DNA of 64,000 bases from Lactobacillus sp. ESL0791 (lineage in GTDB: Bacteria > Bacillota > Bacilli > Lactobacillales > Lactobacillaceae), in contig NZ_JAQTHU010000001.1 of NCBI RefSeq assembly GCF_029433255.1, positions 186,001 to 250,000 on the forward strand. The letters run 5' to 3'. The notes beneath the pieces were generated by a model. It saw nothing but the letters and a program-made list of their open reading frames with translations. It had not been told where the DNA came from and ran no database searches. Below, one piece after another: positions 1 through 64,000 of this stretch. Each line of letters begins with the position of its first letter. The stretch's first letter is position 1. A program made the position numbers and the translations under genes.

Positions 1-359
1 ACCGGCAAAATCACTTGGCCAATCCTGTAATGCCATATTCTGCTGCTAAGTGGGATGCAATCACTTTCACTGATTTTTTGAAAGATGCGCCGCTGCTCAT
101 ACTTAGAAATGCTAAAATCTTAGCTTATAATTTTTTGTTTGCAGATAAAAAAGAGACACTTTCTGTTGTCTGGATGGGTGGCAAACCGGAATATCTTGAT
201 CTTTTGCAGAAAGTGCAGCTGAATTGGGGCCGTACCAGGTTTAGCAAATTCGCCGGTGAGTTTGATTCAACCGACAAGTTGGCTGCCCGCTTTTACCGTC
301 TGCTACCATTTGATTTGTGCCCAGTTTACGAAACCTTTAAAAAGGAATTGACTGATTAG
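1..359 (+). CDS. C-terminal part of an unrecognised protein, possibly a GNAT acetyltransferase
   Basis: The frame is open to the left edge (codons from base 3), so the true start lies outside the window. A TTG at 15 and an ATG at 30 are probably internal. About 119 codons remain, ending at 359. The segment around residues 45-85 of the visible part, a beta-like stretch with VVWMGG followed by a helix and then GEFDST, loosely resembles the end of a GNAT fold, where a GEFDST-like turn precedes the last strand. This is only a shape resemblance and no family motif is decisive. There is no signal peptide or membrane segment in the visible part. No gene follows for 0.7 kb. Confidence 0.55.
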   Translation, partial: RQNHLANPVMPYSAAKWDAITFTDFLKDAPLLILRNAKILAYNFLFADKKETLSVVWMGGKPEYLDLLQKVQLNWGRTRFSKFAGEFDSTDKLAARFYRLLPFDLCPVYETFKKELTD

Positions 360-1072
360 TGCAATAAAAAAACAATTCAGCTAAAAAATTGATTTTTATA
401 AATTATTTGCATCATTTTTTGCAGCTATGAATCAGAAACACGGTGATTGCTGTTATATCTTGCTTAATGCTGCTACAAATCATATTTAAATCACTATAAT
501 CAGTTATGAGTAAATATTACAAACACTTGATAACTTAAGTTGCATAAAGGCTAGACTTCTGTCTTAACTTATGAGTTTAATGTAAGAGCTAATAAATTAA
601 ATTTTTAAATAAATAAACATACTAATCATGCAGTGGCTGATACTCGATAGAATATTGATTCACTGCTTTTTATTTGTAAATTTTTTAGGCTATATAAGTA
701 TAAAAATTTGTTAAACAAAAAAATTTTTAAAATGTTGTGCTACTAATAATATATAATATTGTTTAAAGCAATATTTGTATAGATATTCAAAGGAAGAAAT
801 GCTATTAATTATATTTTTGTCTAGAGCTGAACATGGCTGCTTGTTTCATATTTTTAATATGCTAAATAATAAAAATTGTAAAAGATCAAGCAATATTAGA
901 AAAATTGCTTTTAAAAAATATGTAAAAGACCGTTAGGCAAAACCTTGCGGCCTTTTCGTATTTTTAAGTATATAAAATGTATATCTGATCAATTATCCTG
1001 TACAAATTTTGCTTTAATAGCAAATACTTCTTAAGAAAATTTGGAATAATATAAAGCTACAAGGTGGAAGAA
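360..1072. other. AT-rich noncoding stretch with one terminator-like hairpin
   Basis: No credible coding frame is seen on either strand. The DNA is markedly AT-rich with long A and T runs. It contains a TATAAT at 752-757 without a good -35 box and a hairpin at 924-956. It separates the truncated first gene from the sugar-acid operon and should hold that operon's promoter. I could not place one with confidence. Confidence 0.6.
924..957 (+). terminator. Terminator-like hairpin in the intergenic region
   Basis: AAAAGACCG at 924-932 pairs with CGGCCTTTT at 948-956 with one mismatch, around a 15-base loop. The run of four T is short. No gene ends nearby, since the previous stop is at 357-359. It may end an unannotated short transcript or be a remnant. 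Confidence 0.4.
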
Positions 1073-3130
1073 ATGAATACTAGAATCCAAGAAATAATTT
1101 TCATTTTGTTAGAAAATCCTGATATTAAAGTAAGGGAGATGATGAAGAGACTCACACTAACAAGGCGGCAAGTCAATTACGCTATAAGCCTAATTAACAA
1201 CAAGTTAATTGATAAAGGAATTGAAAAAATAAAGCGAAATTCTGATGGTAGTTTTACATTTTCATCAAGGATAAAAGAGTTGTTGTCAAATTATGAGTCA
1301 GAAAATGGTGAATATAATGTAAAAGATAGGTCTGTAATCATAGTAATGTATTTGCTTTTTTATCCAAATTATACATCACTGGATCATTTAGCTTTACTTC
1401 TCGATTATAGCAAAACGACAATTGTAAATAATTTAAAAGAAGTATCTCGAATGCTTAGAGAATATAATTTAAAACTAAATTATGATCGAAAGCATGGATA
1501 TATTATAAAAGGAGATGAGGAGCAAGTCTTTAGGTTGGCAACTAATTTGGTTCAAAACAATTCAAGTAATCTATTTCAGCGAGCTGCAGATGCCGATAAA
1601 TTGCAACAAAAAGTTTCTAAGCAAGCAATATTATTAATTATGAATGTTGAAGAAAAATTTCAAGCATCTTTTTCTGATAAATATTTTAATAATTTAAAAA
1701 TGATGATTCAGATTATCATTTCTCGAGGTATGAGGGGTAGTAATACAGATGATTATGTTGATTCATTTATTGGTCAGACAAAAGAATATCAGTATTTGCG
1801 CAAAATGCCAATTTTAAAAGAACTAGATAATGCTCACGTTAAATGGATAGCATTAGAAATATTATCAGCTAATGTTTTTGATAAAACTGGTTCTGAAATT
1901 AGTTCTGATGAAATTGCTTTATTTGGTTTTGTTCACCAGATTGTGGAAGGCTTTAAAAGCAAAACTTTAGTTAATATAGACGATCAATCACATTTTGAAA
2001 AAAGGTTATTAAATCATCTCAGACCAGCTTGCTTTCGTGTGAGATATCATCTTCCTAGTATTGAGTTTTCTACAATTGGTAAGTTTTCAAATCATCGAAT
2101 TTTAGAAAATATTATTAGAGAGTTAATTACTCCTTTAGAAAGTTGGTTGGGTACAAATTTTTCGGATGAAGAGGTACAGCTTTTAACTTATTATTTTGGG
2201 TATTTGCTTGTTAAAGGGAATAATACAGATAAGAAAAAAATTATTCAATATAAAGCTGTAGTGGTTTGCTCTAACGGAATTATTATGTCAAATATTTTAT
2301 TACGAATTCTGAAAAATATTTTTCCAGAAATAAATTTTCTTTTTTCGATGTCAGACAGGGAATTTAAAGAATCAGAAAAAAACTTTGATGTAGTATTTTC
2401 AACTATACCTTTAGAAACAAATTTACCTAATTATGTTGTTAAACCTAATATGAATTATTCAGAAAAAATTGCTTTAAAATATCGTGTCTTGAATGATTTA
2501 GGATTGGAAAAAACTGATCAGCAAGTTGAGAACCTAATTAATACTGTCTCTAAATATGCAAAAATTAATGATGCTGGTAAATTGCGTCAAGGTATAACCA
2601 AAGTCCTTCTATCAGAACAAAACATAACTGATGATGAAAATACAAAAATTAATAAGTTTCCGGATCTATTAGATTATATAAAACCTAATTATATTCAAGT
2701 GATAAATCAAAAAAATATTAATTGGAAGGACGCTTTATTTCAAGCTTTGCAACCTTTAGTTAGAGAAAAAATAGTTAACGATGATTATTACACTGAATTA
2801 ATAAAACAGCTATCCAATAGAAATAATTATAGCTTTTTGGGAACAGATATGGCTATACCACATTCCTCACCGGAAAATGGTGTAGAGGGTGATGGAATTG
2901 GTTTTTTAATATCTCGGTGGCCTATTAAATTGCCTTATGGAAAAGAAGTGAGAATTTTAGCACCGATAGCTTTTTTTTACAGAGATCGTTATTTAAAAGC
3001 AATTAATCAATTGGCAGACCTAGCTACTAATAAAGCGATTATTCAAAAAATTCTTAATACACGGTCTTCAGATCAAACATATCAAGTTATTAGAATATAT
3101 ATAGAAAGGAAAAATAAAGGTGAAAGTTGA
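1073..3130 (+). CDS. PRD-containing PTS-controlled transcriptional activator (BglG/MtlR type)
   Basis: This is a multidomain activator that senses PTS phosphorylation, and it leads the sugar-acid PTS operon. In order it shows an N-terminal helix-turn-helix region (about 1-60), a second Mga-like HTH (about 85-150), two PRD domains (about 180-400, with the PRD2-type HLRPA near 310), a Gat-like EIIB domain starting near 395 with VVVCSNGI carrying the phosphocysteine position, and a C-terminal EIIA-like domain (about 550-685) with the phosphohistidine motif IPHSS. The length of 685 residues is normal for the family. I prefer the ATG at 1073, five bases after the SD AAGGTGG (1061-1067). The in-frame GTG at 1064 lies inside that SD. 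It overlaps the aldolase gene by 11 bases. It probably activates its own operon when the substrate is present, which is inferred from context. Confidence 0.9.
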   Translation: MNTRIQEIIFILLENPDIKVREMMKRLTLTRRQVNYAISLINNKLIDKGIEKIKRNSDGSFTFSSRIKELLSNYESENGEYNVKDRSVIIVMYLLFYPNYTSLDHLALLLDYSKTTIVNNLKEVSRMLREYNLKLNYDRKHGYIIKGDEEQVFRLATNLVQNNSSNLFQRAADADKLQQKVSKQAILLIMNVEEKFQASFSDKYFNNLKMMIQIIISRGMRGSNTDDYVDSFIGQTKEYQYLRKMPILKELDNAHVKWIALEILSANVFDKTGSEISSDEIALFGFVHQIVEGFKSKTLVNIDDQSHFEKRLLNHLRPACFRVRYHLPSIEFSTIGKFSNHRILENIIRELITPLESWLGTNFSDEEVQLLTYYFGYLLVKGNNTDKKKIIQYKAVVVCSNGIIMSNILLRILKNIFPEINFLFSMSDREFKESEKNFDVVFSTIPLETNLPNYVVKPNMNYSEKIALKYRVLNDLGLEKTDQQVENLINTVSKYAKINDAGKLRQGITKVLLSEQNITDDENTKINKFPDLLDYIKPNYIQVINQKNINWKDALFQALQPLVREKIVNDDYYTELIKQLSNRNNYSFLGTDMAIPHSSPENGVEGDGIGFLISRWPIKLPYGKEVRILAPIAFFYRDRYLKAINQLADLATNKAIIQKILNTRSSDQTYQVIRIYIERKNKGES

Positions 3131-3737
3131 AGATTATCCCAAATTTACAATAATTTTGCGTAATTATTCGCAAATACAAGCTCATGCAATTTTATTAGCA
3201 TTAAAGGGTTTAGAAAATGAATTTGCAGTAGAAATAACATTGAACACTCCGAATGCGTTTAATATGATTAAAAACTTTAATGATGAATTTGGAGAAAAGT
3301 TGATCATTGGTGCTGGTACAGTACTTGATTTTGAAAGTGAAAAAAAAGCGGTTGAGAATGGAGCACAGTTTTTATTGAGTTCTTGTGTTTTTACTAAAGA
3401 AATGATGTCTTTTGCTAAAAAGAAGAAAGTGATTACAGTTCCAGGTGTAATGACACCAAGTGAAGCCTGGAAAATGCATCAGTATGGAGCTGATATTATT
3501 AAAATTTTTCCTGCAGTTACTGTTGGCCCAGCATTCTTTAAAGCAATAAAAGCACCTTTAGGCAATCTTCGATTGATGGCTGTTGGTGGTATTTCCAGCT
3601 CTAATATCCATGAGTTTTTAACTAATAAAGCAGATTATATTGGAATAGGATCAGGTGCTTTTAAACCTAAAGATGTTGAAAATCTAGACATTGAAAGACT
3701 GCATGCATCTTTAATCGATATAGTTCACAAAAAATAA
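3120..3737 (+). CDS. KDPG/KHG-family aldolase (2-dehydro-3-deoxy-phosphoaldonate aldolase)
   Basis: This is a class I Schiff-base aldolase that splits 2-keto-3-deoxy-6-phosphoaldonates into pyruvate and glyceraldehyde 3-phosphate. Family marks are VEITLNT (catalytic Glu38), GAGTVL (64-69), PGVMTPSEA (108-116) and IIKIFPA with the Schiff-base Lys128. The length of 205 residues is typical. The GTG start at 3120 lies nine bases after AAAGGA and overlaps the regulator end by 11 bases, so the two are translationally coupled. Together with the PTS and the dehydratase it would complete a short path to central metabolism. Sequence alone does not tell KDPG from KDPGal specificity (Eda-like or DgoA-like). 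Confidence 0.88.
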   Translation: MKVEDYPKFTIILRNYSQIQAHAILLALKGLENEFAVEITLNTPNAFNMIKNFNDEFGEKLIIGAGTVLDFESEKKAVENGAQFLLSSCVFTKEMMSFAKKKKVITVPGVMTPSEAWKMHQYGADIIKIFPAVTVGPAFFKAIKAPLGNLRLMAVGGISSSNIHEFLTNKADYIGIGSGAFKPKDVENLDIERLHASLIDIVHKK

Positions 3738-3817
3738 ATAGATGAATACTAACGAATTACCTATATCTAAAATTTCAAATATTTATTTGTAAGATTATGA
3801 ATAGGAAAGAATATGGG

Positions 3818-4288
3818 ATGAATAATATTAATATAGATAAAAAAGATATATTTTTAAATAAAGAATTTAGTTCAAGAAAGCAATTTTATGATTTTATAAC
3901 TAATATTTTACTTGAAGAGGGGAAAATTAAAGATACATATAAAAACAGTATTTTAGTAAGAGAATCTAAATTTCCTACAGGTTTAGATACTGGAGAAATC
4001 AAAGTGGCAATACCACATACTGATTATAATCAATCAAATGTTACGCAGTTGGTTATAACCACATTGAGTAAGCCAATAAAGTTTAAAAAAATGGATAATC
4101 CAGTTGATGAAATAGAAGTTTCTATAATTTTTTTAATTTTATTTAATAAACCTGAAAAACAGCTTTTAATGCTTAAACAAATTATGAACATTATTCAAGA
4201 TCAAGTTTTTCTAAAAAACTTACTTAAACAGAATTCAACGAGTGAGGTAATATCACTTTTTAATAATAAAGAGGAGAATTTATCATGA
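3818..4288 (+). CDS. PTS EIIA component, Gat/fructose-like family
   Basis: This soluble phosphocarrier takes phosphate from HPr and passes it to the EIIB encoded just downstream. The phosphohistidine motif is VAIPHTD, about 60 residues from the start. The rest of the roughly 156-residue protein fits the PTS EIIA type 2 fold, ending in a helical segment with LMLKQIMNIIQDQ. I choose the ATG at 3818 because AGGAAAG (3802-3808) sits at a usable distance. The in-frame ATG at 3797 has no SD and would add seven residues. The stop overlaps the EIIB start in an ATGA. It belongs to the operon running from 1073 to 7956. Confidence 0.88.
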   Translation: MNNINIDKKDIFLNKEFSSRKQFYDFITNILLEEGKIKDTYKNSILVRESKFPTGLDTGEIKVAIPHTDYNQSNVTQLVITTLSKPIKFKKMDNPVDEIEVSIIFLILFNKPEKQLLMLKQIMNIIQDQVFLKNLLKQNSTSEVISLFNNKEENLS

Positions 4289-4584
4289 AAAAGAAAACAG
4301 TAATTGTATGTTGTGCATCGTCAATGATTACTTCAACTATTGCAGCCGGTAAAGTGAGAGATATTGCAAAAAAAATAGGGGCACCAGAACCTCGAATTAT
4401 TCAATGCAAATTTTCTGAGGTGCAAGGCAACATAGAAACGAATGAGGTAGATTTGATTGTCCCGACAGGTAGATTAAATGAAAACGTAACGGGCAATGTC
4501 CCTATGGTTTTAGGTACACCATTTATTACTGGAGTTAATGTTGATGGGGCAGAACAAAAAATTGCAGAAATATTAAAAAATTAA
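4285..4584 (+). CDS. PTS EIIB component, galactitol (Gat) family
   Basis: This 99-residue protein has the usual length for GatB-type EIIB. The P-loop VCCASSMITST near residue 8 carries the phosphocysteine. It takes phosphate from the EIIA encoded upstream and phosphorylates the substrate bound by the EIIC encoded downstream. The start overlaps the EIIA stop by four bases, and AGGAGA lies eight to twelve bases upstream. The Gat family handles galactitol, arabitol and related polyols or sugar acids. The neighbouring dehydratase and aldolase suggest a sugar acid here, which is inference. Confidence 0.9.
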   Translation: MKKKTVIVCCASSMITSTIAAGKVRDIAKKIGAPEPRIIQCKFSEVQGNIETNEVDLIVPTGRLNENVTGNVPMVLGTPFITGVNVDGAEQKIAEILKN

Positions 4585-4602
4585 TGTGAGGAGGTAATAG
4601 TT

Positions 4603-5877
4603 ATGCAATATGTAATAAATGCATTAAATTGGATTAGTCAATTAGGGCCTATGGTAATGATGCCCATAATTATTTTTATTTTAGGTCTAATATTTAGGGT
4701 TAAGTTTGCAACACTAATCAAATCATCATTGACTATTGGTGTAGGTTTTGCTGGAGTAACTATAGTTATTAATTGGTTTGTGGCTCAAGTTGGTCCTTCT
4801 GTTCATTCGATGGTTTCTCATTGGGGTATTCAAACTAGTATTATGGATGTAGGTTGGCCGGCAAGAGCTGCTGCAACTTGGGCATTTCCTTTAGCAGCTG
4901 TAGTCGTTTTTATAGTTTTGGGTATTAATGCACTTATGCTAATTACCAAAATGACTAATACGGTAATGGTGGATTTTTGGAGTTATAATCACTACATTTT
5001 TACCGGTGCGCTTGTTTGGTATTTGACAAAAAGTGCAGGTATTTCTTTATTGGCAGCTGCTTTAGATGCAGCAATTAGCTTTAAATTAGCAGACTGGACA
5101 GCTCCGCTTGCGCAAAAATATTTTGGATTAGAAGGCATTTCTTTTCCAACTGCTAACTCAGTTGGTTGGGCACCGATTGCATGGTTATTAAATAAGTTAT
5201 GGAGTGTTATTCCAGGTATCAAAAATATTGATGCCCGTCCTGAAAAAATTCAAAAAAAGTTTGGTTTTGTTGGTGAGCCACTGTTCATGGGTTTTGTGAT
5301 CGGTGTTTTAATAGGTATCTTAGCTGAAGACAAAGTGGGCAATATTTTAATAGTTGGTATGAGTACAGCAGCTACCATGGTGCTAACACCAAAAATGATG
5401 CAAATATTGATGGAAGGCCTTATTCCATTTGCGAATTCAATTAAAGAGTTATTGAATAAGAAATTTCCAGGTAACAAATTTACTATTGGTGTTGATGCGG
5501 CTTTAACAGTAGCAGATTCATCAGTTATTGCATGTGGTATTATCATGGTTCCTATTACATTAATTTTAGCTGCAATTTTGCCAGGAAATAAACTTCTACC
5601 TATTTCAGATATAGCTTATCAAGCCATGTGGTTGTCTGCTTGGCCAGTAGCATTTGGTAAAGGCAATATTTTTAGAGGGTTGTTGTCGACCTTTGTTATT
5701 ACATGTTGTGTATTATTAATTGCTACTAACTTAGCACCGATTCATACTCAATTGGCTTTAGCAGGTGGCTTTAAGTTAGCTCAAGGTATGCACTACATTT
5801 CTACTGAAGATGCAGGTACACATATTATTGGGTTCTTAATTTATAAGGTAATTGCACTTATAAAAGCTATTTTTTAG
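4603..5877 (+). CDS. PTS EIIC permease, galactitol (Gat) family
   Basis: This membrane channel of 424 residues has about ten to twelve hydrophobic segments, for example near 15-35, 40-60, 92-115 and 225-245. The Gat-type features include a GFAGVT segment near 48, DVGWPARAAATWAFP near 82-96, and TVADSSVIA near 303. It should translocate the substrate while the paired EIIB phosphorylates it. A strong SD, GAGGAGG, precedes the ATG. It is followed 19 bases later by the dehydratase gene. The substrate is unknown. Confidence 0.9.
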   Translation: MQYVINALNWISQLGPMVMMPIIIFILGLIFRVKFATLIKSSLTIGVGFAGVTIVINWFVAQVGPSVHSMVSHWGIQTSIMDVGWPARAAATWAFPLAAVVVFIVLGINALMLITKMTNTVMVDFWSYNHYIFTGALVWYLTKSAGISLLAAALDAAISFKLADWTAPLAQKYFGLEGISFPTANSVGWAPIAWLLNKLWSVIPGIKNIDARPEKIQKKFGFVGEPLFMGFVIGVLIGILAEDKVGNILIVGMSTAATMVLTPKMMQILMEGLIPFANSIKELLNKKFPGNKFTIGVDAALTVADSSVIACGIIMVPITLILAAILPGNKLLPISDIAYQAMWLSAWPVAFGKGNIFRGLLSTFVITCCVLLIATNLAPIHTQLALAGGFKLAQGMHYISTEDAGTHIIGFLIYKVIALIKAIF

Positions 5878-5896
5878 TAGGATGTAGGAGAAATTT

Positions 5897-7042
5897 ATGA
5901 GAATTTCAAATTTTGTTATTTATAAGGTTAAGCCGCGTTGGGTTTTTATTAAAATTAATACAGATGAAGGTGTTTCAGGCTGGGGTGAGATGGTTTCTGG
6001 AACCAAAACCGAAACTGTCGTTGCCGGTGCTAAAGAAATGGCCCAAAAAATAATTGGTAAAAATCCGTTTGAAATCGAGCGAATTTGGCAAAGGCTGCAT
6101 CGTTCTTTCTTCCGAGGTGGTCCTATTAATGGTACTGTTGTTTCTGGAATTGAGATGGCACTATGGGACATTAAAGGTAAGGCGCTAAACTTACCGGTAT
6201 ATGAATTACTCGGTGGTGCCGCACGGGATCGTATTAAGGTGTATTCATGGATTGGAGGAGACCGCCCCTCCGATGTAGTTGCAATGGCACAAGAACGTTG
6301 GGATAAAGGCTTTCGTGCAGTTAAAATGAATGCCACATCGGAAATGCATTATGTTGATTCACTTGATAAAGTTGATGCCGCTGTTAAACGTGTAGCGTCA
6401 ATTCGTGAAAAATTTGGTAATGAAATGGCAATCGGAATCGATTTTCATGGCCGAGTTCATAAGCCCATGGCTAAAGTTTTAGCTAAGGCTTTGGAACCAT
6501 ATCATCCGATGTTTATTGAGGAACCGGTTTTACCTGAGAATGAAGAATATTTTGCTCAAATTGCAAATGAAGTTTCTACACCGATAGCTACTGGTGAGCG
6601 CGTATATACTCGTTGGGGTTTTAAAAACATTTTTAAACAAGGTGCAGTTGATATTGTTCAACCAGATATTTCCCTCTGTGGCGGTCTTTTAGAAGAAAGA
6701 AAGATAGCTGCAATGGCGGAAGCATATGATATGGCGGTTGCACCTCATGCACCATATGGTCCGGTTGCATTAGCAGCCACATTTCAAGTTGATGCCTGCA
6801 CGCCAAATGTGTTCATTCAAGAACAAAGTTTAGGAATTCATTATAATCAAGGATTTGACTTATTGGACTTTGTTAAAAACAAAGAAATTTTTCAATATAA
6901 AGATAGCTTCGTGGATATTCCTAAAGGGCCAGGCTTGGGAATTGAAATGGATGAAGATAAAATTAAGGAAGTTGCTCAAGAAGGATTAATATGGAATAAT
7001 CCTGCATGGGAAAACTATGATGGGACAATTGCTGAATGGTAA
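5897..7042 (+). CDS. D-galactonate dehydratase homologue (enolase superfamily)
   Basis: This is a close homologue of DgoD, which dehydrates D-galactonate to 2-keto-3-deoxygalactonate. The 381-residue length matches. Metal and catalytic positions are present: D182 and H184 in GIDFHGRV, E208 in FIEEPV, E234 in ATGERV, and H284 in APHAPYGP, matching the known DgoD metal ligands and the two catalytic histidines. SWIGGDRPSDV and the C-terminal EW ending are also DgoD-like. By eye its base composition is less AT-rich than the genes on either side, so it may have joined the operon separately. With PTS uptake the substrate could be a 6-phosphoaldonate rather than free galactonate. It overlaps the next gene by seven bases. 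Confidence 0.87.
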   Translation: MRISNFVIYKVKPRWVFIKINTDEGVSGWGEMVSGTKTETVVAGAKEMAQKIIGKNPFEIERIWQRLHRSFFRGGPINGTVVSGIEMALWDIKGKALNLPVYELLGGAARDRIKVYSWIGGDRPSDVVAMAQERWDKGFRAVKMNATSEMHYVDSLDKVDAAVKRVASIREKFGNEMAIGIDFHGRVHKPMAKVLAKALEPYHPMFIEEPVLPENEEYFAQIANEVSTPIATGERVYTRWGFKNIFKQGAVDIVQPDISLCGGLLEERKIAAMAEAYDMAVAPHAPYGPVALAATFQVDACTPNVFIQEQSLGIHYNQGFDLLDFVKNKEIFQYKDSFVDIPKGPGLGIEMDEDKIKEVAQEGLIWNNPAWENYDGTIAEW

Positions 7043-7956
7043 ATACTAATAAAAAAATTAATACGGTTAATGGTAAAATATCTGTTAATTCTATGGGAAT
7101 AACTTATATTCACGAACATTTATATGTAGTACCTAATGAGTTGCCTAAGTATTATGATTATACATTGGATGATATAGATAAAAATATTGCTGAAGCAGTT
7201 TCTTTTAAGGATGCTGGTGGCAATACGATTGTTGATTTAACACCGATTAATTATGGGCGTAGCCCATTGCTGTTAAAGAAAATCGCAAGCAGTGCTGGAA
7301 TAAATGTGGCGTTTGTAACAGGTTTTCATAAGCAAGAGTTTCAACCAAGTTGGATTAAGGATATGACTGATGCGGATATCTATAATTTTTTGACTAATGA
7401 AATCACTGCAGGTGTAACTTCACAGCATCTTTTACCAGCTGGCATGAAATGTGGTACAAGCTATAATAATATAACAGATGATGAAAAAAGAATTATTATT
7501 ATAGAATCTAAAGTTCAAAACGACTTACATATTCCTATAATAACTCATTGTGACCAAGGAACAATGGGGTTAGAACAGTTAGCATTATTTGAAAAAAATA
7601 ATGCTGATCTATCACATATATGTTTGAGTCATGTGGACCTAATGGAAAATGAAAAATACATTGAGCAAATTTGTCAGACTGGCGCTTCCGTATGTTTTGA
7701 TCACATTGGAAGAGATTTGGACAATCATGATGAATTAAAAGTACAGATGATAGTTAAACTTGTACAGAATGGATATGCTGATCAGATATGCTTATCTGGT
7801 GACATGGGACGGAAAAAATATTTCGTATCATATGGCGGGAAGCCAGGCCTTAAATATATTCTTACAACACTAAAAGAGGAGCTGTTGAAGTATATATCAG
7901 AAGAAGATTTTATAAAGATGGTTAAGGATAATCCGCAAAGAATTTTAACATGGTAA
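7036..7956 (+). CDS. Phosphotriesterase-family metal hydrolase, candidate phospho-aldonolactonase
   Basis: This amidohydrolase-superfamily protein (COG1735 type, 306 residues) shows the full binuclear metal site: H26 and H28 in YIHEHLY, a bridging lysine at about K138 in AGMKCG, H171 in ITHCDQG, H199 in LSHVDL and D256 in LSGDMGRKK. Some members of this family from mycoplasmas and other Firmicutes hydrolyse phosphorylated sugar lactones rather than organophosphates, which is established for the family. In this operon a lactonase opening a PTS-phosphorylated aldonolactone would feed the dehydratase. That role is inferred. It is the last gene of the operon and overlaps the dehydratase stop by seven bases. 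Confidence 0.83.
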   Translation: MVNTNKKINTVNGKISVNSMGITYIHEHLYVVPNELPKYYDYTLDDIDKNIAEAVSFKDAGGNTIVDLTPINYGRSPLLLKKIASSAGINVAFVTGFHKQEFQPSWIKDMTDADIYNFLTNEITAGVTSQHLLPAGMKCGTSYNNITDDEKRIIIIESKVQNDLHIPIITHCDQGTMGLEQLALFEKNNADLSHICLSHVDLMENEKYIEQICQTGASVCFDHIGRDLDNHDELKVQMIVKLVQNGYADQICLSGDMGRKKYFVSYGGKPGLKYILTTLKEELLKYISEEDFIKMVKDNPQRILTW

Positions 7957-8043
7957 TTTTTTAAGAAGTTATAAAAAATACTATCTTAATTCTCCCTATT
8001 GAATTTCGTTTGTGAAATTAAGAAAAGAAAATTGCTTAAAATA

Positions 8044-8086
8044 AAAACGATTCATGCTTGCACATAGCAGGTATGAATCGTTTTGT
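8044..8086. terminator. Bidirectional terminator between the sugar-acid operon and thiE
   Basis: AAAACGATTCAT pairs with ATGAATCGTTTT around a loop of about 17 bases (8044-8084). There are A and T runs on both sides, so it can end transcripts from both convergent operons. Confidence 0.85.
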
Positions 8087-8120
8087 TTAAGGAAATACGT
8101 ATGACTTTAAGTCATTAAAA

Positions 8121-8777
8121 TTAATTTATCCACGGTGCATTGCGTATCGCTTGAATGGTTTGTTGATAATTGCTGCTTTGAGCGATTAAGGAAATTACTG
8201 CCGCGCCTGCCGCTTGGGTTTGGGCGATAGCCGGCAGGTCCTCTTCTTTAATACCGCCGATTGCAACGATGGGCCGATTACTATTTTGCACTAATTGCCG
8301 CAAACCGGGAATGCCGATCACTGGCGACGCATCATCTTTTGACTGCGTGGCAAAAATGGGGCCACAGCCGTAATAGTCAATGCCGGAAATTGTGTTAGCC
8401 TTGACTATTTCTGCTAAATTAGAACAAGAATAGCCAACGATCATTTTTTGTCCGACCTCAGTTACCACCTGAGTGATGGCTTCGTCGCTTTGACCAACAT
8501 GAATTCCTTCTGCGTCAACAGCCTTGGCTAGCGCAACGTCGTCATCAACGAAGAATGGTACATGATGTTTTTGACAAAGCTGGTGCAATTTTTGCGCCAT
8601 TGGCACGCGCTCACTTACGGCTAAAGTAGAATTTTGCCCCTTATCACGAAATTGAAAAGCGGTAATTCCGGCTTTCAGAGCCTGTTCAAGAACTGTTGGC
8701 AAATTTTCCTTTGGCTGCAAATCTTGTGTGCCGCAGATGAAATATGCTTCTAGTAATTTTGCATTGAATTTTTTCAT
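8121..8777 (-). CDS. thiE: Thiamine-phosphate synthase
   Basis: ThiE joins HMP pyrophosphate and hydroxyethylthiazole phosphate to thiamine phosphate in the cytosol. The 218-residue TIM-barrel protein shows the family marks FQFRDKG (near 40), VPFFVDDDVALA, GIHVGQSD, YGCGPIFAT and VAIGGI. It is the last gene of thiM-thiD-thiE, seven bases after thiD, and should be controlled by the TPP riboswitch at 10500-10577. With ThiM and ThiD it makes a salvage route from thiazole and HMP. No de novo genes such as thiC or thiG are in the window. Confidence 0.95.
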   Translation of the reverse strand: MKKFNAKLLEAYFICGTQDLQPKENLPTVLEQALKAGITAFQFRDKGQNSTLAVSERVPMAQKLHQLCQKHHVPFFVDDDVALAKAVDAEGIHVGQSDEAITQVVTEVGQKMIVGYSCSNLAEIVKANTISGIDYYGCGPIFATQSKDDASPVIGIPGLRQLVQNSNRPIVAIGGIKEEDLPAIAQTQAAGAAVISLIAQSSNYQQTIQAIRNAPWIN

Positions 8778-8784
8778 TTGGTAA

Positions 8785-9594
8785 TTACCTTGCCTTTGCC
8801 CAGTGGTTCAGGGGCCCGTGACCGTGACCGACTTGGATCGTATCTTTGATTGTTGCCGTGACGTATTTTTTAGCTAGTTTAATTGCTGTTGGCAGATCTT
8901 TACCTAAGGCAATTTGGGCTGTAATGCATGATGCAAGCGTATCGCCCGTGCCATGAGTTCGCTTGGTATGTGTTCGCGGACTGCTTACCCAAAACGAATT
9001 GCCGTCTTCTAGCAAAATATAGTCTTTTGCCTGTTCATCAGGAAAGTGGCCGCCCTTAATCATGACATTTTTAACGCCATAATTTTGCAATTGCGCTGCC
9101 AAGTCTGGATATTGCTCTTGCTTGGTCACTTTTTGTCCGGTTAATTTTTCTGCTTCAGGCAGGTTGGGAGTGACCAAATCTGCCAGAGGCAAAAGTTCCT
9201 TTTTGACAACTGTAACTGCATCTTCACTTAAAAGGGGGGCACCGCCTTTTGCCACCATAACCGGATCAATTGTTGTGAAACCAAAATCGTACTTTTGCAA
9301 ATTTAATGCGACTTGGTGAACGTGAGCAGCATCGCCCAACATGCCCGTCTTACATGCTCGGATATGGAAATCAGCGGCTAGGGATGAACATTGCTGATCA
9401 ATCATTTTGAGTGGCAATAAATATGAGGCCTGAACTCCCAGTGTGTTTTGCGCGGTTACTGCCACAACCACAGCTGTGCCAAAAACATGCTGCATCTGAA
9501 AAGTCTTGAGGTCCGCCATGATACCGGCACCGCCGCCGGAATCGGTACCCGCAATTGTTAAAACTTGCGGAAATGAATTAATTTCTTCAGTCAT
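8785..9594 (-). CDS. thiD: Hydroxymethylpyrimidine/phosphomethylpyrimidine kinase
   Basis: ThiD phosphorylates HMP twice to give HMP pyrophosphate. The 269-residue ribokinase-like protein has TIAGTDSGGGAGI near the start, TIDPVMVAKGG in the middle, and the C-terminal anion-hole motif THGTGDTLAS. It starts 13 bases after the thiM stop behind AGAGGAG. The gene for a candidate HMP permease at 19061-20236 has its own TPP riboswitch, so supply and use of HMP are co-regulated. Confidence 0.95.
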   Translation of the reverse strand: MTEEINSFPQVLTIAGTDSGGGAGIMADLKTFQMQHVFGTAVVVAVTAQNTLGVQASYLLPLKMIDQQCSSLAADFHIRACKTGMLGDAAHVHQVALNLQKYDFGFTTIDPVMVAKGGAPLLSEDAVTVVKKELLPLADLVTPNLPEAEKLTGQKVTKQEQYPDLAAQLQNYGVKNVMIKGGHFPDEQAKDYILLEDGNSFWVSSPRTHTKRTHGTGDTLASCITAQIALGKDLPTAIKLAKKYVTATIKDTIQVGHGHGPLNHWAKAR

Positions 9595-9607
9595 TTTTGC
9601 GCTCCTC

Positions 9608-10399
9608 TTAATCGTAAGAAACGATTTTTTCTAAATCAGCAACCTGTGCTTTGGCTAAGTAATCCATTAAATAGACAGCAAAAGTTCCAGGACCAGCTTC
9701 AGGATGCTCTTGGGCAACTAATTCACCAACCGCACCGAAAACTAAAGTGGCAGTTTGCGCTGCTTCGAATAAATTGTCTGGACTGATGGCGGCAAAAGCG
9801 GCCGTGATACTTGAAAGCATATCGCCGGAACCAACGTGAACTTGAAATAGCGGTGTGCCGTTGTTAACATGAACAACTTTTTTGCCATCAGTAATTGTAT
9901 CAGTTGCTCCGCTGGAAATGACCACACAGTGATATTTCTGGGCCGTAGCTTTAGCAATTTCATCAATATTACCGCTGCCTTCACCTGCGTCAATTCCCTT
10001 GGCATTCCAGGTAAACCCGCCTAAAGCAGCAACCTCGCCAGCATTACCGCGAATAATATCGGCATGAAATGCAGTTAAACATTTTTGCGCAACTTCTAAC
10101 CGGTAGTTAACAGCACCAACTGCCACCGGATCAAGAACGATAGGCTTATGAAACTGATTGGCTAATTCTCCCGCTTTCAGCGTTTGCGCAATCTGTACTT
10201 TAGTTAAAGTACCCAGATTTAATTGTACGGCACCGGCCATTTTGACCATTGGCTCTGCCTCGGCAATTTCCTGGCTCATAATTGGTGAAGCGCCGATTGC
10301 GTTTAGCCCGTTGGCCACATCTTGCACGGTGACAAAATTGGAAATATTTAAAACTACCGGGTTTTGTTGCCGCAGCTGATCTAATAATTTTAATTGCAT
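9608..10399 (-). CDS. thiM: Hydroxyethylthiazole kinase
   Basis: ThiM phosphorylates hydroxyethylthiazole for thiamine salvage. Family features in the 263 residues are NISNFVTVQDVANGLNAIG, SPIMSQ, VLDPVAVGA, IIRGNAGE, and the catalytic region VHVGSGDMLSS, where many homologues have a cysteine. The SD AGGAGG sits upstream of the ATG. It is first in the thiMDE operon, 100 bases downstream of the TPP aptamer. Confidence 0.94.
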   Translation of the reverse strand: MQLKLLDQLRQQNPVVLNISNFVTVQDVANGLNAIGASPIMSQEIAEAEPMVKMAGAVQLNLGTLTKVQIAQTLKAGELANQFHKPIVLDPVAVGAVNYRLEVAQKCLTAFHADIIRGNAGEVAALGGFTWNAKGIDAGEGSGNIDEIAKATAQKYHCVVISSGATDTITDGKKVVHVNNGTPLFQVHVGSGDMLSSITAAFAAISPDNLFEAAQTATLVFGAVGELVAQEHPEAGPGTFAVYLMDYLAKAQVADLEKIVSYD

Positions 10400-10467
10400 A
10401 TAAACCTCCTAAAAAATTAGAAGTGTACCTTTACTTATTGAAGACAAATAAAAAACTTTGCCACATA

Positions 10468-10498
10468 AAAAGTGTCAAAGTTCAATTTGTTTGACACG
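10468..10498 (-). terminator. Expression-platform terminator of the thiM TPP riboswitch
   Basis: On the minus strand GTGTCAAA pairs with TTTGACAC around a ten-base loop, followed by five T. It lies directly after the aptamer, so TPP binding probably favours termination. Confidence 0.8.
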
Positions 10499-10499
10499 T

Positions 10500-10577
10500 T
10501 CCTACGCGAGTTCTAACTCACAGGTTCAAAGGGTCTGAAACTTTTGTTTCATCTCAGCTTAAAGGCACCCCTCGTGT
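10500..10577 (-). promoter_or_regulatory. TPP riboswitch upstream of thiMDE
   Basis: The minus strand carries the conserved THI-box blocks in order: GGGGTGCC, GCTGAGA, ACCCTTTGAACCTG, GTTAGAACTCGCGTAGG. The aptamer is followed by an intrinsic terminator at 10468-10498 and then thiM. The layout implies repression by thiamine pyrophosphate. Confidence 0.95.
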
Positions 10578-10721
10578 TATTGTTATCAGCTATATTATAT
10601 CTATTTTATGGAACAAAAACAAATAAAGGCAATAGATAAAATTGTGTTTTCCCATCTGGAATTTCATTGCTTCTTTTTGTTATTATAGATAGGGTAAAAT
10701 TTTAAGAGGGAGAACGGTTTG

Positions 10722-11642
10722 ATGGTAACGCAAAAGCAGAGACAATTATGGGCATTTTTGGCAGGATTAGCCTGCGTGATGTGGGGGATTTCCGGCTTAT
10801 TTGCTAAATCTTTGTTTAATTATAGCTCGGAAATTACACCGATTTGGCTGTCACAGGTGAGAATGGTCACTTCTGGCATTATCTTGTTGATTTCTGCGGG
10901 AATTATGGGACAAAAACCGCTAGCAACGCTGAAAAATAAGCATGATGCACTGACACTTGTTGCCTATGGCATTTTTGGCTTGCTGCCGGTACAGCTCTTT
11001 TATTTCATCACCGTGCAAAAGGCTAATGCGTCGATTGCAACCATCTTGCAATTTATTGGCCCCTTTTTTGTGATGGCCTACATGACACTGACGCATAAGC
11101 AAACTTTGCGGCGGCTGGATTTAATTGCCGCTTTTGCTGCTTTTATAGGTGTGGTTTTGCTGGCAACGCATGGTGATTTCAGTCACTTGGCGATTACGCC
11201 AGAGGTGTTGATGTGGGGCTTGTTAGCAGCAATGGGTGTTGCTACTAATACTCTGATCCCCATTAATATTTTGCACCGGGTTTCCAGCTTAGTAGTGACT
11301 GGCTGGGGCTTGTTAGCGTCAGGCATCTGTCTAATTATTGTTCATCCGCAAATGCCGCACTTAGCTCATCCCAGTCAAATTATTTTTCCGGTCAGCATGG
11401 TTGTTATTATCGGCACCTTAATTCCTTTTCAATTGATGACCAATTCATTGCGCTTTATTAAACCAACAACTGCTAGTTTGCTTGATGCCTTTGAACCATT
11501 TTCAGCTACAATTGGTTCGGTATTGTGTTTTGGTTTGGTGTTGAAGCCGCTAGACTGGGTTGGCTCAATCTTGGTGGTTTTAGCGGCGATGGCGTTAAAT
11601 ATTATGCCGCGCAAGAAGAAATCTAAGATTGACTCAATGTAG
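10722..11642 (+). CDS. EamA/DMT-family transporter
   Basis: This integral membrane protein of about 306 residues has ten hydrophobic segments arranged as two EamA repeats (about 8-140 and 158-295). The first repeat begins with LACVMWGISGLFAKSLF. Such proteins export or import small metabolites. The substrate cannot be read from the sequence. The ATG at 10722 and the TTG at 10719 are both possible, with AAGAGGG at 10704-10710. It is divergent from the thi operon but has no TPP riboswitch of its own, so a thiamine role is not supported. Confidence 0.85.
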   Translation: MVTQKQRQLWAFLAGLACVMWGISGLFAKSLFNYSSEITPIWLSQVRMVTSGIILLISAGIMGQKPLATLKNKHDALTLVAYGIFGLLPVQLFYFITVQKANASIATILQFIGPFFVMAYMTLTHKQTLRRLDLIAAFAAFIGVVLLATHGDFSHLAITPEVLMWGLLAAMGVATNTLIPINILHRVSSLVVTGWGLLASGICLIIVHPQMPHLAHPSQIIFPVSMVVIIGTLIPFQLMTNSLRFIKPTTASLLDAFEPFSATIGSVLCFGLVLKPLDWVGSILVVLAAMALNIMPRKKKSKIDSM

Positions 11643-11669
11643 TAATGCTTTAATTGAATAAATTTAAGT

Positions 11670-11705
11670 AATAGAGCATCTGAAACTAAAAGTGTTCTAT
11701 TTTTT
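11670..11705 (+). terminator. Intrinsic terminator after the EamA transporter gene
   Basis: AATAGAGCA pairs with TGTTCTATT (one G-T pair) and is followed by a T run. Confidence 0.75.
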
Positions 11706-11763
11706 GCCTCGGTTATAAGATAGTATAATTATAAGTATAAAAATAGTAGTAAGGAGGAAAATG

Positions 11764-12045
11764 ATGCCGATTAAAGAGAAAAAGAGAATTCAAGTACAAG
11801 TTGATAAGGATTTAGCAAATGATACAGAAAAAATCTTAAATGAATTAGGGATGACGCCTACAACCGCAATAACCTTACTTTATAAACAGATAGCTGCAGA
11901 TGGAGCTTTTCCTTTTCGTCCAGCTTTGAGTGCAAGTGAAAAAGCTACCTTACAATTTTTAAAAGAAACTGAAGACACACCTGTAACTACCTTTACAACC
12001 GATGAAGAGGTGCAAGATTGGCTGGACGATCCGGATGAAGACTAA
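11764..12045 (+). CDS. RelB/DinJ-family antitoxin
   Basis: This is a 93-residue ribbon-helix-helix antitoxin. The N-terminal strand RIQVQVDKDL is followed by the helix pair typical of DinJ, with ILNELGMTPTTAITLLYKQI and then the DGAFPF turn. The acidic tail DDPDED fits a toxin-binding end. The ATG at 11764 is better spaced from AAGGAGG (11751-11757) than the adjacent ATG at 11761. The stop overlaps the toxin gene by 11 bases, a usual module layout. It probably represses its own promoter and neutralises the downstream toxin. Confidence 0.85.
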   Translation: MPIKEKKRIQVQVDKDLANDTEKILNELGMTPTTAITLLYKQIAADGAFPFRPALSASEKATLQFLKETEDTPVTTFTTDEEVQDWLDDPDED

Positions 12046-12382
12046 TGATGTAATTACATTGTATGTTGGCTACATAGAAGGAAAGGGCGGAAAACGGCGA
12101 CCTGTTATAGTTAGAAAAATTAGTAATCAAGGTTTGATGGCTTTTAAAGTGACGACTAAATACGCAAATAAGTCTGAATACATTAAGCAGCAGTATTATT
12201 CTGTTCATGATTGGGCAGAAGCGGGCTTGAAGCAGCAATCTTGGATAGATATCGGAAATATTTATGAATTTAAGAATAAGAATTTGCAGGTAAAGAAAAT
12301 AGGGCATTTGACTGCAAAAGACCAAATTGGGTTAGCAAGATTCAATACTGAATTTAAGTTAAAACGAAAATATAAAAAATAA
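12035..12382 (+). CDS. MazF/PemK-like endoribonuclease toxin
   Basis: The 115-residue protein has an SH3-like layout. An early strand is followed by KRRPVIVRKIS, the usual RRPV-type strand of MazF/PemK proteins, then FKVTTKY, and a C-terminal QSWIDIGNIYEF plus KKIGHLTAKDQ that fits the MazF dimer region. MazF-type toxins cut RNA at short sequences. The ATG at 12035 lies in the antitoxin tail. RelB/DinJ antitoxins usually pair with RelE/YafQ toxins, so a MazF-fold partner is a mixed pairing. The fold call rests on motifs read by eye. Confidence 0.72.
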   Translation: MKTNDVITLYVGYIEGKGGKRRPVIVRKISNQGLMAFKVTTKYANKSEYIKQQYYSVHDWAEAGLKQQSWIDIGNIYEFKNKNLQVKKIGHLTAKDQIGLARFNTEFKLKRKYKK

Positions 12383-12413
12383 GTCATCTAAAATTTAGGT
12401 GACTTGTTTTTTT
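12381..12413 (+). terminator. Terminator after the toxin-antitoxin module
   Basis: AAGTCATCTAAA pairs with TTTAGGTGACTT (one wobble) and is followed by seven T. Confidence 0.85.
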
Positions 12414-12423
12414 ACTTTTAAAA

Positions 12424-12452
12424 TTGACCGATAGTCAATTTTGCTATATGAT
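12424..12452 (+). promoter_or_regulatory. Promoter with palindromic operator for the TetR-lepA2 operon
   Basis: TTGACC (12424-12429) and TATGAT (12447-12452) are spaced by 17 bases. The palindrome TTGACCGATAGTCAA (12424-12438) covers the -35 box, which is the position expected of an operator used by the TetR-family protein encoded just downstream. Confidence 0.7.
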
Positions 12453-12483
12453 TTTTATAACTTATGTGAGAGGAAGGCCAAGA

Positions 12484-13164
12484 ATGGTTAATATTCATAC
12501 TAGCGAGCAGAAAAATGCTAAACGTCAGCAAATTATGCAGGCTGCAATTACTTTATTTGCGAAGCAGAGTTATGCGGATATCACCATGCAGCAAATTGCT
12601 ACTGCGGCGGGCAGCTCCAAGGGCACGCTTTTTAATTATTTTGCAACTAAAGAGGACCTCTTCATGTGCATTCTGCTGGAAGATTATCAGGTTTATTTAG
12701 GCAAGATTAGCAGCTGGGTCAGCGAGCAGAAATTAATTAGTAAAGATGATTTTGTTCAGTTAATGGTAGAGCAGACCAAAAATTTAATTAAGAGTCATTC
12801 GGTTTTGGTACGGTTGAACGCAATTCGCGGCCCTGTGCTAGAAGGTAAGGCCAATATGCACGAAACACTACTGCGACGGAACCAACTGTATCAAGTTAGT
12901 AAAGATTTAGGGCAGCATTTAACAGAGAAAACTGGAAATTTATTGTCACAGGGACAGTTCAGCCACCTGTTTATTATTCAGAGTGGCATTATTAGCGGCT
13001 TAATGAATATGTCATCATTGTCGAGTTTTAATCATCAGAAGATCAATACTATTTATCCCGATTTTGAAATTGATTTAATACCAGAGGCACAGCGGCAGAT
13101 GCGTTATTATTTAACCGAATTTTTAAAGGAGCATGAAAATAATGGAACAAGCAAGAATTCGTAA
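12484..13164 (+). CDS. TetR-family transcriptional regulator
   Basis: This 226-residue regulator has an N-terminal TetR HTH: RQQIMQAAITLFAKQSYADI, then TMQQIATAAGSSKGTLFNYF, then KEDLF. The C-terminal part is helical with no clear ligand signature. The ATG at 12484 has AGAGGAAGG upstream. It overlaps the second lepA-like gene by 23 bases, so both are one transcription unit. A palindrome on its own promoter suggests autoregulation, and through it control of the LepA paralogue. The inducer is unknown. Confidence 0.9.
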   Translation: MVNIHTSEQKNAKRQQIMQAAITLFAKQSYADITMQQIATAAGSSKGTLFNYFATKEDLFMCILLEDYQVYLGKISSWVSEQKLISKDDFVQLMVEQTKNLIKSHSVLVRLNAIRGPVLEGKANMHETLLRRNQLYQVSKDLGQHLTEKTGNLLSQGQFSHLFIIQSGIISGLMNMSSLSSFNHQKINTIYPDFEIDLIPEAQRQMRYYLTEFLKEHENNGTSKNS

Positions 13165-14929
13165 TTTTGCAATTATTGCCCACATTGATCACGGCAAATC
13201 GACCTTGGCCGACCGGATAATGGAGTTAACTAAAACCGTGAGTGAGCGTGAGAAGAGCAACCAACTGCTTGATGACATGGAAGTGGAGCAGGAGCACGGC
13301 GTTACAGTTAAGGCGCGAACGGTCCGCAACTATTATCAGGCACGTGACGGGCAAGAATACGAATATAATTTAATCGACACCCCGGGTCACGTTGATTTCA
13401 GCTATGAGGTTGCCAAAAGCTTAACGGCCACGGAGGGTGCACTCTTATTGGTTGATGCAACTCAAGGCGTACAGGCACAGACAATTGCTAATTATCGGAT
13501 TGCTAAGAAAAATCACCTGGTTCTAATTCCGGTAATCAATAAAATTGATGTGGCTTCAGCCGATGTTGAACAGACCCTAGTGCAGCTGCATGAACTGGAT
13601 GAGAGTTTTACCAAGGAAAATACTCTAATGATTTCAGCTAAAACGGGCAAAGGTGTGCCAGAGGTACTGGAAGCGATTAAGGAGCGAATTCCCGCTCCTC
13701 AGGGGGATGCGGCTAAACCGTTAAAAGCCCTGGTGTTTGATTCTCTGTACGATCCCTACCAAGGGGTTGTTGCCTATGTGCGGCTGCTTGATGGACACCT
13801 CGGTCAGGACAAAAACTTGCAGTTTATGCAGACAAATTTTGATTTTTTGGCAAAAAGTATCGGTATTTTTAGTCCCAACATGCACGAACAAAAAGAACTG
13901 TCAGCGGGGGAAGTTGGCTATGTGGTGACTGGCATTAAAGATCCTAAAGAAGTGCGGGTTGGTGACACGTTAACCGCTAAGAAGAACCCCACTGCTGAAG
14001 CTTTGCCTGGTTACCAAACGGCTAAGCAGATGGTCTATGCTGGACTTTATCCCAAGAACAATGATTTTCCAGCCTTAAAAGAGGCAATTACTAAGTTGAG
14101 TCTGAATGATACTTCATTTTCGTATACCGAAGAGCGGTCAGAGGCATTAGGTGTGGGTTTCCGCTGCGGCTTCTTAGGTGCCTTTCACTTGCAGATTATC
14201 CGAGAGCGGCTGCATGACGAATACGGCCTAGATGTCTTAACGACGGCACCTAACGTAACTTATTATGTTTATCTGAAAAATGGGCAAAAGATGCAGATCA
14301 ATAATCCGGCCCAATTTCCGGCTTTTGGTTTAATTGACTATGTTGAGGAACCATTTGTCGAAGCAGAAATTACGGTTCCCAGCGATAATTTGAACGCAGT
14401 CTTAAAACTGATTGAGCAACATAAGGGCAGCCTGTTAGACATGGATAATAATGGCGAACTGATTCTGGTAACTAGTAAAATGCCGTTGTCGGAAGTGGCC
14501 TACCATTTCTTTTCGGAATTGAAGTCAGTTTCGCATGGCTATGCCAGCCTGAACACGGAGTTTTCGGATTATGAAGTAAGCGACCTGGTAAAAGTAGAAG
14601 TGGATATTAACTACGCACCGGTTGATTCACTAGCCTTTGTGGTGCACCGGCAGGACGCGCCACAGATGACGCAAAAGCTGGTGCGTGAATTAAAGATGAC
14701 GGTACCGCGGCAGCTTTATCCAACACCGGTGCAGGCAATTGTTGAGGGCAAGGCCCTAGCCCGGGTCGACGTACCGCCACTGCGTAAGAATGCAGCAGTT
14801 TCAGGTGAAAAAAAGAGTATTTCGAAAAAGGCTTCCTTATTAAGACGGCAGAGCATGAATAAGCGGCGGGCAACACAAAATAATATCAAGTTGCCGCAGA
14901 GTGTGTTTAACGCAATTTTGGAACTATAA
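13142..14929 (+). CDS. Divergent LepA/EF-4 paralogue (translational GTPase)
   Basis: This 595-residue GTPase has G1 AHIDHGKST, G3 DTPGHVDF and G4 NKID, then the LepA domains with GFRCGFLGAFHLQI. It differs from usual LepA in places that are normally nearly fixed: the switch I ERGIT block reads EHGVTVK, and the C-terminal tail lacks the AKCYGGD block, carrying AAVSGEKKS followed by a basic helix. EF-4 acts on stalled or mistranslocated ribosomes. Whether this copy does so is open. The ATG at 13142 is ten bases after AAAGGAG, while the ATG at 13133 is too close. It is coupled to the TetR gene. A canonical lepA should exist elsewhere. Confidence 0.85.
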   Translation: MEQARIRNFAIIAHIDHGKSTLADRIMELTKTVSEREKSNQLLDDMEVEQEHGVTVKARTVRNYYQARDGQEYEYNLIDTPGHVDFSYEVAKSLTATEGALLLVDATQGVQAQTIANYRIAKKNHLVLIPVINKIDVASADVEQTLVQLHELDESFTKENTLMISAKTGKGVPEVLEAIKERIPAPQGDAAKPLKALVFDSLYDPYQGVVAYVRLLDGHLGQDKNLQFMQTNFDFLAKSIGIFSPNMHEQKELSAGEVGYVVTGIKDPKEVRVGDTLTAKKNPTAEALPGYQTAKQMVYAGLYPKNNDFPALKEAITKLSLNDTSFSYTEERSEALGVGFRCGFLGAFHLQIIRERLHDEYGLDVLTTAPNVTYYVYLKNGQKMQINNPAQFPAFGLIDYVEEPFVEAEITVPSDNLNAVLKLIEQHKGSLLDMDNNGELILVTSKMPLSEVAYHFFSELKSVSHGYASLNTEFSDYEVSDLVKVEVDINYAPVDSLAFVVHRQDAPQMTQKLVRELKMTVPRQLYPTPVQAIVEGKALARVDVPPLRKNAAVSGEKKSISKKASLLRRQSMNKRRATQNNIKLPQSVFNAILEL

Positions 14930-14932
14930 AGA

Positions 14933-14966
14933 AAAAAATGAAGTTCATTATCGAACCTCATTTTTT
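14933..14966. terminator. Bidirectional terminator between lepA-like and gatD
   Basis: AAAAAATGA and GTTC on the left arm pair with GAAC and TCATTTTTT on the right arm, with one internal mismatch. A and T runs flank it for both convergent genes. Confidence 0.8.
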
Positions 14967-14970
14967 ATAT

Positions 14971-15639
14971 TTACGCTGTTACCCGCTTTTCATGCCATTC
15001 CAAAATCATTTGCATGATTGCCTTGGCAACATTGATATTGCGCAGTAGTGGCCCATGGGAATAGGTGCCGATAAAATTGCGGTAGCGCAGACCTTCTTTT
15101 TTATCCTGCGGATTATTGCCGTAGCCTTCAATCATGTCACCCAAGGGCTGTAGCATTTCTTGATCATCAAAATAAGTTTGTCCCGAATGATTTTCAAAAG
15201 CGCGCACCTCGCCCCACTGCGTCGTGTAATGTGTGTTGCCAATCATTCGTTTGTCAGCCTTGAAGACGGTGTGAAAAGGCAAAATACCCAGGCCTTTGAT
15301 CGTGATACCGGAATTGGTTTTGTAATAAGTGCCGACAAGCTGGTAGCCGCCGCAGACGCCGAGCATAGGGTGGCCGGCATTGATGTATTCTGTCAGGGTT
15401 TCTTTGTGCCGCGGCAAATCTTTGGCAACCACGGTTTGCTCAAAGTCTTGCCCGCCGCCAAAAAAGACAAAATCATAGTCAAAAGCATTAAAGGGATCGC
15501 CCAGAGAAACATTATCGATTTGTGTAGTGTAGCCCTCTTTTTTTAGGAAAAAACGTAAAATTTTGACATCCCCGGAATCACCGTAGGTGTTCATCAAATC
15601 TTCGTATAAATATGCGATTTTTATTGTTGTGTCTGCCAT
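14971..15639 (-). CDS. gatD: Lipid II isoglutaminyl synthase glutaminase subunit
   Basis: GatD is a class I glutamine amidotransferase that supplies ammonia to MurT for amidation of the D-Glu of lipid II. The catalytic cysteine lies in MLGVCGGYQLVG and the histidine in TYSHGPLL. FFGGGQDFEQ and the CobQ-like fold signs agree. The length is 222 residues from the ATG at 15639, behind AAAAGGCAGG. Upstream in-frame codons lack an SD and run into the ASCH gene. GatD is normally encoded next to murT, but no MurT gene is adjacent here. Confidence 0.87.
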   Translation of the reverse strand: MADTTIKIAYLYEDLMNTYGDSGDVKILRFFLKKEGYTTQIDNVSLGDPFNAFDYDFVFFGGGQDFEQTVVAKDLPRHKETLTEYINAGHPMLGVCGGYQLVGTYYKTNSGITIKGLGILPFHTVFKADKRMIGNTHYTTQWGEVRAFENHSGQTYFDDQEMLQPLGDMIEGYGNNPQDKKEGLRYRNFIGTYSHGPLLRNINVAKAIMQMILEWHEKRVTA

Positions 15640-15667
15640 TGTGTGCCTGCCTTTTAAGTAAACTGAA

Positions 15668-16009
15668 TTAAATTGGTGCAACCGTGATTGCCATAGCGCC
15701 GTATTTGTGTTCTTGTTCCGGAGAATATATTTTGTACATATCAGAAACCATTTTGTCCAGGCTGTCAGTCGGAGCACTGCCGACCTCTGCACCCTTATAT
15801 TTTGTAAAAAGAGCAGCAAAAGTAGTGAAAGTTTCCAGCTGCTTTATTTTAACTGCAAGGGTTTCACCAGTTTCTGTATCAATAAAATTAATTGTGTCCG
15901 CGACGCATAACTTTCGCCGTTTTTCATCATTTAAGCGGATTTCAATTGTTTTGGTATGACCTTTGATCAATAATAATTGCTCGTGATTCAGGCCCATTTC
16001 TGTAGTCAT
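15668..16009 (-). CDS. ASCH-domain protein
   Basis: This small protein of 113 residues has the pattern of the ASCH fold: KTIEIRLNDEKRRKL near 20-35, then VADTINFID and the strand VKIKQLETF. The C-terminal YGAMAITV fits the closing strand. ASCH domains are thought to bind RNA or modified nucleosides and some have amidohydrolase activity. No specific role can be given. It lies 28 bases upstream of gatD on the same strand, so they probably share a transcript. Confidence 0.75.
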   Translation of the reverse strand: MTTEMGLNHEQLLLIKGHTKTIEIRLNDEKRRKLCVADTINFIDTETGETLAVKIKQLETFTTFAALFTKYKGAEVGSAPTDSLDKMVSDMYKIYSPEQEHKYGAMAITVAPI

Positions 16010-16123
16010 TGTTCTTTTTCCATTAGGGCAATAATTTGTTTTTTCATTAATTGTTTCTTTCTGTTAGCTTTATTTATACAATAGAGTATAACTTACAGAT
16101 AGTTTAAATGTTACATTTACCGC

Positions 16124-17697
<1,574 letters not shown>

Positions 17698-17726
17698 AGC
17701 TTGTTGTTAAACAGGAGGGTAATAAA

Positions 17727-18497
17727 ATGGCACATGATCGCATTGTCAGCCTAGATGGGCCGTTAAATTTTCGTGATGTTGGCGGTTACCAGAACGAGTC
17801 TGGGCAAACAGTAAAATGGAATAAGATTTACCGCTCAGATTCACTGAGTTCTTTGTCAGCAAGGGATCAAGTTAAATTGACCAAGCTGAGGATTACAGTA
17901 GATTGCGATTTGCGTTCGGCCTATGAAAAGAATGCTTCACCGGATTTGCTTTGGCCCAAGGCTGAGTATGTTGACGTTCCAGTTTATGCTGATAGCAGGG
18001 ATGGCAACCACAGTAATAAAATTTACCGTTTTCTTCACCACATTCCTGATCTGAAAAATAATTTTATTGGGCAAATTTACCAGGAAACTTTGCTTAATTC
18101 GCATAGCCAGGAAATATTTACCAAAATTTTTGCTCAGCTGCTCGTTTTGCCTGAAAATGAGGCACTGGTCTATCATTGCAGTGCCGGCAAGGACCGGACA
18201 GGCATGGTATCAGCCCTAATTTTACTGGCGCTGGGTGTCAGCGATGATACGATTGCACGTGATTATTTATTGACCAATAAATTGTACGATTTTGCGGCTT
18301 CGCGGCAGCTGCCGAGTAACGATGAAATTACCCAGATGGTTGCAAAAATGAATGTCACCAAGGGTGAGGGAACTGCGATTCGTGGGATTACCGAGACCAT
18401 TCGTGCCGGCTGGGGTGATTTTGACCGCTTTTTTGTTAAGGAATTGGGCTTTAGTCAAGAAGATTTAGCACATTTAAGGCAGATGTATTTGAAATGA
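17727..18497 (+). CDS. Tyrosine/serine protein phosphatase (Y_phosphatase3 family)
   Basis: This 256-residue phosphatase has the P-loop HCSAGKDRTG (C-x5-R) near 150-160 and the N-terminal LNFRDVGGY typical of the MptpB-like family. IYRSD and the DLRS turn also fit. Such enzymes remove phosphate from protein Tyr/Ser/Thr or from phosphoinositides. The substrate here is unknown. The SD AGGAGG precedes the ATG. It overlaps the macro-domain gene by four bases. Confidence 0.88.
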   Translation: MAHDRIVSLDGPLNFRDVGGYQNESGQTVKWNKIYRSDSLSSLSARDQVKLTKLRITVDCDLRSAYEKNASPDLLWPKAEYVDVPVYADSRDGNHSNKIYRFLHHIPDLKNNFIGQIYQETLLNSHSQEIFTKIFAQLLVLPENEALVYHCSAGKDRTGMVSALILLALGVSDDTIARDYLLTNKLYDFAASRQLPSNDEITQMVAKMNVTKGEGTAIRGITETIRAGWGDFDRFFVKELGFSQEDLAHLRQMYLK

Positions 18498-19009
18498 CAA
18501 AAATAACAATTATTCAAGCTGACATCACCAAAATAAAGGCGGACGCAATTGTCAATGCGGCTAATAAGTCGCTGTTAGGCGGTTTAGGCGTTGATGGTGC
18601 AATTCACCAGGCAGCAGGACCAAAATTGTTAGAAGAGTGCCGCACACTTCACGGCTGTGCTACAGGTCAAGCTAAAATTACTAAGGGCTATAATTTGCCC
18701 GCTAAATATGTGATTCACACAGTGGGACCGGTTTATTCGGGAATAAAGCAGGATAATGAGCTGCTTGCTGCTTGTTACCATAATTGTTTGGAGTTAGCTA
18801 AGCAAAGAAATTTGCATAGTATTGTTTTTCCAGCAATTTCGACGGGTGCCTATGGTTTTCCGGCTAAGGCAGCCAGTCGAATCGCCTTTGAGACAATCAA
18901 GCAATGGTTAACTGATAATGCTGACTATGAAATGCAGGTTACCATGTGCGCCTACGACCATCAGACGGCGCGTCTTTTTAAAGATACACTTGCGGCGCAA
19001 AATAAATAG
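18494..19009 (+). CDS. Macro-domain protein, probable O-acetyl-ADP-ribose deacetylase
   Basis: This 171-residue macro domain has DAIVNAANKSLLGG and GVDGAIHQAAGP in the N-terminal half, VIHTVGPVY in the middle, and FPAISTGAYGFP, which form the ADP-ribose pocket of the YmdB-like class. It probably removes acetyl or ADP-ribosyl groups. The ATG is inside the phosphatase stop in an ATGA, so expression is coupled. A terminator follows. Confidence 0.92.
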   Translation: MTKITIIQADITKIKADAIVNAANKSLLGGLGVDGAIHQAAGPKLLEECRTLHGCATGQAKITKGYNLPAKYVIHTVGPVYSGIKQDNELLAACYHNCLELAKQRNLHSIVFPAISTGAYGFPAKAASRIAFETIKQWLTDNADYEMQVTMCAYDHQTARLFKDTLAAQNK

Positions 19010-19042
19010 GGAGCTTTTTCCAAAAAGCTTCCTATTTATTTT
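19000..19042. terminator. Bidirectional terminator after the macro-domain gene
   Basis: A 20-base stem starting AAATAAATAGG with a two-base loop closes on CCTATTTATTT. Both orientations have T runs, serving the convergent permease gene as well. Confidence 0.85.
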
Positions 19043-19060
19043 TATCAAATTTTTCAGTGA

Positions 19061-20236
19061 CTACTTCACTTGCCGCTGAACAAAGAGGCTGGTAACGAGC
19101 AGGCCAATCAATAGAAAGAGTAGCAATAGGAAGGTTGTTCCCCAAACAAAATCTAACCGCTGTAAAAAGGAGTACGCGATTACCCCGATTAACCACCAGC
19201 CAAAATTGATAATTGTTCCCAAATTCCGCTTAATAATGAAGATACTGACAAAAAGAATGGCAAAGAGCGGGGTAAAGACAGCACCAATCGCATTTAGAAA
19301 ATTTTGGTAGTAATTAAGGGAGACGGCTAGCGAGATAACTAGACCAATAATCGTTGCTAGAATGGCCAGCAGATTAACGTGCCCGCGGTGCAGGATATTG
19401 TCAAGGCTGGTCGCTGCGGAATAAGCATCCATAAAAGTCGTGGTGACAGTTGAAAAAATAATAATCAATAATGTAACTAGTCCTAAATTAGTTTGTGCTA
19501 AGGCAGTTGTAAAGTTACTTTGCCCGGTTTTAACTACTGTTAGCAAACCTAAAATAAACATTGCACTGCTGCCAAGAAAATAACCGCTGACACTGACCAA
19601 ACTGCTTTTGAAAGGCTGCTTTTCCTGACACGTGTAATCACCGATTACTGGCAGCCAAGAAAGCGCCATCGTCACGTTTAGTTCAACGGCGCTACCAAAG
19701 CTGATATGGCCTCTGAAGGTCCCAGCCATAGGAAAGTGTTTAGTTGTAAAAATCCAGGCAATAATTATTACCCCAATGGTTAATAATATGACAACCGTAT
19801 TGTTGATTTTGAAAAGCCAATCATGGTTGAAAAGCAGCCACACAATGATTAAGGCTGCAACAATAATTGCCATTAAAACCGAGTTTTGAAAATGAAAAAG
19901 TTTGCCGGTCATGCTGTTGAGGGCAACCTGCGCGGTAACGATCATTACCGCCGTCCAGCCGATTAGCTGAATTGCATTTAGCAGTGAAAACAAAATAACC
20001 CCGGTTTTACCAAAAATATTTCCGGTAACGGTAATGGCCGTCTTTTTTTGAATAGCTGACAGATAAGCAGCTGGCAGCAAAAATAAAAAGCAGCCAATTA
20101 CGTGTCCGATAATGACTGCGGTGATCCCCTTGCCCCAGCCCAGCGGCGCCATTAAGGTTCCAGTAACAATTTCGGCAATGGAAATCGCCGTGCCGAACCA
20201 CAAAAGAAATAAACTGCTTAATTTGGTATTTTTCAT
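19061..20236 (-). CDS. NCS1-like permease, candidate hydroxymethylpyrimidine transporter (CytX type)
   Basis: This membrane protein of 391 residues has about 11-12 hydrophobic segments. IAEIVTGTLMAPLGWGKG near residue 20 and the overall layout fit the cytosine/purine permease family. A TPP riboswitch lies directly upstream, and with the thiD/thiE salvage genes nearby the likely cargo is the thiamine pyrimidine HMP. The cargo is inferred from regulation. The SD AAAGAGG precedes the ATG at 20236. Confidence 0.82.
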   Translation of the reverse strand: MKNTKLSSLFLLWFGTAISIAEIVTGTLMAPLGWGKGITAVIIGHVIGCFLFLLPAAYLSAIQKKTAITVTGNIFGKTGVILFSLLNAIQLIGWTAVMIVTAQVALNSMTGKLFHFQNSVLMAIIVAALIIVWLLFNHDWLFKINNTVVILLTIGVIIIAWIFTTKHFPMAGTFRGHISFGSAVELNVTMALSWLPVIGDYTCQEKQPFKSSLVSVSGYFLGSSAMFILGLLTVVKTGQSNFTTALAQTNLGLVTLLIIIFSTVTTTFMDAYSAATSLDNILHRGHVNLLAILATIIGLVISLAVSLNYYQNFLNAIGAVFTPLFAILFVSIFIIKRNLGTIINFGWWLIGVIAYSFLQRLDFVWGTTFLLLLFLLIGLLVTSLFVQRQVK

Positions 20237-20251
20237 TAGAAACCTCTTTCA

Positions 20252-20295
20252 GAAAAAAATCTTTTACCCATTAAATTAGCATGAGTAAAAGATTT
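20252..20295 (-). terminator. Expression-platform terminator of the permease TPP riboswitch
   Basis: On the minus strand AAATCTTTTACTCA pairs with TGGGTAAAAGATTT around an 11-base loop and continues into T residues. It lies between the aptamer and the start codon. Confidence 0.85.
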
Positions 20296-20310
20296 CCATA
20301 AAAGAGCTTT

Positions 20311-20399
20311 AAAAACTTCCCTACGCAAGTTCTAACTTAACAGGTTCAAGGGTTAGGCTTTTGCACCAGTCTCAGCTTTTGACAGCACCCCTAGTTTTT
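20311..20399 (-). promoter_or_regulatory. TPP riboswitch upstream of the permease gene
   Basis: Minus-strand blocks in order: GGGGTGCTGTC, GCTGAGA, ACCCTTGAACCTGTTA, GAACTTGCGTAGGGAAG. The closing stem pairs AAAAACT with AGTTTTT. The thiM switch at 10500-10577 has the same blocks, so both units respond to TPP. Confidence 0.95.
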
Positions 20400-20501
20400 A
20401 GATATTTAATTAAGAGTAGTTTACCACGATTTGCCGAGTTGCGTTTTATTTTTGATAAAAAAGATTTAGTGAATTACTGCCCAAATTTCTGTAAATAAAG
20501 A

Positions 20502-20530
20502 TTGAAATCGCTTTAGCACTGATTTATAAT
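20502..20530 (+). promoter_or_regulatory. Promoter of the beta-glucoside operon with a partial cre
   Basis: TTGAAA (20502-20507) and TATAAT (20525-20530) are spaced by exactly 17 bases. TGAAATCGCTTTAG (20503-20516) overlaps the -35 box and resembles a cre half, lacking the final CA. Catabolite repression would fit a beta-glucoside operon. Confidence 0.75.
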
Positions 20531-20545
20531 ATAAAATGTAAATAA

Positions 20546-20628
20546 GTGTGTTACTGATTCGATCAGGCATAAACCTATAAATGACAATAACGGTATATTT
20601 GCTGTTAGCTATTTGTAGGTTTTTTTAT
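20546..20628 (+). promoter_or_regulatory. RAT site and terminator upstream of the antiterminator gene
   Basis: The ribonucleic antiterminator site at 20546-20576 contains GTTACTG, a short loop and AGGCATAAACC. It overlaps a terminator in which AAACCTATAAAT pairs with ATTTGTAGGTTT, followed by seven T (20571-20627). Binding by the LicT-type protein would prevent the terminator. Confidence 0.88.
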
Positions 20629-20645
20629 TTAAGGAGGCAGCCTGA

Positions 20646-21521
20646 GTGAAATTTATCAAGAATTTTAACAATAATGCTGCCTTAGTCTCCGATGAAACCG
20701 GTCATAAGTGGGTGGTCGTTGGTAATGGTGTCAGTTTTGGCAAAAAGCCGGGCGACCTCGTTGATGAAGAAAAAATTACACACCGTTTTGTTGCCGTTGA
20801 GAAAAATATCAAGATGGTTGACAGTGTCAGGGATATTGACGCGCGCACGTTATCGCTGACGACGGATGTAATCGATCTGGCTTCGACTGAGCTGCAAATT
20901 AAATTTTCTGATTACCAGTATTTAGTTTTAGCAGACCATATTGATTTTATGCTGAAACGGGCCAATGAACAGATTGAGCTTGGTGAGGATACCGTTCGCT
21001 GGGAGATGAAAAAACTTTTTCCGAAAGAATTTGCAGTAGCAAAAGAAGCCCTGGGATTAATGAGGAAAAAAAGCGGTCTGCCTTTAGCGAATGGTGAAGC
21101 GGTCTATTTGACCTATCACTTTATCAATGCTGGTTCTGGTCAGACCAAGCTGCAGGATACGATTAAGATTACCAAATTAATCCGCGGCGTAATTGCGATT
21201 ATTGAGTATCAATACGGTCTGCAGCTGGACACGGAATCATTTAATTTTAACCGTTTCATGACCCATTTGCGGGCCTTCATGGTACGCCATATCATTGGCC
21301 AAGAAGATGAGAAGGGCAGTGAACTAGATTCGGCATTGCTGGAATTAATGAAATCCAAGTATGCTAAAGCCTATGATACGGTTTTGAAGATCGGGACTTA
21401 TTTACATGAACAGGCCGGCTGGCAATTGCAGCCGGATGATGAAGTGTATTTGACACTGCATGTTTGGCGGGTAACGCACAGGCAGAGTGATAACAATACA
21501 CACAAAGTTGATAAAGTTTAA
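20646..21521 (+). CDS. BglG/LicT-family transcription antiterminator
   Basis: This 291-residue protein starts with the CAT RNA-binding domain (MKFIKNFNNNAALVSDETG, about 1-55). PRD1 and PRD2 follow (about 70-170 and 175-280), with histidines expected to be PTS-phosphorylated, for example in LADHIDF. It binds the RAT sites at 20546 and 21547 and lets transcription continue into the PTS and glycosidase genes when the substrate is present. The GTG start at 20646 follows AAGGAGG. It is the first gene of the operon. Confidence 0.93.
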   Translation: MKFIKNFNNNAALVSDETGHKWVVVGNGVSFGKKPGDLVDEEKITHRFVAVEKNIKMVDSVRDIDARTLSLTTDVIDLASTELQIKFSDYQYLVLADHIDFMLKRANEQIELGEDTVRWEMKKLFPKEFAVAKEALGLMRKKSGLPLANGEAVYLTYHFINAGSGQTKLQDTIKITKLIRGVIAIIEYQYGLQLDTESFNFNRFMTHLRAFMVRHIIGQEDEKGSELDSALLELMKSKYAKAYDTVLKIGTYLHEQAGWQLQPDDEVYLTLHVWRVTHRQSDNNTHKVDKV

Positions 21522-21546
21522 CAGTTATTAGTTTATTTATGCTAGT

Positions 21547-21627
21547 GGCGTGTTACTGGTAAAGCAGGCATTAACCCGGAAGTATAAAGGACGTTTTTAC
21601 TCGTCCTTTAGTACTTTGCGGGTTTTT
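21547..21627 (+). promoter_or_regulatory. Second RAT site and terminator, before the PTS gene
   Basis: The RAT at 21547-21577 contains GTTACTGG, a loop and CAGGCATTAACCC. The terminator stem starts AACCCG and closes on CGGGTT (21572-21622), with an inner AAAGGACG/CGTCCTTT helix and a T run. It places an extra block between the antiterminator gene and the structural genes. Confidence 0.88.
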
Positions 21628-21654
21628 ATTTTGAAAAATTGAGGGAGAAGCAAA

Positions 21655-25105
<3,451 letters not shown>

Positions 25106-25121
25106 AAATAAATAATTAAGC

Positions 25122-25155
25122 AAAAAATCATTCTTATTAACGAGAATGATTTTTT
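25122..25155 (+). terminator. Terminator of the beta-glucoside operon
   Basis: AAAAAATCATTCT pairs exactly with AGAATGATTTTTT around an eight-base loop (25122-25155). Confidence 0.92.
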
Positions 25156-25285
25156 AGTGCTTAGTAAAATTTAGATATTATGTTTTTATATTTATTATAT
25201 GTTAGTTGGATCATGAATGAAAAAAGACATCAAAAGTTTTGATAGCATATATTGATTTTTGCTCATAATATGATATAGTAGATGC

Positions 25286-25648
25286 ATGAAAAATCCAAAA
25301 TTTAAAAGTTATAAGCGATTAAATGGACATAATGAGTTCATTGAGTTTTATCAAAAGTTGTCTGAAAAGGATAGAGGGAAATTAGCCATTTTAATTGATA
25401 AAATTCAAAGATATGGATTAGCTATAGCTGCAAGAATGGAATGGATTAAAAAAATAGATAAAAATCTTTATGAAATTAGAACTAAAACTAGTTCTAACAT
25501 TCAAAGAGTTATATATTTTCATGTTGAAGATGAACAATACATTATTACTCATGGGTTTACCAAAAAAACAAATAAAACTCCTAAACGTGAAATTGAACAT
25601 GCTAAAGTAATTAGAGCAGAGTTCTGGCAAGAAAGGGGAGAAAGATAA
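25286..25648 (+). CDS. HigB/Gp49-like toxin
   Basis: This 120-residue basic protein has the RelE-superfamily order of the phage-derived Gp49/HigB group: early helices with FYQKLSEKDRGKLAILIDKI, then LYEIRTKTSSNIQRVIYF on the central sheet and YIITHGFTKKTNKTPKREI. Such toxins cut mRNA on the ribosome. The antitoxin gene starts three bases after the stop, the toxin-first order typical of higBA. The surrounding DNA is AT-rich, suggesting acquired DNA. The promoter probably lies in 25160-25285. Confidence 0.85.
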   Translation: MKNPKFKSYKRLNGHNEFIEFYQKLSEKDRGKLAILIDKIQRYGLAIAARMEWIKKIDKNLYEIRTKTSSNIQRVIYFHVEDEQYIITHGFTKKTNKTPKREIEHAKVIRAEFWQERGER

Positions 25649-25650
25649 TT

Positions 25651-25935
25651 ATGAGAAAAGATGCATTAGTAGACGTAGATAAAATTTTTGCGAAAGATAT
25701 GAAAGATCCTGAATTCTTAGAAGCATATGAATCTGAATCAAATAAATTGGAAAGTGCTTTAGCCGTCAGACTGGAAAGAGAAGAGTACGGTTGGACACAA
25801 AGAGAATTAGCCGATAAAGCTGGTATACCACAATCAACTGTTGCTAGAATTGAAAGTGGTGCTAATACTAGCATAGACACTATGTCTAAAATAGGCTTAG
25901 CTTTTGGTAAGTCAATAAAAATTAGTTTTGTATAA
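25651..25935 (+). CDS. HigA-like XRE-family antitoxin
   Basis: This 94-residue protein has a C-terminal HTH of the Cro/XRE type: WTQRELADKAGIPQSTVARIESG followed by SIDTMSKIGLAFGKSI. The N-terminal part is charged and helical and may bind the toxin. It is encoded just after the toxin gene, with GGGAGAAAG before its ATG. It likely represses the module's promoter. Confidence 0.88.
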   Translation: MRKDALVDVDKIFAKDMKDPEFLEAYESESNKLESALAVRLEREEYGWTQRELADKAGIPQSTVARIESGANTSIDTMSKIGLAFGKSIKISFV

Positions 25936-26010
25936 AGCTAAATGCAGTAAGCTCAAGAGCTTTTTGTACCAAACGAAAAATGGTTCTAATTAGGCGTATA
26001 ACATACGATA

Positions 26011-26057
26011 AAAGCAATCCTCTTGGTCATGTGGATAGGAGAAGATTGCTTTTTTTG
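26011..26057. terminator. Terminator between higA-like and the MFS gene
   Basis: AAAGCAATC pairs with GATTGCTTT around a loop of about 25 bases, followed by a T run. It can serve both convergent genes. Confidence 0.75.
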
Positions 26058-26117
26058 ACAATAATATTTTGCAATGCGGCTGTTCATTTCCGAACGGTTA
26101 GTTGTTGAGACCATGTT

Positions 26118-27362
26118 TTACCGATTACGCCGGTAGGAAATACCCCAGGCGAAGATGATCACAATGATGAAATTAATTAATAACGTGGTACCAGTGGTCC
26201 AGAAAACAGTTGCGTAGTTATATAGGCCAGAAATTGTTGAGCCCATCATCGAACCAAGGACAGAACCGACTGCTTGAAAAGACTGGTTGTAACTGAAGAT
26301 ACGACCAAAACTTTCCGCTGGTGTATTCAAAGTAAGAACAGTTTGGGCTGCCGGTAGCATTGCGGCACTAGCGATACCGAGTAAGAAACGCAAACCAGCC
26401 AAGATCCACGGCGAATGTGTCAGTGCCATGGGCACAAATAAAATTGCACCGACAATCAGGCCGACACGCAGTACCCGCAGCGGACCAATATCATCCATCT
26501 CATGACCAATTTTGGAAGCGGCAATTAAGGTGCCTAGGCCGGGTGTGGCGGCAACAATTCCGGCAACAAACGCGATATTTTTGCTACCCGGCATCATGGA
26601 TTTGACATATAAAGAAACAATCGGGTCAATTGACATGTTGGCGGCCTGAACTAACATAGTTGTGACAAACATGACGACAATCAATTTGACATTGGGCAGC
26701 TCGTGCATAATTTCTTTCATTGGTTTCATTTCTGCACGCGAAATTGGTGTAAAGTTTTCGTGAACCAGAAGGGTTGTTCCTAAAAAGACAAGGAACATTA
26801 GGAAACCGGTGATAAAGAAGGGGATACGATAACCCCAGGCTCCGCCTAACCAGTTACCGAAAAAACTGGAAAGAAGGCCGCCCAGGAGCGGGCCAACTAA
26901 GTTGCCGGCGGTTCCCGCGGTCATCATTTGGCTCATGACCCAGCCGCTGCGCTGATGAGGTGTCTCACCAGCAATTAATGCAGTAGCGTTGTTGATATAA
27001 CCAGAAAATGCGCCTTGAATAAATCGCATCACGATAATATAGATTGCGTTGGGGGCAAAACCGGTAGCGGTAATTGTCAGGGCCATGACTCCGGAAGCCC
27101 GCATACACATTAATTTGCGTCCTTTTCTGTCAGCCAGATTGCCCCAGTATGGAGAAACAATCGCTTGGGCAATAAAAGTAACGGCGAATGCCAGTCCAGA
27201 ATAAAAGTTGATTTGCAGTTTACTGTAATGACCTAAATCAGCAATAAATAATGAGATGAAGGGCATCGTCATTGAATAGCCCATACCAGTAATAAAGGAT
27301 CCTAGCCATAAAGTGTAGAAGGCCTTGTGCCAGCCGGCAGGTAATTTATTAGATTGTATCAA
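26118..27362 (-). CDS. MFS multidrug-efflux-type transporter
   Basis: This 414-residue protein has 12 hydrophobic segments. The motif A loop reads WGNLADRKGRKL near residue 75. The layout fits drug:proton antiporters of the 12-TM type. The substrate is unknown. The start is TTG at 27362, seven bases after AAGGAAG. It is a single-gene unit ending at the terminator at 26011-26057. Confidence 0.87.
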   Translation of the reverse strand: MIQSNKLPAGWHKAFYTLWLGSFITGMGYSMTMPFISLFIADLGHYSKLQINFYSGLAFAVTFIAQAIVSPYWGNLADRKGRKLMCMRASGVMALTITATGFAPNAIYIIVMRFIQGAFSGYINNATALIAGETPHQRSGWVMSQMMTAGTAGNLVGPLLGGLLSSFFGNWLGGAWGYRIPFFITGFLMFLVFLGTTLLVHENFTPISRAEMKPMKEIMHELPNVKLIVVMFVTTMLVQAANMSIDPIVSLYVKSMMPGSKNIAFVAGIVAATPGLGTLIAASKIGHEMDDIGPLRVLRVGLIVGAILFVPMALTHSPWILAGLRFLLGIASAAMLPAAQTVLTLNTPAESFGRIFSYNQSFQAVGSVLGSMMGSTISGLYNYATVFWTTGTTLLINFIIVIIFAWGISYRRNR

Positions 27363-27503
27363 TTTAAACTTCCTTTTAATTAAAACAACATCTTTTTTAT
27401 TTTAGCACATATTATAATTGCTAAAAATTCTATCAAGATTTTATTTATTGGTGTTCAAGTAAGGTAAACATGGTAGGATAGTAAACTTGGAGGAGGACTA
27501 TTT

Positions 27504-28454
27504 ATGGCTAAAAAATCGCATATCTCGCGACATGATTATCGTCAAAGGTACCTTAAGCAAAAAGGGAAACCGGTTAATCCCCCCACAAAGCAACGTACGG
27601 TTAAACGAACAGCTCTTAGTGATGCAAATTCTGTTTCGGAATCACGCTCCGACTATACCCATGTTAGGTTAAACTTTTGGAAAATTTTTTCTGATCGGCC
27701 CTATATTTCGGTTGCCATTGTAGTTTTGGCACTCTTTTTCATTATGGCAAAATTATGGTGGCTGTTACTTGTCCTAGCGGTGATTGTTGCTGTTGGCATC
27801 TTTGTTATTGCCCACAGCCATCATCCTGACCGCATTTTGAGCATTGAATTCAAGATGAAGGCTTCTAGAAAGCTGAGTATGTTACGCGCCTTGGAATTTG
27901 GCGGGGCAATTGTGATGTTTTTGGCGACCTATATGAAGCAGGTTGTGACAGTTAATTTTCCTTCCGCCGGCTCGACCGATGGTCTGCAGGTTGTTCAAGG
28001 AATTTTGTCCAGTCACGGCGGTGTTTATGGGCAGCAGGGTTCCTATATTTTAGGTCTGCTTAATACTTTAACAGGTGGACAGCTTTGGGGCTCATACCGT
28101 TACGCCGCTAATAGTGCCCAGATGATGAATAGCAATTCCGGCAGGCTAATCGTGATGTGGGTCTTACTGTTGATGATTGCTCCGGCCTTTTGTGTTTTGG
28201 CGCAGTTTTTCCGCGAGCCTTATTCACGAAATTCAACCTTAATTGCGGCAATTATTTCTACTGTCAGCTTCATCTCGACGCCGCACTTGATGCGCAAGTG
28301 GGTGATTGAATATGCGGTGGAAAATCAGATGACACAACAGAATGCGCAAAATGCTGTTTCTGTCGGCGGAATGGCCTATGTAGCAATGGCTTGTGCCGTC
28401 ATGGTCTTGCTAATTTCTATTTATCGCGTTATTAAACGGGATAAGTTTGAATAA
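27504..28454 (+). CDS. Unknown integral membrane protein
   Basis: I do not recognise this 316-residue protein. It has a basic cytoplasmic N-terminus (about 1-65, with a Lys/Arg-rich KKSHISRHDYRQRY segment) and about six hydrophobic segments: 68-85, 88-105, 130-145, 216-235, 245-262 and 290-308. Between the third and fourth lies a Gly/Ser-rich region of about 70 residues, probably extracellular. No catalytic motif is visible. It is transcribed away from the MFS pump gene, and AGGAGGA precedes the ATG. Confidence 0.75.
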   Translation: MAKKSHISRHDYRQRYLKQKGKPVNPPTKQRTVKRTALSDANSVSESRSDYTHVRLNFWKIFSDRPYISVAIVVLALFFIMAKLWWLLLVLAVIVAVGIFVIAHSHHPDRILSIEFKMKASRKLSMLRALEFGGAIVMFLATYMKQVVTVNFPSAGSTDGLQVVQGILSSHGGVYGQQGSYILGLLNTLTGGQLWGSYRYAANSAQMMNSNSGRLIVMWVLLLMIAPAFCVLAQFFREPYSRNSTLIAAIISTVSFISTPHLMRKWVIEYAVENQMTQQNAQNAVSVGGMAYVAMACAVMVLLISIYRVIKRDKFE

Positions 28455-28478
28455 GTTTTTTAACTAAAAGCAAAAGCA

Positions 28479-28515
28479 AATAGACAGCTTAGTTGATTAA
28501 CTAAGCTGTCTATTC
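28479..28515. terminator. Bidirectional terminator between the membrane-protein and apf-like genes
   Basis: AATAGACAGCTTAGTT pairs exactly with AACTAAGCTGTCTATT around a four-base loop. It separates convergent genes. Confidence 0.85.
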
Positions 28516-28544
28516 TTGTTAGAGATTAAAATTGAAAATTATTT

Positions 28545-28913
28545 TTAGTACCAGTGATGAATAAGCCAAAAGTTCTTGGCGTTAGCCCATGAGCCGTAAC
28601 GACCGTACGCATAATTATCTGCAACACGATCTTGGTTGCTCTTTGAATAGTCACCATGCAAGTAAGCAATGTTTAATTGGTACTTACCGTAACAAACACC
28701 ATTGCGTGCGTAATAATTGCCGCCCGATTCGTGCATTGCCACCCAATTTTTAGCGGCACGCTCACTGCTTGATAATCTTCTAGCAGCTTGAACAGTTTGT
28801 GTAGTTGAATCGGTATTAGTAAAGGTATGAGCTGTAGAGATAGCGACAAACGCCAGGGCTGCAGCTGCGATTAACTTGATAATAATAGATTTAATTTTTT
28901 TCAATTTATTCAT
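28545..28913 (-). CDS. Secreted Apf-like protein (aggregation-promoting-factor C-terminal domain)
   Basis: This 122-residue secreted protein has a signal peptide (basic N-region, hydrophobic 12-28, probable cleavage near VQA-AR). The mature part is the C-terminal domain of lactobacillar aggregation-promoting factors: AAKNWVAMHESGGNYYARNG, YGKYQL and RYGSWANAKNFW, a lysozyme-like fold with the catalytic-type Glu in HESGG. Usual Apf proteins have a LysM or long Gln/Ala/Ser-rich middle. This one goes almost straight from signal to domain. It may act on peptidoglycan or cell shape. Confidence 0.85.
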   Translation of the reverse strand: MNKLKKIKSIIIKLIAAAALAFVAISTAHTFTNTDSTTQTVQAARRLSSSERAAKNWVAMHESGGNYYARNGVCYGKYQLNIAYLHGDYSKSNQDRVADNYAYGRYGSWANAKNFWLIHHWY

Positions 28914-29083
28914 TCCTCATTAATTAATTCCTAATGCTATGGTTTTATAATACATGAAAAATATGACAGCGATGTTACAGAAGTGACACGTGCTTCTTAC
29001 AATCGCGTTTAAAGTATTTCTTTTCCTAATCAAGATTATCTTTGCTAAAATTTATGTTAACGACAGATTATTAGGAGGTAACT

Positions 29084-31618
29084 ATGACAAAAAAGCATTT
29101 TTATGAAACTTTTCACCCAGAGCATTACGACTTGTTCATTGATGTGAATCGTGAGAATAAAACAATTAAGGGAACGTCGACTATTACTGGTGTGGCCCAG
29201 GAAAAGACGGTTTTAATTCATCAAAAATACATGAAGATTTCTTCCGTTACTTGTGATGGCAGCGATGTGCCGTTTACAGTTGATGACAAAAATGAGGCAA
29301 TTGAGATTAACCTTGGTAAGACCGGACAGGTGACACTAAAGATTGCTTACGAGGCACCGCTGACCGATACCATGATGGGAATTTACCCTTCGTATTATCA
29401 AGTTAACGGGGTCAAAAAAGAGATTATTGGTACCCAGTTTGAGACAACCGCTGCGCGTCAAGCTTTTCCGTGTGTCGATGAGCCAGAAGCAAAAGCCACT
29501 TTTTCGTTAGCTCTTAAATATGATGAGCATGAAGGTGAAACCACTATTGCCAATATGCCGGAAATTAAGGTCGAAAATGGTGTGCACTATTTTGAAAAAA
29601 CAGTGCGGATGTCCAGCTACTTGATTGCTTTTGGCTTCGGTGATTTGCAGTCAAAGATGACAGAAACTAAAGATGGCGTAAAAGTTGGCGTCTTTGCGAC
29701 TAAAGCTCATAAGGCCAAAGAATTAGATTTTGCTTTAGATATTGCTAAACGGGCAATTGAATTTTACGAAGACTTTTATCAAACTAAATACCCGCTGCCG
29801 CATTCATGGCAATTGGCTTTACCTGATTTTTCTGCCGGCGCAATGGAAAATTGGGGCCTTGTAACTTACCGTGAAGCAGCAATTTTGATTGATCCAGATA
29901 ACTCAACAGTCGAACAAAAGGCTTATGTTGCAACAGTTATTACTCATGAATTAGCCCACCAGTGGTTTGGCGATTTGGTCACGATGAAATGGTGGGACGA
30001 TCTGTGGTTGAACGAAAGTTTTGCCAATATGATGATGTATCTATCAGTTGATGCGATGGAACCAGATTGGCATATTTGGGATAACATGTTCCAAATCAGT
30101 GAGGTGCCGGCTGCCTTGAACCGAGATGCAACCGATGGCGTCCAGCCAGTTCACGTTCAAGTTGAGGATCCGGCAGACATCGATTCGATTTTTGACAGTT
30201 CAATAGTTTATGCTAAGGGTGCACGGATGCTGGTCATGGTACGGACTTTGCTCGGTGATGACGCTCTAAGAAAGGGTCTCAAATACTACTTTGAGCAGCA
30301 CAGTTATAGCAATGCCACTGGCGATGACCTGTGGAATGCTTTATCGACAGCAACGGATTTGGATATTGGTAAAATTATGCACACTTGGCTTGATCAACCG
30401 GGGTACCCCGTTGTTAGTGCCAAAGTGGTTGAAAATGGACATCTAATTTTAAGTCAAAAGCAATTCTTTGTTGGTGAAGGTAAAGATATTGGCAGAACTT
30501 GGGCAATTCCGCTGAATGCCAACTTTGACGCACCGCAGATTATGTCCGAAAAGAAAGTGGATTTAGGTTCATATCAAGAATTGCGGGCTAAAGCTGGTCA
30601 TGCCTTGCGCTTGAATGTTGGCAACGATTCACACTTCATTGTTAAGTATGATGATACTTTAATGACTGATATTATGAATGAATTAAACGAATTAAAGCCA
30701 GTTGATCATTTGCAGCTGCTCCAAGATCTTGGCTTTTTGGCAGACAGTAAGCAGATTTCTTATGCCGAAATTGTGCCATTGCTGCCGAAATTTGCTGATT
30801 CCAGATCAAATATTGTCATTAAATCTTTGTTTGGCAGTGCGCGGAAACTACGGAAATTTGTTGAACCTGGTTCTGCTGCGGAGAAGAATTTAAAGGACTT
30901 GTTTGATAAACTGTCACAAAAGCAACTTGTACGCTTAGGTTTCCAAGTCAAAGCAGGAGAAAACATTGAGGACACACAAATTAGACCAAATGAAGTTTCC
31001 GCTAGTTTGTATGCAGAAAATCCCGCAACAATTAAAGCACTGCATGAATTGTTTACGAAGAATGAAGCTGATCTTCATGGTTTGAGTGCAGATATTCGTG
31101 CTTATGTTTTAATGAACGAGGTTAAACATTTTGGTAGTCATGATTTGCAGGTTAAATTAGTTGGCGAGTATCAGACAGCAGTTGATCCAGCTTATAAAAA
31201 TGATTTGTTGGCGGCAATCACCGATACAGAAAATGCCGCTGAGTTGAACGAAATTATTGCTAACTTTAAGAATGCCAATCTTATTAAGCCGCAAGATTTA
31301 ACTTCCTGGTACTACAATGTTTTGTTAAACAGAAAAGGTGAGCAGGCTGCTTGGAACTGGATCAGGGATGAATGGTCCTGGCTTGAAAAAACAGTCGGTG
31401 GCGACATGGAATTCACCAGTTATATTAAGGTGATCGCGAACGTTTTCCATACGCCGGAAAGATTAGCCGAATTTAAGGCTTTCTTTGAACCAAAAATTAA
31501 CCAGCCAGGTTTGGGTCGTGAAATTCAAATGGATACTAAGGTGATTGCGACCAAGGTCGATTTGATTAGAGAAGAAAAAGACGCTGTTAATGAAGCAGTT
31601 GCAAAAGTCATAAAGTAA
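29084..31618 (+). CDS. pepN: Aminopeptidase N
   Basis: This is the M1 zinc aminopeptidase of lactic acid bacteria. The 844-residue protein has the exopeptidase motif GAMENWG near 260, zinc site HELAHQWFGDLVT followed by NESFA near 290-315, and the downstream proton-donor Tyr region. It releases N-terminal residues from peptides in the cytosol. The length and single-copy organisation are typical. A strong SD, AGGAGG, precedes the ATG. No terminator is obvious before the next promoter at 31635. Confidence 0.97.
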   Translation: MTKKHFYETFHPEHYDLFIDVNRENKTIKGTSTITGVAQEKTVLIHQKYMKISSVTCDGSDVPFTVDDKNEAIEINLGKTGQVTLKIAYEAPLTDTMMGIYPSYYQVNGVKKEIIGTQFETTAARQAFPCVDEPEAKATFSLALKYDEHEGETTIANMPEIKVENGVHYFEKTVRMSSYLIAFGFGDLQSKMTETKDGVKVGVFATKAHKAKELDFALDIAKRAIEFYEDFYQTKYPLPHSWQLALPDFSAGAMENWGLVTYREAAILIDPDNSTVEQKAYVATVITHELAHQWFGDLVTMKWWDDLWLNESFANMMMYLSVDAMEPDWHIWDNMFQISEVPAALNRDATDGVQPVHVQVEDPADIDSIFDSSIVYAKGARMLVMVRTLLGDDALRKGLKYYFEQHSYSNATGDDLWNALSTATDLDIGKIMHTWLDQPGYPVVSAKVVENGHLILSQKQFFVGEGKDIGRTWAIPLNANFDAPQIMSEKKVDLGSYQELRAKAGHALRLNVGNDSHFIVKYDDTLMTDIMNELNELKPVDHLQLLQDLGFLADSKQISYAEIVPLLPKFADSRSNIVIKSLFGSARKLRKFVEPGSAAEKNLKDLFDKLSQKQLVRLGFQVKAGENIEDTQIRPNEVSASLYAENPATIKALHELFTKNEADLHGLSADIRAYVLMNEVKHFGSHDLQVKLVGEYQTAVDPAYKNDLLAAITDTENAAELNEIIANFKNANLIKPQDLTSWYYNVLLNRKGEQAAWNWIRDEWSWLEKTVGGDMEFTSYIKVIANVFHTPERLAEFKAFFEPKINQPGLGREIQMDTKVIATKVDLIREEKDAVNEAVAKVIK

Positions 31619-31634
31619 ATTAGTATAAAAAAAT

Positions 31635-31663
31635 TTGACAAGCTTATAACATAGGATTATGAT
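31635..31663 (+). promoter_or_regulatory. Promoter of the mannose-family PTS operon
   Basis: TTGACA (31635-31640) and TATGAT (31658-31663) are spaced by exactly 17 bases, a near-consensus sigma-A promoter. The antiterminator site begins about six bases after the predicted start. Confidence 0.85.
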
Positions 31664-31675
31664 AAATCTAAATTA

Positions 31676-31766
31676 AGGATTGTAATCGCATACATAAAAA
31701 GTAATGTGAGCAAAACCAAAATTGATATAGTCAATAGAGAACTATATTAGTTTTGGTTTTTTTGTT
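31676..31766 (+). promoter_or_regulatory. Variant RAT site and terminator before the mannose-family PTS operon
   Basis: GGATTGTAATCGC (31678-31690) and GAGCAAAACC (right half, about 31708-31717) look like RAT halves separated by an extra hairpin of about 16 bases, so the site is about 42 rather than 30 bases. It overlaps a terminator where AAAACCAAAA pairs with TTTTGGTTTT, with ATATAG/CTATAT inside, followed by a T run (to 31764). The downstream antiterminator at 34351-35208 is the likely ligand. Confidence 0.78.
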
Positions 31767-31808
31767 TGTTATGATCCTAATTAATTATTTGAAATAGGAG
31801 GAAAGATT

Positions 31809-32303
31809 ATGACAGTTGTAGGTGCAAGAATTGATAATCGATTACTGCATGGTGTTGTTGCAACGTCTTGGGCTCCTCAGTCTGGGGCAACAAGAGTAAT
31901 GATTATTGATAATGAGGTTGCGACAAATCCAGCGTTAAAAAATGCTATGAAACTTGGGAGGCCGGCTGGCATGGCAGTTTCAGTCATTACGGAGGATGTA
32001 GCATTACAAAATTTTAAAAACGGAAAATATGATCGACAGAAAGTCTATATTTTAGCTAAGACACCAAAAATATTTTTAGATTTGGTTAAGGCGGGAGTTT
32101 TAATTAAAGAATTAGTTTTGGGTGGGACTTTAACTTATGAAGATTCTATTCAAGTAACTAAGCGTGCGTACATAAAAAAAGAAGAAATCAATGTATATAA
32201 AGAATTAATAAAAAATAATGTTCAAATCAATTCAATGTATACAACTAAAGATAAGCCAATAAGTGTATCAACAATATTAAATAAAAAGGAGCGTGAACTG
32301 TAA
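31809..32303 (+). CDS. PTS EIIB component, mannose/fructose/sorbose family
   Basis: This 164-residue protein has the phosphohistidine motif RIDNRLLHGVVATSW near residue 15. The rest matches the mannose-family EIIB fold, ending with a C-terminal segment containing KDKPISV. It receives phosphate from the EIIA encoded at 33908. AGGAGGAAAG precedes the ATG. The stop overlaps the next start by one base. Confidence 0.92.
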   Translation: MTVVGARIDNRLLHGVVATSWAPQSGATRVMIIDNEVATNPALKNAMKLGRPAGMAVSVITEDVALQNFKNGKYDRQKVYILAKTPKIFLDLVKAGVLIKELVLGGTLTYEDSIQVTKRAYIKKEEINVYKELIKNNVQINSMYTTKDKPISVSTILNKKEREL

Positions 32304-33100
32304 TGGGATTAACATTTCCACAAGCTATTTTAATTACGTTACTAGCATATGTTTATGAGTTAGATAGAAAATCGACACAAATTGCAGGTAAGATTACTAT
32401 TTTATATGGAGCCTTAACTGGCTGGATATTAGGGGATTTTAAAACAGGTTTGGAAGTTGGTGCAACTTTACAATTAATGTCATTAGGTGTAGCCAATTTA
32501 GGTGGTGCTTCTATGCCTGATTATCCAGTAGCTGCAATTATTTCTGCCGCAATAGCTGTTGCAACTGGCAAGGGTATGGCTGCTGGACTAGCAATTGGAA
32601 TTCCAGTTGGAATGTTAGTAATGAATTTAGATGTTATGTTTCAAATTTTGAATTCAGCTATAGCTAAAAAAGCACAAAATTATGCTAATAAAAGTCAATT
32701 TAAGAAAATGCGAAGAACCATTCCTATTTCAACATTTTTAATTCCTTTAGAAGCTGCTTTACCAGTATTTCTAGCTGTAGTGTTTGGAAAAGCAGTTGTT
32801 GAAGCCGTTTTGAATTTTATGCCAGCGTGGTTTACTGTTGGATTAAACGTAGCTGGAGGTATGTTACCAGCAGTTGGATTTGCAATGTTATTAGTTTATA
32901 TGCCAATGAAAAAATATGGATATTGGTTAATAGTTGGTTTTGTGGCTACGGCGTTTTTAAGTGTCCCTGTATTAGGGGTTGCCTTGCTTGGAATAGCTGC
33001 AGCTATTCATCAATATAAAAATTCTGACAATAATTCCAAGAATGTTGCTATCAATGGAAATAATAATTCTTTAACAGAAGAGGATATGGAAGATGAATAA
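32303..33100 (+). CDS. PTS EIIC component, mannose/fructose/sorbose family
   Basis: This 265-residue membrane protein has six to seven hydrophobic segments. VGATLQLMSLGVANLGGASMPD (one segment, near 50-72) is the usual mannose-family EIIC motif. It forms the membrane part with EIID. The C-terminal tail is hydrophilic and Asn-rich (about 235-265). It overlaps EIIB by one base and EIID by eight. Confidence 0.92.
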   Translation: MGLTFPQAILITLLAYVYELDRKSTQIAGKITILYGALTGWILGDFKTGLEVGATLQLMSLGVANLGGASMPDYPVAAIISAAIAVATGKGMAAGLAIGIPVGMLVMNLDVMFQILNSAIAKKAQNYANKSQFKKMRRTIPISTFLIPLEAALPVFLAVVFGKAVVEAVLNFMPAWFTVGLNVAGGMLPAVGFAMLLVYMPMKKYGYWLIVGFVATAFLSVPVLGVALLGIAAAIHQYKNSDNNSKNVAINGNNNSLTEEDMEDE

Positions 33101-33890
33101 TAAATATAAAATCACAAAAAAAGATCTTTTAAGAACTGCTTTTAGACATTTTATAGGTGTGGGAACGTTTAATTATGACACGGGAATAGCTTCTAGCCTT
33201 GTTTGGGAAATGTTTCCTGTACTAAGAAAAATTTATAGTAATGATGATGATTTAATTGCTTCATTGAATAACCATTTTAAATATTATAATTGTAATCCAT
33301 GGTTATCACCATTAATTACCGGTGCTACTCTTGCAATGGAGGAAAAAGATGGAACTGATTCACTCGAAGCAGTTCAAAGCCTGAAAACTGGATTAATGGG
33401 CCCTTTGTCAGGAATAGGTGATACTATTATTTGGGTAATGATGCCAACTATCTTTGGATCAATTGCCGGGTCAATGGGAAAACAAGGTAATCCACTGGGA
33501 ATGTGGTTATTCTTATTAGTTTACTTTATGTTTTTCTTATTAAGACCTTATGTATATATTCTTGGCTATAATTCAGGAACTAGTTTAATTGATAAATTAG
33601 GAAATAAAATGGAAGCATTTACTGATTCCATTTCTGTACTTGGAATAATGGTGATTGGATCAATAGTTTCATCAACTGTTAGCATTAAAACCGGTTGGGT
33701 TTTTAGCAATGGCGGTGTGAAAATTAGTTTACAAAGTATTCTTGATAAGATATGTCCGTCTTTGTTGCCCGCTGTACTTGTTGCTACTTTATATGTTTTA
33801 TTAAAAAAGAAAGTTAAGATGTCAGCCTTAATTATTTTAGTTATTTTGGTTTCAATGTTAGGAGCCGCAATTGGATTGTTTACAGTTTAA
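33093..33890 (+). CDS. PTS EIID component, mannose/fructose/sorbose family
   Basis: This 265-residue protein begins KITKKDLLRTAFRHF and carries FNYDTG near 26-31, family marks of EIID. LSGIGDTIIW near 110 and hydrophobic segments in the second half also agree. With EIIC it makes the channel. The substrate of this system is not evident because no glycosidase or other catabolic enzyme is in the operon. Confidence 0.93.
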   Translation: MNNKYKITKKDLLRTAFRHFIGVGTFNYDTGIASSLVWEMFPVLRKIYSNDDDLIASLNNHFKYYNCNPWLSPLITGATLAMEEKDGTDSLEAVQSLKTGLMGPLSGIGDTIIWVMMPTIFGSIAGSMGKQGNPLGMWLFLLVYFMFFLLRPYVYILGYNSGTSLIDKLGNKMEAFTDSISVLGIMVIGSIVSSTVSIKTGWVFSNGGVKISLQSILDKICPSLLPAVLVATLYVLLKKKVKMSALIILVILVSMLGAAIGLFTV

Positions 33891-33907
33891 TAAGGTGGAA
33901 AGTTGTT

Positions 33908-34324
33908 TTGAAAAAGGTAATTATTGTAACGCATAAATCATTAGCAGAAGGATTTAAGGACTCACTTAATTTCTTTACAGGAGTAAACGATCAAATTGTT
34001 GCTATATCAGCTTATGAAGATAATAATGTTTTTCCAGAAAAACAGTTAGCAGATGAATTAAAAAATAGTAAACCAGAAGATAAAATTATAATCTTAACAG
34101 ATATGTTAGGTGGTAGTGTCAATCAACATGCGTCTAGATATATCGATAAAAATATTTATTTAATTACTGGGATTAACTTGTCTATTGCTTTGGAGATAGT
34201 ATTACTTCCTGAAGAAAAAGTCTCTAACAAAAAAATAGAAGAAATGGTTAAAGAAGCAAGAAAGCAGTTGGTATTTGTAAATAATTATTTAAAACAAAAT
34301 AAAGCCGATTATGATGATGAGTAA
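33908..34324 (+). CDS. PTS EIIA component, mannose/fructose/sorbose family
   Basis: This 138-residue EIIA has the phosphohistidine near residue 9 in VTHKSLAEGF and TDMLGGSVN near 60, the ManX-type loop. The TTG start at 33908 follows AAGGTGG (33892-33898) by nine bases, and no ATG is well placed. It passes phosphate from HPr to the EIIB at 31809. The order B-C-D-A is less common than A or AB first. Confidence 0.88.
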   Translation: MKKVIIVTHKSLAEGFKDSLNFFTGVNDQIVAISAYEDNNVFPEKQLADELKNSKPEDKIIILTDMLGGSVNQHASRYIDKNIYLITGINLSIALEIVLLPEEKVSNKKIEEMVKEARKQLVFVNNYLKQNKADYDDE

Positions 34325-34350
34325 GAAATGCTTTTTGTTGGAGAATGTTT

Positions 34351-35208
34351 ATGAAAATATTAAGAATCTTCAATAATAATATAATTCTTGTAAAAAATGA
34401 GGAAACTGACAAGGAAAGTATTCTCTGGGGCAAAGGAGTTGGGTTTCAAAAATCTAAAGGTGAAAACATAGAGATAAATAAAGGAGATTCACTGTTTGTT
34501 AAAGAATCTGAGTCTGAATGGGTAAGATCATTTATTTCGCTTAGTGATGAAATTCCTCTTTCATATTTTGAGTTAACTAAAGAAATTGTTAAAAAAGCAG
34601 AAAATAAATTAAACGTAAAATTCAATCCATTTTTATTGATTTCTTTGACTGATCATATTTATTTTGCAGTTCAACGTTCTAATGAAAATAATAATATTGC
34701 TTTGAAAGATATTAAAGAAGCATATCCGAAAGAATATAATCAAGCGATTGTGAGTAAATTGATGATTGAGCGTGAATTTAATATCAAATTAAATGATAGT
34801 GAAATAGGCTTTTTAACTATCCATTTTATTGAAAATGAGTATCAAAAAAAAGATGATAAAAATGATAACAGGATTATTTTAGATCAAGAAGATCAAGCTA
34901 TTATAAGAATTAAGCAAATAATTTCTCGAGAACTAAGAATAGATTTAAATAATAGGAAAATCAATAGTAGAAGATTAACAACTCATTTAAGATTTTTAAT
35001 TGATAGGATTCAAAAAAAAGAACATTTTAGTGATTCTGATGAAGATAAAATTTTATATTTCGAGATGGCTAAACTATATCCTAAATTAAAAAATTGTATT
35101 GCTGTAATTATAGAATATTTAAATAAAAAATTTGGATATAAGTTGACTAATTCTGAAAAATTGTATTTGATTATGCATTTACAGCAGATAACTAAGCAAA
35201 TAGTTTAA
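34351..35208 (+). CDS. BglG/LicT-family antiterminator of the mannose-family PTS operon
   Basis: The CAT RNA-binding domain occupies about 1-55 (KILRIFNNNIILVKNEE, WGKGVGFQKSKG). PRD1 (about 65-165, with LTDHIYF) and PRD2 (about 175-280) follow. The ATG at 34351 is eight bases after GGAG, while the ATG at 34345 is too near. It probably binds the variant RAT at 31676. Antiterminators of this class usually govern beta-glucoside or sucrose PTS genes. Their use with a mannose-family PTS is uncommon. Confidence 0.9.
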   Translation: MKILRIFNNNIILVKNEETDKESILWGKGVGFQKSKGENIEINKGDSLFVKESESEWVRSFISLSDEIPLSYFELTKEIVKKAENKLNVKFNPFLLISLTDHIYFAVQRSNENNNIALKDIKEAYPKEYNQAIVSKLMIEREFNIKLNDSEIGFLTIHFIENEYQKKDDKNDNRIILDQEDQAIIRIKQIISRELRIDLNNRKINSRRLTTHLRFLIDRIQKKEHFSDSDEDKILYFEMAKLYPKLKNCIAVIIEYLNKKFGYKLTNSEKLYLIMHLQQITKQIV

Positions 35209-35224
35209 AAAGGGAAGTAAACAA

Positions 35225-36091
35225 ATGAAAGTATCAGAAGTAATTAAAAAAATAAAAGAATATCATACTGAAAACAATATAAATAAAAATACTACTAGAG
35301 ATAAAGTTCTTTTTAACCATGTTGAAGAGGAATGTACAGGAATTGTTATAACTACCTGGGCTAGTATTGATGTTATAAAAAAAGCAATTAAGCTTGGAGC
35401 TAATCTGATAGTTTCTCATGAAGCATTATTTTGGAATCACGGTGATCATACTGATTGGCTTCAATATAAAGATAATGCGACTTATTTATTAAAGAAAAAA
35501 TTATTGAACGAGCATAAAATAACGGTTTGGCGAGATCATGATCATGTTCATTATGCGGGAATACCAGTCAATGGCAAAATGGTTGACGGTATATTTTATG
35601 GTGTCGCTAAATTACTTGGCTGGGATAAATATGTTGTTGAAGGAAAAGATAGCAGTCCTAGATATGGGTTAACAAGATATCGACAATTTACTATCCCAGA
35701 AACTACTGCTTTTGATATATCTCAAAAATTAATAAAAGTAGGTAATTTAAATGGAACAAAGATCTATGGTAATCCCAAAACAAAAGTTAAAAATATAATT
35801 ATACCTGGACATAATTTGGGAGATGCAAAAGATATTATTACTAAAGTTGATAAAGAGAATATCGATTTGGTTTTAGAAATGGAAACAATTGATTTTACTT
35901 TAAGTGAATATATAAGAGATAGTAGTATGTTAGGATTAAACAAAGCATTAGTTACAATTGGACATTTTAATCTAGAAGAATTTGGCATGAAATATATGGT
36001 TGAGTATTTGCCTGAAATTTTTGATAATAAAATTAATTGTACATTTGTTCAATCAGGTGACATGTATCATTATGATGTTGCCAAATTTTAA
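35225..36091 (+). CDS. Nif3-family protein (dinuclear metal, GTP-cyclohydrolase-I type 2 like)
   Basis: This 288-residue protein shows the Nif3 core: GIVITTWASIDVIKKAIKLG, the metal-binding LIVSHEALFWNHGD, WRDHDHVHYAG, and IGHFNLEEFG toward the end. These histidines and acids usually form a dinuclear site. Here SHEALF replaces the common SHHP motif, as in a sugar-operon subgroup with SHE. The biochemical role of Nif3 proteins is still not settled. It is the last gene of the PTS operon, 16 bases after the antiterminator. Confidence 0.85.
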   Translation: MKVSEVIKKIKEYHTENNINKNTTRDKVLFNHVEEECTGIVITTWASIDVIKKAIKLGANLIVSHEALFWNHGDHTDWLQYKDNATYLLKKKLLNEHKITVWRDHDHVHYAGIPVNGKMVDGIFYGVAKLLGWDKYVVEGKDSSPRYGLTRYRQFTIPETTAFDISQKLIKVGNLNGTKIYGNPKTKVKNIIIPGHNLGDAKDIITKVDKENIDLVLEMETIDFTLSEYIRDSSMLGLNKALVTIGHFNLEEFGMKYMVEYLPEIFDNKINCTFVQSGDMYHYDVAKF

Positions 36092-36109
36092 AGTAAATTA
36101 GTGTAAAGA

Positions 36110-36139
36110 AAAAGATTATCGCTTGGGATAATCTTTTTT
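36110..36139. terminator. Bidirectional terminator between the Nif3 and esterase genes
   Basis: AAAAGATTATC pairs with GATAATCTTTT around a loop of about six bases, with T runs in both directions. Confidence 0.85.
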
Positions 36140-36169
36140 GATCTGCTCAGTATGACTGAGTTGAAAATA

Positions 36170-37174
36170 TTATTTATTAATTATTTTGGCAATATCATCG
36201 CAGACCTGTTCGGTTTGCTTTAAATAGCCTAGACGGTCAAAGAAGCCATGGTCAAGGCCCTTGTACAAAATTTCCTGTGCTTCTTTTCCATTGTCGTTTA
36301 GCAATTTAGCAAAGTATTTATTACTCTGCAGAAAATAATCAAACTCCGCTTCGATCATTATTACAGGAGGGATGTTGGTGAAATCAGTTGCGTAGACGGG
36401 GCTGATCAAAGGGTTGGTAACATCTTCATTCTCGCTATAAAGGGGACGCATCAAATTAGTAATGTACATGATTTTGTTTAGCCTAGTATGAATGTATTCT
36501 TGCTCCTCATTAGCCATCTGATAAAGTTCATAATTCCAGTGATAGATGGTCTTGTCTACTTCTTGCAGATCAAGAGCACCATAGATTGAAATGACCTGCT
36601 TGATTTGGTGGAGTTTGTCTAATAGGCCGCAGGCTACAGCTAGGTTCCCACCTGCACTATCGCCAGCAACAAATATTTTTGAATTAGTAAAACCTAAAGA
36701 TTGTTGGTGCTCAATAATCCAGGTAATTGTCTCAATTGTGTCGTTTAATGCGCCTGGAAAAGGTGTTTCCGGTGCCAAACGGTAATCAAGCGAGATCACC
36801 GTACAGTTTGCTTTTTCGGCAATTAAGCGGCATTGATTGAGCATAATTGTACTGTCACCACCGATAAAGCCCCCGCCATGCAAATAAAGACAGGCATTAG
36901 TTACCATTTTTAGGTCATGTGGATGACAAACTAGTGCAGGAATGTACCTGTTTTTACACTTAATCAGGATACTTTTCACATCGATTGGCGTGCTGGTCAT
37001 GTCTTTATTAGGAGAGCCCATCCCCTTTCTTGCTTGAGCAAAATCAACTTGTGTCACATCAATTACCTGGTTTGCTTCACCGTCGGAAAAAGCCTTCTTT
37101 TTCTTTGTCCGCGCTAAAACCTGCGGGTCAAGTCGCCCCCAAATGTTGCCGTAAGCTGAATCTTTAATAATCAT
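36170..37174 (-). CDS. Alpha/beta hydrolase, HSL-family esterase
   Basis: This 334-residue cytosolic esterase has the oxyanion HGGGFIGGDS motif near 93, the nucleophile Ser in GDSAGGNLA near 170, a candidate acid in EAEFDYF near 275 and the histidine in GLDHGFFD near 308. Such enzymes split short acyl esters. It is the third gene of an antiterminator-PTS-esterase operon, 15 bases after the PTS gene. Deacylation of an imported acylated glycoside is therefore a plausible role, inferred from position. Confidence 0.88.
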   Translation of the reverse strand: MIIKDSAYGNIWGRLDPQVLARTKKKKAFSDGEANQVIDVTQVDFAQARKGMGSPNKDMTSTPIDVKSILIKCKNRYIPALVCHPHDLKMVTNACLYLHGGGFIGGDSTIMLNQCRLIAEKANCTVISLDYRLAPETPFPGALNDTIETITWIIEHQQSLGFTNSKIFVAGDSAGGNLAVACGLLDKLHQIKQVISIYGALDLQEVDKTIYHWNYELYQMANEEQEYIHTRLNKIMYITNLMRPLYSENEDVTNPLISPVYATDFTNIPPVIMIEAEFDYFLQSNKYFAKLLNDNGKEAQEILYKGLDHGFFDRLGYLKQTEQVCDDIAKIINK

Positions 37175-37189
37175 TGTTAATCTCCGTAA

Positions 37190-39076
37190 CTAATTTTCAG
37201 AAAAGGTTAGGGCCGGCTGCCCAGACTGCAGTTGGTCTTTTTCATTAATTATAGCTCTGGTGTTTGCCGTTGAATTAATTAACGTTACGATCACGGTCGG
37301 GTCGTAGCCTTCAGAAGAAATACCGGCAAAATCAACTTTGCAGAGTGTATCACCTTGATTTACTGCACTATCTTTGGCAATTGCGTCGGTAAAATATTTT
37401 CCTTTTAAATCAACAGTATTGATGCCAATGTGGATAAGGTACTGCCGCCCATCCTTGCCGGTAATTCCGTATGCGTGTTTGGTGGGATAGGTTGCGGTGA
37501 CAACACCTGCAACTGGTGCAATAACATTTTGCTTAGTTAATTCAGGAGAAAAAGCCATGCCTTTTCCGAGTGATTCTGATGAAAATACTTCATCGCCGAC
37601 TTTTTTTAAAGAAATAGCTTTTCCAGTGACCGGTGCAATGATGTCTTGGTCGCTCCAAGCTTCAACGTTAGATGTATTTGAAGTGCTGGCAGGAACTGCA
37701 GTCTGCTTGCTTGTCTTTGTGGTAGCAGATTGCGCACTGGCTTCAACACTTGGGTCATAACCGAAAAGATAGGTTAAAATTGCGGCAATAAAGAAGGCAG
37801 CAAAGTAACCAATTACGAATTGCAAAAAGCCGTGTCCGAAGTAAACGGGGAAGCTTGGCACACTGGCAACGGCGACGGCAGTAGCACGTGAGCCGGCAGC
37901 ACCAGCAATGGCACCACCAACTCCGCCACCGATCATAGCCATTAAGAAGGCCCGCTTATATTTTAATGTTACACCGTAAATTGCGGGTTCGGAGATACCG
38001 AAGAAACCCATTAGGGTAGCAGAAGAGGAAATTTTCTTCATATTGGCATCTTTGGTTCTCAGGAAAATACCTAAAGCGGCTCCCGATTGGGAAATAATAC
38101 TTGGGCCAAAAACTGCCAGGATTGTGTCAAAGCCGTACTTTTGAATATTGGAAAAAATAATTGGGAATAAGCCCCAGTGGATGCCGAAAACAACCATTGC
38201 CTGGGCAAAGAAACCAATGAAGCCGCCGGCGATCACTTTGCTTAAGCCGTAAAGATACATGTAGAAGCTGGCAATCCAATCAGCGAGTGCTGAACCAATT
38301 GGACCAAAGACAATAATTGTCAGAGGCACTAGGATTAAGAGTGAGATTAATGGTTCAAAGATGCTTTCAACCGAAGCGGGGATGACCTTTTTTAGAAACT
38401 TTTCCAAGTACGACAGAGTAAAAATTGCAAAGATAATTGGGAAAACGCTGCTCTTAAAAGTAGCAATACCAATTGGAATGTGCATGAATTGAACGGTCTT
38501 GCCATAGAGGGCAGCGATATTAGGGTAAACTAATGCACCACCAATGGTGACTGAAACAAAGATATTGGTTTTGAATTTTTTAGAACAGGTGATGGCTAGA
38601 ATCATCGGCAGGAAGTAGTATAGACTGTCGCCTGCAGCATTAAATATTTCATAAGTACCTGAAGTTGTGCTCATCCATTTTAATGAAGTAAAAATGGACA
38701 ACAATCCTTTGATGATTCCTGAGCCAATTAACACATACAAAATTGGCGTAAAAATGCTGGATACTAAGTCAATTAATGCATTGAAAATATTTTTATGCTT
38801 AGGCTCGGCCTCTGTTTTAGGGGCAGCATCTGTATTCAATATTTCCTTCATTGCATTGTAGACATCAATTACTTTGGGACCAAAAACAATTTGGTATTGG
38901 CCGGCAGCTTGGACAACAGAAATCACACTAGGAATTTTTTCTATTTCTGCTGTCTTAGCTTTACTGTCATCTTTCAAAGTGAAACGCAATCTAGTTGCAC
39001 AATGTGTGTAAGTTAAGACATTGCTTTCACCGCCTAAATCATTTAATAGATTTTGGGCAATTTCTTGATTATTCAA
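37190..39076 (-). CDS. Beta-glucoside-type PTS EIIBCA
   Basis: This 628-residue fused transporter has EIIB (about 1-85, phosphocysteine in THCATRLRF), EIIC (about 100-445), a Ser/Thr-rich linker (about 448-475), and EIIA (about 480-625, phosphohistidine in LIHIGINTVDL). The start is TTG at 39076, behind AAGAAGGAAA. The substrate is probably a beta-glucoside or another disaccharide. No 6-phosphoglycosidase is in this operon; the GH1 enzyme at 23660 or one elsewhere would have to serve. Confidence 0.93.
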   Translation of the reverse strand: MNNQEIAQNLLNDLGGESNVLTYTHCATRLRFTLKDDSKAKTAEIEKIPSVISVVQAAGQYQIVFGPKVIDVYNAMKEILNTDAAPKTEAEPKHKNIFNALIDLVSSIFTPILYVLIGSGIIKGLLSIFTSLKWMSTTSGTYEIFNAAGDSLYYFLPMILAITCSKKFKTNIFVSVTIGGALVYPNIAALYGKTVQFMHIPIGIATFKSSVFPIIFAIFTLSYLEKFLKKVIPASVESIFEPLISLLILVPLTIIVFGPIGSALADWIASFYMYLYGLSKVIAGGFIGFFAQAMVVFGIHWGLFPIIFSNIQKYGFDTILAVFGPSIISQSGAALGIFLRTKDANMKKISSSATLMGFFGISEPAIYGVTLKYKRAFLMAMIGGGVGGAIAGAAGSRATAVAVASVPSFPVYFGHGFLQFVIGYFAAFFIAAILTYLFGYDPSVEASAQSATTKTSKQTAVPASTSNTSNVEAWSDQDIIAPVTGKAISLKKVGDEVFSSESLGKGMAFSPELTKQNVIAPVAGVVTATYPTKHAYGITGKDGRQYLIHIGINTVDLKGKYFTDAIAKDSAVNQGDTLCKVDFAGISSEGYDPTVIVTLINSTANTRAIINEKDQLQSGQPALTFSEN

Positions 39077-39089
39077 TTTATTTCCTTCT

Positions 39090-39929
39090 TTACTTTTGCT
39101 TTAAAATTATTCGTTGGATATGAATTGTTAAATATGATTGTTCGCCAATCGACAATGAGAAATTCTGCGTTTTGAGAATGTATTCTTTTATTTTTTGCAT
39201 ACACTTGAATGCTTGTGGCATTTTTTCCGGTAACTCGGAGTAGAAAAAGACTGCTTCCGAAGTTTGCTTCTCCTTGCTTAATATCCGTTTAGTTAAAAAC
39301 TTCAAATGAATTACAAAACGAGTGTACTCAAGTGAATTTTCGTCATAATCGAGGTTGAAATAATATTTAACAATATTGAGCATATCCGTTACCATCCGGA
39401 TGGATTCACCAACGTCGAAGTTCTGCAGGTTTGTTTTTAGATTATCTGCAATATGAAATGTTAAAAGACGGGCTTCCTCCAGCGGAAGATTAACGTTAAA
39501 TGTCGCGTTTATTTCGTGGACAATCCGCAGTGATTCCTTGTAAATTTTAGGATAAATATCTTTGACTTCCCATAAAAGAGAAGTATTTACATTTTCCTTA
39601 TTGCGATAGCGGGAAATCGTAAAATAAATATGATCAGTTAAAGCAATATAAATATTGTCGTCAAACTTTTCGTTTAAATTGATAGTCAATTCTTTAACTA
39701 TGCGGTCGGTAAAATCCAAATATTGCAGTGGAATAGTTCCTACTATGCTGATCAATTTATTTTGTCTTTCCGCGGAACTCAACTTGTACACTTTTTCCAG
39801 CTTTTCTTCTGCTACTTTATCGCCTCTGTTCTTTTTAAAACCGATGCCCTTGCCAGTTAGAATCTGATCAATCCCGTCTTGACCATAGGCAATAACTGCA
39901 TTATTGTTTAACTTTTTCTTGATAATCAT
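39090..39929 (-). CDS. BglG/LicT-family antiterminator
   Basis: This 279-residue protein has a CAT domain (KKLNNNAVIAYG and ILTGKGIGFKK), then two PRDs, with LTDHIYF in PRD1. AAGGAG precedes the ATG. It probably binds the RAT at 40009-40039, just upstream, and controls its own operon with the PTS and esterase genes. Confidence 0.92.
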   Translation of the reverse strand: MIIKKKLNNNAVIAYGQDGIDQILTGKGIGFKKNRGDKVAEEKLEKVYKLSSAERQNKLISIVGTIPLQYLDFTDRIVKELTINLNEKFDDNIYIALTDHIYFTISRYRNKENVNTSLLWEVKDIYPKIYKESLRIVHEINATFNVNLPLEEARLLTFHIADNLKTNLQNFDVGESIRMVTDMLNIVKYYFNLDYDENSLEYTRFVIHLKFLTKRILSKEKQTSEAVFFYSELPEKMPQAFKCMQKIKEYILKTQNFSLSIGEQSYLTIHIQRIILKQK

Positions 39930-39974
39930 TTCAAGCTCCTTCTGTCATTTGCTTACTCCTTTCACAATAAAAAC

Positions 39975-40039
39975 GAAAAAAGGCCCACCAAACCATCATG
40001 ATTTAGTAGGCCACGCCAGCTTTACCTGTAACTATCCCT
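39975..40039 (-). promoter_or_regulatory. RAT site and terminator of the PTS-esterase operon
   Basis: On the minus strand the RAT reads GGGATAGTTACAGG, a short loop and CTGGCGTGGCC (about 40039 to 40009). It overlaps a terminator, GGCCTAC pairing with GTGGGCC, followed by six T (40012 to 39975). Confidence 0.85.
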
Positions 40040-40055
40040 ATTCGTTTATAGCTAT

Positions 40056-40083
40056 AGTATAACGCTTACAGAAAAATAAGCAA
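40056..40083 (-). promoter_or_regulatory. Promoter of the PTS-esterase operon with a cre-like site
   Basis: Minus-strand TTGCTT (40083-40078) and TATACT (40061-40056) are spaced by 16 bases. TGTAAGCGTTATAC overlaps the -10 region and matches most of the cre consensus, so CcpA control is plausible. Confidence 0.6.
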
Positions 40084-40170
40084 GTAAAATTTTAGGATAT
40101 TTGATATTCTTTTTGTGAATTTTAGCGGTATCATTAATATTGAGACTTGTGACAATAAGGGGGAAGTAAC

Positions 40171-40458
40171 TTGAATCATAAAATTGTAACTTATCCAGCA
40201 ATCTTTAAACCGCTGGAAGATGATATTTATGTTATTAGTTTTCCAGATGTTAAGGGTGCGATTACTGAGGGACAAGGGTTAAAAGATGCGTTAAAAATGG
40301 CTGCAGACACCCTTGCAAGCAGATTATATAATAAGGTGACTCTGCCCAAAAGCAGTGTACCTGATGAAATTGAACTTGCTGATGATGGCTCGTTTGTGGT
40401 TTCGGTTTCTGCCGACCTCACAGAGGCATCACGTGACCGCATGGATTACCAAATTTAA
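40171..40458 (+). CDS. Orphan HicB-like antitoxin
   Basis: This 95-residue protein has the HicB core: TYPAIFKPLEDDIYVISFPDVKGAITEGQGLKDALKMA, here read as separate strands and helix, then LPKSSVPDE. No C-terminal DNA-binding domain is visible and no hicA is encoded next to it. A TTG start at 40171 is used, with AAGGGGGAA in front. It may be a remnant of a lost module, or act alone. A hairpin terminator follows. Confidence 0.75.
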   Translation: MNHKIVTYPAIFKPLEDDIYVISFPDVKGAITEGQGLKDALKMAADTLASRLYNKVTLPKSSVPDEIELADDGSFVVSVSADLTEASRDRMDYQI

Positions 40459-40459
40459 T

Positions 40460-40499
40460 AAAAAAAGACACCCTAAACATTAGGATGCCATTTTTTATT
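40460..40499 (+). terminator. Terminator after the hicB-like gene
   Basis: A stem in which CCTAA pairs with TTAGG is extended by CA/TG and A/T runs, ending in six T. Confidence 0.7.
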
Positions 40500-40539
40500 A
40501 ACTTGTTCCAAGAGCAATTATACTTAAGGAACAAGTTAA
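40498..40539. repeat. 12-base perfect inverted repeat
   Basis: TTAACTTGTTCC (40498-40509) and GGAACAAGTTAA (40528-40539) are exact complements with an 18-base spacer. No T run follows. It could be an operator, a cruciform, or the end of a lost element. Confidence 0.75.
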
Positions 40540-40709
40540 GTATATTATAACAAAGGGAAATTTACAATAATTCTGTTTAAATGATTTAGTCCAATTTTAG
40601 CAATTATTTGTTATATAACATGATGTTAAGTGATGGAATTGCTAAGAAAAATTGACACTCACCCTTATAAAGTGCTATTTTTATAGAGGGAGAAAGTTTG
40701 GGGTGAAAT

Positions 40710-41279
40710 ATGCAAACAATTGAAAATTCCTTTCTGCAAGCATCTGTTGCCGAAAATGGCGCACAAATAACAGATCTTGTTTTAAAAAACGCCCAATTTG
40801 ATTATTTTAAGGATAATAATGCGCAGCAAAAAATAACAATTGCTTTTCCAGCAATCAGCAGCGAAAAAGATTGGGCGGCTTTATTACCATGGACGGTTGT
40901 TGATAAGGGCGATACCCATGTCAGCCTTACTTTGATTGATACCAAAGAAAGCTATCAGGTTTTTCCGTATCATTTTGAAGTTGTGATTACGTATGAGCTT
41001 GAGGGCAATCAGCTGAAAGTCGGTTTCTTTTTACGAAATAATTCACATAAGGAGATGCCGTTTTCGCTGACAGCAATTGTTCCAATTATTGCTGGCTGGA
41101 CCAGCAGTGGCGAAATTAATGGGGTTACGTTAACCAAAAAGAAGGACTACCAGCTGAAGCTCGCATCCGTAGACTTTGCTTTGGCTGTAAAAGACAAAAG
41201 TGTAATTGCTGCGGCTGATAATTTGACTTTGGCTGCCGACAGCAACCAGCGTTTTACTTTGACCCTAATGTTAAGTTGA
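40710..41279 (+). CDS. Short aldose-1-epimerase-like protein
   Basis: This 189-residue protein resembles the first part of galactose mutarotases (LacX-like): a start with ENSFLQASVAENGAQI, then FPYHFEVVITYELEGNQLKVGF, which is the usual beta-sandwich signature. True GalM/LacX proteins have about 290-350 residues. The catalytic histidine pair typical of the family is not evident. It may bind a sugar without epimerising it or be a reduced relic. It is a single-gene unit upstream of the LCP gene. Confidence 0.65.
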   Translation: MQTIENSFLQASVAENGAQITDLVLKNAQFDYFKDNNAQQKITIAFPAISSEKDWAALLPWTVVDKGDTHVSLTLIDTKESYQVFPYHFEVVITYELEGNQLKVGFFLRNNSHKEMPFSLTAIVPIIAGWTSSGEINGVTLTKKKDYQLKLASVDFALAVKDKSVIAAADNLTLAADSNQRFTLTLMLS

Positions 41280-41378
41280 AGAATGTAATGATTTTAATAA
41301 GATATCGAAAGCAAATCAGCAGTGATTTGCTTTTTTTGTTATAATACGTTCATTGTCAATTGACACACAGGTAATAAT

Positions 41379-42485
41379 ATGAAGAATAACGATAACCATC
41401 CGGGGAAATCTCGAGTTGAATTGCATGCGAAAGATTACCGCGTAAAGCATCGGGTTTTAATTCGCATTCTGGCAGTACTGGTAGCACTTGTTACTGCGAC
41501 TGCTGTTTATTCAGCTTATATTTATTTTAAAACAAAAAAGACAGCCGACAGCGTGTATGACAATAACAATCGCGTTGAAATAAGGGACGGCGAATTTAAC
41601 GGTAAAAATAAGTTTGCAGTGTTATTAATGGGCACGGATACGGGTGCGTTTGACCGCAAAGAAAAAATCGGCAACACCGATACGATAATTTTAACGGCAG
41701 TCAATCCTCAGAAGAAACGCTACACATTAATGTCAGTTCCGCGCGACACGATGGCGCAGATGGTTGGAACCAAAAATTTTCAGGCTGAAAAGATCAACGC
41801 GGCATACCCAATTGGCGGCGCCAAGATGGCAATGACCAGTGTTTCCAAACTGCTTGCAGTACCGGTTAAATATTATGCGATTGTCAACATGGAGGGGATT
41901 ATGAAGATTATCCACTATGTTGGCGGAATTGATATCAGACCGACTTTGACTTTTGCCTACGGCGGATATTCTTTTCAAAAGGGACAGCTCACCCATATGA
42001 GCGGCGCAAGCGCCTTGGCCTATTCCCGCATGCGTTATGATGATCCTGATGGTGATTATGGCCGGCAAGCGCGCCAGCGGCAGGTAATTACTACTTTGGT
42101 AGAAAAAACCATCTCACTGAATTCGCTGTCCAAGATTGATGCAATTTTAGAAGCCATTGCCGGCAACGTGAAAACCAACCTAACATTTGATGCGCTGCGG
42201 CAGATTGTTCTTAATTACCGCGGCTGTGCCCGGACAGTTAAAAATGACTATCTCCATGGCAGCAATGTGACAATTGACGGAAGTGCATACCAAGTTCAGT
42301 CCACTACAGAGCTGCAGCGTGTTTCGGATTATTTACGCGGTGAATTAGGACTTAAGAAGCAGTTGCTGAATAATAATGAAACTTACCAAAATCAGCGCAA
42401 TATTGCTAATGGCTTTAGTTTTAAAAATCCAACTGCACAAAATTATAATATTTACGATGATTATGTTGAAGAGGGTGATAATTAA
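41379..42485 (+). CDS. LytR-CpsA-Psr (LCP) family cell-wall ligase
   Basis: LCP proteins attach teichoic acids or polysaccharides from undecaprenyl phosphate to peptidoglycan. The 368-residue protein has a short cytoplasmic N-terminus, one membrane anchor (about 30-50), and an outer catalytic domain with LLMGTD, TDTIILTAVN, MSVPRDT, VNMEGI and YSRMRY...GRQARQ, family motifs with the pyrophosphate-binding arginines. The ATG stop overlaps the next gene by one base. Its neighbours are also envelope genes. Confidence 0.93.
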   Translation: MKNNDNHPGKSRVELHAKDYRVKHRVLIRILAVLVALVTATAVYSAYIYFKTKKTADSVYDNNNRVEIRDGEFNGKNKFAVLLMGTDTGAFDRKEKIGNTDTIILTAVNPQKKRYTLMSVPRDTMAQMVGTKNFQAEKINAAYPIGGAKMAMTSVSKLLAVPVKYYAIVNMEGIMKIIHYVGGIDIRPTLTFAYGGYSFQKGQLTHMSGASALAYSRMRYDDPDGDYGRQARQRQVITTLVEKTISLNSLSKIDAILEAIAGNVKTNLTFDALRQIVLNYRGCARTVKNDYLHGSNVTIDGSAYQVQSTTELQRVSDYLRGELGLKKQLLNNNETYQNQRNIANGFSFKNPTAQNYNIYDDYVEEGDN

Positions 42486-43105
42486 TGGCACGGGTGTGGT
42501 CAATTTTAATTGGTTACTTATTCGGCAATATCCTGTTTGCAATGATTATTGGCCGGTTTGTTTTTCACAGCGATCCGACCAAAGTGGGTTCGGGTAATCC
42601 TGGAACCGCTAATATTGGTGCCGTTTACGGCAAGAAATGGGGGGTCATCACCTGTCTGGGCGATTTTTTAAAAACCTTTCTGGCCTTGCTGCTTGTCTTT
42701 TTCCTTTTGCCAGGGAAAATTAATTTAGCATATGCTGGCTTAGGTGTAGTTCTTGGGCACTGCTTTCCCGTCTTAAACGATTTTAAGGGCGGAAAGGGCG
42801 TTGCGGTTGCTGCCCTCCTCGCCCTGATTTATGATTTACCGGCCGGAATTATCACCTTGCTGATCGCTTTATTTTTAATAATTATTATGAAAAATTTGAC
42901 GATTCCGCCGCTGGTCTTTATTATTTTGTTTAGTGGCTATGAACTGGTAAAGATGCAGGAAGCAGGTGTGGTCTTTTCTTTGATTGCCATCATCATGGCC
43001 TGGCAATTTCGGCATGACCTTGTGGCTTTCTTTACGGGTCATGGCAAAAAAGTTGATATTTTGTCCACAATCAAAAAACGATGGGGCAGCAAGACTCAAT
43101 CGTGA
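42485..43105 (+). CDS. PlsY-family glycerol-3-phosphate acyltransferase (divergent)
   Basis: This 206-residue membrane protein has about five hydrophobic segments and PlsY motifs GSGNPGTANIG (near 36), GDFLKT near 60, and GHCFPVLNDFKGGKGVA (one motif, near 96). PlsY uses acyl phosphate to acylate glycerol 3-phosphate. Its position between an LCP gene and an LTA-synthase-like gene, and differences from usual lactobacillar PlsY, suggest a second copy or specialised role. It overlaps the LCP stop by one base. Confidence 0.85.
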   Translation: MARVWSILIGYLFGNILFAMIIGRFVFHSDPTKVGSGNPGTANIGAVYGKKWGVITCLGDFLKTFLALLLVFFLLPGKINLAYAGLGVVLGHCFPVLNDFKGGKGVAVAALLALIYDLPAGIITLLIALFLIIIMKNLTIPPLVFIILFSGYELVKMQEAGVVFSLIAIIMAWQFRHDLVAFFTGHGKKVDILSTIKKRWGSKTQS

Positions 43106-43140
43106 AACAGCAATTTTTAGTAGGGATATAAACTAGGAAA

Positions 43141-46110
43141 ATGAATAAAAATAAGAAATCATCAACAGTCATTCAAATTATTTGTTTGCTCGCTGCGGCT
43201 TTCTTTATGCTGCTGCAAATGTATAGTTTTCGGGGAGCAGCAGGTAAGGCACATTTTGCGTTTTTGCGCTTTTTGCCGCAGATGGCCCATAATGCGACCT
43301 TAATTCTGGTACCCATGGTCTTTGGTGCGGTTTTCAGCAAGAAAAAAGTCCATCCAAGTGAAAGCTTTAGGTATTGGGCAATTGCCTTTGTCACGTTAAT
43401 TGTCTATTACCTGCTCTTTTTCTTGAAATCTCCGTGGCACTTTAATATGTGGCGTGTTTTTGGGGCATTGTTTCCGATTATCACCAGCACTTCGGTTCTC
43501 TTGTCAGGCTTGATTTTTAGTCTGTTGGTGCAGCCGTCTTTGCTTGAACTGCAGCATAAGCTGACAACCAAGCAGAATTTATTGGTACTTAGCACTCTCA
43601 GCCTGCTGGGTTTTGCTCTCAGTGCTGGCACGCTTCCCTTTATTTACTCAATTTATGGCTTCTATTTGATTTTGTTCTTTGCTTGGGGCATGTTTTTAGC
43701 AAATGTTAAGGTTAGCGGCAAGCTGGTCAGATATTCAATTTTGGCCGGATTAATTTCCTTTGTTGTGGTTGTAATTGGGGTATCGGGTTTTGATGCCGTC
43801 TATTGGTCGCAAGTTATTGCCGGTAGTGGCGGTAACTGGAATAATCAATTCTTGAATAACCCGTCTTCACCATTTATGTTGCTGCTGGTTATTGCGGTTT
43901 TTCTTGTTTTCAAGAAAGTTATCGTCAGCTTTAATCAGGTTCAGCTGCGTTACCTTATTCCAGTAATTATCTTTATGGATGCGCCGATTTCAGCGTCATT
44001 CATGAACTCATTCCGCTTCACAGGTTCATCGCTTGTCAACAAAATGCTGATGATGATCCTGCTGCTGATTGTTGCAATTGCCTGGGGGCTGTTGTGCCAC
44101 CAGTACTTGTTTAAACTGCAGCCGTTTGCGCAGATTGTGACTTATTTAGAGCACCATGACAATCTGGTTGAGGATTTACAGGTCGCTGCCAACAAAGTCT
44201 GGAAATGGCTGGTAGCTCATCGAATTAATCTTTACACATGGGCCTGGTTTTACATTCTGAGTTTTGCCTCGTTCTTAATTGAATCGGACAATTTTAGAAT
44301 TCAGATCGGCACGGATAAGAATATTAACGCGATTGTATACCTGCTGGGCACGCACTTCTTTGCCATTATTTTAACAGCAATTTTCCTTGATGCCTTGTTC
44401 TCAATTCTGTACTTCGTGACGACACGCTACTGGACCTCTACTACCATTGTCAGCATTTTGGCTATTGGCTGGGCCGTTGCCAATAAAATTAAGCTGACGC
44501 TGCGAGCAGAACCAATCTATCCTTCAGAACTCAGTGAAATTGTCAATTGGCGCACGCTCTTGCCGATGGTGGGCAAGAAACTAGTCATCATCATTTTAGT
44601 GGCGCTAGTGGTTGTGGTTGCTATTGATGTTTTCCTTGAGTTGAAAGTTAAAATTCCAAAGAAAGGTTCGTGGAAAAAACGCGGTATTTGGGCACTTTTG
44701 AGCCTGCTGCTGTTTATGACGCCGTTGCGCTTTAACCATGACAGCGGAATTATTTACCGGATCAACCGGGGCTTTGACAATAAGCAGATCTTCAGAAACC
44801 CGGAACGTGACATTCAGGTTAACGGACCAATTTTAAACTTCTTGAATTATATAGACCTACAGGTCATGGATAAGCCGACCAATTATTCGAAGGCAGCAAT
44901 TAATCGCTTGGATAAAAAATATCAGGGGGTTGCTGCCCAGATTAATAAGACGAGAAGCAATGACGTTGCTAAACAGACCGTGATTTTTAACTTGAGTGAG
45001 AGTTTTGTTGATCCTAGCACCTTCCCGGAGATTCGGATTGATAAAACTGCGCCAAATCCGGTTAAGTTTATCCAGTCGATGAAGCCACGTTCAACTTACG
45101 GAACGATGCTCAGTGCCGGTTATGGCGGCGGCACGGCCGACATGGAGTGGGAAACTCTGACAGGCTTTAACATGGGGATGTTTAAGTCCAGCCTGACACC
45201 TTATGTTCAAGTTGTTCCGAATTATGATTTTTACCCAACTATTGGAATGAACTTTAATTACAAGTCAGCAATTCACCCGTTTATTGGGACTTATTACTCG
45301 CGGGTGGAAGACTATCACCGCTTTAAGTTTAATAAGTTTGTCTATGTTGGTTCAAAATATCAAATAATTGACCAAAAGAAGTTAGGAAAGAATGAGTATA
45401 ATTCCGACTTTACAACTTATGCTAACGGTTTGCGGCAAATCAATGCGCGTCAAGGCGGGCAGTTTATCAACCTGATCTCGATTCAGAACCATATGCCATA
45501 TAATGATTGGTATCCGAAGAATGAATATCTGGGCAAGATCTCTGGTAAATTGTTTAATTCAGCAGCGGTTCGGGCACAGATGGAAACCTATGTGAAGGGA
45601 ACTCAGTACACGGATCAGGCGGTCAAGAAATTTATTGGACAAATTGATAAAATTCAGAAACCAATCACGCTTGTCTTTTACGGCGACCATTATCCAAGTA
45701 TTTTGTCACAGAGCTATACCACGGAATATCCGGTACAAATGCACTCAACGCGTTACTTTATTTATTCGAACAAGTACGCACGGGAACATGGTGCCAAGGA
45801 AAAACTAGGAACAAAAGAGAATGAGTTCGTTAATTCCAGTGATTTCATTGCCATGATGCTTGAGCAGACTAATTCGAAAGTTACGCCATACCAAGCTTTG
45901 CTGACGGAAATTCACCAAAAGCTTCCAGCTATCACAATTAACTTTGACGGCGGCAAGGGCTTTGAACTGGTTAATAAACGGGGCGAGATTGTCGATCCGA
46001 AGAGTTTGTCCAAGAAGCAACAAGCGATTCTGAAAGATTATGAGTTAATCCAGTATGATATGACTGCCGGGAAAGCTTATGGATTAAAGGCTAAGGGCTT
46101 TTACAAGTAA
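43141..46110 (+). CDS. LTA-synthase-like sulfatase-fold transferase with an extra N-terminal membrane domain
   Basis: This is a 989-residue envelope enzyme. The C-terminal outer domain (about 600-950) is the LtaS/alkaline-phosphatase fold with metal and catalytic residues E620 in NLSESF, T665 in GGGTADMEWE, N/H in SIQNHMPY, and D849-H850 in FYGDHYPS. LtaS enzymes move glycerol phosphate or similar groups onto teichoic acids or glycans. The usual enzyme has about 650-700 residues with five membrane segments. Here about 340 residues with some ten extra membrane segments lie in front, recalling an acyltransferase-3-like bundle, though no key histidine is seen. It probably modifies a surface polymer. 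Confidence 0.85.
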   Translation: MNKNKKSSTVIQIICLLAAAFFMLLQMYSFRGAAGKAHFAFLRFLPQMAHNATLILVPMVFGAVFSKKKVHPSESFRYWAIAFVTLIVYYLLFFLKSPWHFNMWRVFGALFPIITSTSVLLSGLIFSLLVQPSLLELQHKLTTKQNLLVLSTLSLLGFALSAGTLPFIYSIYGFYLILFFAWGMFLANVKVSGKLVRYSILAGLISFVVVVIGVSGFDAVYWSQVIAGSGGNWNNQFLNNPSSPFMLLLVIAVFLVFKKVIVSFNQVQLRYLIPVIIFMDAPISASFMNSFRFTGSSLVNKMLMMILLLIVAIAWGLLCHQYLFKLQPFAQIVTYLEHHDNLVEDLQVAANKVWKWLVAHRINLYTWAWFYILSFASFLIESDNFRIQIGTDKNINAIVYLLGTHFFAIILTAIFLDALFSILYFVTTRYWTSTTIVSILAIGWAVANKIKLTLRAEPIYPSELSEIVNWRTLLPMVGKKLVIIILVALVVVVAIDVFLELKVKIPKKGSWKKRGIWALLSLLLFMTPLRFNHDSGIIYRINRGFDNKQIFRNPERDIQVNGPILNFLNYIDLQVMDKPTNYSKAAINRLDKKYQGVAAQINKTRSNDVAKQTVIFNLSESFVDPSTFPEIRIDKTAPNPVKFIQSMKPRSTYGTMLSAGYGGGTADMEWETLTGFNMGMFKSSLTPYVQVVPNYDFYPTIGMNFNYKSAIHPFIGTYYSRVEDYHRFKFNKFVYVGSKYQIIDQKKLGKNEYNSDFTTYANGLRQINARQGGQFINLISIQNHMPYNDWYPKNEYLGKISGKLFNSAAVRAQMETYVKGTQYTDQAVKKFIGQIDKIQKPITLVFYGDHYPSILSQSYTTEYPVQMHSTRYFIYSNKYAREHGAKEKLGTKENEFVNSSDFIAMMLEQTNSKVTPYQALLTEIHQKLPAITINFDGGKGFELVNKRGEIVDPKSLSKKQQAILKDYELIQYDMTAGKAYGLKAKGFYK

Positions 46111-46140
46111 TTTTTAATTACTACTGATTGCAATTTGTGA

Positions 46141-46169
46141 TTGCTAACTTTGATTAGTTATACTATAAT
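46141..46169 (+). promoter_or_regulatory. Promoter of the tyrS T-box leader
   Basis: TTGCTA (46141-46146) and TATAAT (46164-46169) are spaced by 17 bases. Confidence 0.75.
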
Positions 46170-46175
46170 CATTAT

Positions 46176-46378
46176 CATAAATGAGTAGTTGCTTAACTCA
46201 GTGTTAAAGAAAACTAGTGGTTGCTGGAAACTAGGCAGGTTAAGTTAATGAAATACTGTGGGGTTGTTCCCGTAAAAACTATTATGAGGCACCATTTGGT
46301 GCAAACGTGGGTGGTACCACGGCTAAGAGAAAATAATTTGGTCGTCCCTAGATTCTTCGGAATCTAGGGACGTTTTTG
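46176..46378 (+). promoter_or_regulatory. Tyrosine T-box leader
   Basis: The T-box proper GGGTGGTACCACGG is at about 46309-46322. A terminator follows with CGTCCCTAGATTC pairing with GAATCTAGGGACG and a T run (46343-46378). In the stem I region, GAAATACTG places a TAC tyrosine codon at 46254-46256, fitting as specifier. Uncharged tRNA-Tyr would prevent termination before tyrS. Confidence 0.93.
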
Positions 46379-46395
46379 TTTTGACGGAGGAAAAA

Positions 46396-47658
46396 ATGGC
46401 TAATTTTGATATTTTAGAAGATTTAAAATGGCGGGGTGCGATTAACCAGCAGACGGATGAAGAAGGCCTGCGCAAGTATTTGACGGATCATGATAATCTG
46501 GCTTTATACTGCGGTACCGACCCAACGGGTGATTCGCTGCATATTGGGCACTTGATTCCGTTTATGATTTTGAAGAGATTTCAGCTAGCTGGTTACCATC
46601 CTGTAATTGTTATCGGCGGCGGCACGGGGACAATTGGCGATCCCTCGGGTCGAAAATCCGAAAGACAGCTGCTCAGTGCGGAAAAGCTGCACGAAAATGA
46701 GATTGCCTTAACCAAACAGATGGAAAAATTGTTTGGTACAGAAAACTTTGAAATCGTCAACAATGCTGAGTGGCTTGACAAATTAACCTTAATTGAATTT
46801 TTGCGTGAGTTTGGCAAGCATTTTCAAGTCAACAATATGTTAAATAAGGATGTTGTTGCCAGTCGGCTTGAGAATGGTATTTCCTTTACCGAATTTTCTT
46901 ACCAAATTTTACAGGCAATTGATTTTTATGAGCTGAATAAGGATTATGGTGTAGAAATGCAGATTGGCGGCAGCGATCAGTGGGGCAACATCACTGCCGG
47001 CATTGACCTGATTCACAAACTTCAGGGGCCCGAGCGGCAAGTCTTCGGCTTGACGATTCCGTTAATGCTTAAGGCCGATGGTACCAAGTTTGGCAAGTCT
47101 GCCGGCGGTGCGGTCTGGCTTGATCCCGAAAAGACGAGTCCGTATGAATTCTACCAGTTCTGGATTAACCAGGATGACCGTGACGTTGTGAAGTACCTGA
47201 AGTACTTTACTTTCCTCAGTCATGAGGAAATTGATGCGTTGGCTGAACAGGTGAAGAAAGAACCGTGGAAACGGGCTGCACAGAAGAAATTGGCGGAAGA
47301 AGTTACTAAGTTTGTCCATGGTGAAGCCGGCTTAGCAGAAGCGCAAATGATCACTGATGCATTATTCTCTGGCGATATTAAAAACTTGTCGGTCAAGCAA
47401 ATTGCCGAAGGTTTGAAGAGTGCTCCGAGTGCGGAATCCGGGTCGGAAAGTAAAAACATTGTTGACTTTCTGGTTGATACCAAGATTGAGCCATCAAAGC
47501 GGCAGGCCCGTGAAGACGTGCAAAATGGGGCAATTTATATTAATGGTGACAGGCAGCAGTCAGTCGACTTTGCGGTTGATCCTAGTGCAGCTTTTTCCGG
47601 GCAATATGTCATTGTCCGCAAGGGTAAACGTAATTATACATTAGTGACAATTAAGTAA
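46396..47658 (+). CDS. tyrS: Tyrosyl-tRNA synthetase
   Basis: TyrRS charges tRNA-Tyr. The class I protein of 420 residues has HIGH at 49-52, CGTDPTGDSL before it, and KFGKS near 235, and a C-terminal S4-type RNA-binding domain (about 350-420, with RQAREDVQNGAIYING). The ATG at 46396 lies after ACGGAGG; an upstream TTG at 46381 is inside the leader. The T-box at 46176-46378 controls it. Confidence 0.97.
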   Translation: MANFDILEDLKWRGAINQQTDEEGLRKYLTDHDNLALYCGTDPTGDSLHIGHLIPFMILKRFQLAGYHPVIVIGGGTGTIGDPSGRKSERQLLSAEKLHENEIALTKQMEKLFGTENFEIVNNAEWLDKLTLIEFLREFGKHFQVNNMLNKDVVASRLENGISFTEFSYQILQAIDFYELNKDYGVEMQIGGSDQWGNITAGIDLIHKLQGPERQVFGLTIPLMLKADGTKFGKSAGGAVWLDPEKTSPYEFYQFWINQDDRDVVKYLKYFTFLSHEEIDALAEQVKKEPWKRAAQKKLAEEVTKFVHGEAGLAEAQMITDALFSGDIKNLSVKQIAEGLKSAPSAESGSESKNIVDFLVDTKIEPSKRQAREDVQNGAIYINGDRQQSVDFAVDPSAAFSGQYVIVRKGKRNYTLVTIK

Positions 47659-47660
47659 AA

Positions 47661-47697
47661 TAAAAGGCGTTCTCGCAACAGAGAATGCCTTTTATTA
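47661..47697. terminator. Bidirectional terminator between tyrS and the GT2 gene
   Basis: AAAAGGCGTTCTC pairs with GAGAATGCCTTTT (one wobble) around a six-base loop, with A and T runs for both directions. Confidence 0.88.
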
Positions 47698-48651
47698 ATG
47701 CTGCTTTTTGTGATATAGATCTTGTTCAATTGTAAAGCGCGGTCGTTTTTTAACTTCATTAAATATTTTGCCGACGTATTCGCCAATCACGCTGATACAG
47801 ATTAATTGAATACCGCCTAGGCCCCAGATTGAAATCATGAGTGATGACCAGCCCGACACCGTGTTGCCCGTTATTTTTTGAATAATGGTATAGATTAATA
47901 AGAACAAAGCGATTAAAACGATGATGAAGCCCAGCCCCATGATTAACTTGATCGGAACAATTGAAAACGAGGTGATGCCGTCTAAGGCCAACCCCAACAT
48001 TTTACGCAGCGGATATTTTGATTTACCGGCAGCCCGTTCCTCACGCCGGTAGTAGACCTTGGCTGATGGAAAACCAACTAGCGGAACCAGGCCGCGCAGG
48101 AAGAGATTGCGTTCTTGATACGACAAGAGGGTGGCTACAGCGCGCTTACTTAATAATCGGAAGTCTGCTGCATCCGGAATCATTTTTACGCCCAACCAAT
48201 TCATTAGTTTATAAAATAATTCTGCTGATGCCCGCTTAAAATGGCTATCGCTTTTACGGTTATTGCGCACACCGTAAACAACGTCAGCGCCTTCGTAATA
48301 TTTTGCAACCATTTGTTTAATTACTTGCGGATCATCCTGCAGGTCAGAATCGATTGTGACGACCATGTCCGAGTCGCTGGTGGTTGTTAATCCGGCGAGC
48401 AGCGCTCCTTGGTGGCCAAAATTACGGCTGAGTTTAACACCAGAAATATGTTCGCTGGTACAGAACTGCGTGATTAGTTGCCAGGTATTATCGCGGCTGC
48501 CGTCATCAACAAAGACGACTTGACTGCTATCGGCAATTTGTTTGTCGGTAATTAATTGCTCAACAACCTCTTTTAAAACTGGTTCAGACTTGGGTAAGAC
48601 TTCCTGTTCGTTGTAACAGGGGACAACAATACTTAACTTTTTTAGTGACAC
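47695..48651 (-). CDS. GtrB-like GT2 glycosyltransferase (polyprenyl-phosphate)
   Basis: This 318-residue enzyme begins LSIVVPCYNEQEVL and has the metal-binding DSDLQDDP and KLSRNFGHQGALLAG, marks of the DPM1/GtrB branch. Two C-terminal membrane segments (about 228-258 and 268-290) anchor it. It should move a sugar from a nucleotide donor to undecaprenyl phosphate. The start is GTG at 48651. It overlaps the upstream GT-C gene by ten bases. Confidence 0.92.
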   Translation of the reverse strand: MSLKKLSIVVPCYNEQEVLPKSEPVLKEVVEQLITDKQIADSSQVVFVDDGSRDNTWQLITQFCTSEHISGVKLSRNFGHQGALLAGLTTTSDSDMVVTIDSDLQDDPQVIKQMVAKYYEGADVVYGVRNNRKSDSHFKRASAELFYKLMNWLGVKMIPDAADFRLLSKRAVATLLSYQERNLFLRGLVPLVGFPSAKVYYRREERAAGKSKYPLRKMLGLALDGITSFSIVPIKLIMGLGFIIVLIALFLLIYTIIQKITGNTVSGWSSLMISIWGLGGIQLICISVIGEYVGKIFNEVKKRPRFTIEQDLYHKKQH

Positions 48652-50114
48652 CCTTTTACCCTTCTTTCATGTATTTTAGATAGAACTACTTGCACTCCCA
48701 GTGAAGCGAAGATGATTAAAATTGGTGTGAATTCGATGCGGTATCTGCCCTGCACCTCAATTATCAGTTGTGCTGCGGCATAGGCAAAAAGAGTTAGCAA
48801 CAGTAGGTAGGATTGGACTGGCATTTTTTTACGCAGTCCCGCTATCGCAGCAATAAAAAGCAGCAGCATTTCAATGGCATTAACTGCAAACGCGACATCG
48901 ATCAGCAATTGGTAAAGCTGCTGGCTGTGATTCTTCCTGAATAATGTGTAGTCAAGGCTGTTTGATGGATAGGCCCACAGCAAATAAAACTTGTTGATCA
49001 GTAAACTAAGCCACTGGTGCTGCCGATTTAGCTGCTGCACGTTTTTCTTAACCACATCCCGCTCTTTTGTCTGCATTGTACGGCGGCGGCTGTGCTGGTT
49101 AAACTGCTTGCTGATGAAAGCCTTGTTGGTGCCGTTGGAACGGTAATTTAGTCCCATTACTAGTTTCCATTCGGGATCGCGGTTACTGAGGCCATACTCA
49201 TTTAATCCGGAGTGTTTAACTGCACCGGCTAGGCAGGTTGTCAGCAGAAAGTAGACGGCAGCGAAGGCAATGATGCGGCCGCAACTACGCAATTTATTTT
49301 TTGGAAGTGCAAGCAAGCGGTAAACCACACCGAAAACGACAATTCCGGCAATAAAAATTATTCCTAAGGGCCGCAGGTAGTTGGCTAGAGCGAGAGTGAT
49401 TCCGGCAGCTGGCCAACTGAAACGGTGATCGTCAATAATCAGGATTAAAGTCAATAAGAAAAAAATCAACCCAATATACTGGTCGGTCACACGGTTGTTC
49501 AGAACAAACCATTCGAGGTTAATCCCTAATAGAAAAACGCTCCAGCGGCTGACGGTTACTTTGTGAAACAGTTTTTGGGATAAGCAATATGTCAGCAGCA
49601 AAATAATTAACTGATAGAACACATTTAACAGCTGCACAATCCGGATATGTGCCCCAAATAATTTCACAATCAGCATAACATAAGACAAAAAACCTGTTTG
49701 GTAGGCCCACTTGGCAAAGTAATCATTGTCTGTCTGATAAAGCGGCTGCCCTTTTAGTACTTTGATACTGGACTGCCAAAATTCGCCGTAGTCACTATAC
49801 TGCACGGTTGGTGTGATGTGAAGCCAGAAAATGAAAATAAGAGCAAATAAAAGAAGTAATCCCAGTAAAACACAACGGTTGTAGTTAGGCTGATCGGGAA
49901 TTTTTGCTAAGAGATAGCAGCAGCCGCTGATCGCGATGAAGCCGCCAATTAAACAAATCAGGAAGATGATTAGTGAGCGTGAGCTAAGGTGCAGACCTTG
50001 CTCTTGGATAAATTTAATCCAGTAATTTCCAATGCCGATAATGATTATTCCACTGAAAAGCACTAGGCAGATTTGAAGAATTTTGCTGACCCAGAATGTA
50101 ATTTTTTGTCCCAT
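48642..50114 (-). CDS. Multispanning GT-C type glycosyltransferase
   Basis: This 490-residue membrane protein has about 11-13 hydrophobic segments and an outer loop (about 325-365) rich in charge. The first large loop has PTVQYSDYGEFW, with the acidic residues expected of a GT-C active site. It probably takes a sugar from an undecaprenyl-phosphate donor outside the membrane and places it on a wall polymer. It lies between the GtrA-like and GtrB-like genes. Confidence 0.82.
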   Translation of the reverse strand: MGQKITFWVSKILQICLVLFSGIIIIGIGNYWIKFIQEQGLHLSSRSLIIFLICLIGGFIAISGCCYLLAKIPDQPNYNRCVLLGLLLLFALIFIFWLHITPTVQYSDYGEFWQSSIKVLKGQPLYQTDNDYFAKWAYQTGFLSYVMLIVKLFGAHIRIVQLLNVFYQLIILLLTYCLSQKLFHKVTVSRWSVFLLGINLEWFVLNNRVTDQYIGLIFFLLTLILIIDDHRFSWPAAGITLALANYLRPLGIIFIAGIVVFGVVYRLLALPKNKLRSCGRIIAFAAVYFLLTTCLAGAVKHSGLNEYGLSNRDPEWKLVMGLNYRSNGTNKAFISKQFNQHSRRRTMQTKERDVVKKNVQQLNRQHQWLSLLINKFYLLWAYPSNSLDYTLFRKNHSQQLYQLLIDVAFAVNAIEMLLLFIAAIAGLRKKMPVQSYLLLLTLFAYAAAQLIIEVQGRYRIEFTPILIIFASLGVQVVLSKIHERRVKGCH

Positions 50115-50134
50115 TTTATTTCGCTCCTTAAAGT

Positions 50135-50560
50135 TTATTTATTTGAAGATTTGCTTTTAAAAATAAAGATTTTGCTGAAAAGGTAGTTGGCGATGACAAC
50201 GATGACATTGTCAATCAGTTTTACCCAGAACGCATTTTTATGCATGATGCCGATGCCCACCTTTAAAATGGCAAAATCCATCAGGAGACTTAGGATGCGC
50301 CAAAAGAAAAACGAACCGGCTTCTTTCCAGACATCCTTACTTGTTTTCTGATGGGAGTCAAATACGTATAATTTGTTTGTGACGTAGGCAAAAATAACGG
50401 ATAGGAGCCAGGCAATGAAAGTTGCCAGCTGGTAACCAATTAGATGCTGCCATGTGTATAGGTAATTAAAAACCAGCAGGTTAATTAGGGTGGTTAATCC
50501 GCCAGATAATAGGTAAGAAAATATTTGCCAATATTTTTTGATTAGATTTATGATTTTCAT
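50135..50560 (-). CDS. GtrA-family flippase
   Basis: This 141-residue protein has four membrane segments and the GtrA pattern SYLLSGGLTTLINLLVFNYL near 15-35, with YVTNKLYVF and the C-terminal NYLFSKIFIF. It should flip the polyprenyl-linked sugar made by the GtrB homologue. It is first of the three co-directional genes, 20 bases upstream of the GT-C gene. Confidence 0.9.
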   Translation of the reverse strand: MKIINLIKKYWQIFSYLLSGGLTTLINLLVFNYLYTWQHLIGYQLATFIAWLLSVIFAYVTNKLYVFDSHQKTSKDVWKEAGSFFFWRILSLLMDFAILKVGIGIMHKNAFWVKLIDNVIVVIANYLFSKIFIFKSKSSNK

Positions 50561-50770
50561 TTATCCCGTTTTGCTAATTCCTTTATCAATAACTAATAAC
50601 AATCTTACTCTTTAACTTTTGCAAAAAAAAGAATAATTAGTCCTTTTTATCTGTACAAATTGACTAGCAACAAAATAAATTCGATATAAATCTCGGTTTA
50701 AATAAGCTATAATTAACTAAATAAAAAGATTGTAATTCTTGGTTGAAAGTAGGAGTGAAAGGGATTTTGA

Positions 50771-51964
50771 ATGATTACTAAAGCAGAAAAGAAGTTTATT
50801 GATGCGTTGCTGCAGAAAAAGCAGCTTATTTTTGGAATTATAATTACTTTGTTGTTTGTAATAATTAGGCTGACGCTGTTTAATTTTAAATCAGGTGACT
50901 ATATTTTCTATTTGAAACCCTGGTACAAAGCTATCAGTGGTTTAGGCGGGCTGGGAGCACTGCGCACACAAATCGGTGATTACAGCGTGCCGTACCAATT
51001 TGTGATAGCCCTGTTTACGTATTTGCATGTCAATGATTTATATTTGTACAAGCTGCTTTCCGTCGTGTTTGACTTTGTTTTGGCGTTTTTCGCTGCTAAA
51101 CTGGTCACAAGCGTTAATAATAAAATTAACTTCTTAGTTCCTTATTCATTAGTGCTGCTGCTGCCGACTGTCATCCTGAATTCGGCAATGTGGGCTCAAG
51201 CCGACTCAATTTATGCCGGCTTTTTGATGATTGCGCTTTGGTTATTATTTATCAGCAGGTACGGCCTTTCTTTTGCTTTTTTAGGAGTTGCAATTGCTTT
51301 TAAGCTGCAGGCAGTGCTTCTGGTGCCATTTTATTTATTGGTTTATTTAATACGCAAAGATTTCAGTATTTTTAATTTCCTTATCTCGCTGCTTTCCCTT
51401 TATCTTTGCAACCTTCCGGGCTTTATTTTTGGCAGGAGCATTCTGACACCGTTTAAGGTTTATCAAACTCAGACGGTGGAATTTAAGGGGCTTTTTTTCA
51501 ACCTGTTCAATTTTTCAACCTTTTTCTATAATTCAAAGTATGCATTGGGGTTAGACAATTACGGGATGCTGCGGAATTTTATGATTCTGTTGACCTTTAT
51601 TATTTTGCTTTGCGGTTATCTGATAATTTTAACTAAAATGAATACCGGTGACATGTATGGCGAAAAATTTGTTGTTCTTGCTGCCTGGACTTTTTGGACC
51701 TGCACAATGTTTTTGCCGTCCATGCATGAGCGCTACGGTTACTTTGCTGATCTGCTGCTGGTTTTACTAGCAATTAATAATCGTAAAGTCCGGCCGCTTG
51801 CGGTAATTTCAGTTTTAGCGAGTTTGGCTGGCTATACCAAGTTTTTGCTGGGGATTAATTATGATAGCGGCTTAATGTTTGTGATTGCTGCCTTGGAGTT
51901 AGCTTCCTACCTCTGCTTCACGGAATTGGTTTTATCGAAAAAGGACCATGTTAAGTTAAATTAA
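50771..51964 (+). CDS. GT-C type mannosyl/glycosyltransferase, membrane protein
   Basis: This 397-residue protein has about ten membrane segments. SGDYIFYLKPWYKAISGLGG and MWAQADSIYAGF recall the polyprenol-dependent mannosyltransferase branch of GT-C. MHERYGYFADLL near the end is also typical. It is divergent from the Gtr-like operon. The sugar and acceptor are unknown. AGGAGTGAAAGG precedes the ATG. Confidence 0.8.
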   Translation: MITKAEKKFIDALLQKKQLIFGIIITLLFVIIRLTLFNFKSGDYIFYLKPWYKAISGLGGLGALRTQIGDYSVPYQFVIALFTYLHVNDLYLYKLLSVVFDFVLAFFAAKLVTSVNNKINFLVPYSLVLLLPTVILNSAMWAQADSIYAGFLMIALWLLFISRYGLSFAFLGVAIAFKLQAVLLVPFYLLVYLIRKDFSIFNFLISLLSLYLCNLPGFIFGRSILTPFKVYQTQTVEFKGLFFNLFNFSTFFYNSKYALGLDNYGMLRNFMILLTFIILLCGYLIILTKMNTGDMYGEKFVVLAAWTFWTCTMFLPSMHERYGYFADLLLVLLAINNRKVRPLAVISVLASLAGYTKFLLGINYDSGLMFVIAALELASYLCFTELVLSKKDHVKLN

Positions 51965-51995
51965 TTGGGAAGGGTTCTTTGTTTGGAGAAAACAA

Positions 51996-52709
51996 ATGCT
52001 TGAACTAGCTGGTTTACGAAATGTTCCCAAGATTGCTGCACCTTGTAATTTGGGAAAAGTATTGGTGAAAACAGCACAAAAAGAAAATTTTTCTATTCAG
52101 GATGGCGATATTCTGTGTGTTGCTTCCAAAATTTGTTCAAAGGCACAAGGTAATATAGTTGATTTAAAAAAGATTAAGCCAAGTAAATTAGCAGAAAAAA
52201 TTCATCAGCAAATGCCAAGAAAGGATGCCAGGCTGATCCAGGTGATTTTAGAACAGACCCAAGATGCGACGGGCAAACGCTTAGATCTTGCGGATAATTA
52301 TCTTGGCGCTTGGCTGCCGAACGGCTTGTTTTTAACTAGCGGCGGTGTGGATAAGGGTGAAAATAAAACAGCGATTACTTTGCCTAAGGATTGCGACGCT
52401 GCTGCCAAGGAAATCGGCACAGCATTTTTTACAGCGACAGGTAAAAGAGTTGCGGTCATCATCACAGATAGCGATGGGCGGATTGATAAAAAAGGTGCGA
52501 CGCAAATTGCGGTTGGTCTCTATGGAATAAAGGGCTTGCGTGTTTCTAATGACGGAAAAAAGAAAAATATTGAAACTTTGTGTGACATGCTGGCGGCTGC
52601 GGCTGGTTTAATCATGGGACAGCGTGGAACGAGTATTCCGGTTGTGCGCATTCGCGGCCTTGATTATTCTTTTACGGAAAATTCAGGGCTTGCTGATGTA
52701 GTAAATTAA
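51996..52709 (+). CDS. CofE-like (F420-0 gamma-glutamyl ligase family) protein
   Basis: This 237-residue protein has VASKICSKAQGNIVDL near 43, DSDGRIDKKGATQIAVGL near 160 and the GQRG turn near 208, as in CofE. CofE adds glutamate to coenzyme F420-0 in actinobacteria and archaea. Lactobacilli do not make F420, so the true substrate here is unknown. It may glutamylate another phospho-compound. GGAG precedes the ATG. It follows the GT-C gene by 31 bases and probably shares its transcript. Confidence 0.82.
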   Translation: MLELAGLRNVPKIAAPCNLGKVLVKTAQKENFSIQDGDILCVASKICSKAQGNIVDLKKIKPSKLAEKIHQQMPRKDARLIQVILEQTQDATGKRLDLADNYLGAWLPNGLFLTSGGVDKGENKTAITLPKDCDAAAKEIGTAFFTATGKRVAVIITDSDGRIDKKGATQIAVGLYGIKGLRVSNDGKKKNIETLCDMLAAAAGLIMGQRGTSIPVVRIRGLDYSFTENSGLADVVN

Positions 52710-52710
52710 A

Positions 52711-52770
52711 ATTGTTCAAAATGATTCAAAATCGTTCAAATTCATTCATTTTCGTTCAAAATCGTTCAAA
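52711..52770. repeat. Six tandem ten-base units (NTCGTTCAAA type)
   Basis: The 60 bases read as six decamers with exact ten-base period. Unit consensus is ATCGTTCAAA. The units end at 52720, 52730, 52740, 52750, 52760 and 52770. The fourth is the most degenerate. It starts one base after the CofE-like stop and lies about 190 bases upstream of the sugar porter start. One-turn spacing would put all units on the same DNA face. Confidence 0.88.
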
Positions 52771-52863
52771 AAATCTAACGCAGTGAAATAATAAATTGCC
52801 AAGAAACGAAAATGTGAACTTCTTATAAAAAGCATTTACTGCAACTTCTTTAAGCAAAACTCC

Positions 52864-52910
52864 TATAATAGATATATTGCACTGACTCTTAAACACGATC
52901 TCTGGATCGC
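52864..52910 (+). promoter_or_regulatory. Likely promoter and leader hairpin of the sugar porter
   Basis: TATAAT at 52864-52869 lacks a good -35 box at the right distance. Downstream CGATC and GATCG form a small hairpin at about 52896-52910. A weak -35 and the upstream decamer array suggest activator control. Confidence 0.45.
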
Positions 52911-52960
52911 GGGTAAGGGTTATTTGTGCATGCTGTTTTGAGAATAGGGAGTTGAAAAAT

Positions 52961-54328
52961 TTGCACAAAGAAAAGCAAAAAAGTAGTTGGTTTTTACGAT
53001 ATACGGCCTTTGTTATTGCATTAGGCGGGTTTCTTTTCGGCTATGATACGGGGGTGATTAACGGTGCGCTCACCTTTTTGAGTGCGCCTGACCAGTTAAA
53101 TCTGACATCATCGCAGCAAGGACTTGTTTCCAGTTCACTTGTATTGGGATGCGCTTTTGGTGCCATGGCTGTGGGGAAATTGGCTGATAATGTTGGCCGG
53201 AAGAAATTGCTGCAGTGGATTGCGGTGATTTTTACAGTTGCCACCTTGGTCTGTTCGCTTGCGGTTAATTCTTGGATGTTAATCGGTTCACGCTTTATCT
53301 TGGGATTATCGGTTGGCTGTGCTTCAAGTCTGTCGCCCTTGTATTTAAATGAAGTTTCTCCAGATAAACTAAAGGAAGAAAATGTTAATAAAAATTCCAA
53401 GGCAATCGTTTTTGGCCAGTTGACGGCTTTTACAGTTAACGCAATTTTGGCCACGATTTTTCCAACATGGCATCCGGTTTGGCGGATCATGATGGCGGTT
53501 GCGGCAATTCCAGCGTTCTTGTTATGGGTATTATCCTTCAATCTGCCCAATAGTCCCTTCTGGCAGTTGCTTGAAGGGGCACGTAATTCTGCTAAGAAAA
53601 CTTTTGCTAAGCTAGGCTTTCCTAAACTGGATGTGCACGAGGCAATCAGTGAGGCCAAGCAAGCGATTCGTGCTAAAGAAAAGACTTTTTCATGGAAAAA
53701 AGTCCTTAAAAACCGCTATATGTTGTACTTGCTGCTTGCAGGGATTGCCATTGGTTTTGTTCAACAGGCATCGGGAATCAACACGGTCATGTATTACGGC
53801 ACAGTTTTGCTGGAAAAAGTCGGCATGGGTGCCGGTGCATCTCTTTACGGTAATATTTTGATTGGTCTTGTTTCGTCACTGGCGATAACCCTGGGAACAA
53901 GAATTTTAGCCAATTTTTCGCATCAGCGTTTGCTGGTTGTTGGATTGTGCGCCAATGTTGTTACTTTAACGGTGCTGACTTTGGTGATGCGGTCAAAATC
54001 ATTGCCGCAAAGTGAGATCAATGTTTTGGTTTTGCTGCTTTTGGCCTTGTTTTTATCTACCCAGCAAGGCATTGTCAGTCCGGTGACATATCTGTTATTA
54101 GCAGAAATTTTTCCGCAGCATTTAAAAACGGCTTTTAATTCGATTGGAACCGCGGTGATGTGGATTACCAATTTTGTTATTAGCCTAATTTTCCCAGTGT
54201 TGATGAATGCACTAGGAACCGCAGGCGTATTTTTCGTCTTTGCAATTGCCAATTTTGGTTGTGCTCTTATTACCGAAATCATGGTGAATCCACGACTGGT
54301 TAAAAAGGCGCGTGAGAAGTTGTCGTAG
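52961..54328 (+). CDS. MFS sugar porter family transporter
   Basis: This 455-residue protein has 12 membrane segments. GFLFGYDTGVINGAL in the first, GKLADNVGRKKLL as motif A, and AEIFPQHLKT near the second-half motif match the sugar porter family (xylose, arabinose, inositol and similar). The usual PESPRWL reads NSPFWQL here. I prefer the TTG at 52961, nine bases after GGGAG; the TTG at 52952 directly follows it. The sugar is unknown. Confidence 0.88.
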   Translation: MHKEKQKSSWFLRYTAFVIALGGFLFGYDTGVINGALTFLSAPDQLNLTSSQQGLVSSSLVLGCAFGAMAVGKLADNVGRKKLLQWIAVIFTVATLVCSLAVNSWMLIGSRFILGLSVGCASSLSPLYLNEVSPDKLKEENVNKNSKAIVFGQLTAFTVNAILATIFPTWHPVWRIMMAVAAIPAFLLWVLSFNLPNSPFWQLLEGARNSAKKTFAKLGFPKLDVHEAISEAKQAIRAKEKTFSWKKVLKNRYMLYLLLAGIAIGFVQQASGINTVMYYGTVLLEKVGMGAGASLYGNILIGLVSSLAITLGTRILANFSHQRLLVVGLCANVVTLTVLTLVMRSKSLPQSEINVLVLLLLALFLSTQQGIVSPVTYLLLAEIFPQHLKTAFNSIGTAVMWITNFVISLIFPVLMNALGTAGVFFVFAIANFGCALITEIMVNPRLVKKAREKLS

Positions 54329-54524
54329 TGATTTACTTCTAATAAAAAACTATATATACTGATTATATGTGATAAAATAATATATAAAAATGTCAAATTA
54401 TAATGTTCTAGTCAAGAAAATATCAAATTTTTCAGGGGGAAGGATAGAAAAAATTTGCTTGCAGTACATTAAAAATATTTTATGATTAGCATAGAAAATT
54501 GATAGGTTTTAAAAGAGGGTCGGT

Positions 54525-55004
54525 ATGTCAAACGATGTAATTATGTACAATACTGAAGATGGTGAAACACAAATTGAGCTTCATCTTCGAAATAAGACAG
54601 TCTGGTTGTCGCAATTGGAAATTGCCGAGTTGTTCCAGACTTCAAAGCAAAATATTAGTAAACATATTAAAGTAATTTTGGATGATGGTGAACTGGATGA
54701 AAAGGCAACTGTCAACTATCAGTTGACAGTTCAAAATGAAGGTAACAGACAAATCTCTAGAAGTATTGCATTTTATAATTTAGATATGATTTTGGCAATA
54801 GGCTATCGTGTGCGTTCAGCGCGGGGGGCACAATTTAGGCGATATGCATCTACTGTCCTAAAGGATTATTTAATCACAGGAGCGGCTTTAAATACTGCTA
54901 AATTGATAGATAATTTGGATTATTTCAAAAATTTACAGAAGCGAATACGTGATATTCGCTCAAGTGAGCGCCTGTTTTATCAACAAGGTTGTTACTATAA
55001 GTAA
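54525..55004 (+). pseudogene. Truncated RhuM-family protein gene
   Basis: The visible 159 residues match the N-terminal half of RhuM proteins (about 300-350 residues): IELHLRNKTVWLSQLEIAELF (split over two parts), then SKQNISKHI, YNLDMILAIGYRV, and RIRDIRSSERLFYQ. The frame then ends in a few unrelated residues. RhuM proteins are widespread in mobile or defence islands and have no firm function. A frameshift or deletion near 54975 is likely, because in the next frame FINKVVTIS could continue the family's FYQKVT segment briefly. A valid SD (AAGAGGG) remains. Confidence 0.75.
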
Positions 55005-55224
55005 TTATATACATCAAAGGGAATTAGATAAAAAATTACTGATAGTAGAGGTAATTTACATAACTGCATTAACTTACACTTTTGTCCTTGCTTTTAAAGT
55101 TTTTCTTTTATTGTTTGCAATCTTTCTAGTAATAGTATTTATAGTTGCAATAGTTGAAATTCCCTTCGATTATAAGAAAATAAAACGAAATAAAGATTTT
55201 GATTCAAAGTATAATTCAGATTGA
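54949..55224 (+). CDS. Small membrane protein of uncertain start, overlapping the RhuM remnant
   Basis: From GTG at 54949 the frame codes 91 residues. The second half has two hydrophobic stretches (about 41-55 and 56-76) followed by a basic tail with DYKKIKRNK. The first 25 residues overlap the RhuM remnant and may be noncoding. No good SD-start pair is seen inside, so it could be a relic joined to the RhuM frame by a frameshift. No known family is recognised. Confidence 0.4.
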   Translation: MIFAQVSACFINKVVTISNYIHQRELDKKLLIVEVIYITALTYTFVLAFKVFLLLFAIFLVIVFIVAIVEIPFDYKKIKRNKDFDSKYNSD

Positions 55225-55261
55225 GTTGAAATTTTTAGATATAACAATAGGAGCAAGTATT

Positions 55262-55507
55262 ATGGAAAAAGCTAAATGGATTGTAATAGATAGTTTGAAG
55301 ACACTATCATTTTGGGTTTTGCTTGGATCAATCTTTTGCTTTATTGATGGCATTAATTCGCAAAACAAGACGCTGATATGTTGGACAACAATACTAGTCA
55401 TTGTAGCCACATACGACTTTATAAAAGATCTAATAAATATATGGCATAAAGAAGTTGTGTTGCAAAAACAGTCAAATAAAGTAATGGATAAAATTAATAA
55501 AAACTAG
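55262..55507 (+). CDS. Small two-segment membrane protein
   Basis: This 81-residue frame starts at ATG 55262 behind AGGAG (about 55248-55252). It has two hydrophobic segments (about 12-30 and 37-55) and a basic C-terminal tail. No family is recognised. It follows the RhuM remnant and another small membrane frame in AT-rich DNA, suggesting a small accessory island ended by the terminator at 55596-55624. Confidence 0.6.
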   Translation: MEKAKWIVIDSLKTLSFWVLLGSIFCFIDGINSQNKTLICWTTILVIVATYDFIKDLINIWHKEVVLQKQSNKVMDKINKN

Positions 55508-55595
55508 CTATACCAGTTGTAGCTTGTTTAAGCAGTTCACAGATCATGTACAGAAACACGTAAGCGTACTAGTGAGATCTGATCAGTCACAGGTG
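55508..55595 (+). other. Possible structured RNA segment before a terminator
   Basis: AGATC with inner GTAC (near 55540-55552) pairs with GTAC and GATCT (near 55566-55580), giving a long imperfect hairpin. This leads directly into the terminator hairpin at 55596-55624. The segment may be the 3' end of the preceding mRNA or a small RNA. Confidence 0.35.
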
Positions 55596-55624
55596 CAAAA
55601 AGCGGTCCTTAGGGATCGTTTTTT
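55596..55624 (+). terminator. Terminator after the small membrane protein gene
   Basis: AAAAAGCGGTCC pairs with GGATCGTTTTTT (two wobbles) around a four-base loop. Confidence 0.75.
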
Positions 55625-55632
55625 GATGCAAC

Positions 55633-55672
55633 AAAACAACCACTAACGTTACATAATTAGTGGTTGTTTTTT
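55633..55672. terminator. Terminator of the lysine operon (bidirectional)
   Basis: AAAACAACCACTAA pairs with TTAGTGGTTGTTTT around a ten-base loop. It stands 30 bases after the asd stop in minus orientation and also faces the plus-strand genes. Confidence 0.88.
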
Positions 55673-55700
55673 CAATTCATCCTATTTTGCTATATTATCT

Positions 55701-56750
55701 TTAAATCAATCCGTCCTTGACCAAACATTCCGCGATTTCGACCGTGTTCCAGGCTGCACCTTTTAGCAGATTGTCGGAAACAACCCACATATTAAAGGCG
55801 CCCGGATTTTCCGCGTCAGCACGCAGGCGGCCAACAAAAGTTTCCCGCTTGCCAGCAGCAGTTAACGGCTGCGGATAAAGCTGCTCGTCGGGATCATCCT
55901 GAACGACAATTCCTGGGAAACCTTCTAAAACGCGGCGCAAGTCGCTTGGCTTGGCCGTCTTGTCGTCAACCGTGAAGTAAACAGATTCGCCGTGACCCAG
56001 TTCAACGGGTACCCGCACACAGGTGGCAGTGACCTTGATTTCTGGGCTGTCCATATCATCCAACATGATTTTCTTGGTTTCGTGAATCATTTTCCATTCT
56101 TCATGAGTATAACCATCTGGTTCAAACACATCAATTTGCGGTAATAAATTAAATGCCAAAGGATAGTGGTGTGCCTCACCTTTGACCGGGGTGATTTCGG
56201 CAGTCATTGGTTCATTATTTAAGCGCTGCTGCGCCTGGTGCAGCAGTTCATTCCACGCTGCCTGGCCCGCTCCGGAAACAGCTTGGTAAGTTGAAACGAT
56301 TATCTGTTTTAAGCCATAAGCCTGCCGGATCGGTTCCAATGCCAATACCATTTGAATAGTTGAACAATTAGGATTGGCAATGATGCCGTGATGCTTTTTT
56401 AGTGCCTGGCGGTTAACTTCAGGAATGACCAATGGCACTTCGGGATCCATGCGGAAAGCGCTAGTGTTATCAACGCAGACCGCCCCGTTTTTAACAGCAA
56501 TTGGCAGAAATTTTTGTGAGACACTGCCGCCGGCAGAGGCCAACACTAGATCAACATTCTTGAATGAATTGGGGGTCGTTTCTTCAACCGTCAGCTCCTG
56601 ATCCTTGAATTTCAATGTTTTTCCGGCCGATCGTTTTGAAGCCAGTAGTCGCAGATTTTTTACGGGAATGTCTGATTGGGCCAATTGACTGATGAGCCTG
56701 CCGCCCACTGCGCCGGTCGCTCCTAGAATCGCAACATTATAACCATTCAT
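55701..56750 (-). CDS. asd: Aspartate-semialdehyde dehydrogenase
   Basis: Asd reduces aspartyl phosphate to aspartate semialdehyde with NADPH. The 349-residue protein has GATGAVGGRLI at the N-terminus, the catalytic cysteine in NPNCSTIQ near 127, and GEAHHYPLAFN with the later histidine in ELGHGESVYF. Length and order are normal. It is last in the lysine operon lysA-dapD-dapL-dapA-dapB-patA-asd. AGGAAG precedes the ATG. Confidence 0.96.
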   Translation of the reverse strand: MNGYNVAILGATGAVGGRLISQLAQSDIPVKNLRLLASKRSAGKTLKFKDQELTVEETTPNSFKNVDLVLASAGGSVSQKFLPIAVKNGAVCVDNTSAFRMDPEVPLVIPEVNRQALKKHHGIIANPNCSTIQMVLALEPIRQAYGLKQIIVSTYQAVSGAGQAAWNELLHQAQQRLNNEPMTAEITPVKGEAHHYPLAFNLLPQIDVFEPDGYTHEEWKMIHETKKIMLDDMDSPEIKVTATCVRVPVELGHGESVYFTVDDKTAKPSDLRRVLEGFPGIVVQDDPDEQLYPQPLTAAGKRETFVGRLRADAENPGAFNMWVVSDNLLKGAAWNTVEIAECLVKDGLI

Positions 56751-56766
56751 TGTAATTACTTCCTTA

Positions 56767-57945
56767 TTATTTATTTAAAAAATTCTTGATGCGGCTTAAT
56801 GCCAGTTGAATATTTTCTGGACTGGCTGCATAAGAAAAGCGGATATAACCTTCGCCGCCGTTGCCGAAAACACTGCCGGGCACGCAGCCGACAAGTGCTT
56901 TGTGTGCCAGTTGTCTGGCGAATTCCATGTCATCATCATGATATTGCTGCGGAATTTTAGCAAAAAGATAAAATGCGCCTTCTGGAGGGATGACCTTGAA
57001 ACCTAAGTCAGTTAGACCCGTACTCATTAGTTCCTGCCGCTTGCGGTAAATTTTGACTGACTCTTTAGGATCCTGATCGCCCTTAACTGACAATGCTTCG
57101 GTTGCGGCTGCCTGGGTTGCATTAGGTGAAGTCGTTACCAGCAAGCCGTGAATTTTAGCAAATGATTTCGCAATTGCCTGCGGTGCTGCAATGTAGCCCA
57201 CACGATAGCCGGTCATTGCGTGCGACTTGGACAAGCCGTTAATTAAAATTGTTCGTTCCGGAATGTCTCGGGCAATAGAATAGTGTTCCATTCCGTAGAC
57301 TAGCTCGCAGTAAATTTCGTCCGCAATTACATAGAGTTGGTGCTGCTTGAGAATGGCAGCCAATTCTTTGAGCAGCTTAGCCGGATATTCCCGGCCGGTA
57401 GGATTGTTCGGGTAATTTAAGATGATGCCTTTTGCCTGGGGATGTTCTGCCAAGGCCCGCTTCAGGTCTTCCGGCTGCAGCAAGAAATCGCTGCCAGAGG
57501 TATCAAGCACCACCGTTTTTGCTCCCAATAAATCTAACAGGGAAAAGTATAGGGCATATGACGGTGCTGGCACTAAGACCTCATCGCCTGGATTAAAGAG
57601 GGAGAAAAAGGTTGCTGCCAAGGCTTCCGTTGCCCCAACCGTAACGATAATTTCTGAATCAGGGTCATAATCCAGGTTTTGTTTCCGTTTTAAAAAAGCG
57701 CTGATTGCTGCCCGCAGTTTGGGATTGCCGGTAGGTTTGCCGTAATGCGATTCGTTGTTGGCAATGCTGGCAATTGCCGCCTGTTTGACATGTTCCGGTG
57801 TATTTAAATCCGGTTCGCCCAAGGTTAGTTTAATGATTCCCGGAATATCGGAAATTTCTTGGTCAAACTTACGGATACCTGATGGTTCTGTTCCGGCTAA
57901 TAGCCGGCTTTGTATTTCTTCTAAATCTATTGCTAATTCTGGCAT
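56767..57945 (-). CDS. patA: Aminotransferase, probable N-acetyl-LL-diaminopimelate aminotransferase
   Basis: This 392-residue class I aminotransferase has the PLP lysine in NGLSKSHAMTGYRVGY near 233, NYPNNPTGREY near 176 and YADEIYCELVY as DEIY region. In the acetylase pathway it converts N-acetyl-2-amino-6-oxopimelate with glutamate to N-acetyl-LL-diaminopimelate. The operon position next to dapD and dapL supports that step over general aromatic transamination. It starts behind AAGGAGG and lies 16 bases upstream of asd. Confidence 0.88.
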   Translation of the reverse strand: MPELAIDLEEIQSRLLAGTEPSGIRKFDQEISDIPGIIKLTLGEPDLNTPEHVKQAAIASIANNESHYGKPTGNPKLRAAISAFLKRKQNLDYDPDSEIIVTVGATEALAATFFSLFNPGDEVLVPAPSYALYFSLLDLLGAKTVVLDTSGSDFLLQPEDLKRALAEHPQAKGIILNYPNNPTGREYPAKLLKELAAILKQHQLYVIADEIYCELVYGMEHYSIARDIPERTILINGLSKSHAMTGYRVGYIAAPQAIAKSFAKIHGLLVTTSPNATQAAATEALSVKGDQDPKESVKIYRKRQELMSTGLTDLGFKVIPPEGAFYLFAKIPQQYHDDDMEFARQLAHKALVGCVPGSVFGNGGEGYIRFSYAASPENIQLALSRIKNFLNK

Positions 57946-57966
57946 GATAAGCCTCCTTATTGATTA

Positions 57967-58734
57967 CTAAAGGATATTTTCTAAGCCAATGACTAATCCC
58001 GTTAGTTGCATAACATTTTTTAACGCAAGTTCAACTCCGTGCATAAAGGAATGGCGGTCAAATGAATCTTGCCTGATGGTTAAAGCCTCGCCGTCGCCGC
58101 CAAACAGCACCTGTTCGTGGGCGATATAGCCGGGCAGACGCACAGAGTGGACGGGAACGCCGTAGCAGTCTTTGCCGCGGGCAGCGTTATCGTTAAAATT
58201 GGCCTTGACCTTGGGATCACGGCTTTGGGCAATTACTTGTGCAGTTTTGAGTGCGGTTCCCGAAGGTGCATCCTGTTTATCTGCGTGGTGCATCTCAATA
58301 ACTTCGGCATCGGGAAAGTAGGCCGCCGCGATTTGGGCAAATTTCATTAATAAAACTGCAGATAGCCCGAAGTTAGGGGCAATGAGCCCGCCGACCTTGT
58401 TTTGCTTAGCCAGGGCAGTCAATTCTGCTACCTGATCATCGGTTAGGCCCGAGGTCCCAATCACGGGGCGAATTTTATGTTCAAGGGCAAACTTGGTATT
58501 TTCATAAACCGCACTTGGCACCGTAAAGTCAATCCAAACATCATATTGGCCGCTAATGGCCGCTAGAGTTTGAAAAATTTTAACGTCTTGGTTTAAGTGA
58601 TAATCACTTGGCTTGGTGCTTGCCAGTTTGGGAGCAAAGACAGCAGTTACTTGGTAACCGGGCATTGACTGCACTAATTCGACTGCCTGCTTACCCATGG
58701 CACCATTAAAACCGGCAACTAAAACCTTAATCAT
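57967..58734 (-). CDS. dapB: 4-hydroxy-tetrahydrodipicolinate reductase
   Basis: DapB reduces the product of DapA to tetrahydrodipicolinate with NAD(P)H. The 255-residue protein has the nucleotide motif GFNGAMGKQA at 8-17, TVPSAVYEN, and the family motif MHHADKQDAPSGTA with catalytic His and Lys near 147-160. It overlaps dapA by eight bases behind AGGAG. Confidence 0.95.
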   Translation of the reverse strand: MIKVLVAGFNGAMGKQAVELVQSMPGYQVTAVFAPKLASTKPSDYHLNQDVKIFQTLAAISGQYDVWIDFTVPSAVYENTKFALEHKIRPVIGTSGLTDDQVAELTALAKQNKVGGLIAPNFGLSAVLLMKFAQIAAAYFPDAEVIEMHHADKQDAPSGTALKTAQVIAQSRDPKVKANFNDNAARGKDCYGVPVHSVRLPGYIAHEQVLFGGDGEALTIRQDSFDRHSFMHGVELALKNVMQLTGLVIGLENIL

Positions 58735-59653
58735 TGCTTTCTCCTAATTCTAAAACTATTGGCTGGTGTAAGTCGTCGTGCGGCATCCCCAGTCGATGTG
58801 CTAATTGCTGTTCTTCTTTGGCAGTTAGGTCAACAATCGGTAGGCGGCAGCCGCCTGTATGGAAGCCTTGCGCATTTAACAGTGCTTTAACTCCAGATGG
58901 GGACGGGAACATGAACAAGGCATCCATCTTAGGGGTCAACTTGCGCTGCCATGCGCCTGCTTCGGCAACATTTCCTGCCTCGAGAGCGTCATACATCTGC
59001 CGCATCTGGTCGCCGTAAACATGTGAAGCAACCGAAATAATTCCCTGCGCCCCGATTGCCTTGGCGGCTAACGATTGATCATCTTCGCCGCTGTAAACTA
59101 AGAAACCTTTAGGTGCATGTTCAACCAAATATTCCAGGTCTTCAATTGTCGTACACTGCTTAACGCCGATAATTTTCGGATTTTTAGCTAATTCTAAAAT
59201 CGTCTCGTTAGCCATAGTTACACCAGTGCGGCCGGGAATATTATAAATGATGATTGGCAGCGCCGAATTATCAGCAACTGCCGTGTAATGAGCCAGCATC
59301 CCGCGCTGATTAGGTTTGTTATAGTAAGGAACAACCACCAGCAGTGCGGTGATTCCGTCAATCTGATTGACCCGCCTGCTTAGATCAATTGTTGCCTGGG
59401 TATTGTTTGAGCCGGTTCCTGCCACGATCGGAACGCGTCCGTCAACGATCTCGACAAATTTTTGGTAAAGGGCCACTTTTTCATCGTTGGTCAAGGTCGC
59501 AACTTCACCGGTTGTTCCGCCAACGATAAAGCCCTGGCTGCTGTGGTCAATCAGGTGGTTGACCAGCTCGGATAAACCAGCATAATTAATTGTTCCGTCT
59601 TCATTAAAAGGGGTAATGATTGCCGTTAAAATTTCGGCGTCTTGTAATAACAT
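58727..59653 (-). CDS. dapA: 4-hydroxy-tetrahydrodipicolinate synthase
   Basis: DapA condenses pyruvate and aspartate semialdehyde. The 308-residue TIM barrel has GGTTGEVATLT near 45, the tyrosine in IIYNIPGRTG near 137 and the Schiff-base lysine in IGVKQCT near 165. AGAAAGG precedes the ATG. It sits between dapL and dapB in the operon. Confidence 0.96.
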   Translation of the reverse strand: MLLQDAEILTAIITPFNEDGTINYAGLSELVNHLIDHSSQGFIVGGTTGEVATLTNDEKVALYQKFVEIVDGRVPIVAGTGSNNTQATIDLSRRVNQIDGITALLVVVPYYNKPNQRGMLAHYTAVADNSALPIIIYNIPGRTGVTMANETILELAKNPKIIGVKQCTTIEDLEYLVEHAPKGFLVYSGEDDQSLAAKAIGAQGIISVASHVYGDQMRQMYDALEAGNVAEAGAWQRKLTPKMDALFMFPSPSGVKALLNAQGFHTGGCRLPIVDLTAKEEQQLAHRLGMPHDDLHQPIVLELGESND

Positions 59654-59680
59654 ATTTTTGCCTTTCTACATCTAAATTAA

Positions 59681-60838
59681 TCAATCTTGCATTCTTGTCT
59701 TTAAAAAACTGATCACGGTATTCATTCCGGGCATGATTGCTGCCTCGTCTGGGGCAAAAGTTGCCGAATGAAGTGCACCGTGTTTGCCGACACCCAGCCA
59801 AAACATGGCACCGGGAATTTTGCTTAACAGATAGCCGAAGTCTTCTCCGGTCATGGCTGGTGCGGTTTCAACATAAGTAATTTCCGGCTGCTTTTTTAAG
59901 AAAGAGATCAGTTTTTTAGTTAAGTGCTGATCATTTTCAACGGGAAAGTAACCTCCCTGATTAAACTTGATCTTAACTTGGGCCTGGTAGCTGGTGGCGA
60001 TTCCCTGGGCTACTTCATCCAAGCGTTGTTTGATCTGTTCAATGACTGTCTGGGTTAATCCGCGGATGGTTCCTTCGATGTGCGCATAACCGGCAATCGC
60101 GTTGCGCACGCTGCCAGCCCGGATCTTGCCGAGGGTAATTACCCCGGCCTTGAGCGGATCAATGCTGCGGGAAATAATGGTTTGCACCTGGCCGATGAAT
60201 TGGCCCGCGGCCACGATCATGTCATTAGCATTTTGGGGATAGGCTGCATGACCATCCTGTCCGTAAAAATCAACGTCGATTTCGGTTGTCCCAGCAAAGA
60301 GTGTGCCCAGTCTAGTGCCAATTGTGCCGGTGTCAAGCTCGGGCGTGTCGTGCAGGGCATAGATTTCGTCTACGGCAAATTCTTTGCTAAAAAGCTGCTT
60401 GTCGTATGCCAGTTTTGCACCGCTTTCGCTTTCTTCGGCCGGTTGAAAAAAGAATACAAGGTTATCACGGGGCTGGTTGGCTGCAAAGTAGCTCAAAGCC
60501 CCAACTGCAACCGTCATGTGCAGGTCATGCCCGCATGCATGCATGACACCGGGATGAGTTGACGAATAGGGAAGCCCGGTGTCTTCCGTGATTGGCAGTC
60601 CGTCAATATCTGCCCGGTAGCCAATGGTTTTTTGCGGCTGCTTTCCCTCTACGTGAACCATAATTGCGGTTGGCAGTTCAGGAAAGGTCTTAACTGTCAG
60701 ATAGTCTTGCGGCATGTCCTGGATTGCGGTCAACAATAATTTTTGCGTTTGCTTTTCTTTCAGAGCCAGTTCCGGAATTTGGTGTAATTTGCGCCGAATC
60801 TGAATCAGATCTTTTTCTGTAAGCTGGGTCATTTTCAC
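59681..60838 (-). CDS. dapL: N-acetyldiaminopimelate deacetylase (M20 family)
   Basis: This metallo-amidohydrolase removes acetate from N-acetyl-LL-diaminopimelate. The 385-residue protein has the metal site HACGHDLHM near 98, the catalytic FFQPAEES near 131, and [10 protein letters not shown] near 340. The GTG at 60838 overlaps the dapD stop in GTGA; an ATG at 60832 is also possible. It forms with dapD and patA the acetylase branch. The name dapL is also used for an unrelated aminotransferase; here it means the deacetylase. Confidence 0.92.
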
Positions 60839-61542
60839 AATTTCCGCAGCTTAGACTCTAGGCCGGTCTTGCTTTTTGTTTCAGCATCCACCTGCTTGAT
60901 AACCTTGGCCGGCACACCCGCGACGACGGTATTAGGAGCCACATCTTCAGTGACGACGGCTCCGGCCCCGATCACGGCATTGTTACCAACCTGAACACCT
61001 TCAAGCACAACGGCGTTGGCCCCAATTAGGACGTTATCGCCAATGGTAACGGGCTTAGCAGAAGCCGGTTCAATCACGCCAGCTAAAACAGCGTTGGCGC
61101 CAAGGTGAACATTTTGCCCGACAATGGCTCTGCCGCCGACGACGGCGCCCATATCGATCATTGAATTAGCACCAATTTCAGCGCCAATATTGATGACTGC
61201 GCCCATCATGATCACGGCCTGGGTTCCGATTTTTACCTGGTCGCGGATGATGGCACCGGGTTCAATCCGGGCATTGATTTTTTTAAAATCAAGCAGAGGA
61301 ACCGCCGAATTGCGGGCTTCATTTTCGATGTGATAAGCACTGATCAAGTCTGCATTGCTTTTCAAAAAGGGTTCAACTTCATGCCAATCCCCAAATAAGA
61401 TTCCGACCCGCTCGTCTAAAAAGGCCTGAATGCTGTCGGGAACGGATAGATTCTGTAAATCCCCCTTGAGGTAAACCTTAACGGGTGTTTTTTTGCTTGC
61501 ATTGCCGATAAAATCAATAATTTCCTGTGCATTTTGTCCCAT
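60835..61542 (-). CDS. dapD: Tetrahydrodipicolinate N-acetyltransferase
   Basis: DapD (DapH in Bacillus) acetylates tetrahydrodipicolinate with acetyl-CoA. The 235-residue protein has an N-terminal alpha/beta part with [10 protein letters not shown] and a left-handed beta helix of hexapeptide repeats (about 90-210, such as [19 protein letters not shown] as two repeats). The ATG at 61542 follows AAGGAG directly; an upstream ATG at 61560 lies inside lysA and before that SD. Confidence 0.94.
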
Positions 61543-61552
61543 TGTTAACTCC

Positions 61553-62842
61553 TTATTCATAATCTAGGTCTAACCTAGTTAAATCGCTGCTGTTTTCTCG
61601 TTTGACTACCAATTTGGCTTGACCATCTTCGGCAAAAACCACGGCCGGTCGGCCCACCCGGTTATAATTGGAGGCCATTGAATAACCGTAAGCTCCAGTC
61701 GCCAGGACGGCTAAGATATCGCCCGGGGCATTGACCGGCAGTTCCTGTTTTTCTATTAAAATATCGCCCGATTCGCAATAACGGCCGGCAATAGTTACCG
61801 TTTCATGGATCTTGCCCAAGGGATTGTTGGCTAAAACAGCCCGGTACTGCGCCTGGTAGAGCGCGGGGCGGATATTGTCGCCCATTCCGCCATCGACACT
61901 CAAGTAAGTGCGTACACCAGGAATTTCTTTGCGTGCTCCAATCGTGTAGAGGCTGTAGCCGGCTTCGCCGACAATTGACCGTCCGGGTTCAATCCAGACT
62001 GCCGGCAGTTTCAACGAAGTATTGGCAATTTCGTCTTTTAAGGTTTTCGCCATGCTGGAAACGAAAGCTGCGGGTTCAAGCGGCTTGTCTTCCGCAGTGT
62101 ACTTGATGCCGAAGCCGCCGCCGAAGTTTAAAACTTGTGGCTGGTAGCCGTATTTTTCGTACCAGGTATTGGCTAGCTGGACCATTTTTTTGACCAGTGC
62201 GGTGAAGCCGTCCACTGCCATGATCTGTGAACCGATGTGTGCGTGGTAGCCAAGCAAATTAAGATGTGGATTAGCCAGAACCAGTTGCAGGGCTTTTTCC
62301 GCTTGACCGGAGGCAAGGTCAAAGCCAAATTTGCTGTCCACCTGTCCGGTTTGGATGTATTCATGGGTATGAGCCGAGATGCCGGGGGCTAGCCGCAGCA
62401 TGACATTTACTCGCGTGTTTTTATTGTCCAGCAATTGGGCAAGTAATTCTAATTCATAAAAATTATCGATGATAATAGTCCCCACGTGCTGCTTAAGTGC
62501 CAATTCCAGTTCCGCGGGGGTTTTGTTGTTGCCGTGAAAGCTGATATTTTTCATCGGGAAGCCAGCCGCTACCGCGGTCATTAATTCACCGGCGGAAACA
62601 ACATCAAGGTGACCGTGTTCTTGGGCGACAACCTGATCGATTGCCTTGACGGAGAAGGCTTTACTGGCATAGCTGATGGCATATTTTAACCCGGTTTGGG
62701 CAAAAGCGCGATGCAGCTGCCGAAATTGTTTGCGAATTTGGCCGACATCGTATACATATAGCGGTGTCCCAAATTCTTTTGCTAGGGTAAGCGCATCGCA
62801 GCCGCCGATTGTTAAGTGTCCCTGTGAATTTACTTTGACCAA
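61553..62842 (-). CDS. lysA: Diaminopimelate decarboxylase
   Basis: LysA makes lysine from meso-diaminopimelate. The 429-residue PLP enzyme has the PLP lysine in [10 protein letters not shown] near 60, HIGSQIM near 202, GGGFGIKY near 245, [11 protein letters not shown], and the CESGDIL motif near 358. The start is TTG at 62842, seven bases after CGGAGGG. It is first in the operon behind the lysine riboswitch. No epimerase dapF is in the window. Confidence 0.96.
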
Positions 62843-62868
62843 GTTTTGTCCCTCCGAAATTAGCTAAT

Positions 62869-62907
62869 AAAAAAGGTTCTTTTGTTTGCGCTGAAACAAA
62901 AGAACCT
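62869..62907 (-). terminator. Terminator of the lysine riboswitch
   Basis: On the minus strand AGGTTCTTTTGTTT pairs with AAACAAAAGAACCT around a six-base loop and ends in six T. It lies between aptamer and lysA. Confidence 0.92.
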
Positions 62908-62929
62908 GATTAATTTATCTGGTATCAAT

Positions 62930-63100
62930 TTGTCGGAAGCGCTCCGTAGAATTCTACGACAGTCCATAGCTTATTCACCTATGACCCAGCTGCTAATCCA
63001 AGCTTGTGAATTAACGCTTCGGCAGCTCTCCCTTTCAGTTAGCTTCTCGGCCAAGCAAAGCTCCGCTAACTTACTGATGATCGTTGCGACCTCTTCGATT
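62930..63100 (-). promoter_or_regulatory. Lysine riboswitch (L box)
   Basis: The minus strand has the L-box blocks in order: AGAGGTCGCAACGAT, AGTAAGTT, CTGAAAGGGAGAGCTGCC, GAAGCG, GCTGGGTCATAGGTGAA, GGACTGTCGTAGA and GGAGCGCTTCCG. It controls the whole operon lysA to asd by termination at 62869-62907 when lysine is bound. Confidence 0.95.
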
Positions 63101-63106
63101 GCATAA

Positions 63107-63135
63107 ATATTATATTATTTTTACATCACTGTCAA
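63107..63135 (-). promoter_or_regulatory. Promoter of the lysine operon
   Basis: Minus-strand TTGACA (63135-63130) and TAATAT (63112-63107) are spaced by 17 bases. A TATAAT overlaps with 15-base spacing. The riboswitch starts just downstream. Confidence 0.82.
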
Positions 63136-63185
63136 TAATATTAAGAAAAAACTTTGCCATTTGTTAAAAATAAAAAATAATTGAG

Positions 63186-63213
63186 TTGCAGATTATAAAA
63201 TTAATGCTAAAAT
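63186..63213 (+). promoter_or_regulatory. Promoter of lysC
   Basis: TTGCAG (63186-63191) and TAAAAT (63208-63213) are spaced by 16 bases. About 50 bases of leader remain before the ATG, too short for a lysine riboswitch. Confidence 0.65.
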
Positions 63214-63270
63214 GCAACTTAACTTTTCAGGTTTTGAAAAATAATAAGTTTTGTAAAAGGAATTGACAAA

Positions 63271-64000
63271 ATGAAAGTAGTTAAGTTTGGTGGCAGCTCG
63301 CTGGCGGATGGGCCGCATTTTGAAAAAATAATTGATATTATTCAGGCTGATCCCGCCAGGCAGATAATTGTGACATCGGCACCGGGCAAAAGGTCTGCTT
63401 CCGACAATAAAGTGACCGATCTGTTAATTACATATGCGAAAATGGTTCTGCAAAAACAGGATGTGGCAGAAATCCGCCAGCAGATTTGGTGGCGTTATCA
63501 AGCAATTGCTGATTATTTTTCTGTTGGTGCAGAGGAACTGGCACCGTTAAAACAGGTTTTATGGCAATTGGCGGAAAATGAATATCCTGATGCGGAATAT
63601 TTACTGGCTGCTTTTAAGGCGCACGGCGAGATTTTGAATGCAAAACTGTTGAGTCTGGTTTTACAAAAATTAGGGGTGAAGGCACATTTTGCCAGCTGCG
63701 GTGAACTAGGGATTAGAGTCACGCCTGTTCCCAGTGATGCGGCAGTCTTAGACGATACCTACCGCAATTTGGCAAATTATCAGCTGCCAGAAGGCTGTCT
63801 GGTTGTTCCCGGTTTTTACGGTCTTACGGCTGCCGGGCAGATTGCAACTTTTTCTCGGGGCGGCTCTGATATCACGGGAGCGATTTTGGCCCGCGGGTTC
63901 AAGGCAGACGTTTACGAAAACTTTACCGATGTTGATGCGATTTATGCGGTTGATCCCAGAATCGTGGCTCATCCGCAGCCGATTGCCAAGATGACATACC
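63271..64000 (+). CDS. lysC: Aspartate kinase, 3' end outside the window
   Basis: LysC phosphorylates aspartate, the first step toward lysine, threonine and methionine. The visible 243 residues start with KVVKFGGSSLADG, the nucleotide motif, and include FSRGGSDITGAILA near 195 and YENFTDVDAIYAVDPR near 215. The regulatory ACT domains would lie beyond the right edge. AAAGGAATTG precedes the ATG at 63271. It is divergent from the lysine operon and seems free of the riboswitch. Confidence 0.95.
   Translation, partial: MKVVKFGGSSLADGPHFEKIIDIIQADPARQIIVTSAPGKRSASDNKVTDLLITYAKMVLQKQDVAEIRQQIWWRYQAIADYFSVGAEELAPLKQVLWQLAENEYPDAEYLLAAFKAHGEILNAKLLSLVLQKLGVKAHFASCGELGIRVTPVPSDAAVLDDTYRNLANYQLPEGCLVVPGFYGLTAAGQIATFSRGGSDITGAILARGFKADVYENFTDVDAIYAVDPRIVAHPQPIAKMTY

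Follow-up and report, generated by a model that had tools for sequence, protein, structure and literature searches.

We propose that seven genes in the window (the 64,000-nucleotide stretch of Lactobacillus sp. ESL0791 DNA analysed here) quite probably provide a PTS-first, kinase-free route for the use of galactonate or galactonolactone. The operon would adapt the De Ley-Doudoroff (D-galactonate) pathway to PTS import: D-galactonate, or in this operon more probably D-galactono-1,4-lactone, would enter through EIIA, EIIB and EIIC and receive a phosphate at C6; the PTE-family hydrolase would open the phosphorylated lactone to 6-phosphogalactonate; and the DgoD-clade dehydratase would remove water from 6-phosphogalactonate to give 2-keto-3-deoxy-6-phosphogalactonate, under a PRD protein that is probably a PTS-gated activator of the operon. 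We infer the reactions, the substrate identity, the C6 phosphorylation, the lactone step and the regulation from sequence. A preliminary description had outlined such a pathway, with phospho-import, a dehydratase acting on a 6-phosphoaldonate, an aldolase and no kinase, and this outline is supported by the distribution of kinases, the DgoD clade, an aldolase valine and the coupling of EIIC to the hydrolase. A search of the open-access literature, covering this route, its enzymes and growth tests, found no description of a galactonate PTS pathway; a term search for galactonate in the main text of a regulon reconstruction for lactic acid bacteria gave no match (PMC3616900), and one of a Streptococcus suis comparison turned up just a gene list in which a KDPGal aldolase stands among glucuronide genes (PMC3142484).

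Features of the operon and its downstream flank, with positions in the window.
Feature	Positions	Strand	Domains and residues
PRD-type regulator: Mga HTH, PRD and C-terminal EIIA-like domain	1073..3130	+	PF00874, PF05043, PF00359
KDPGal-type 2-keto-3-deoxy-6-phospho-aldonate aldolase	3120..3737	+	Pfam Aldolase; E38, K128, V155
PTS EIIA, Gat-like	3797..4288	+	PTS_EIIA_2 (PF00359); phospho-site His74
PTS EIIB, Gat-like	4285..4584	+	PTS_IIB (PF02302); Cys9/Cys10
PTS EIIC, EIIC-GAT family, kind A	4603..5877	+	EIIC-GAT (PF03611)
DgoD-family (enolase superfamily) dehydratase, PTS-linked clade; proposed 6-phosphogalactonate dehydratase	5897..7042	+	MR_MLE_N, MR_MLE_C
PTE-family (COG1735-like) hydrolase; proposed phospho-aldono-1,4-lactonase	7036..7956	+	Pfam PTE
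Strong hairpin in the gap that separates the operon from the convergent thi genes	8044..8084		fold of 8031-8096, -29.8 kcal/mol

The seven genes (about 1073-7956) are co-directional on the + strand and overlap or are separated by short gaps, forming one operon with no kinase gene among its members; each product has a Pfam match above the curated cut-off. The compact operon of PRD regulator, aldolase, EIIA/EIIB/EIIC, DgoD and hydrolase set out in the preliminary description was borne out by reading-frame layout and Pfam. The translations also bear out its complete set of metal and catalytic residues in DgoD (D182, H184, E208, E234, H284) and its complete hydrolase metal site (H26, H28, bridging K138, H171, H199, D256); the roles given to active-site positions of the operon enzymes are those typical of their families. 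The longest form of the regulator reading frame begins at GTG 1064, and ATG 1073 is preferred, with AAGGTGG in front of it at 1061-1067; EIIA has an alternative start at an internal ATG (3818). The hairpin is possibly a bidirectional terminator of the operon and the thi genes, judging by its predicted fold; it is not among the sites of a consensus scan, which returned 6 terminator-like sites against 3.6 in shuffles and no excess of promoter-like sites (38 against 42.1). Rfam models run over window positions 1-12000 gave no match besides the TPP riboswitch that belongs to the adjacent thi genes.

The order aldolase-EIIA-EIIB-EIIC-DgoD, mostly led by a regulator, recurs in Lactobacillaceae, Enterococcaceae, Streptococcaceae, Carnobacteriaceae, Aerococcaceae, clostridia and coriobacteria, and because the same gene order is found in dozens of genomes the operon is more than a chance arrangement; in many Lactobacillales relatives the regulator position is held by a PRD homologue. 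Comparing gene neighbourhoods across the dehydratase clade, as the preliminary description had suggested, we classified 111 DgoD loci and found PTS linkage, defined as a Gat-type EIIC within 5 kb, in 85 of them, in one clade; sequence extends 5 kb to either side in 73 of the 85, and 25 non-PTS loci were evaluable, the contig of one further locus (L075) being too short to judge. In the 19 genomes with the DgoD-PTS operon, a Gat-type EIIC adjoins DgoD without exception (19/19).

The dehydratase passes the NCBIfam galactonate dehydratase equivalog (614.7 bits, cut-off 311) and shares 50% identity with E. coli DgoD, whose metal ligands and catalytic histidine pair (D183, H185, E209, E235, H285) are kept in 85/85 PTS-linked and 26/26 other DgoDs. 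The PTS-linked proteins and L075 form one clade (SH-aLRT 100, branch length 0.51). Away from the metal site, the PTS-linked proteins diverge from other DgoDs at numerous positions. A capping-domain loop reads SG[TA][KR]T at 34-38 in all 84 readable PTS-linked sequences and [VIL]E[GA] in other DgoDs; A285 and Y287, altered residues next to the catalytic histidine, occur in 85/85 PTS-linked proteins, M87 in 84/85 and L260 in 76/85, and the aligned positions 87, 260 and 287 are Q, H and L in 25 of the 26 other proteins, the exception being L075. The window protein bears this signature (S34-G-T-K-T38, M87, L260, A285, Y287), with SGTKT, M87, L260 and Y287 replacing the [VIL]E[GA] loop, Q88, H261 and L288 of E. 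coli. A protein search gave 7923 relatives at E <= 1e-100 among 7998 candidates scored, and the signature is present in all 120 of the nearest (the best 120 of the 7923). In an AlphaFold2 model, residues 34-37 lie in the loop that joins strand 27-33 to helix 38-50, a plausible, putative anion site at the helix N-terminus; the 34-38 loop is presumably the "50s loop" that holds Tyr54 in mandelate racemase. A separate PTS-linked clade with a different loop fits the expectation of a phosphate-bearing substrate. The clade has a single origin (1 change; 1 independent pair), so the lack of kinases and the altered loop cannot be counted as two separate confirmations.

The preliminary description had called the aldolase KDPG-type; the family assignment held, and V155 refines it to KDPGal-type. 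Beside E38 and the Schiff-base K128, V155 occupies the site of E. coli DgoA V154 and KDPG-aldolase T161, reported to affect KDPG/KDPGal stereoselectivity (PMC4915726). The KDPGal-type valine is found in 83 of the 84 PTS-linked loci that have an aldolase. Against PRK09140 (2-dehydro-3-deoxy-6-phosphogalactonate aldolase) the protein scores 126.2 bits, below the cut-off of 207, and the aldolase, the three PTS proteins and the hydrolase all fall below NCBIfam cut-offs for named families.

EIIC is a member of its Pfam family (238.3 bits against PF03611, cut-off 24.2). The best NCBIfam match of each of EIIA, EIIB and EIIC is a galactitol-type component, and all lie below the galactitol-specific cut-offs (for EIIC, 401.6 bits against TIGR00827, cut-off 542.2). 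Loci with EIIC kind A have the hydrolase gene alongside in 25/25 cases, against 0/60 for other EIICs, and EIIC kind and hydrolase switch together in 8/8 independent pairs (p = 0.0078); the two may be inherited partly as a block. The lactone opening of the preliminary description is refined: the hydrolase tracks EIIC kind A and, judging by this distribution, the lactone step belongs to that one EIIC kind and lies outside the core pathway. Both operon kinds are present in the L. zeae (L018/L019) and E. malodoratus (L038/L050) records, which suggests two substrates.

The hydrolase itself is consistent with a phospho-lactonase. Counting the query itself, K138 is found in 99/99 proteins that reach >=43% identity, and the best-matching solved structure, 3PNZ (Listeria lmo2620), also has Lys at the bridging position. 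Its R-x-x-Y motif aligns with 3MSR/3OVG, the latter presumably MS0025 of Mycoplasma; R259 and Y262, a basic residue and a tyrosine aligned with the MS0025 motif, are proposed to contact the phosphate. The score against the phospho-furanose lactonase model NF045706 is 112.9 bits, below the cut-off of 630, and JGI names one relative (P0208) 5-phospho-D-xylono-1,4-lactonase.

It is possible, if unlikely, that the same PTS-first logic serves another substrate, such as talonate, another hexonate or a lactone other than galactono-1,4-lactone, and passes through another 6-phosphoaldonate to KDPGal or KDPG. Two or more substrates are to be expected from the EIIC kinds, operons with additional enzymes exist, the divergence of the PTS-linked DgoDs outside the metal site would suit a different ligand, and D-talonate would yield the same KDPGal; the near-universal KDPGal-type valine and the very strong DgoD equivalog match argue against this reading.

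That DgoD acts on free galactonate, with an unlinked KdgK (or another PfkB kinase) phosphorylating the keto-acid and the PTS importing something else, we consider quite improbable. The preliminary description had seen no KDG kinase, which is right for the operon and not for the genome: about 125 kb away (G000:C1:60166-61846), a kinase near the KDG/KDGal-kinase models adjoins a KDPG aldolase. Four Clostridium loci (L053, L062-L064) likewise carry a KdgA-KdgK pair upstream of DgoD, at a distance of 6.7-7.9 kb and in the same orientation, and L049 has a KdgK 6.3 kb downstream. The operon, however, is without a free-acid transporter, and KdgK relatives (E <= 1e-20) show no association with it, occurring in only 8/19 DgoD-PTS genomes against 98/276 others (p = 0.62). 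The DgoK family (PF05035) is absent from this genome, and DGOK was found in 0/19 DgoD-PTS genomes searched, this one included, with a positive E. coli control; another genome (G199) has a single KDPG aldolase, the operon's own, and no KdgK of the unlinked type. For the KdgK and DgoK families searched, we rejected a kinase in trans: one exists in this genome, but its family shows no association with the operon.

In 14 of the 25 evaluable non-PTS loci, a 2-keto-3-deoxy-sugar-acid kinase gene shares the strand of DgoD and is no more than 5 kb from it; the other 11 have none at that distance. The corresponding search of PTS-linked loci gave PfkB-type matches in 2/85 (L020, L022). With a KdgK model these score 31.6 bits, where the intact KdgKs of L049 and L062-L064 reach 373.7-450.1, and they were rejected as KDG kinases on that ground; with both counted as kinases, the table stands at 2/85 PTS-linked against 14/25 non-PTS. 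In a check on 17 further regions, a PfkB-type gene (63.1 bits) stands 3.2 kb downstream in L150, and L153 and L155 have such genes (115.7 and 77.3 bits) 5-7 kb away.

Import of a polyol or sugar (galactitol-like), which a dehydrogenase encoded elsewhere would oxidize before the operon enzymes salvaged the product, was rejected as very improbable: EIIC does belong to the galactitol-type EIIC-GAT family, and a 2-hydroxyacid dehydrogenase is included in some operons of coriobacteria and thermophiles, but the window operon has no dehydrogenase, none recurs in the maps of Lactobacillales relatives (whose gene clusters are partly annotated), and EIIC scores below the galactitol cut-off.

Returning to the PTS-first galactonate route, we know of no earlier group with a phosphorylated substrate among the sugar-acid dehydratases of the mandelate-racemase branch. 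On balance we lean towards the view that the DgoD clade of the PTS operons represents the first dehydratases of this branch to act on a phosphorylated sugar acid, one loop having been rebuilt once into a phosphate site, and that the kinase-free galactonate pathway later split into acid- and lactone-importing forms by a joint swap of EIIC and phospho-lactonase. If so, a possibly large share of the proteins named "galactonate dehydratase" would be phospho-galactonate dehydratases; residues 34-38, 87, 260, 285 and 287 would separate the two kinds, mending annotation and metabolic models; and the clade would clearly exemplify the gain of a phosphorylated substrate within the enolase superfamily. 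Lactobacilli and enterococci could then use galactonate or its lactone for one PEP and no kinase, and EIIC kind would predict transport of acid or lactone.

Among the closest known systems is E. coli dgo (DgoT, DgoD, DgoK, DgoA, DgoR), which shares the homologous dehydratase and a KDPGal-type aldolase. Its end products, pyruvate and glyceraldehyde 3-phosphate (PMC11219438), are those we propose here. The lactobacillar operon differs in having a PTS in place of the DgoT symporter, no DgoK, a PRD regulator in place of DgoR and an altered DgoD loop, with dehydration probably following phosphorylation. The galactitol PTS GatABC likewise has an EIIC-GAT family EIIC with separate EIIA and EIIB, and is linked to a polyol-phosphate dehydrogenase and a tagatose-bisphosphate aldolase, whereas the PTS described here is tied to aldonate enzymes and scores below the galactitol cut-offs. 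The PTE-family phospho-furanose lactonases resemble the hydrolase in a metal site with bridging Lys (3PNZ) and in the R-x-x-Y motif (MS0025), and act on a pentono-lactone 5-phosphate where we propose a hexono-lactone 6-phosphate. The gluconate PTS, the D-glucosaminate PTS and ascorbate Ula also import their substrates as phosphates and then catabolize the phospho-acid or phospho-lactone; unlike the operon described here, they use mannose- or ascorbate-family transporters and unrelated dehydratase or lactonase families.

Seven co-directional genes, overlapping or closely spaced, run along the plus strand of the window from a PRD regulator through aldolase, EIIA, EIIB, EIIC and a DgoD-like dehydratase to a phosphotriesterase (PTE)-family hydrolase, and each exceeds its curated Pfam cut-off. 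The dehydratase, 50% identical to E. coli DgoD, also exceeds the NCBIfam galactonate dehydratase equivalog cut-off (614.7 versus 311 bits). The best NCBIfam matches of EIIA, EIIB and EIIC are galactitol-type parts, all three below cut-off, and the aldolase and hydrolase miss named NCBIfam cut-offs too; among solved structures the hydrolase best matches 3PNZ, followed by phosphotriesterase homology protein (4LEF, 1BF6) and 3MSR/3OVG. An AT-rich gap of 704 bases separates the left-hand ORF from the longest regulator ORF.

Scanning genome_contigs with the window dehydratase gave at least 592 matching stretches and at least 527 relatives, and the 80 best relatives were retained. Of these, 79 have a Gat-type EIIC no more than 5 kb away, and the remaining one, L075, is on a 3.5-kb contig too short to judge. 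The compact operon of the preliminary description is real, conserved and recurrent across genomes. Because the 80 loci were picked by nearness to the window's DgoD, they sample one clade. We classified 111 DgoD loci in all: these 80, 18 further genome regions (some possibly duplicating species of named genomes), 11 plasmid stretches, E. coli K-12 and the window. Comparing neighbourhoods, as had been suggested, placed the EIIC beside 85 of the 111 ("PTS-linked"), leaving 25 others and L075.

In a quick maximum-likelihood tree of the 111 DgoDs (108 different), one branch holds all 85 PTS-linked enzymes plus L075 and nothing else (SH-aLRT 100, length 0.51). Discriminating columns were sought in 77 PTS-linked versus 22 other sequences, setting aside L075, L124-L126 and eight rows with EIIC below 35%, and the main ones were afterwards tallied across the full set of 111. 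SG[TA][KR]T occupies positions 34-38 in all 84 readable PTS-linked DgoDs (L016 is gapped); at 34-36 the 26 others have [VIL]E[GA] in 23, gaps in two (L122, L128) and the PTS form in L075. Position 87 is M in 84/85 PTS-linked versus Q in 25/26 other enzymes; position 260 is L (76), M (8) or I (1) versus H in 25/26; position 285 is A in 85/85, with C (20), N (3), A (2) or S (1) in the others; and position 287 is Y in 85/85 versus L in 25/26. The five metal and catalytic positions are identical between the groups. In the AlphaFold2 model (26 sequences, mean pLDDT 84.7, pTM 0.88) residues 34-37 form the loop joining strand 27-33 to helix 38-50, and 285 and 287 come just after catalytic H284. Loss of the glutamate and gain of Ser-Gly-Thr-Lys-Thr at a helix start could reflect a new phosphate site. 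As the signature reflects a single evolutionary event, it is a strong clade marker and not repeated evidence.

The preliminary description noted the absence of a kinase from the operon. A same-strand kinase lies within 5 kb of DgoD in 14/25 non-PTS versus at most 2/85 PTS loci, both of the latter candidates being weak PfkB matches (31.6 bits each); the available sequence reaches 5 kb in both directions for 73 of the 85. PfkB-type matches at 5-8.5 kb occur in six PTS loci: Clostridium loci L053 and L062-L064, as a pair of KDPG aldolase and KDG-type PfkB kinase (KdgA-KdgK; kinase split in two in L053), L049 (373.7 bits) and L072 (77.6 bits). Across the order, 110 of 295 genomes have a dehydratase match at E <= 1e-3, and we counted as DgoD-PTS genomes the 19 with a match of at least 64% identity, the next match reaching only 34%. 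All 19 (the window's, G172 and 17 fetched as a check) have a Gat-type EIIC beside DgoD; in one check region, L142 from genome G239, the EIIC gene is split into two parts some 13 kb apart, and DgoD follows the second of them. PfkB-type genes occur in three check regions, within 5 kb in L150 (63.1 bits) and at 5-7 kb in L153 and L155. The 2-keto-3-deoxygalactonate kinase family (DgoK, PF05035) matches in 0/19 DgoD-PTS genomes. Relatives of the window genome's KdgK (E <= 1e-20) occur in 8/19 DgoD-PTS versus 98/276 other genomes of the same sample, with no association with the operon (p = 0.62).

In the window's own genome the claim must be narrowed: PF05035 has no match there (an E. coli control does match), but a second KDPG aldolase, immediately followed by a PfkB-type kinase similar to KDG/KDGal kinases and scoring below cut-off, lies about 125 kb from the operon. 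No transporter directly adjoins this group and its neighbouring regulator. The V154 (KDPGal aldolase)/T161 (KDPG aldolase) site affects stereoselectivity, according to the passages on it in PMC4915726. The unlinked aldolase has threonine and the operon aldolase valine, so the two look, from sequence, specialised for different epimers. Among 84 PTS-linked loci with an aldolase the site is V in 83 and I in one; in 13 non-PTS loci it is V in seven and T in six. Enterococcus faecium plasmids carry both arrangements: L128 has DgoD, DgoK and aldolase (marker residues Q, H and L; loop unreadable in the ORF); L129 has the PTS operon, its DgoD with SGTKT, M, L and Y.

Coordinates of features in and around the compared loci
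Feature	Location	Strand	Remark
Hairpin, then T residues	window 916-975		in AT-rich leader ahead of regulator; fold -16.6 kcal/mol
Three thiE-, thiD-, thiM-like ORFs (by eye)	window 8121-10582	-	convergent with operon, on its right
TPP riboswitch	window 10482-10582		thiE/thiD/thiM-like ORFs lie behind it
Second KDPG aldolase and PfkB-type kinase	G000:C1:60166-61846		window's genome
LacI-type regulator (by eye) beside Thr-type KDPG aldolase and PfkB-type kinase	L003:9031-11847 = G000:C1:59030-61846		
Decayed PTE-family gene	L078:11136-11979		behind PTS-type DgoD
Membrane-type protein, example	L035:11177-11779		behind DgoD
Membrane-type protein, example	L011:11152-11610		behind DgoD
Gene with PTS enzyme I domains	L079:11095-12903		directly downstream of DgoD
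DgoD-DgoK-aldolase cluster	L128:7001-9784		near lactose PTS genes

Identity to the window EIIC is bimodal: 25 loci at 62% or more ("kind A"), 60 at 43% or less and none between. A same-strand hydrolase homologue is present within 8 kb in 25/25 kind-A versus 0/60 other loci (Fisher p = 4.6e-22, kinship ignored); among the 60, sequence extends 8 kb both ways in 42 and at least 1.2 kb behind DgoD in 56. One kind-A locus, L078, is a decayed relic. Kind A requires 11 changes on the DgoD tree, of which supported branches force at least 8, and EIIC kind and hydrolase switched jointly in 8/8 independent pairs (p = 0.0078). In 15 of these loci the hydrolase follows DgoD, in nine it is found 6.1-7.1 kb upstream and in the remaining one it separates EIIC from DgoD. 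Immediate proximity is therefore not enough to account for the coupling, although block inheritance may play a part. Lacticaseibacillus zeae (L018, L019) and Enterococcus malodoratus (L038, L050) each have one operon of either kind. In 34 loci, all with a non-A EIIC and lacking the hydrolase, DgoD is followed by a membrane-type protein 143-200 residues long; a Pfam scan of one of these proteins gave no match.

The operons vary further. The thermophile and related operons L068, L069, L077 and L086 combine another EIIC kind, a 2-hydroxyacid dehydrogenase and a galactarate/altronate dehydratase C-terminal protein with a KdgA-like aldolase and a DgoD of the PTS type, and may be a further variant with another substrate; L110 and L111 look similar. 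In coriobacterial operons (L055, L058-L061) a 2-hydroxyacid dehydrogenase is added upstream, and an IlvD/Edd-family dehydratase lies on the downstream side of the hydrolase. Enterococcal plasmids L129 and L130, both typed conjugative, carry the hydrolase-less kind, flanked in L130 by two IS1216 copies and followed in L129 by one IS1216 and the resistance gene dfrG. The enzyme I-type gene of clostridial L079 recurs in L080 and L081 (one of the three scanned).

Among 99 hydrolases at 43% identity or more, query included, metal ligands are retained in 97 to 99 and the bridging lysine in all; 98 have K or R at position 259 and 97 have Y262, residues that align with the R-x-x-Y motif of 3MSR/3OVG. 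That motif reportedly binds substrate phosphate in MS0025. C6 is free in the 1,4-lactone of galactonate, so its phosphorylation there is chemically possible.

We infer the chemistry of every step as follows. Kind-A EIIC would import D-galactono-1,4-lactone, and the commoner non-A kind D-galactonate, as the 6-phosphate; the PTE-family hydrolase would open the phospho-lactone, the DgoD-clade enzyme would form KDPGal and the aldolase would cleave it to pyruvate and glyceraldehyde 3-phosphate. D-talonate could be the substrate instead, and would yield the same KDPGal. The galactonate route keeps the logic of the preliminary description, in which an aldonate or aldonolactone enters through the PTS as 6-phosphate and meets lactonase, dehydratase and aldolase.

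We recognised no galactonate PTS pathway in searches of 5.39 million open-access papers for the route or its enzymes. A 2024 review of KDGal metabolism, in its passages on bacteria, places phosphorylation only at the keto-acid level, and the terms "phosphotransferase" and "PTS" are absent from its main text (PMC11219438). Blood-specific genes in an Enterococcus faecalis genome comparison include dgoD and PTS-Gat EIIA/B/C (under galactose metabolism) and eda, with no pathway proposed in the passage on them (PMC6042284). We suggest that the route is a variant of a known pathway type, to which are added a predicted phospho-type DgoD clade and the coupling of EIIC kind to hydrolase.
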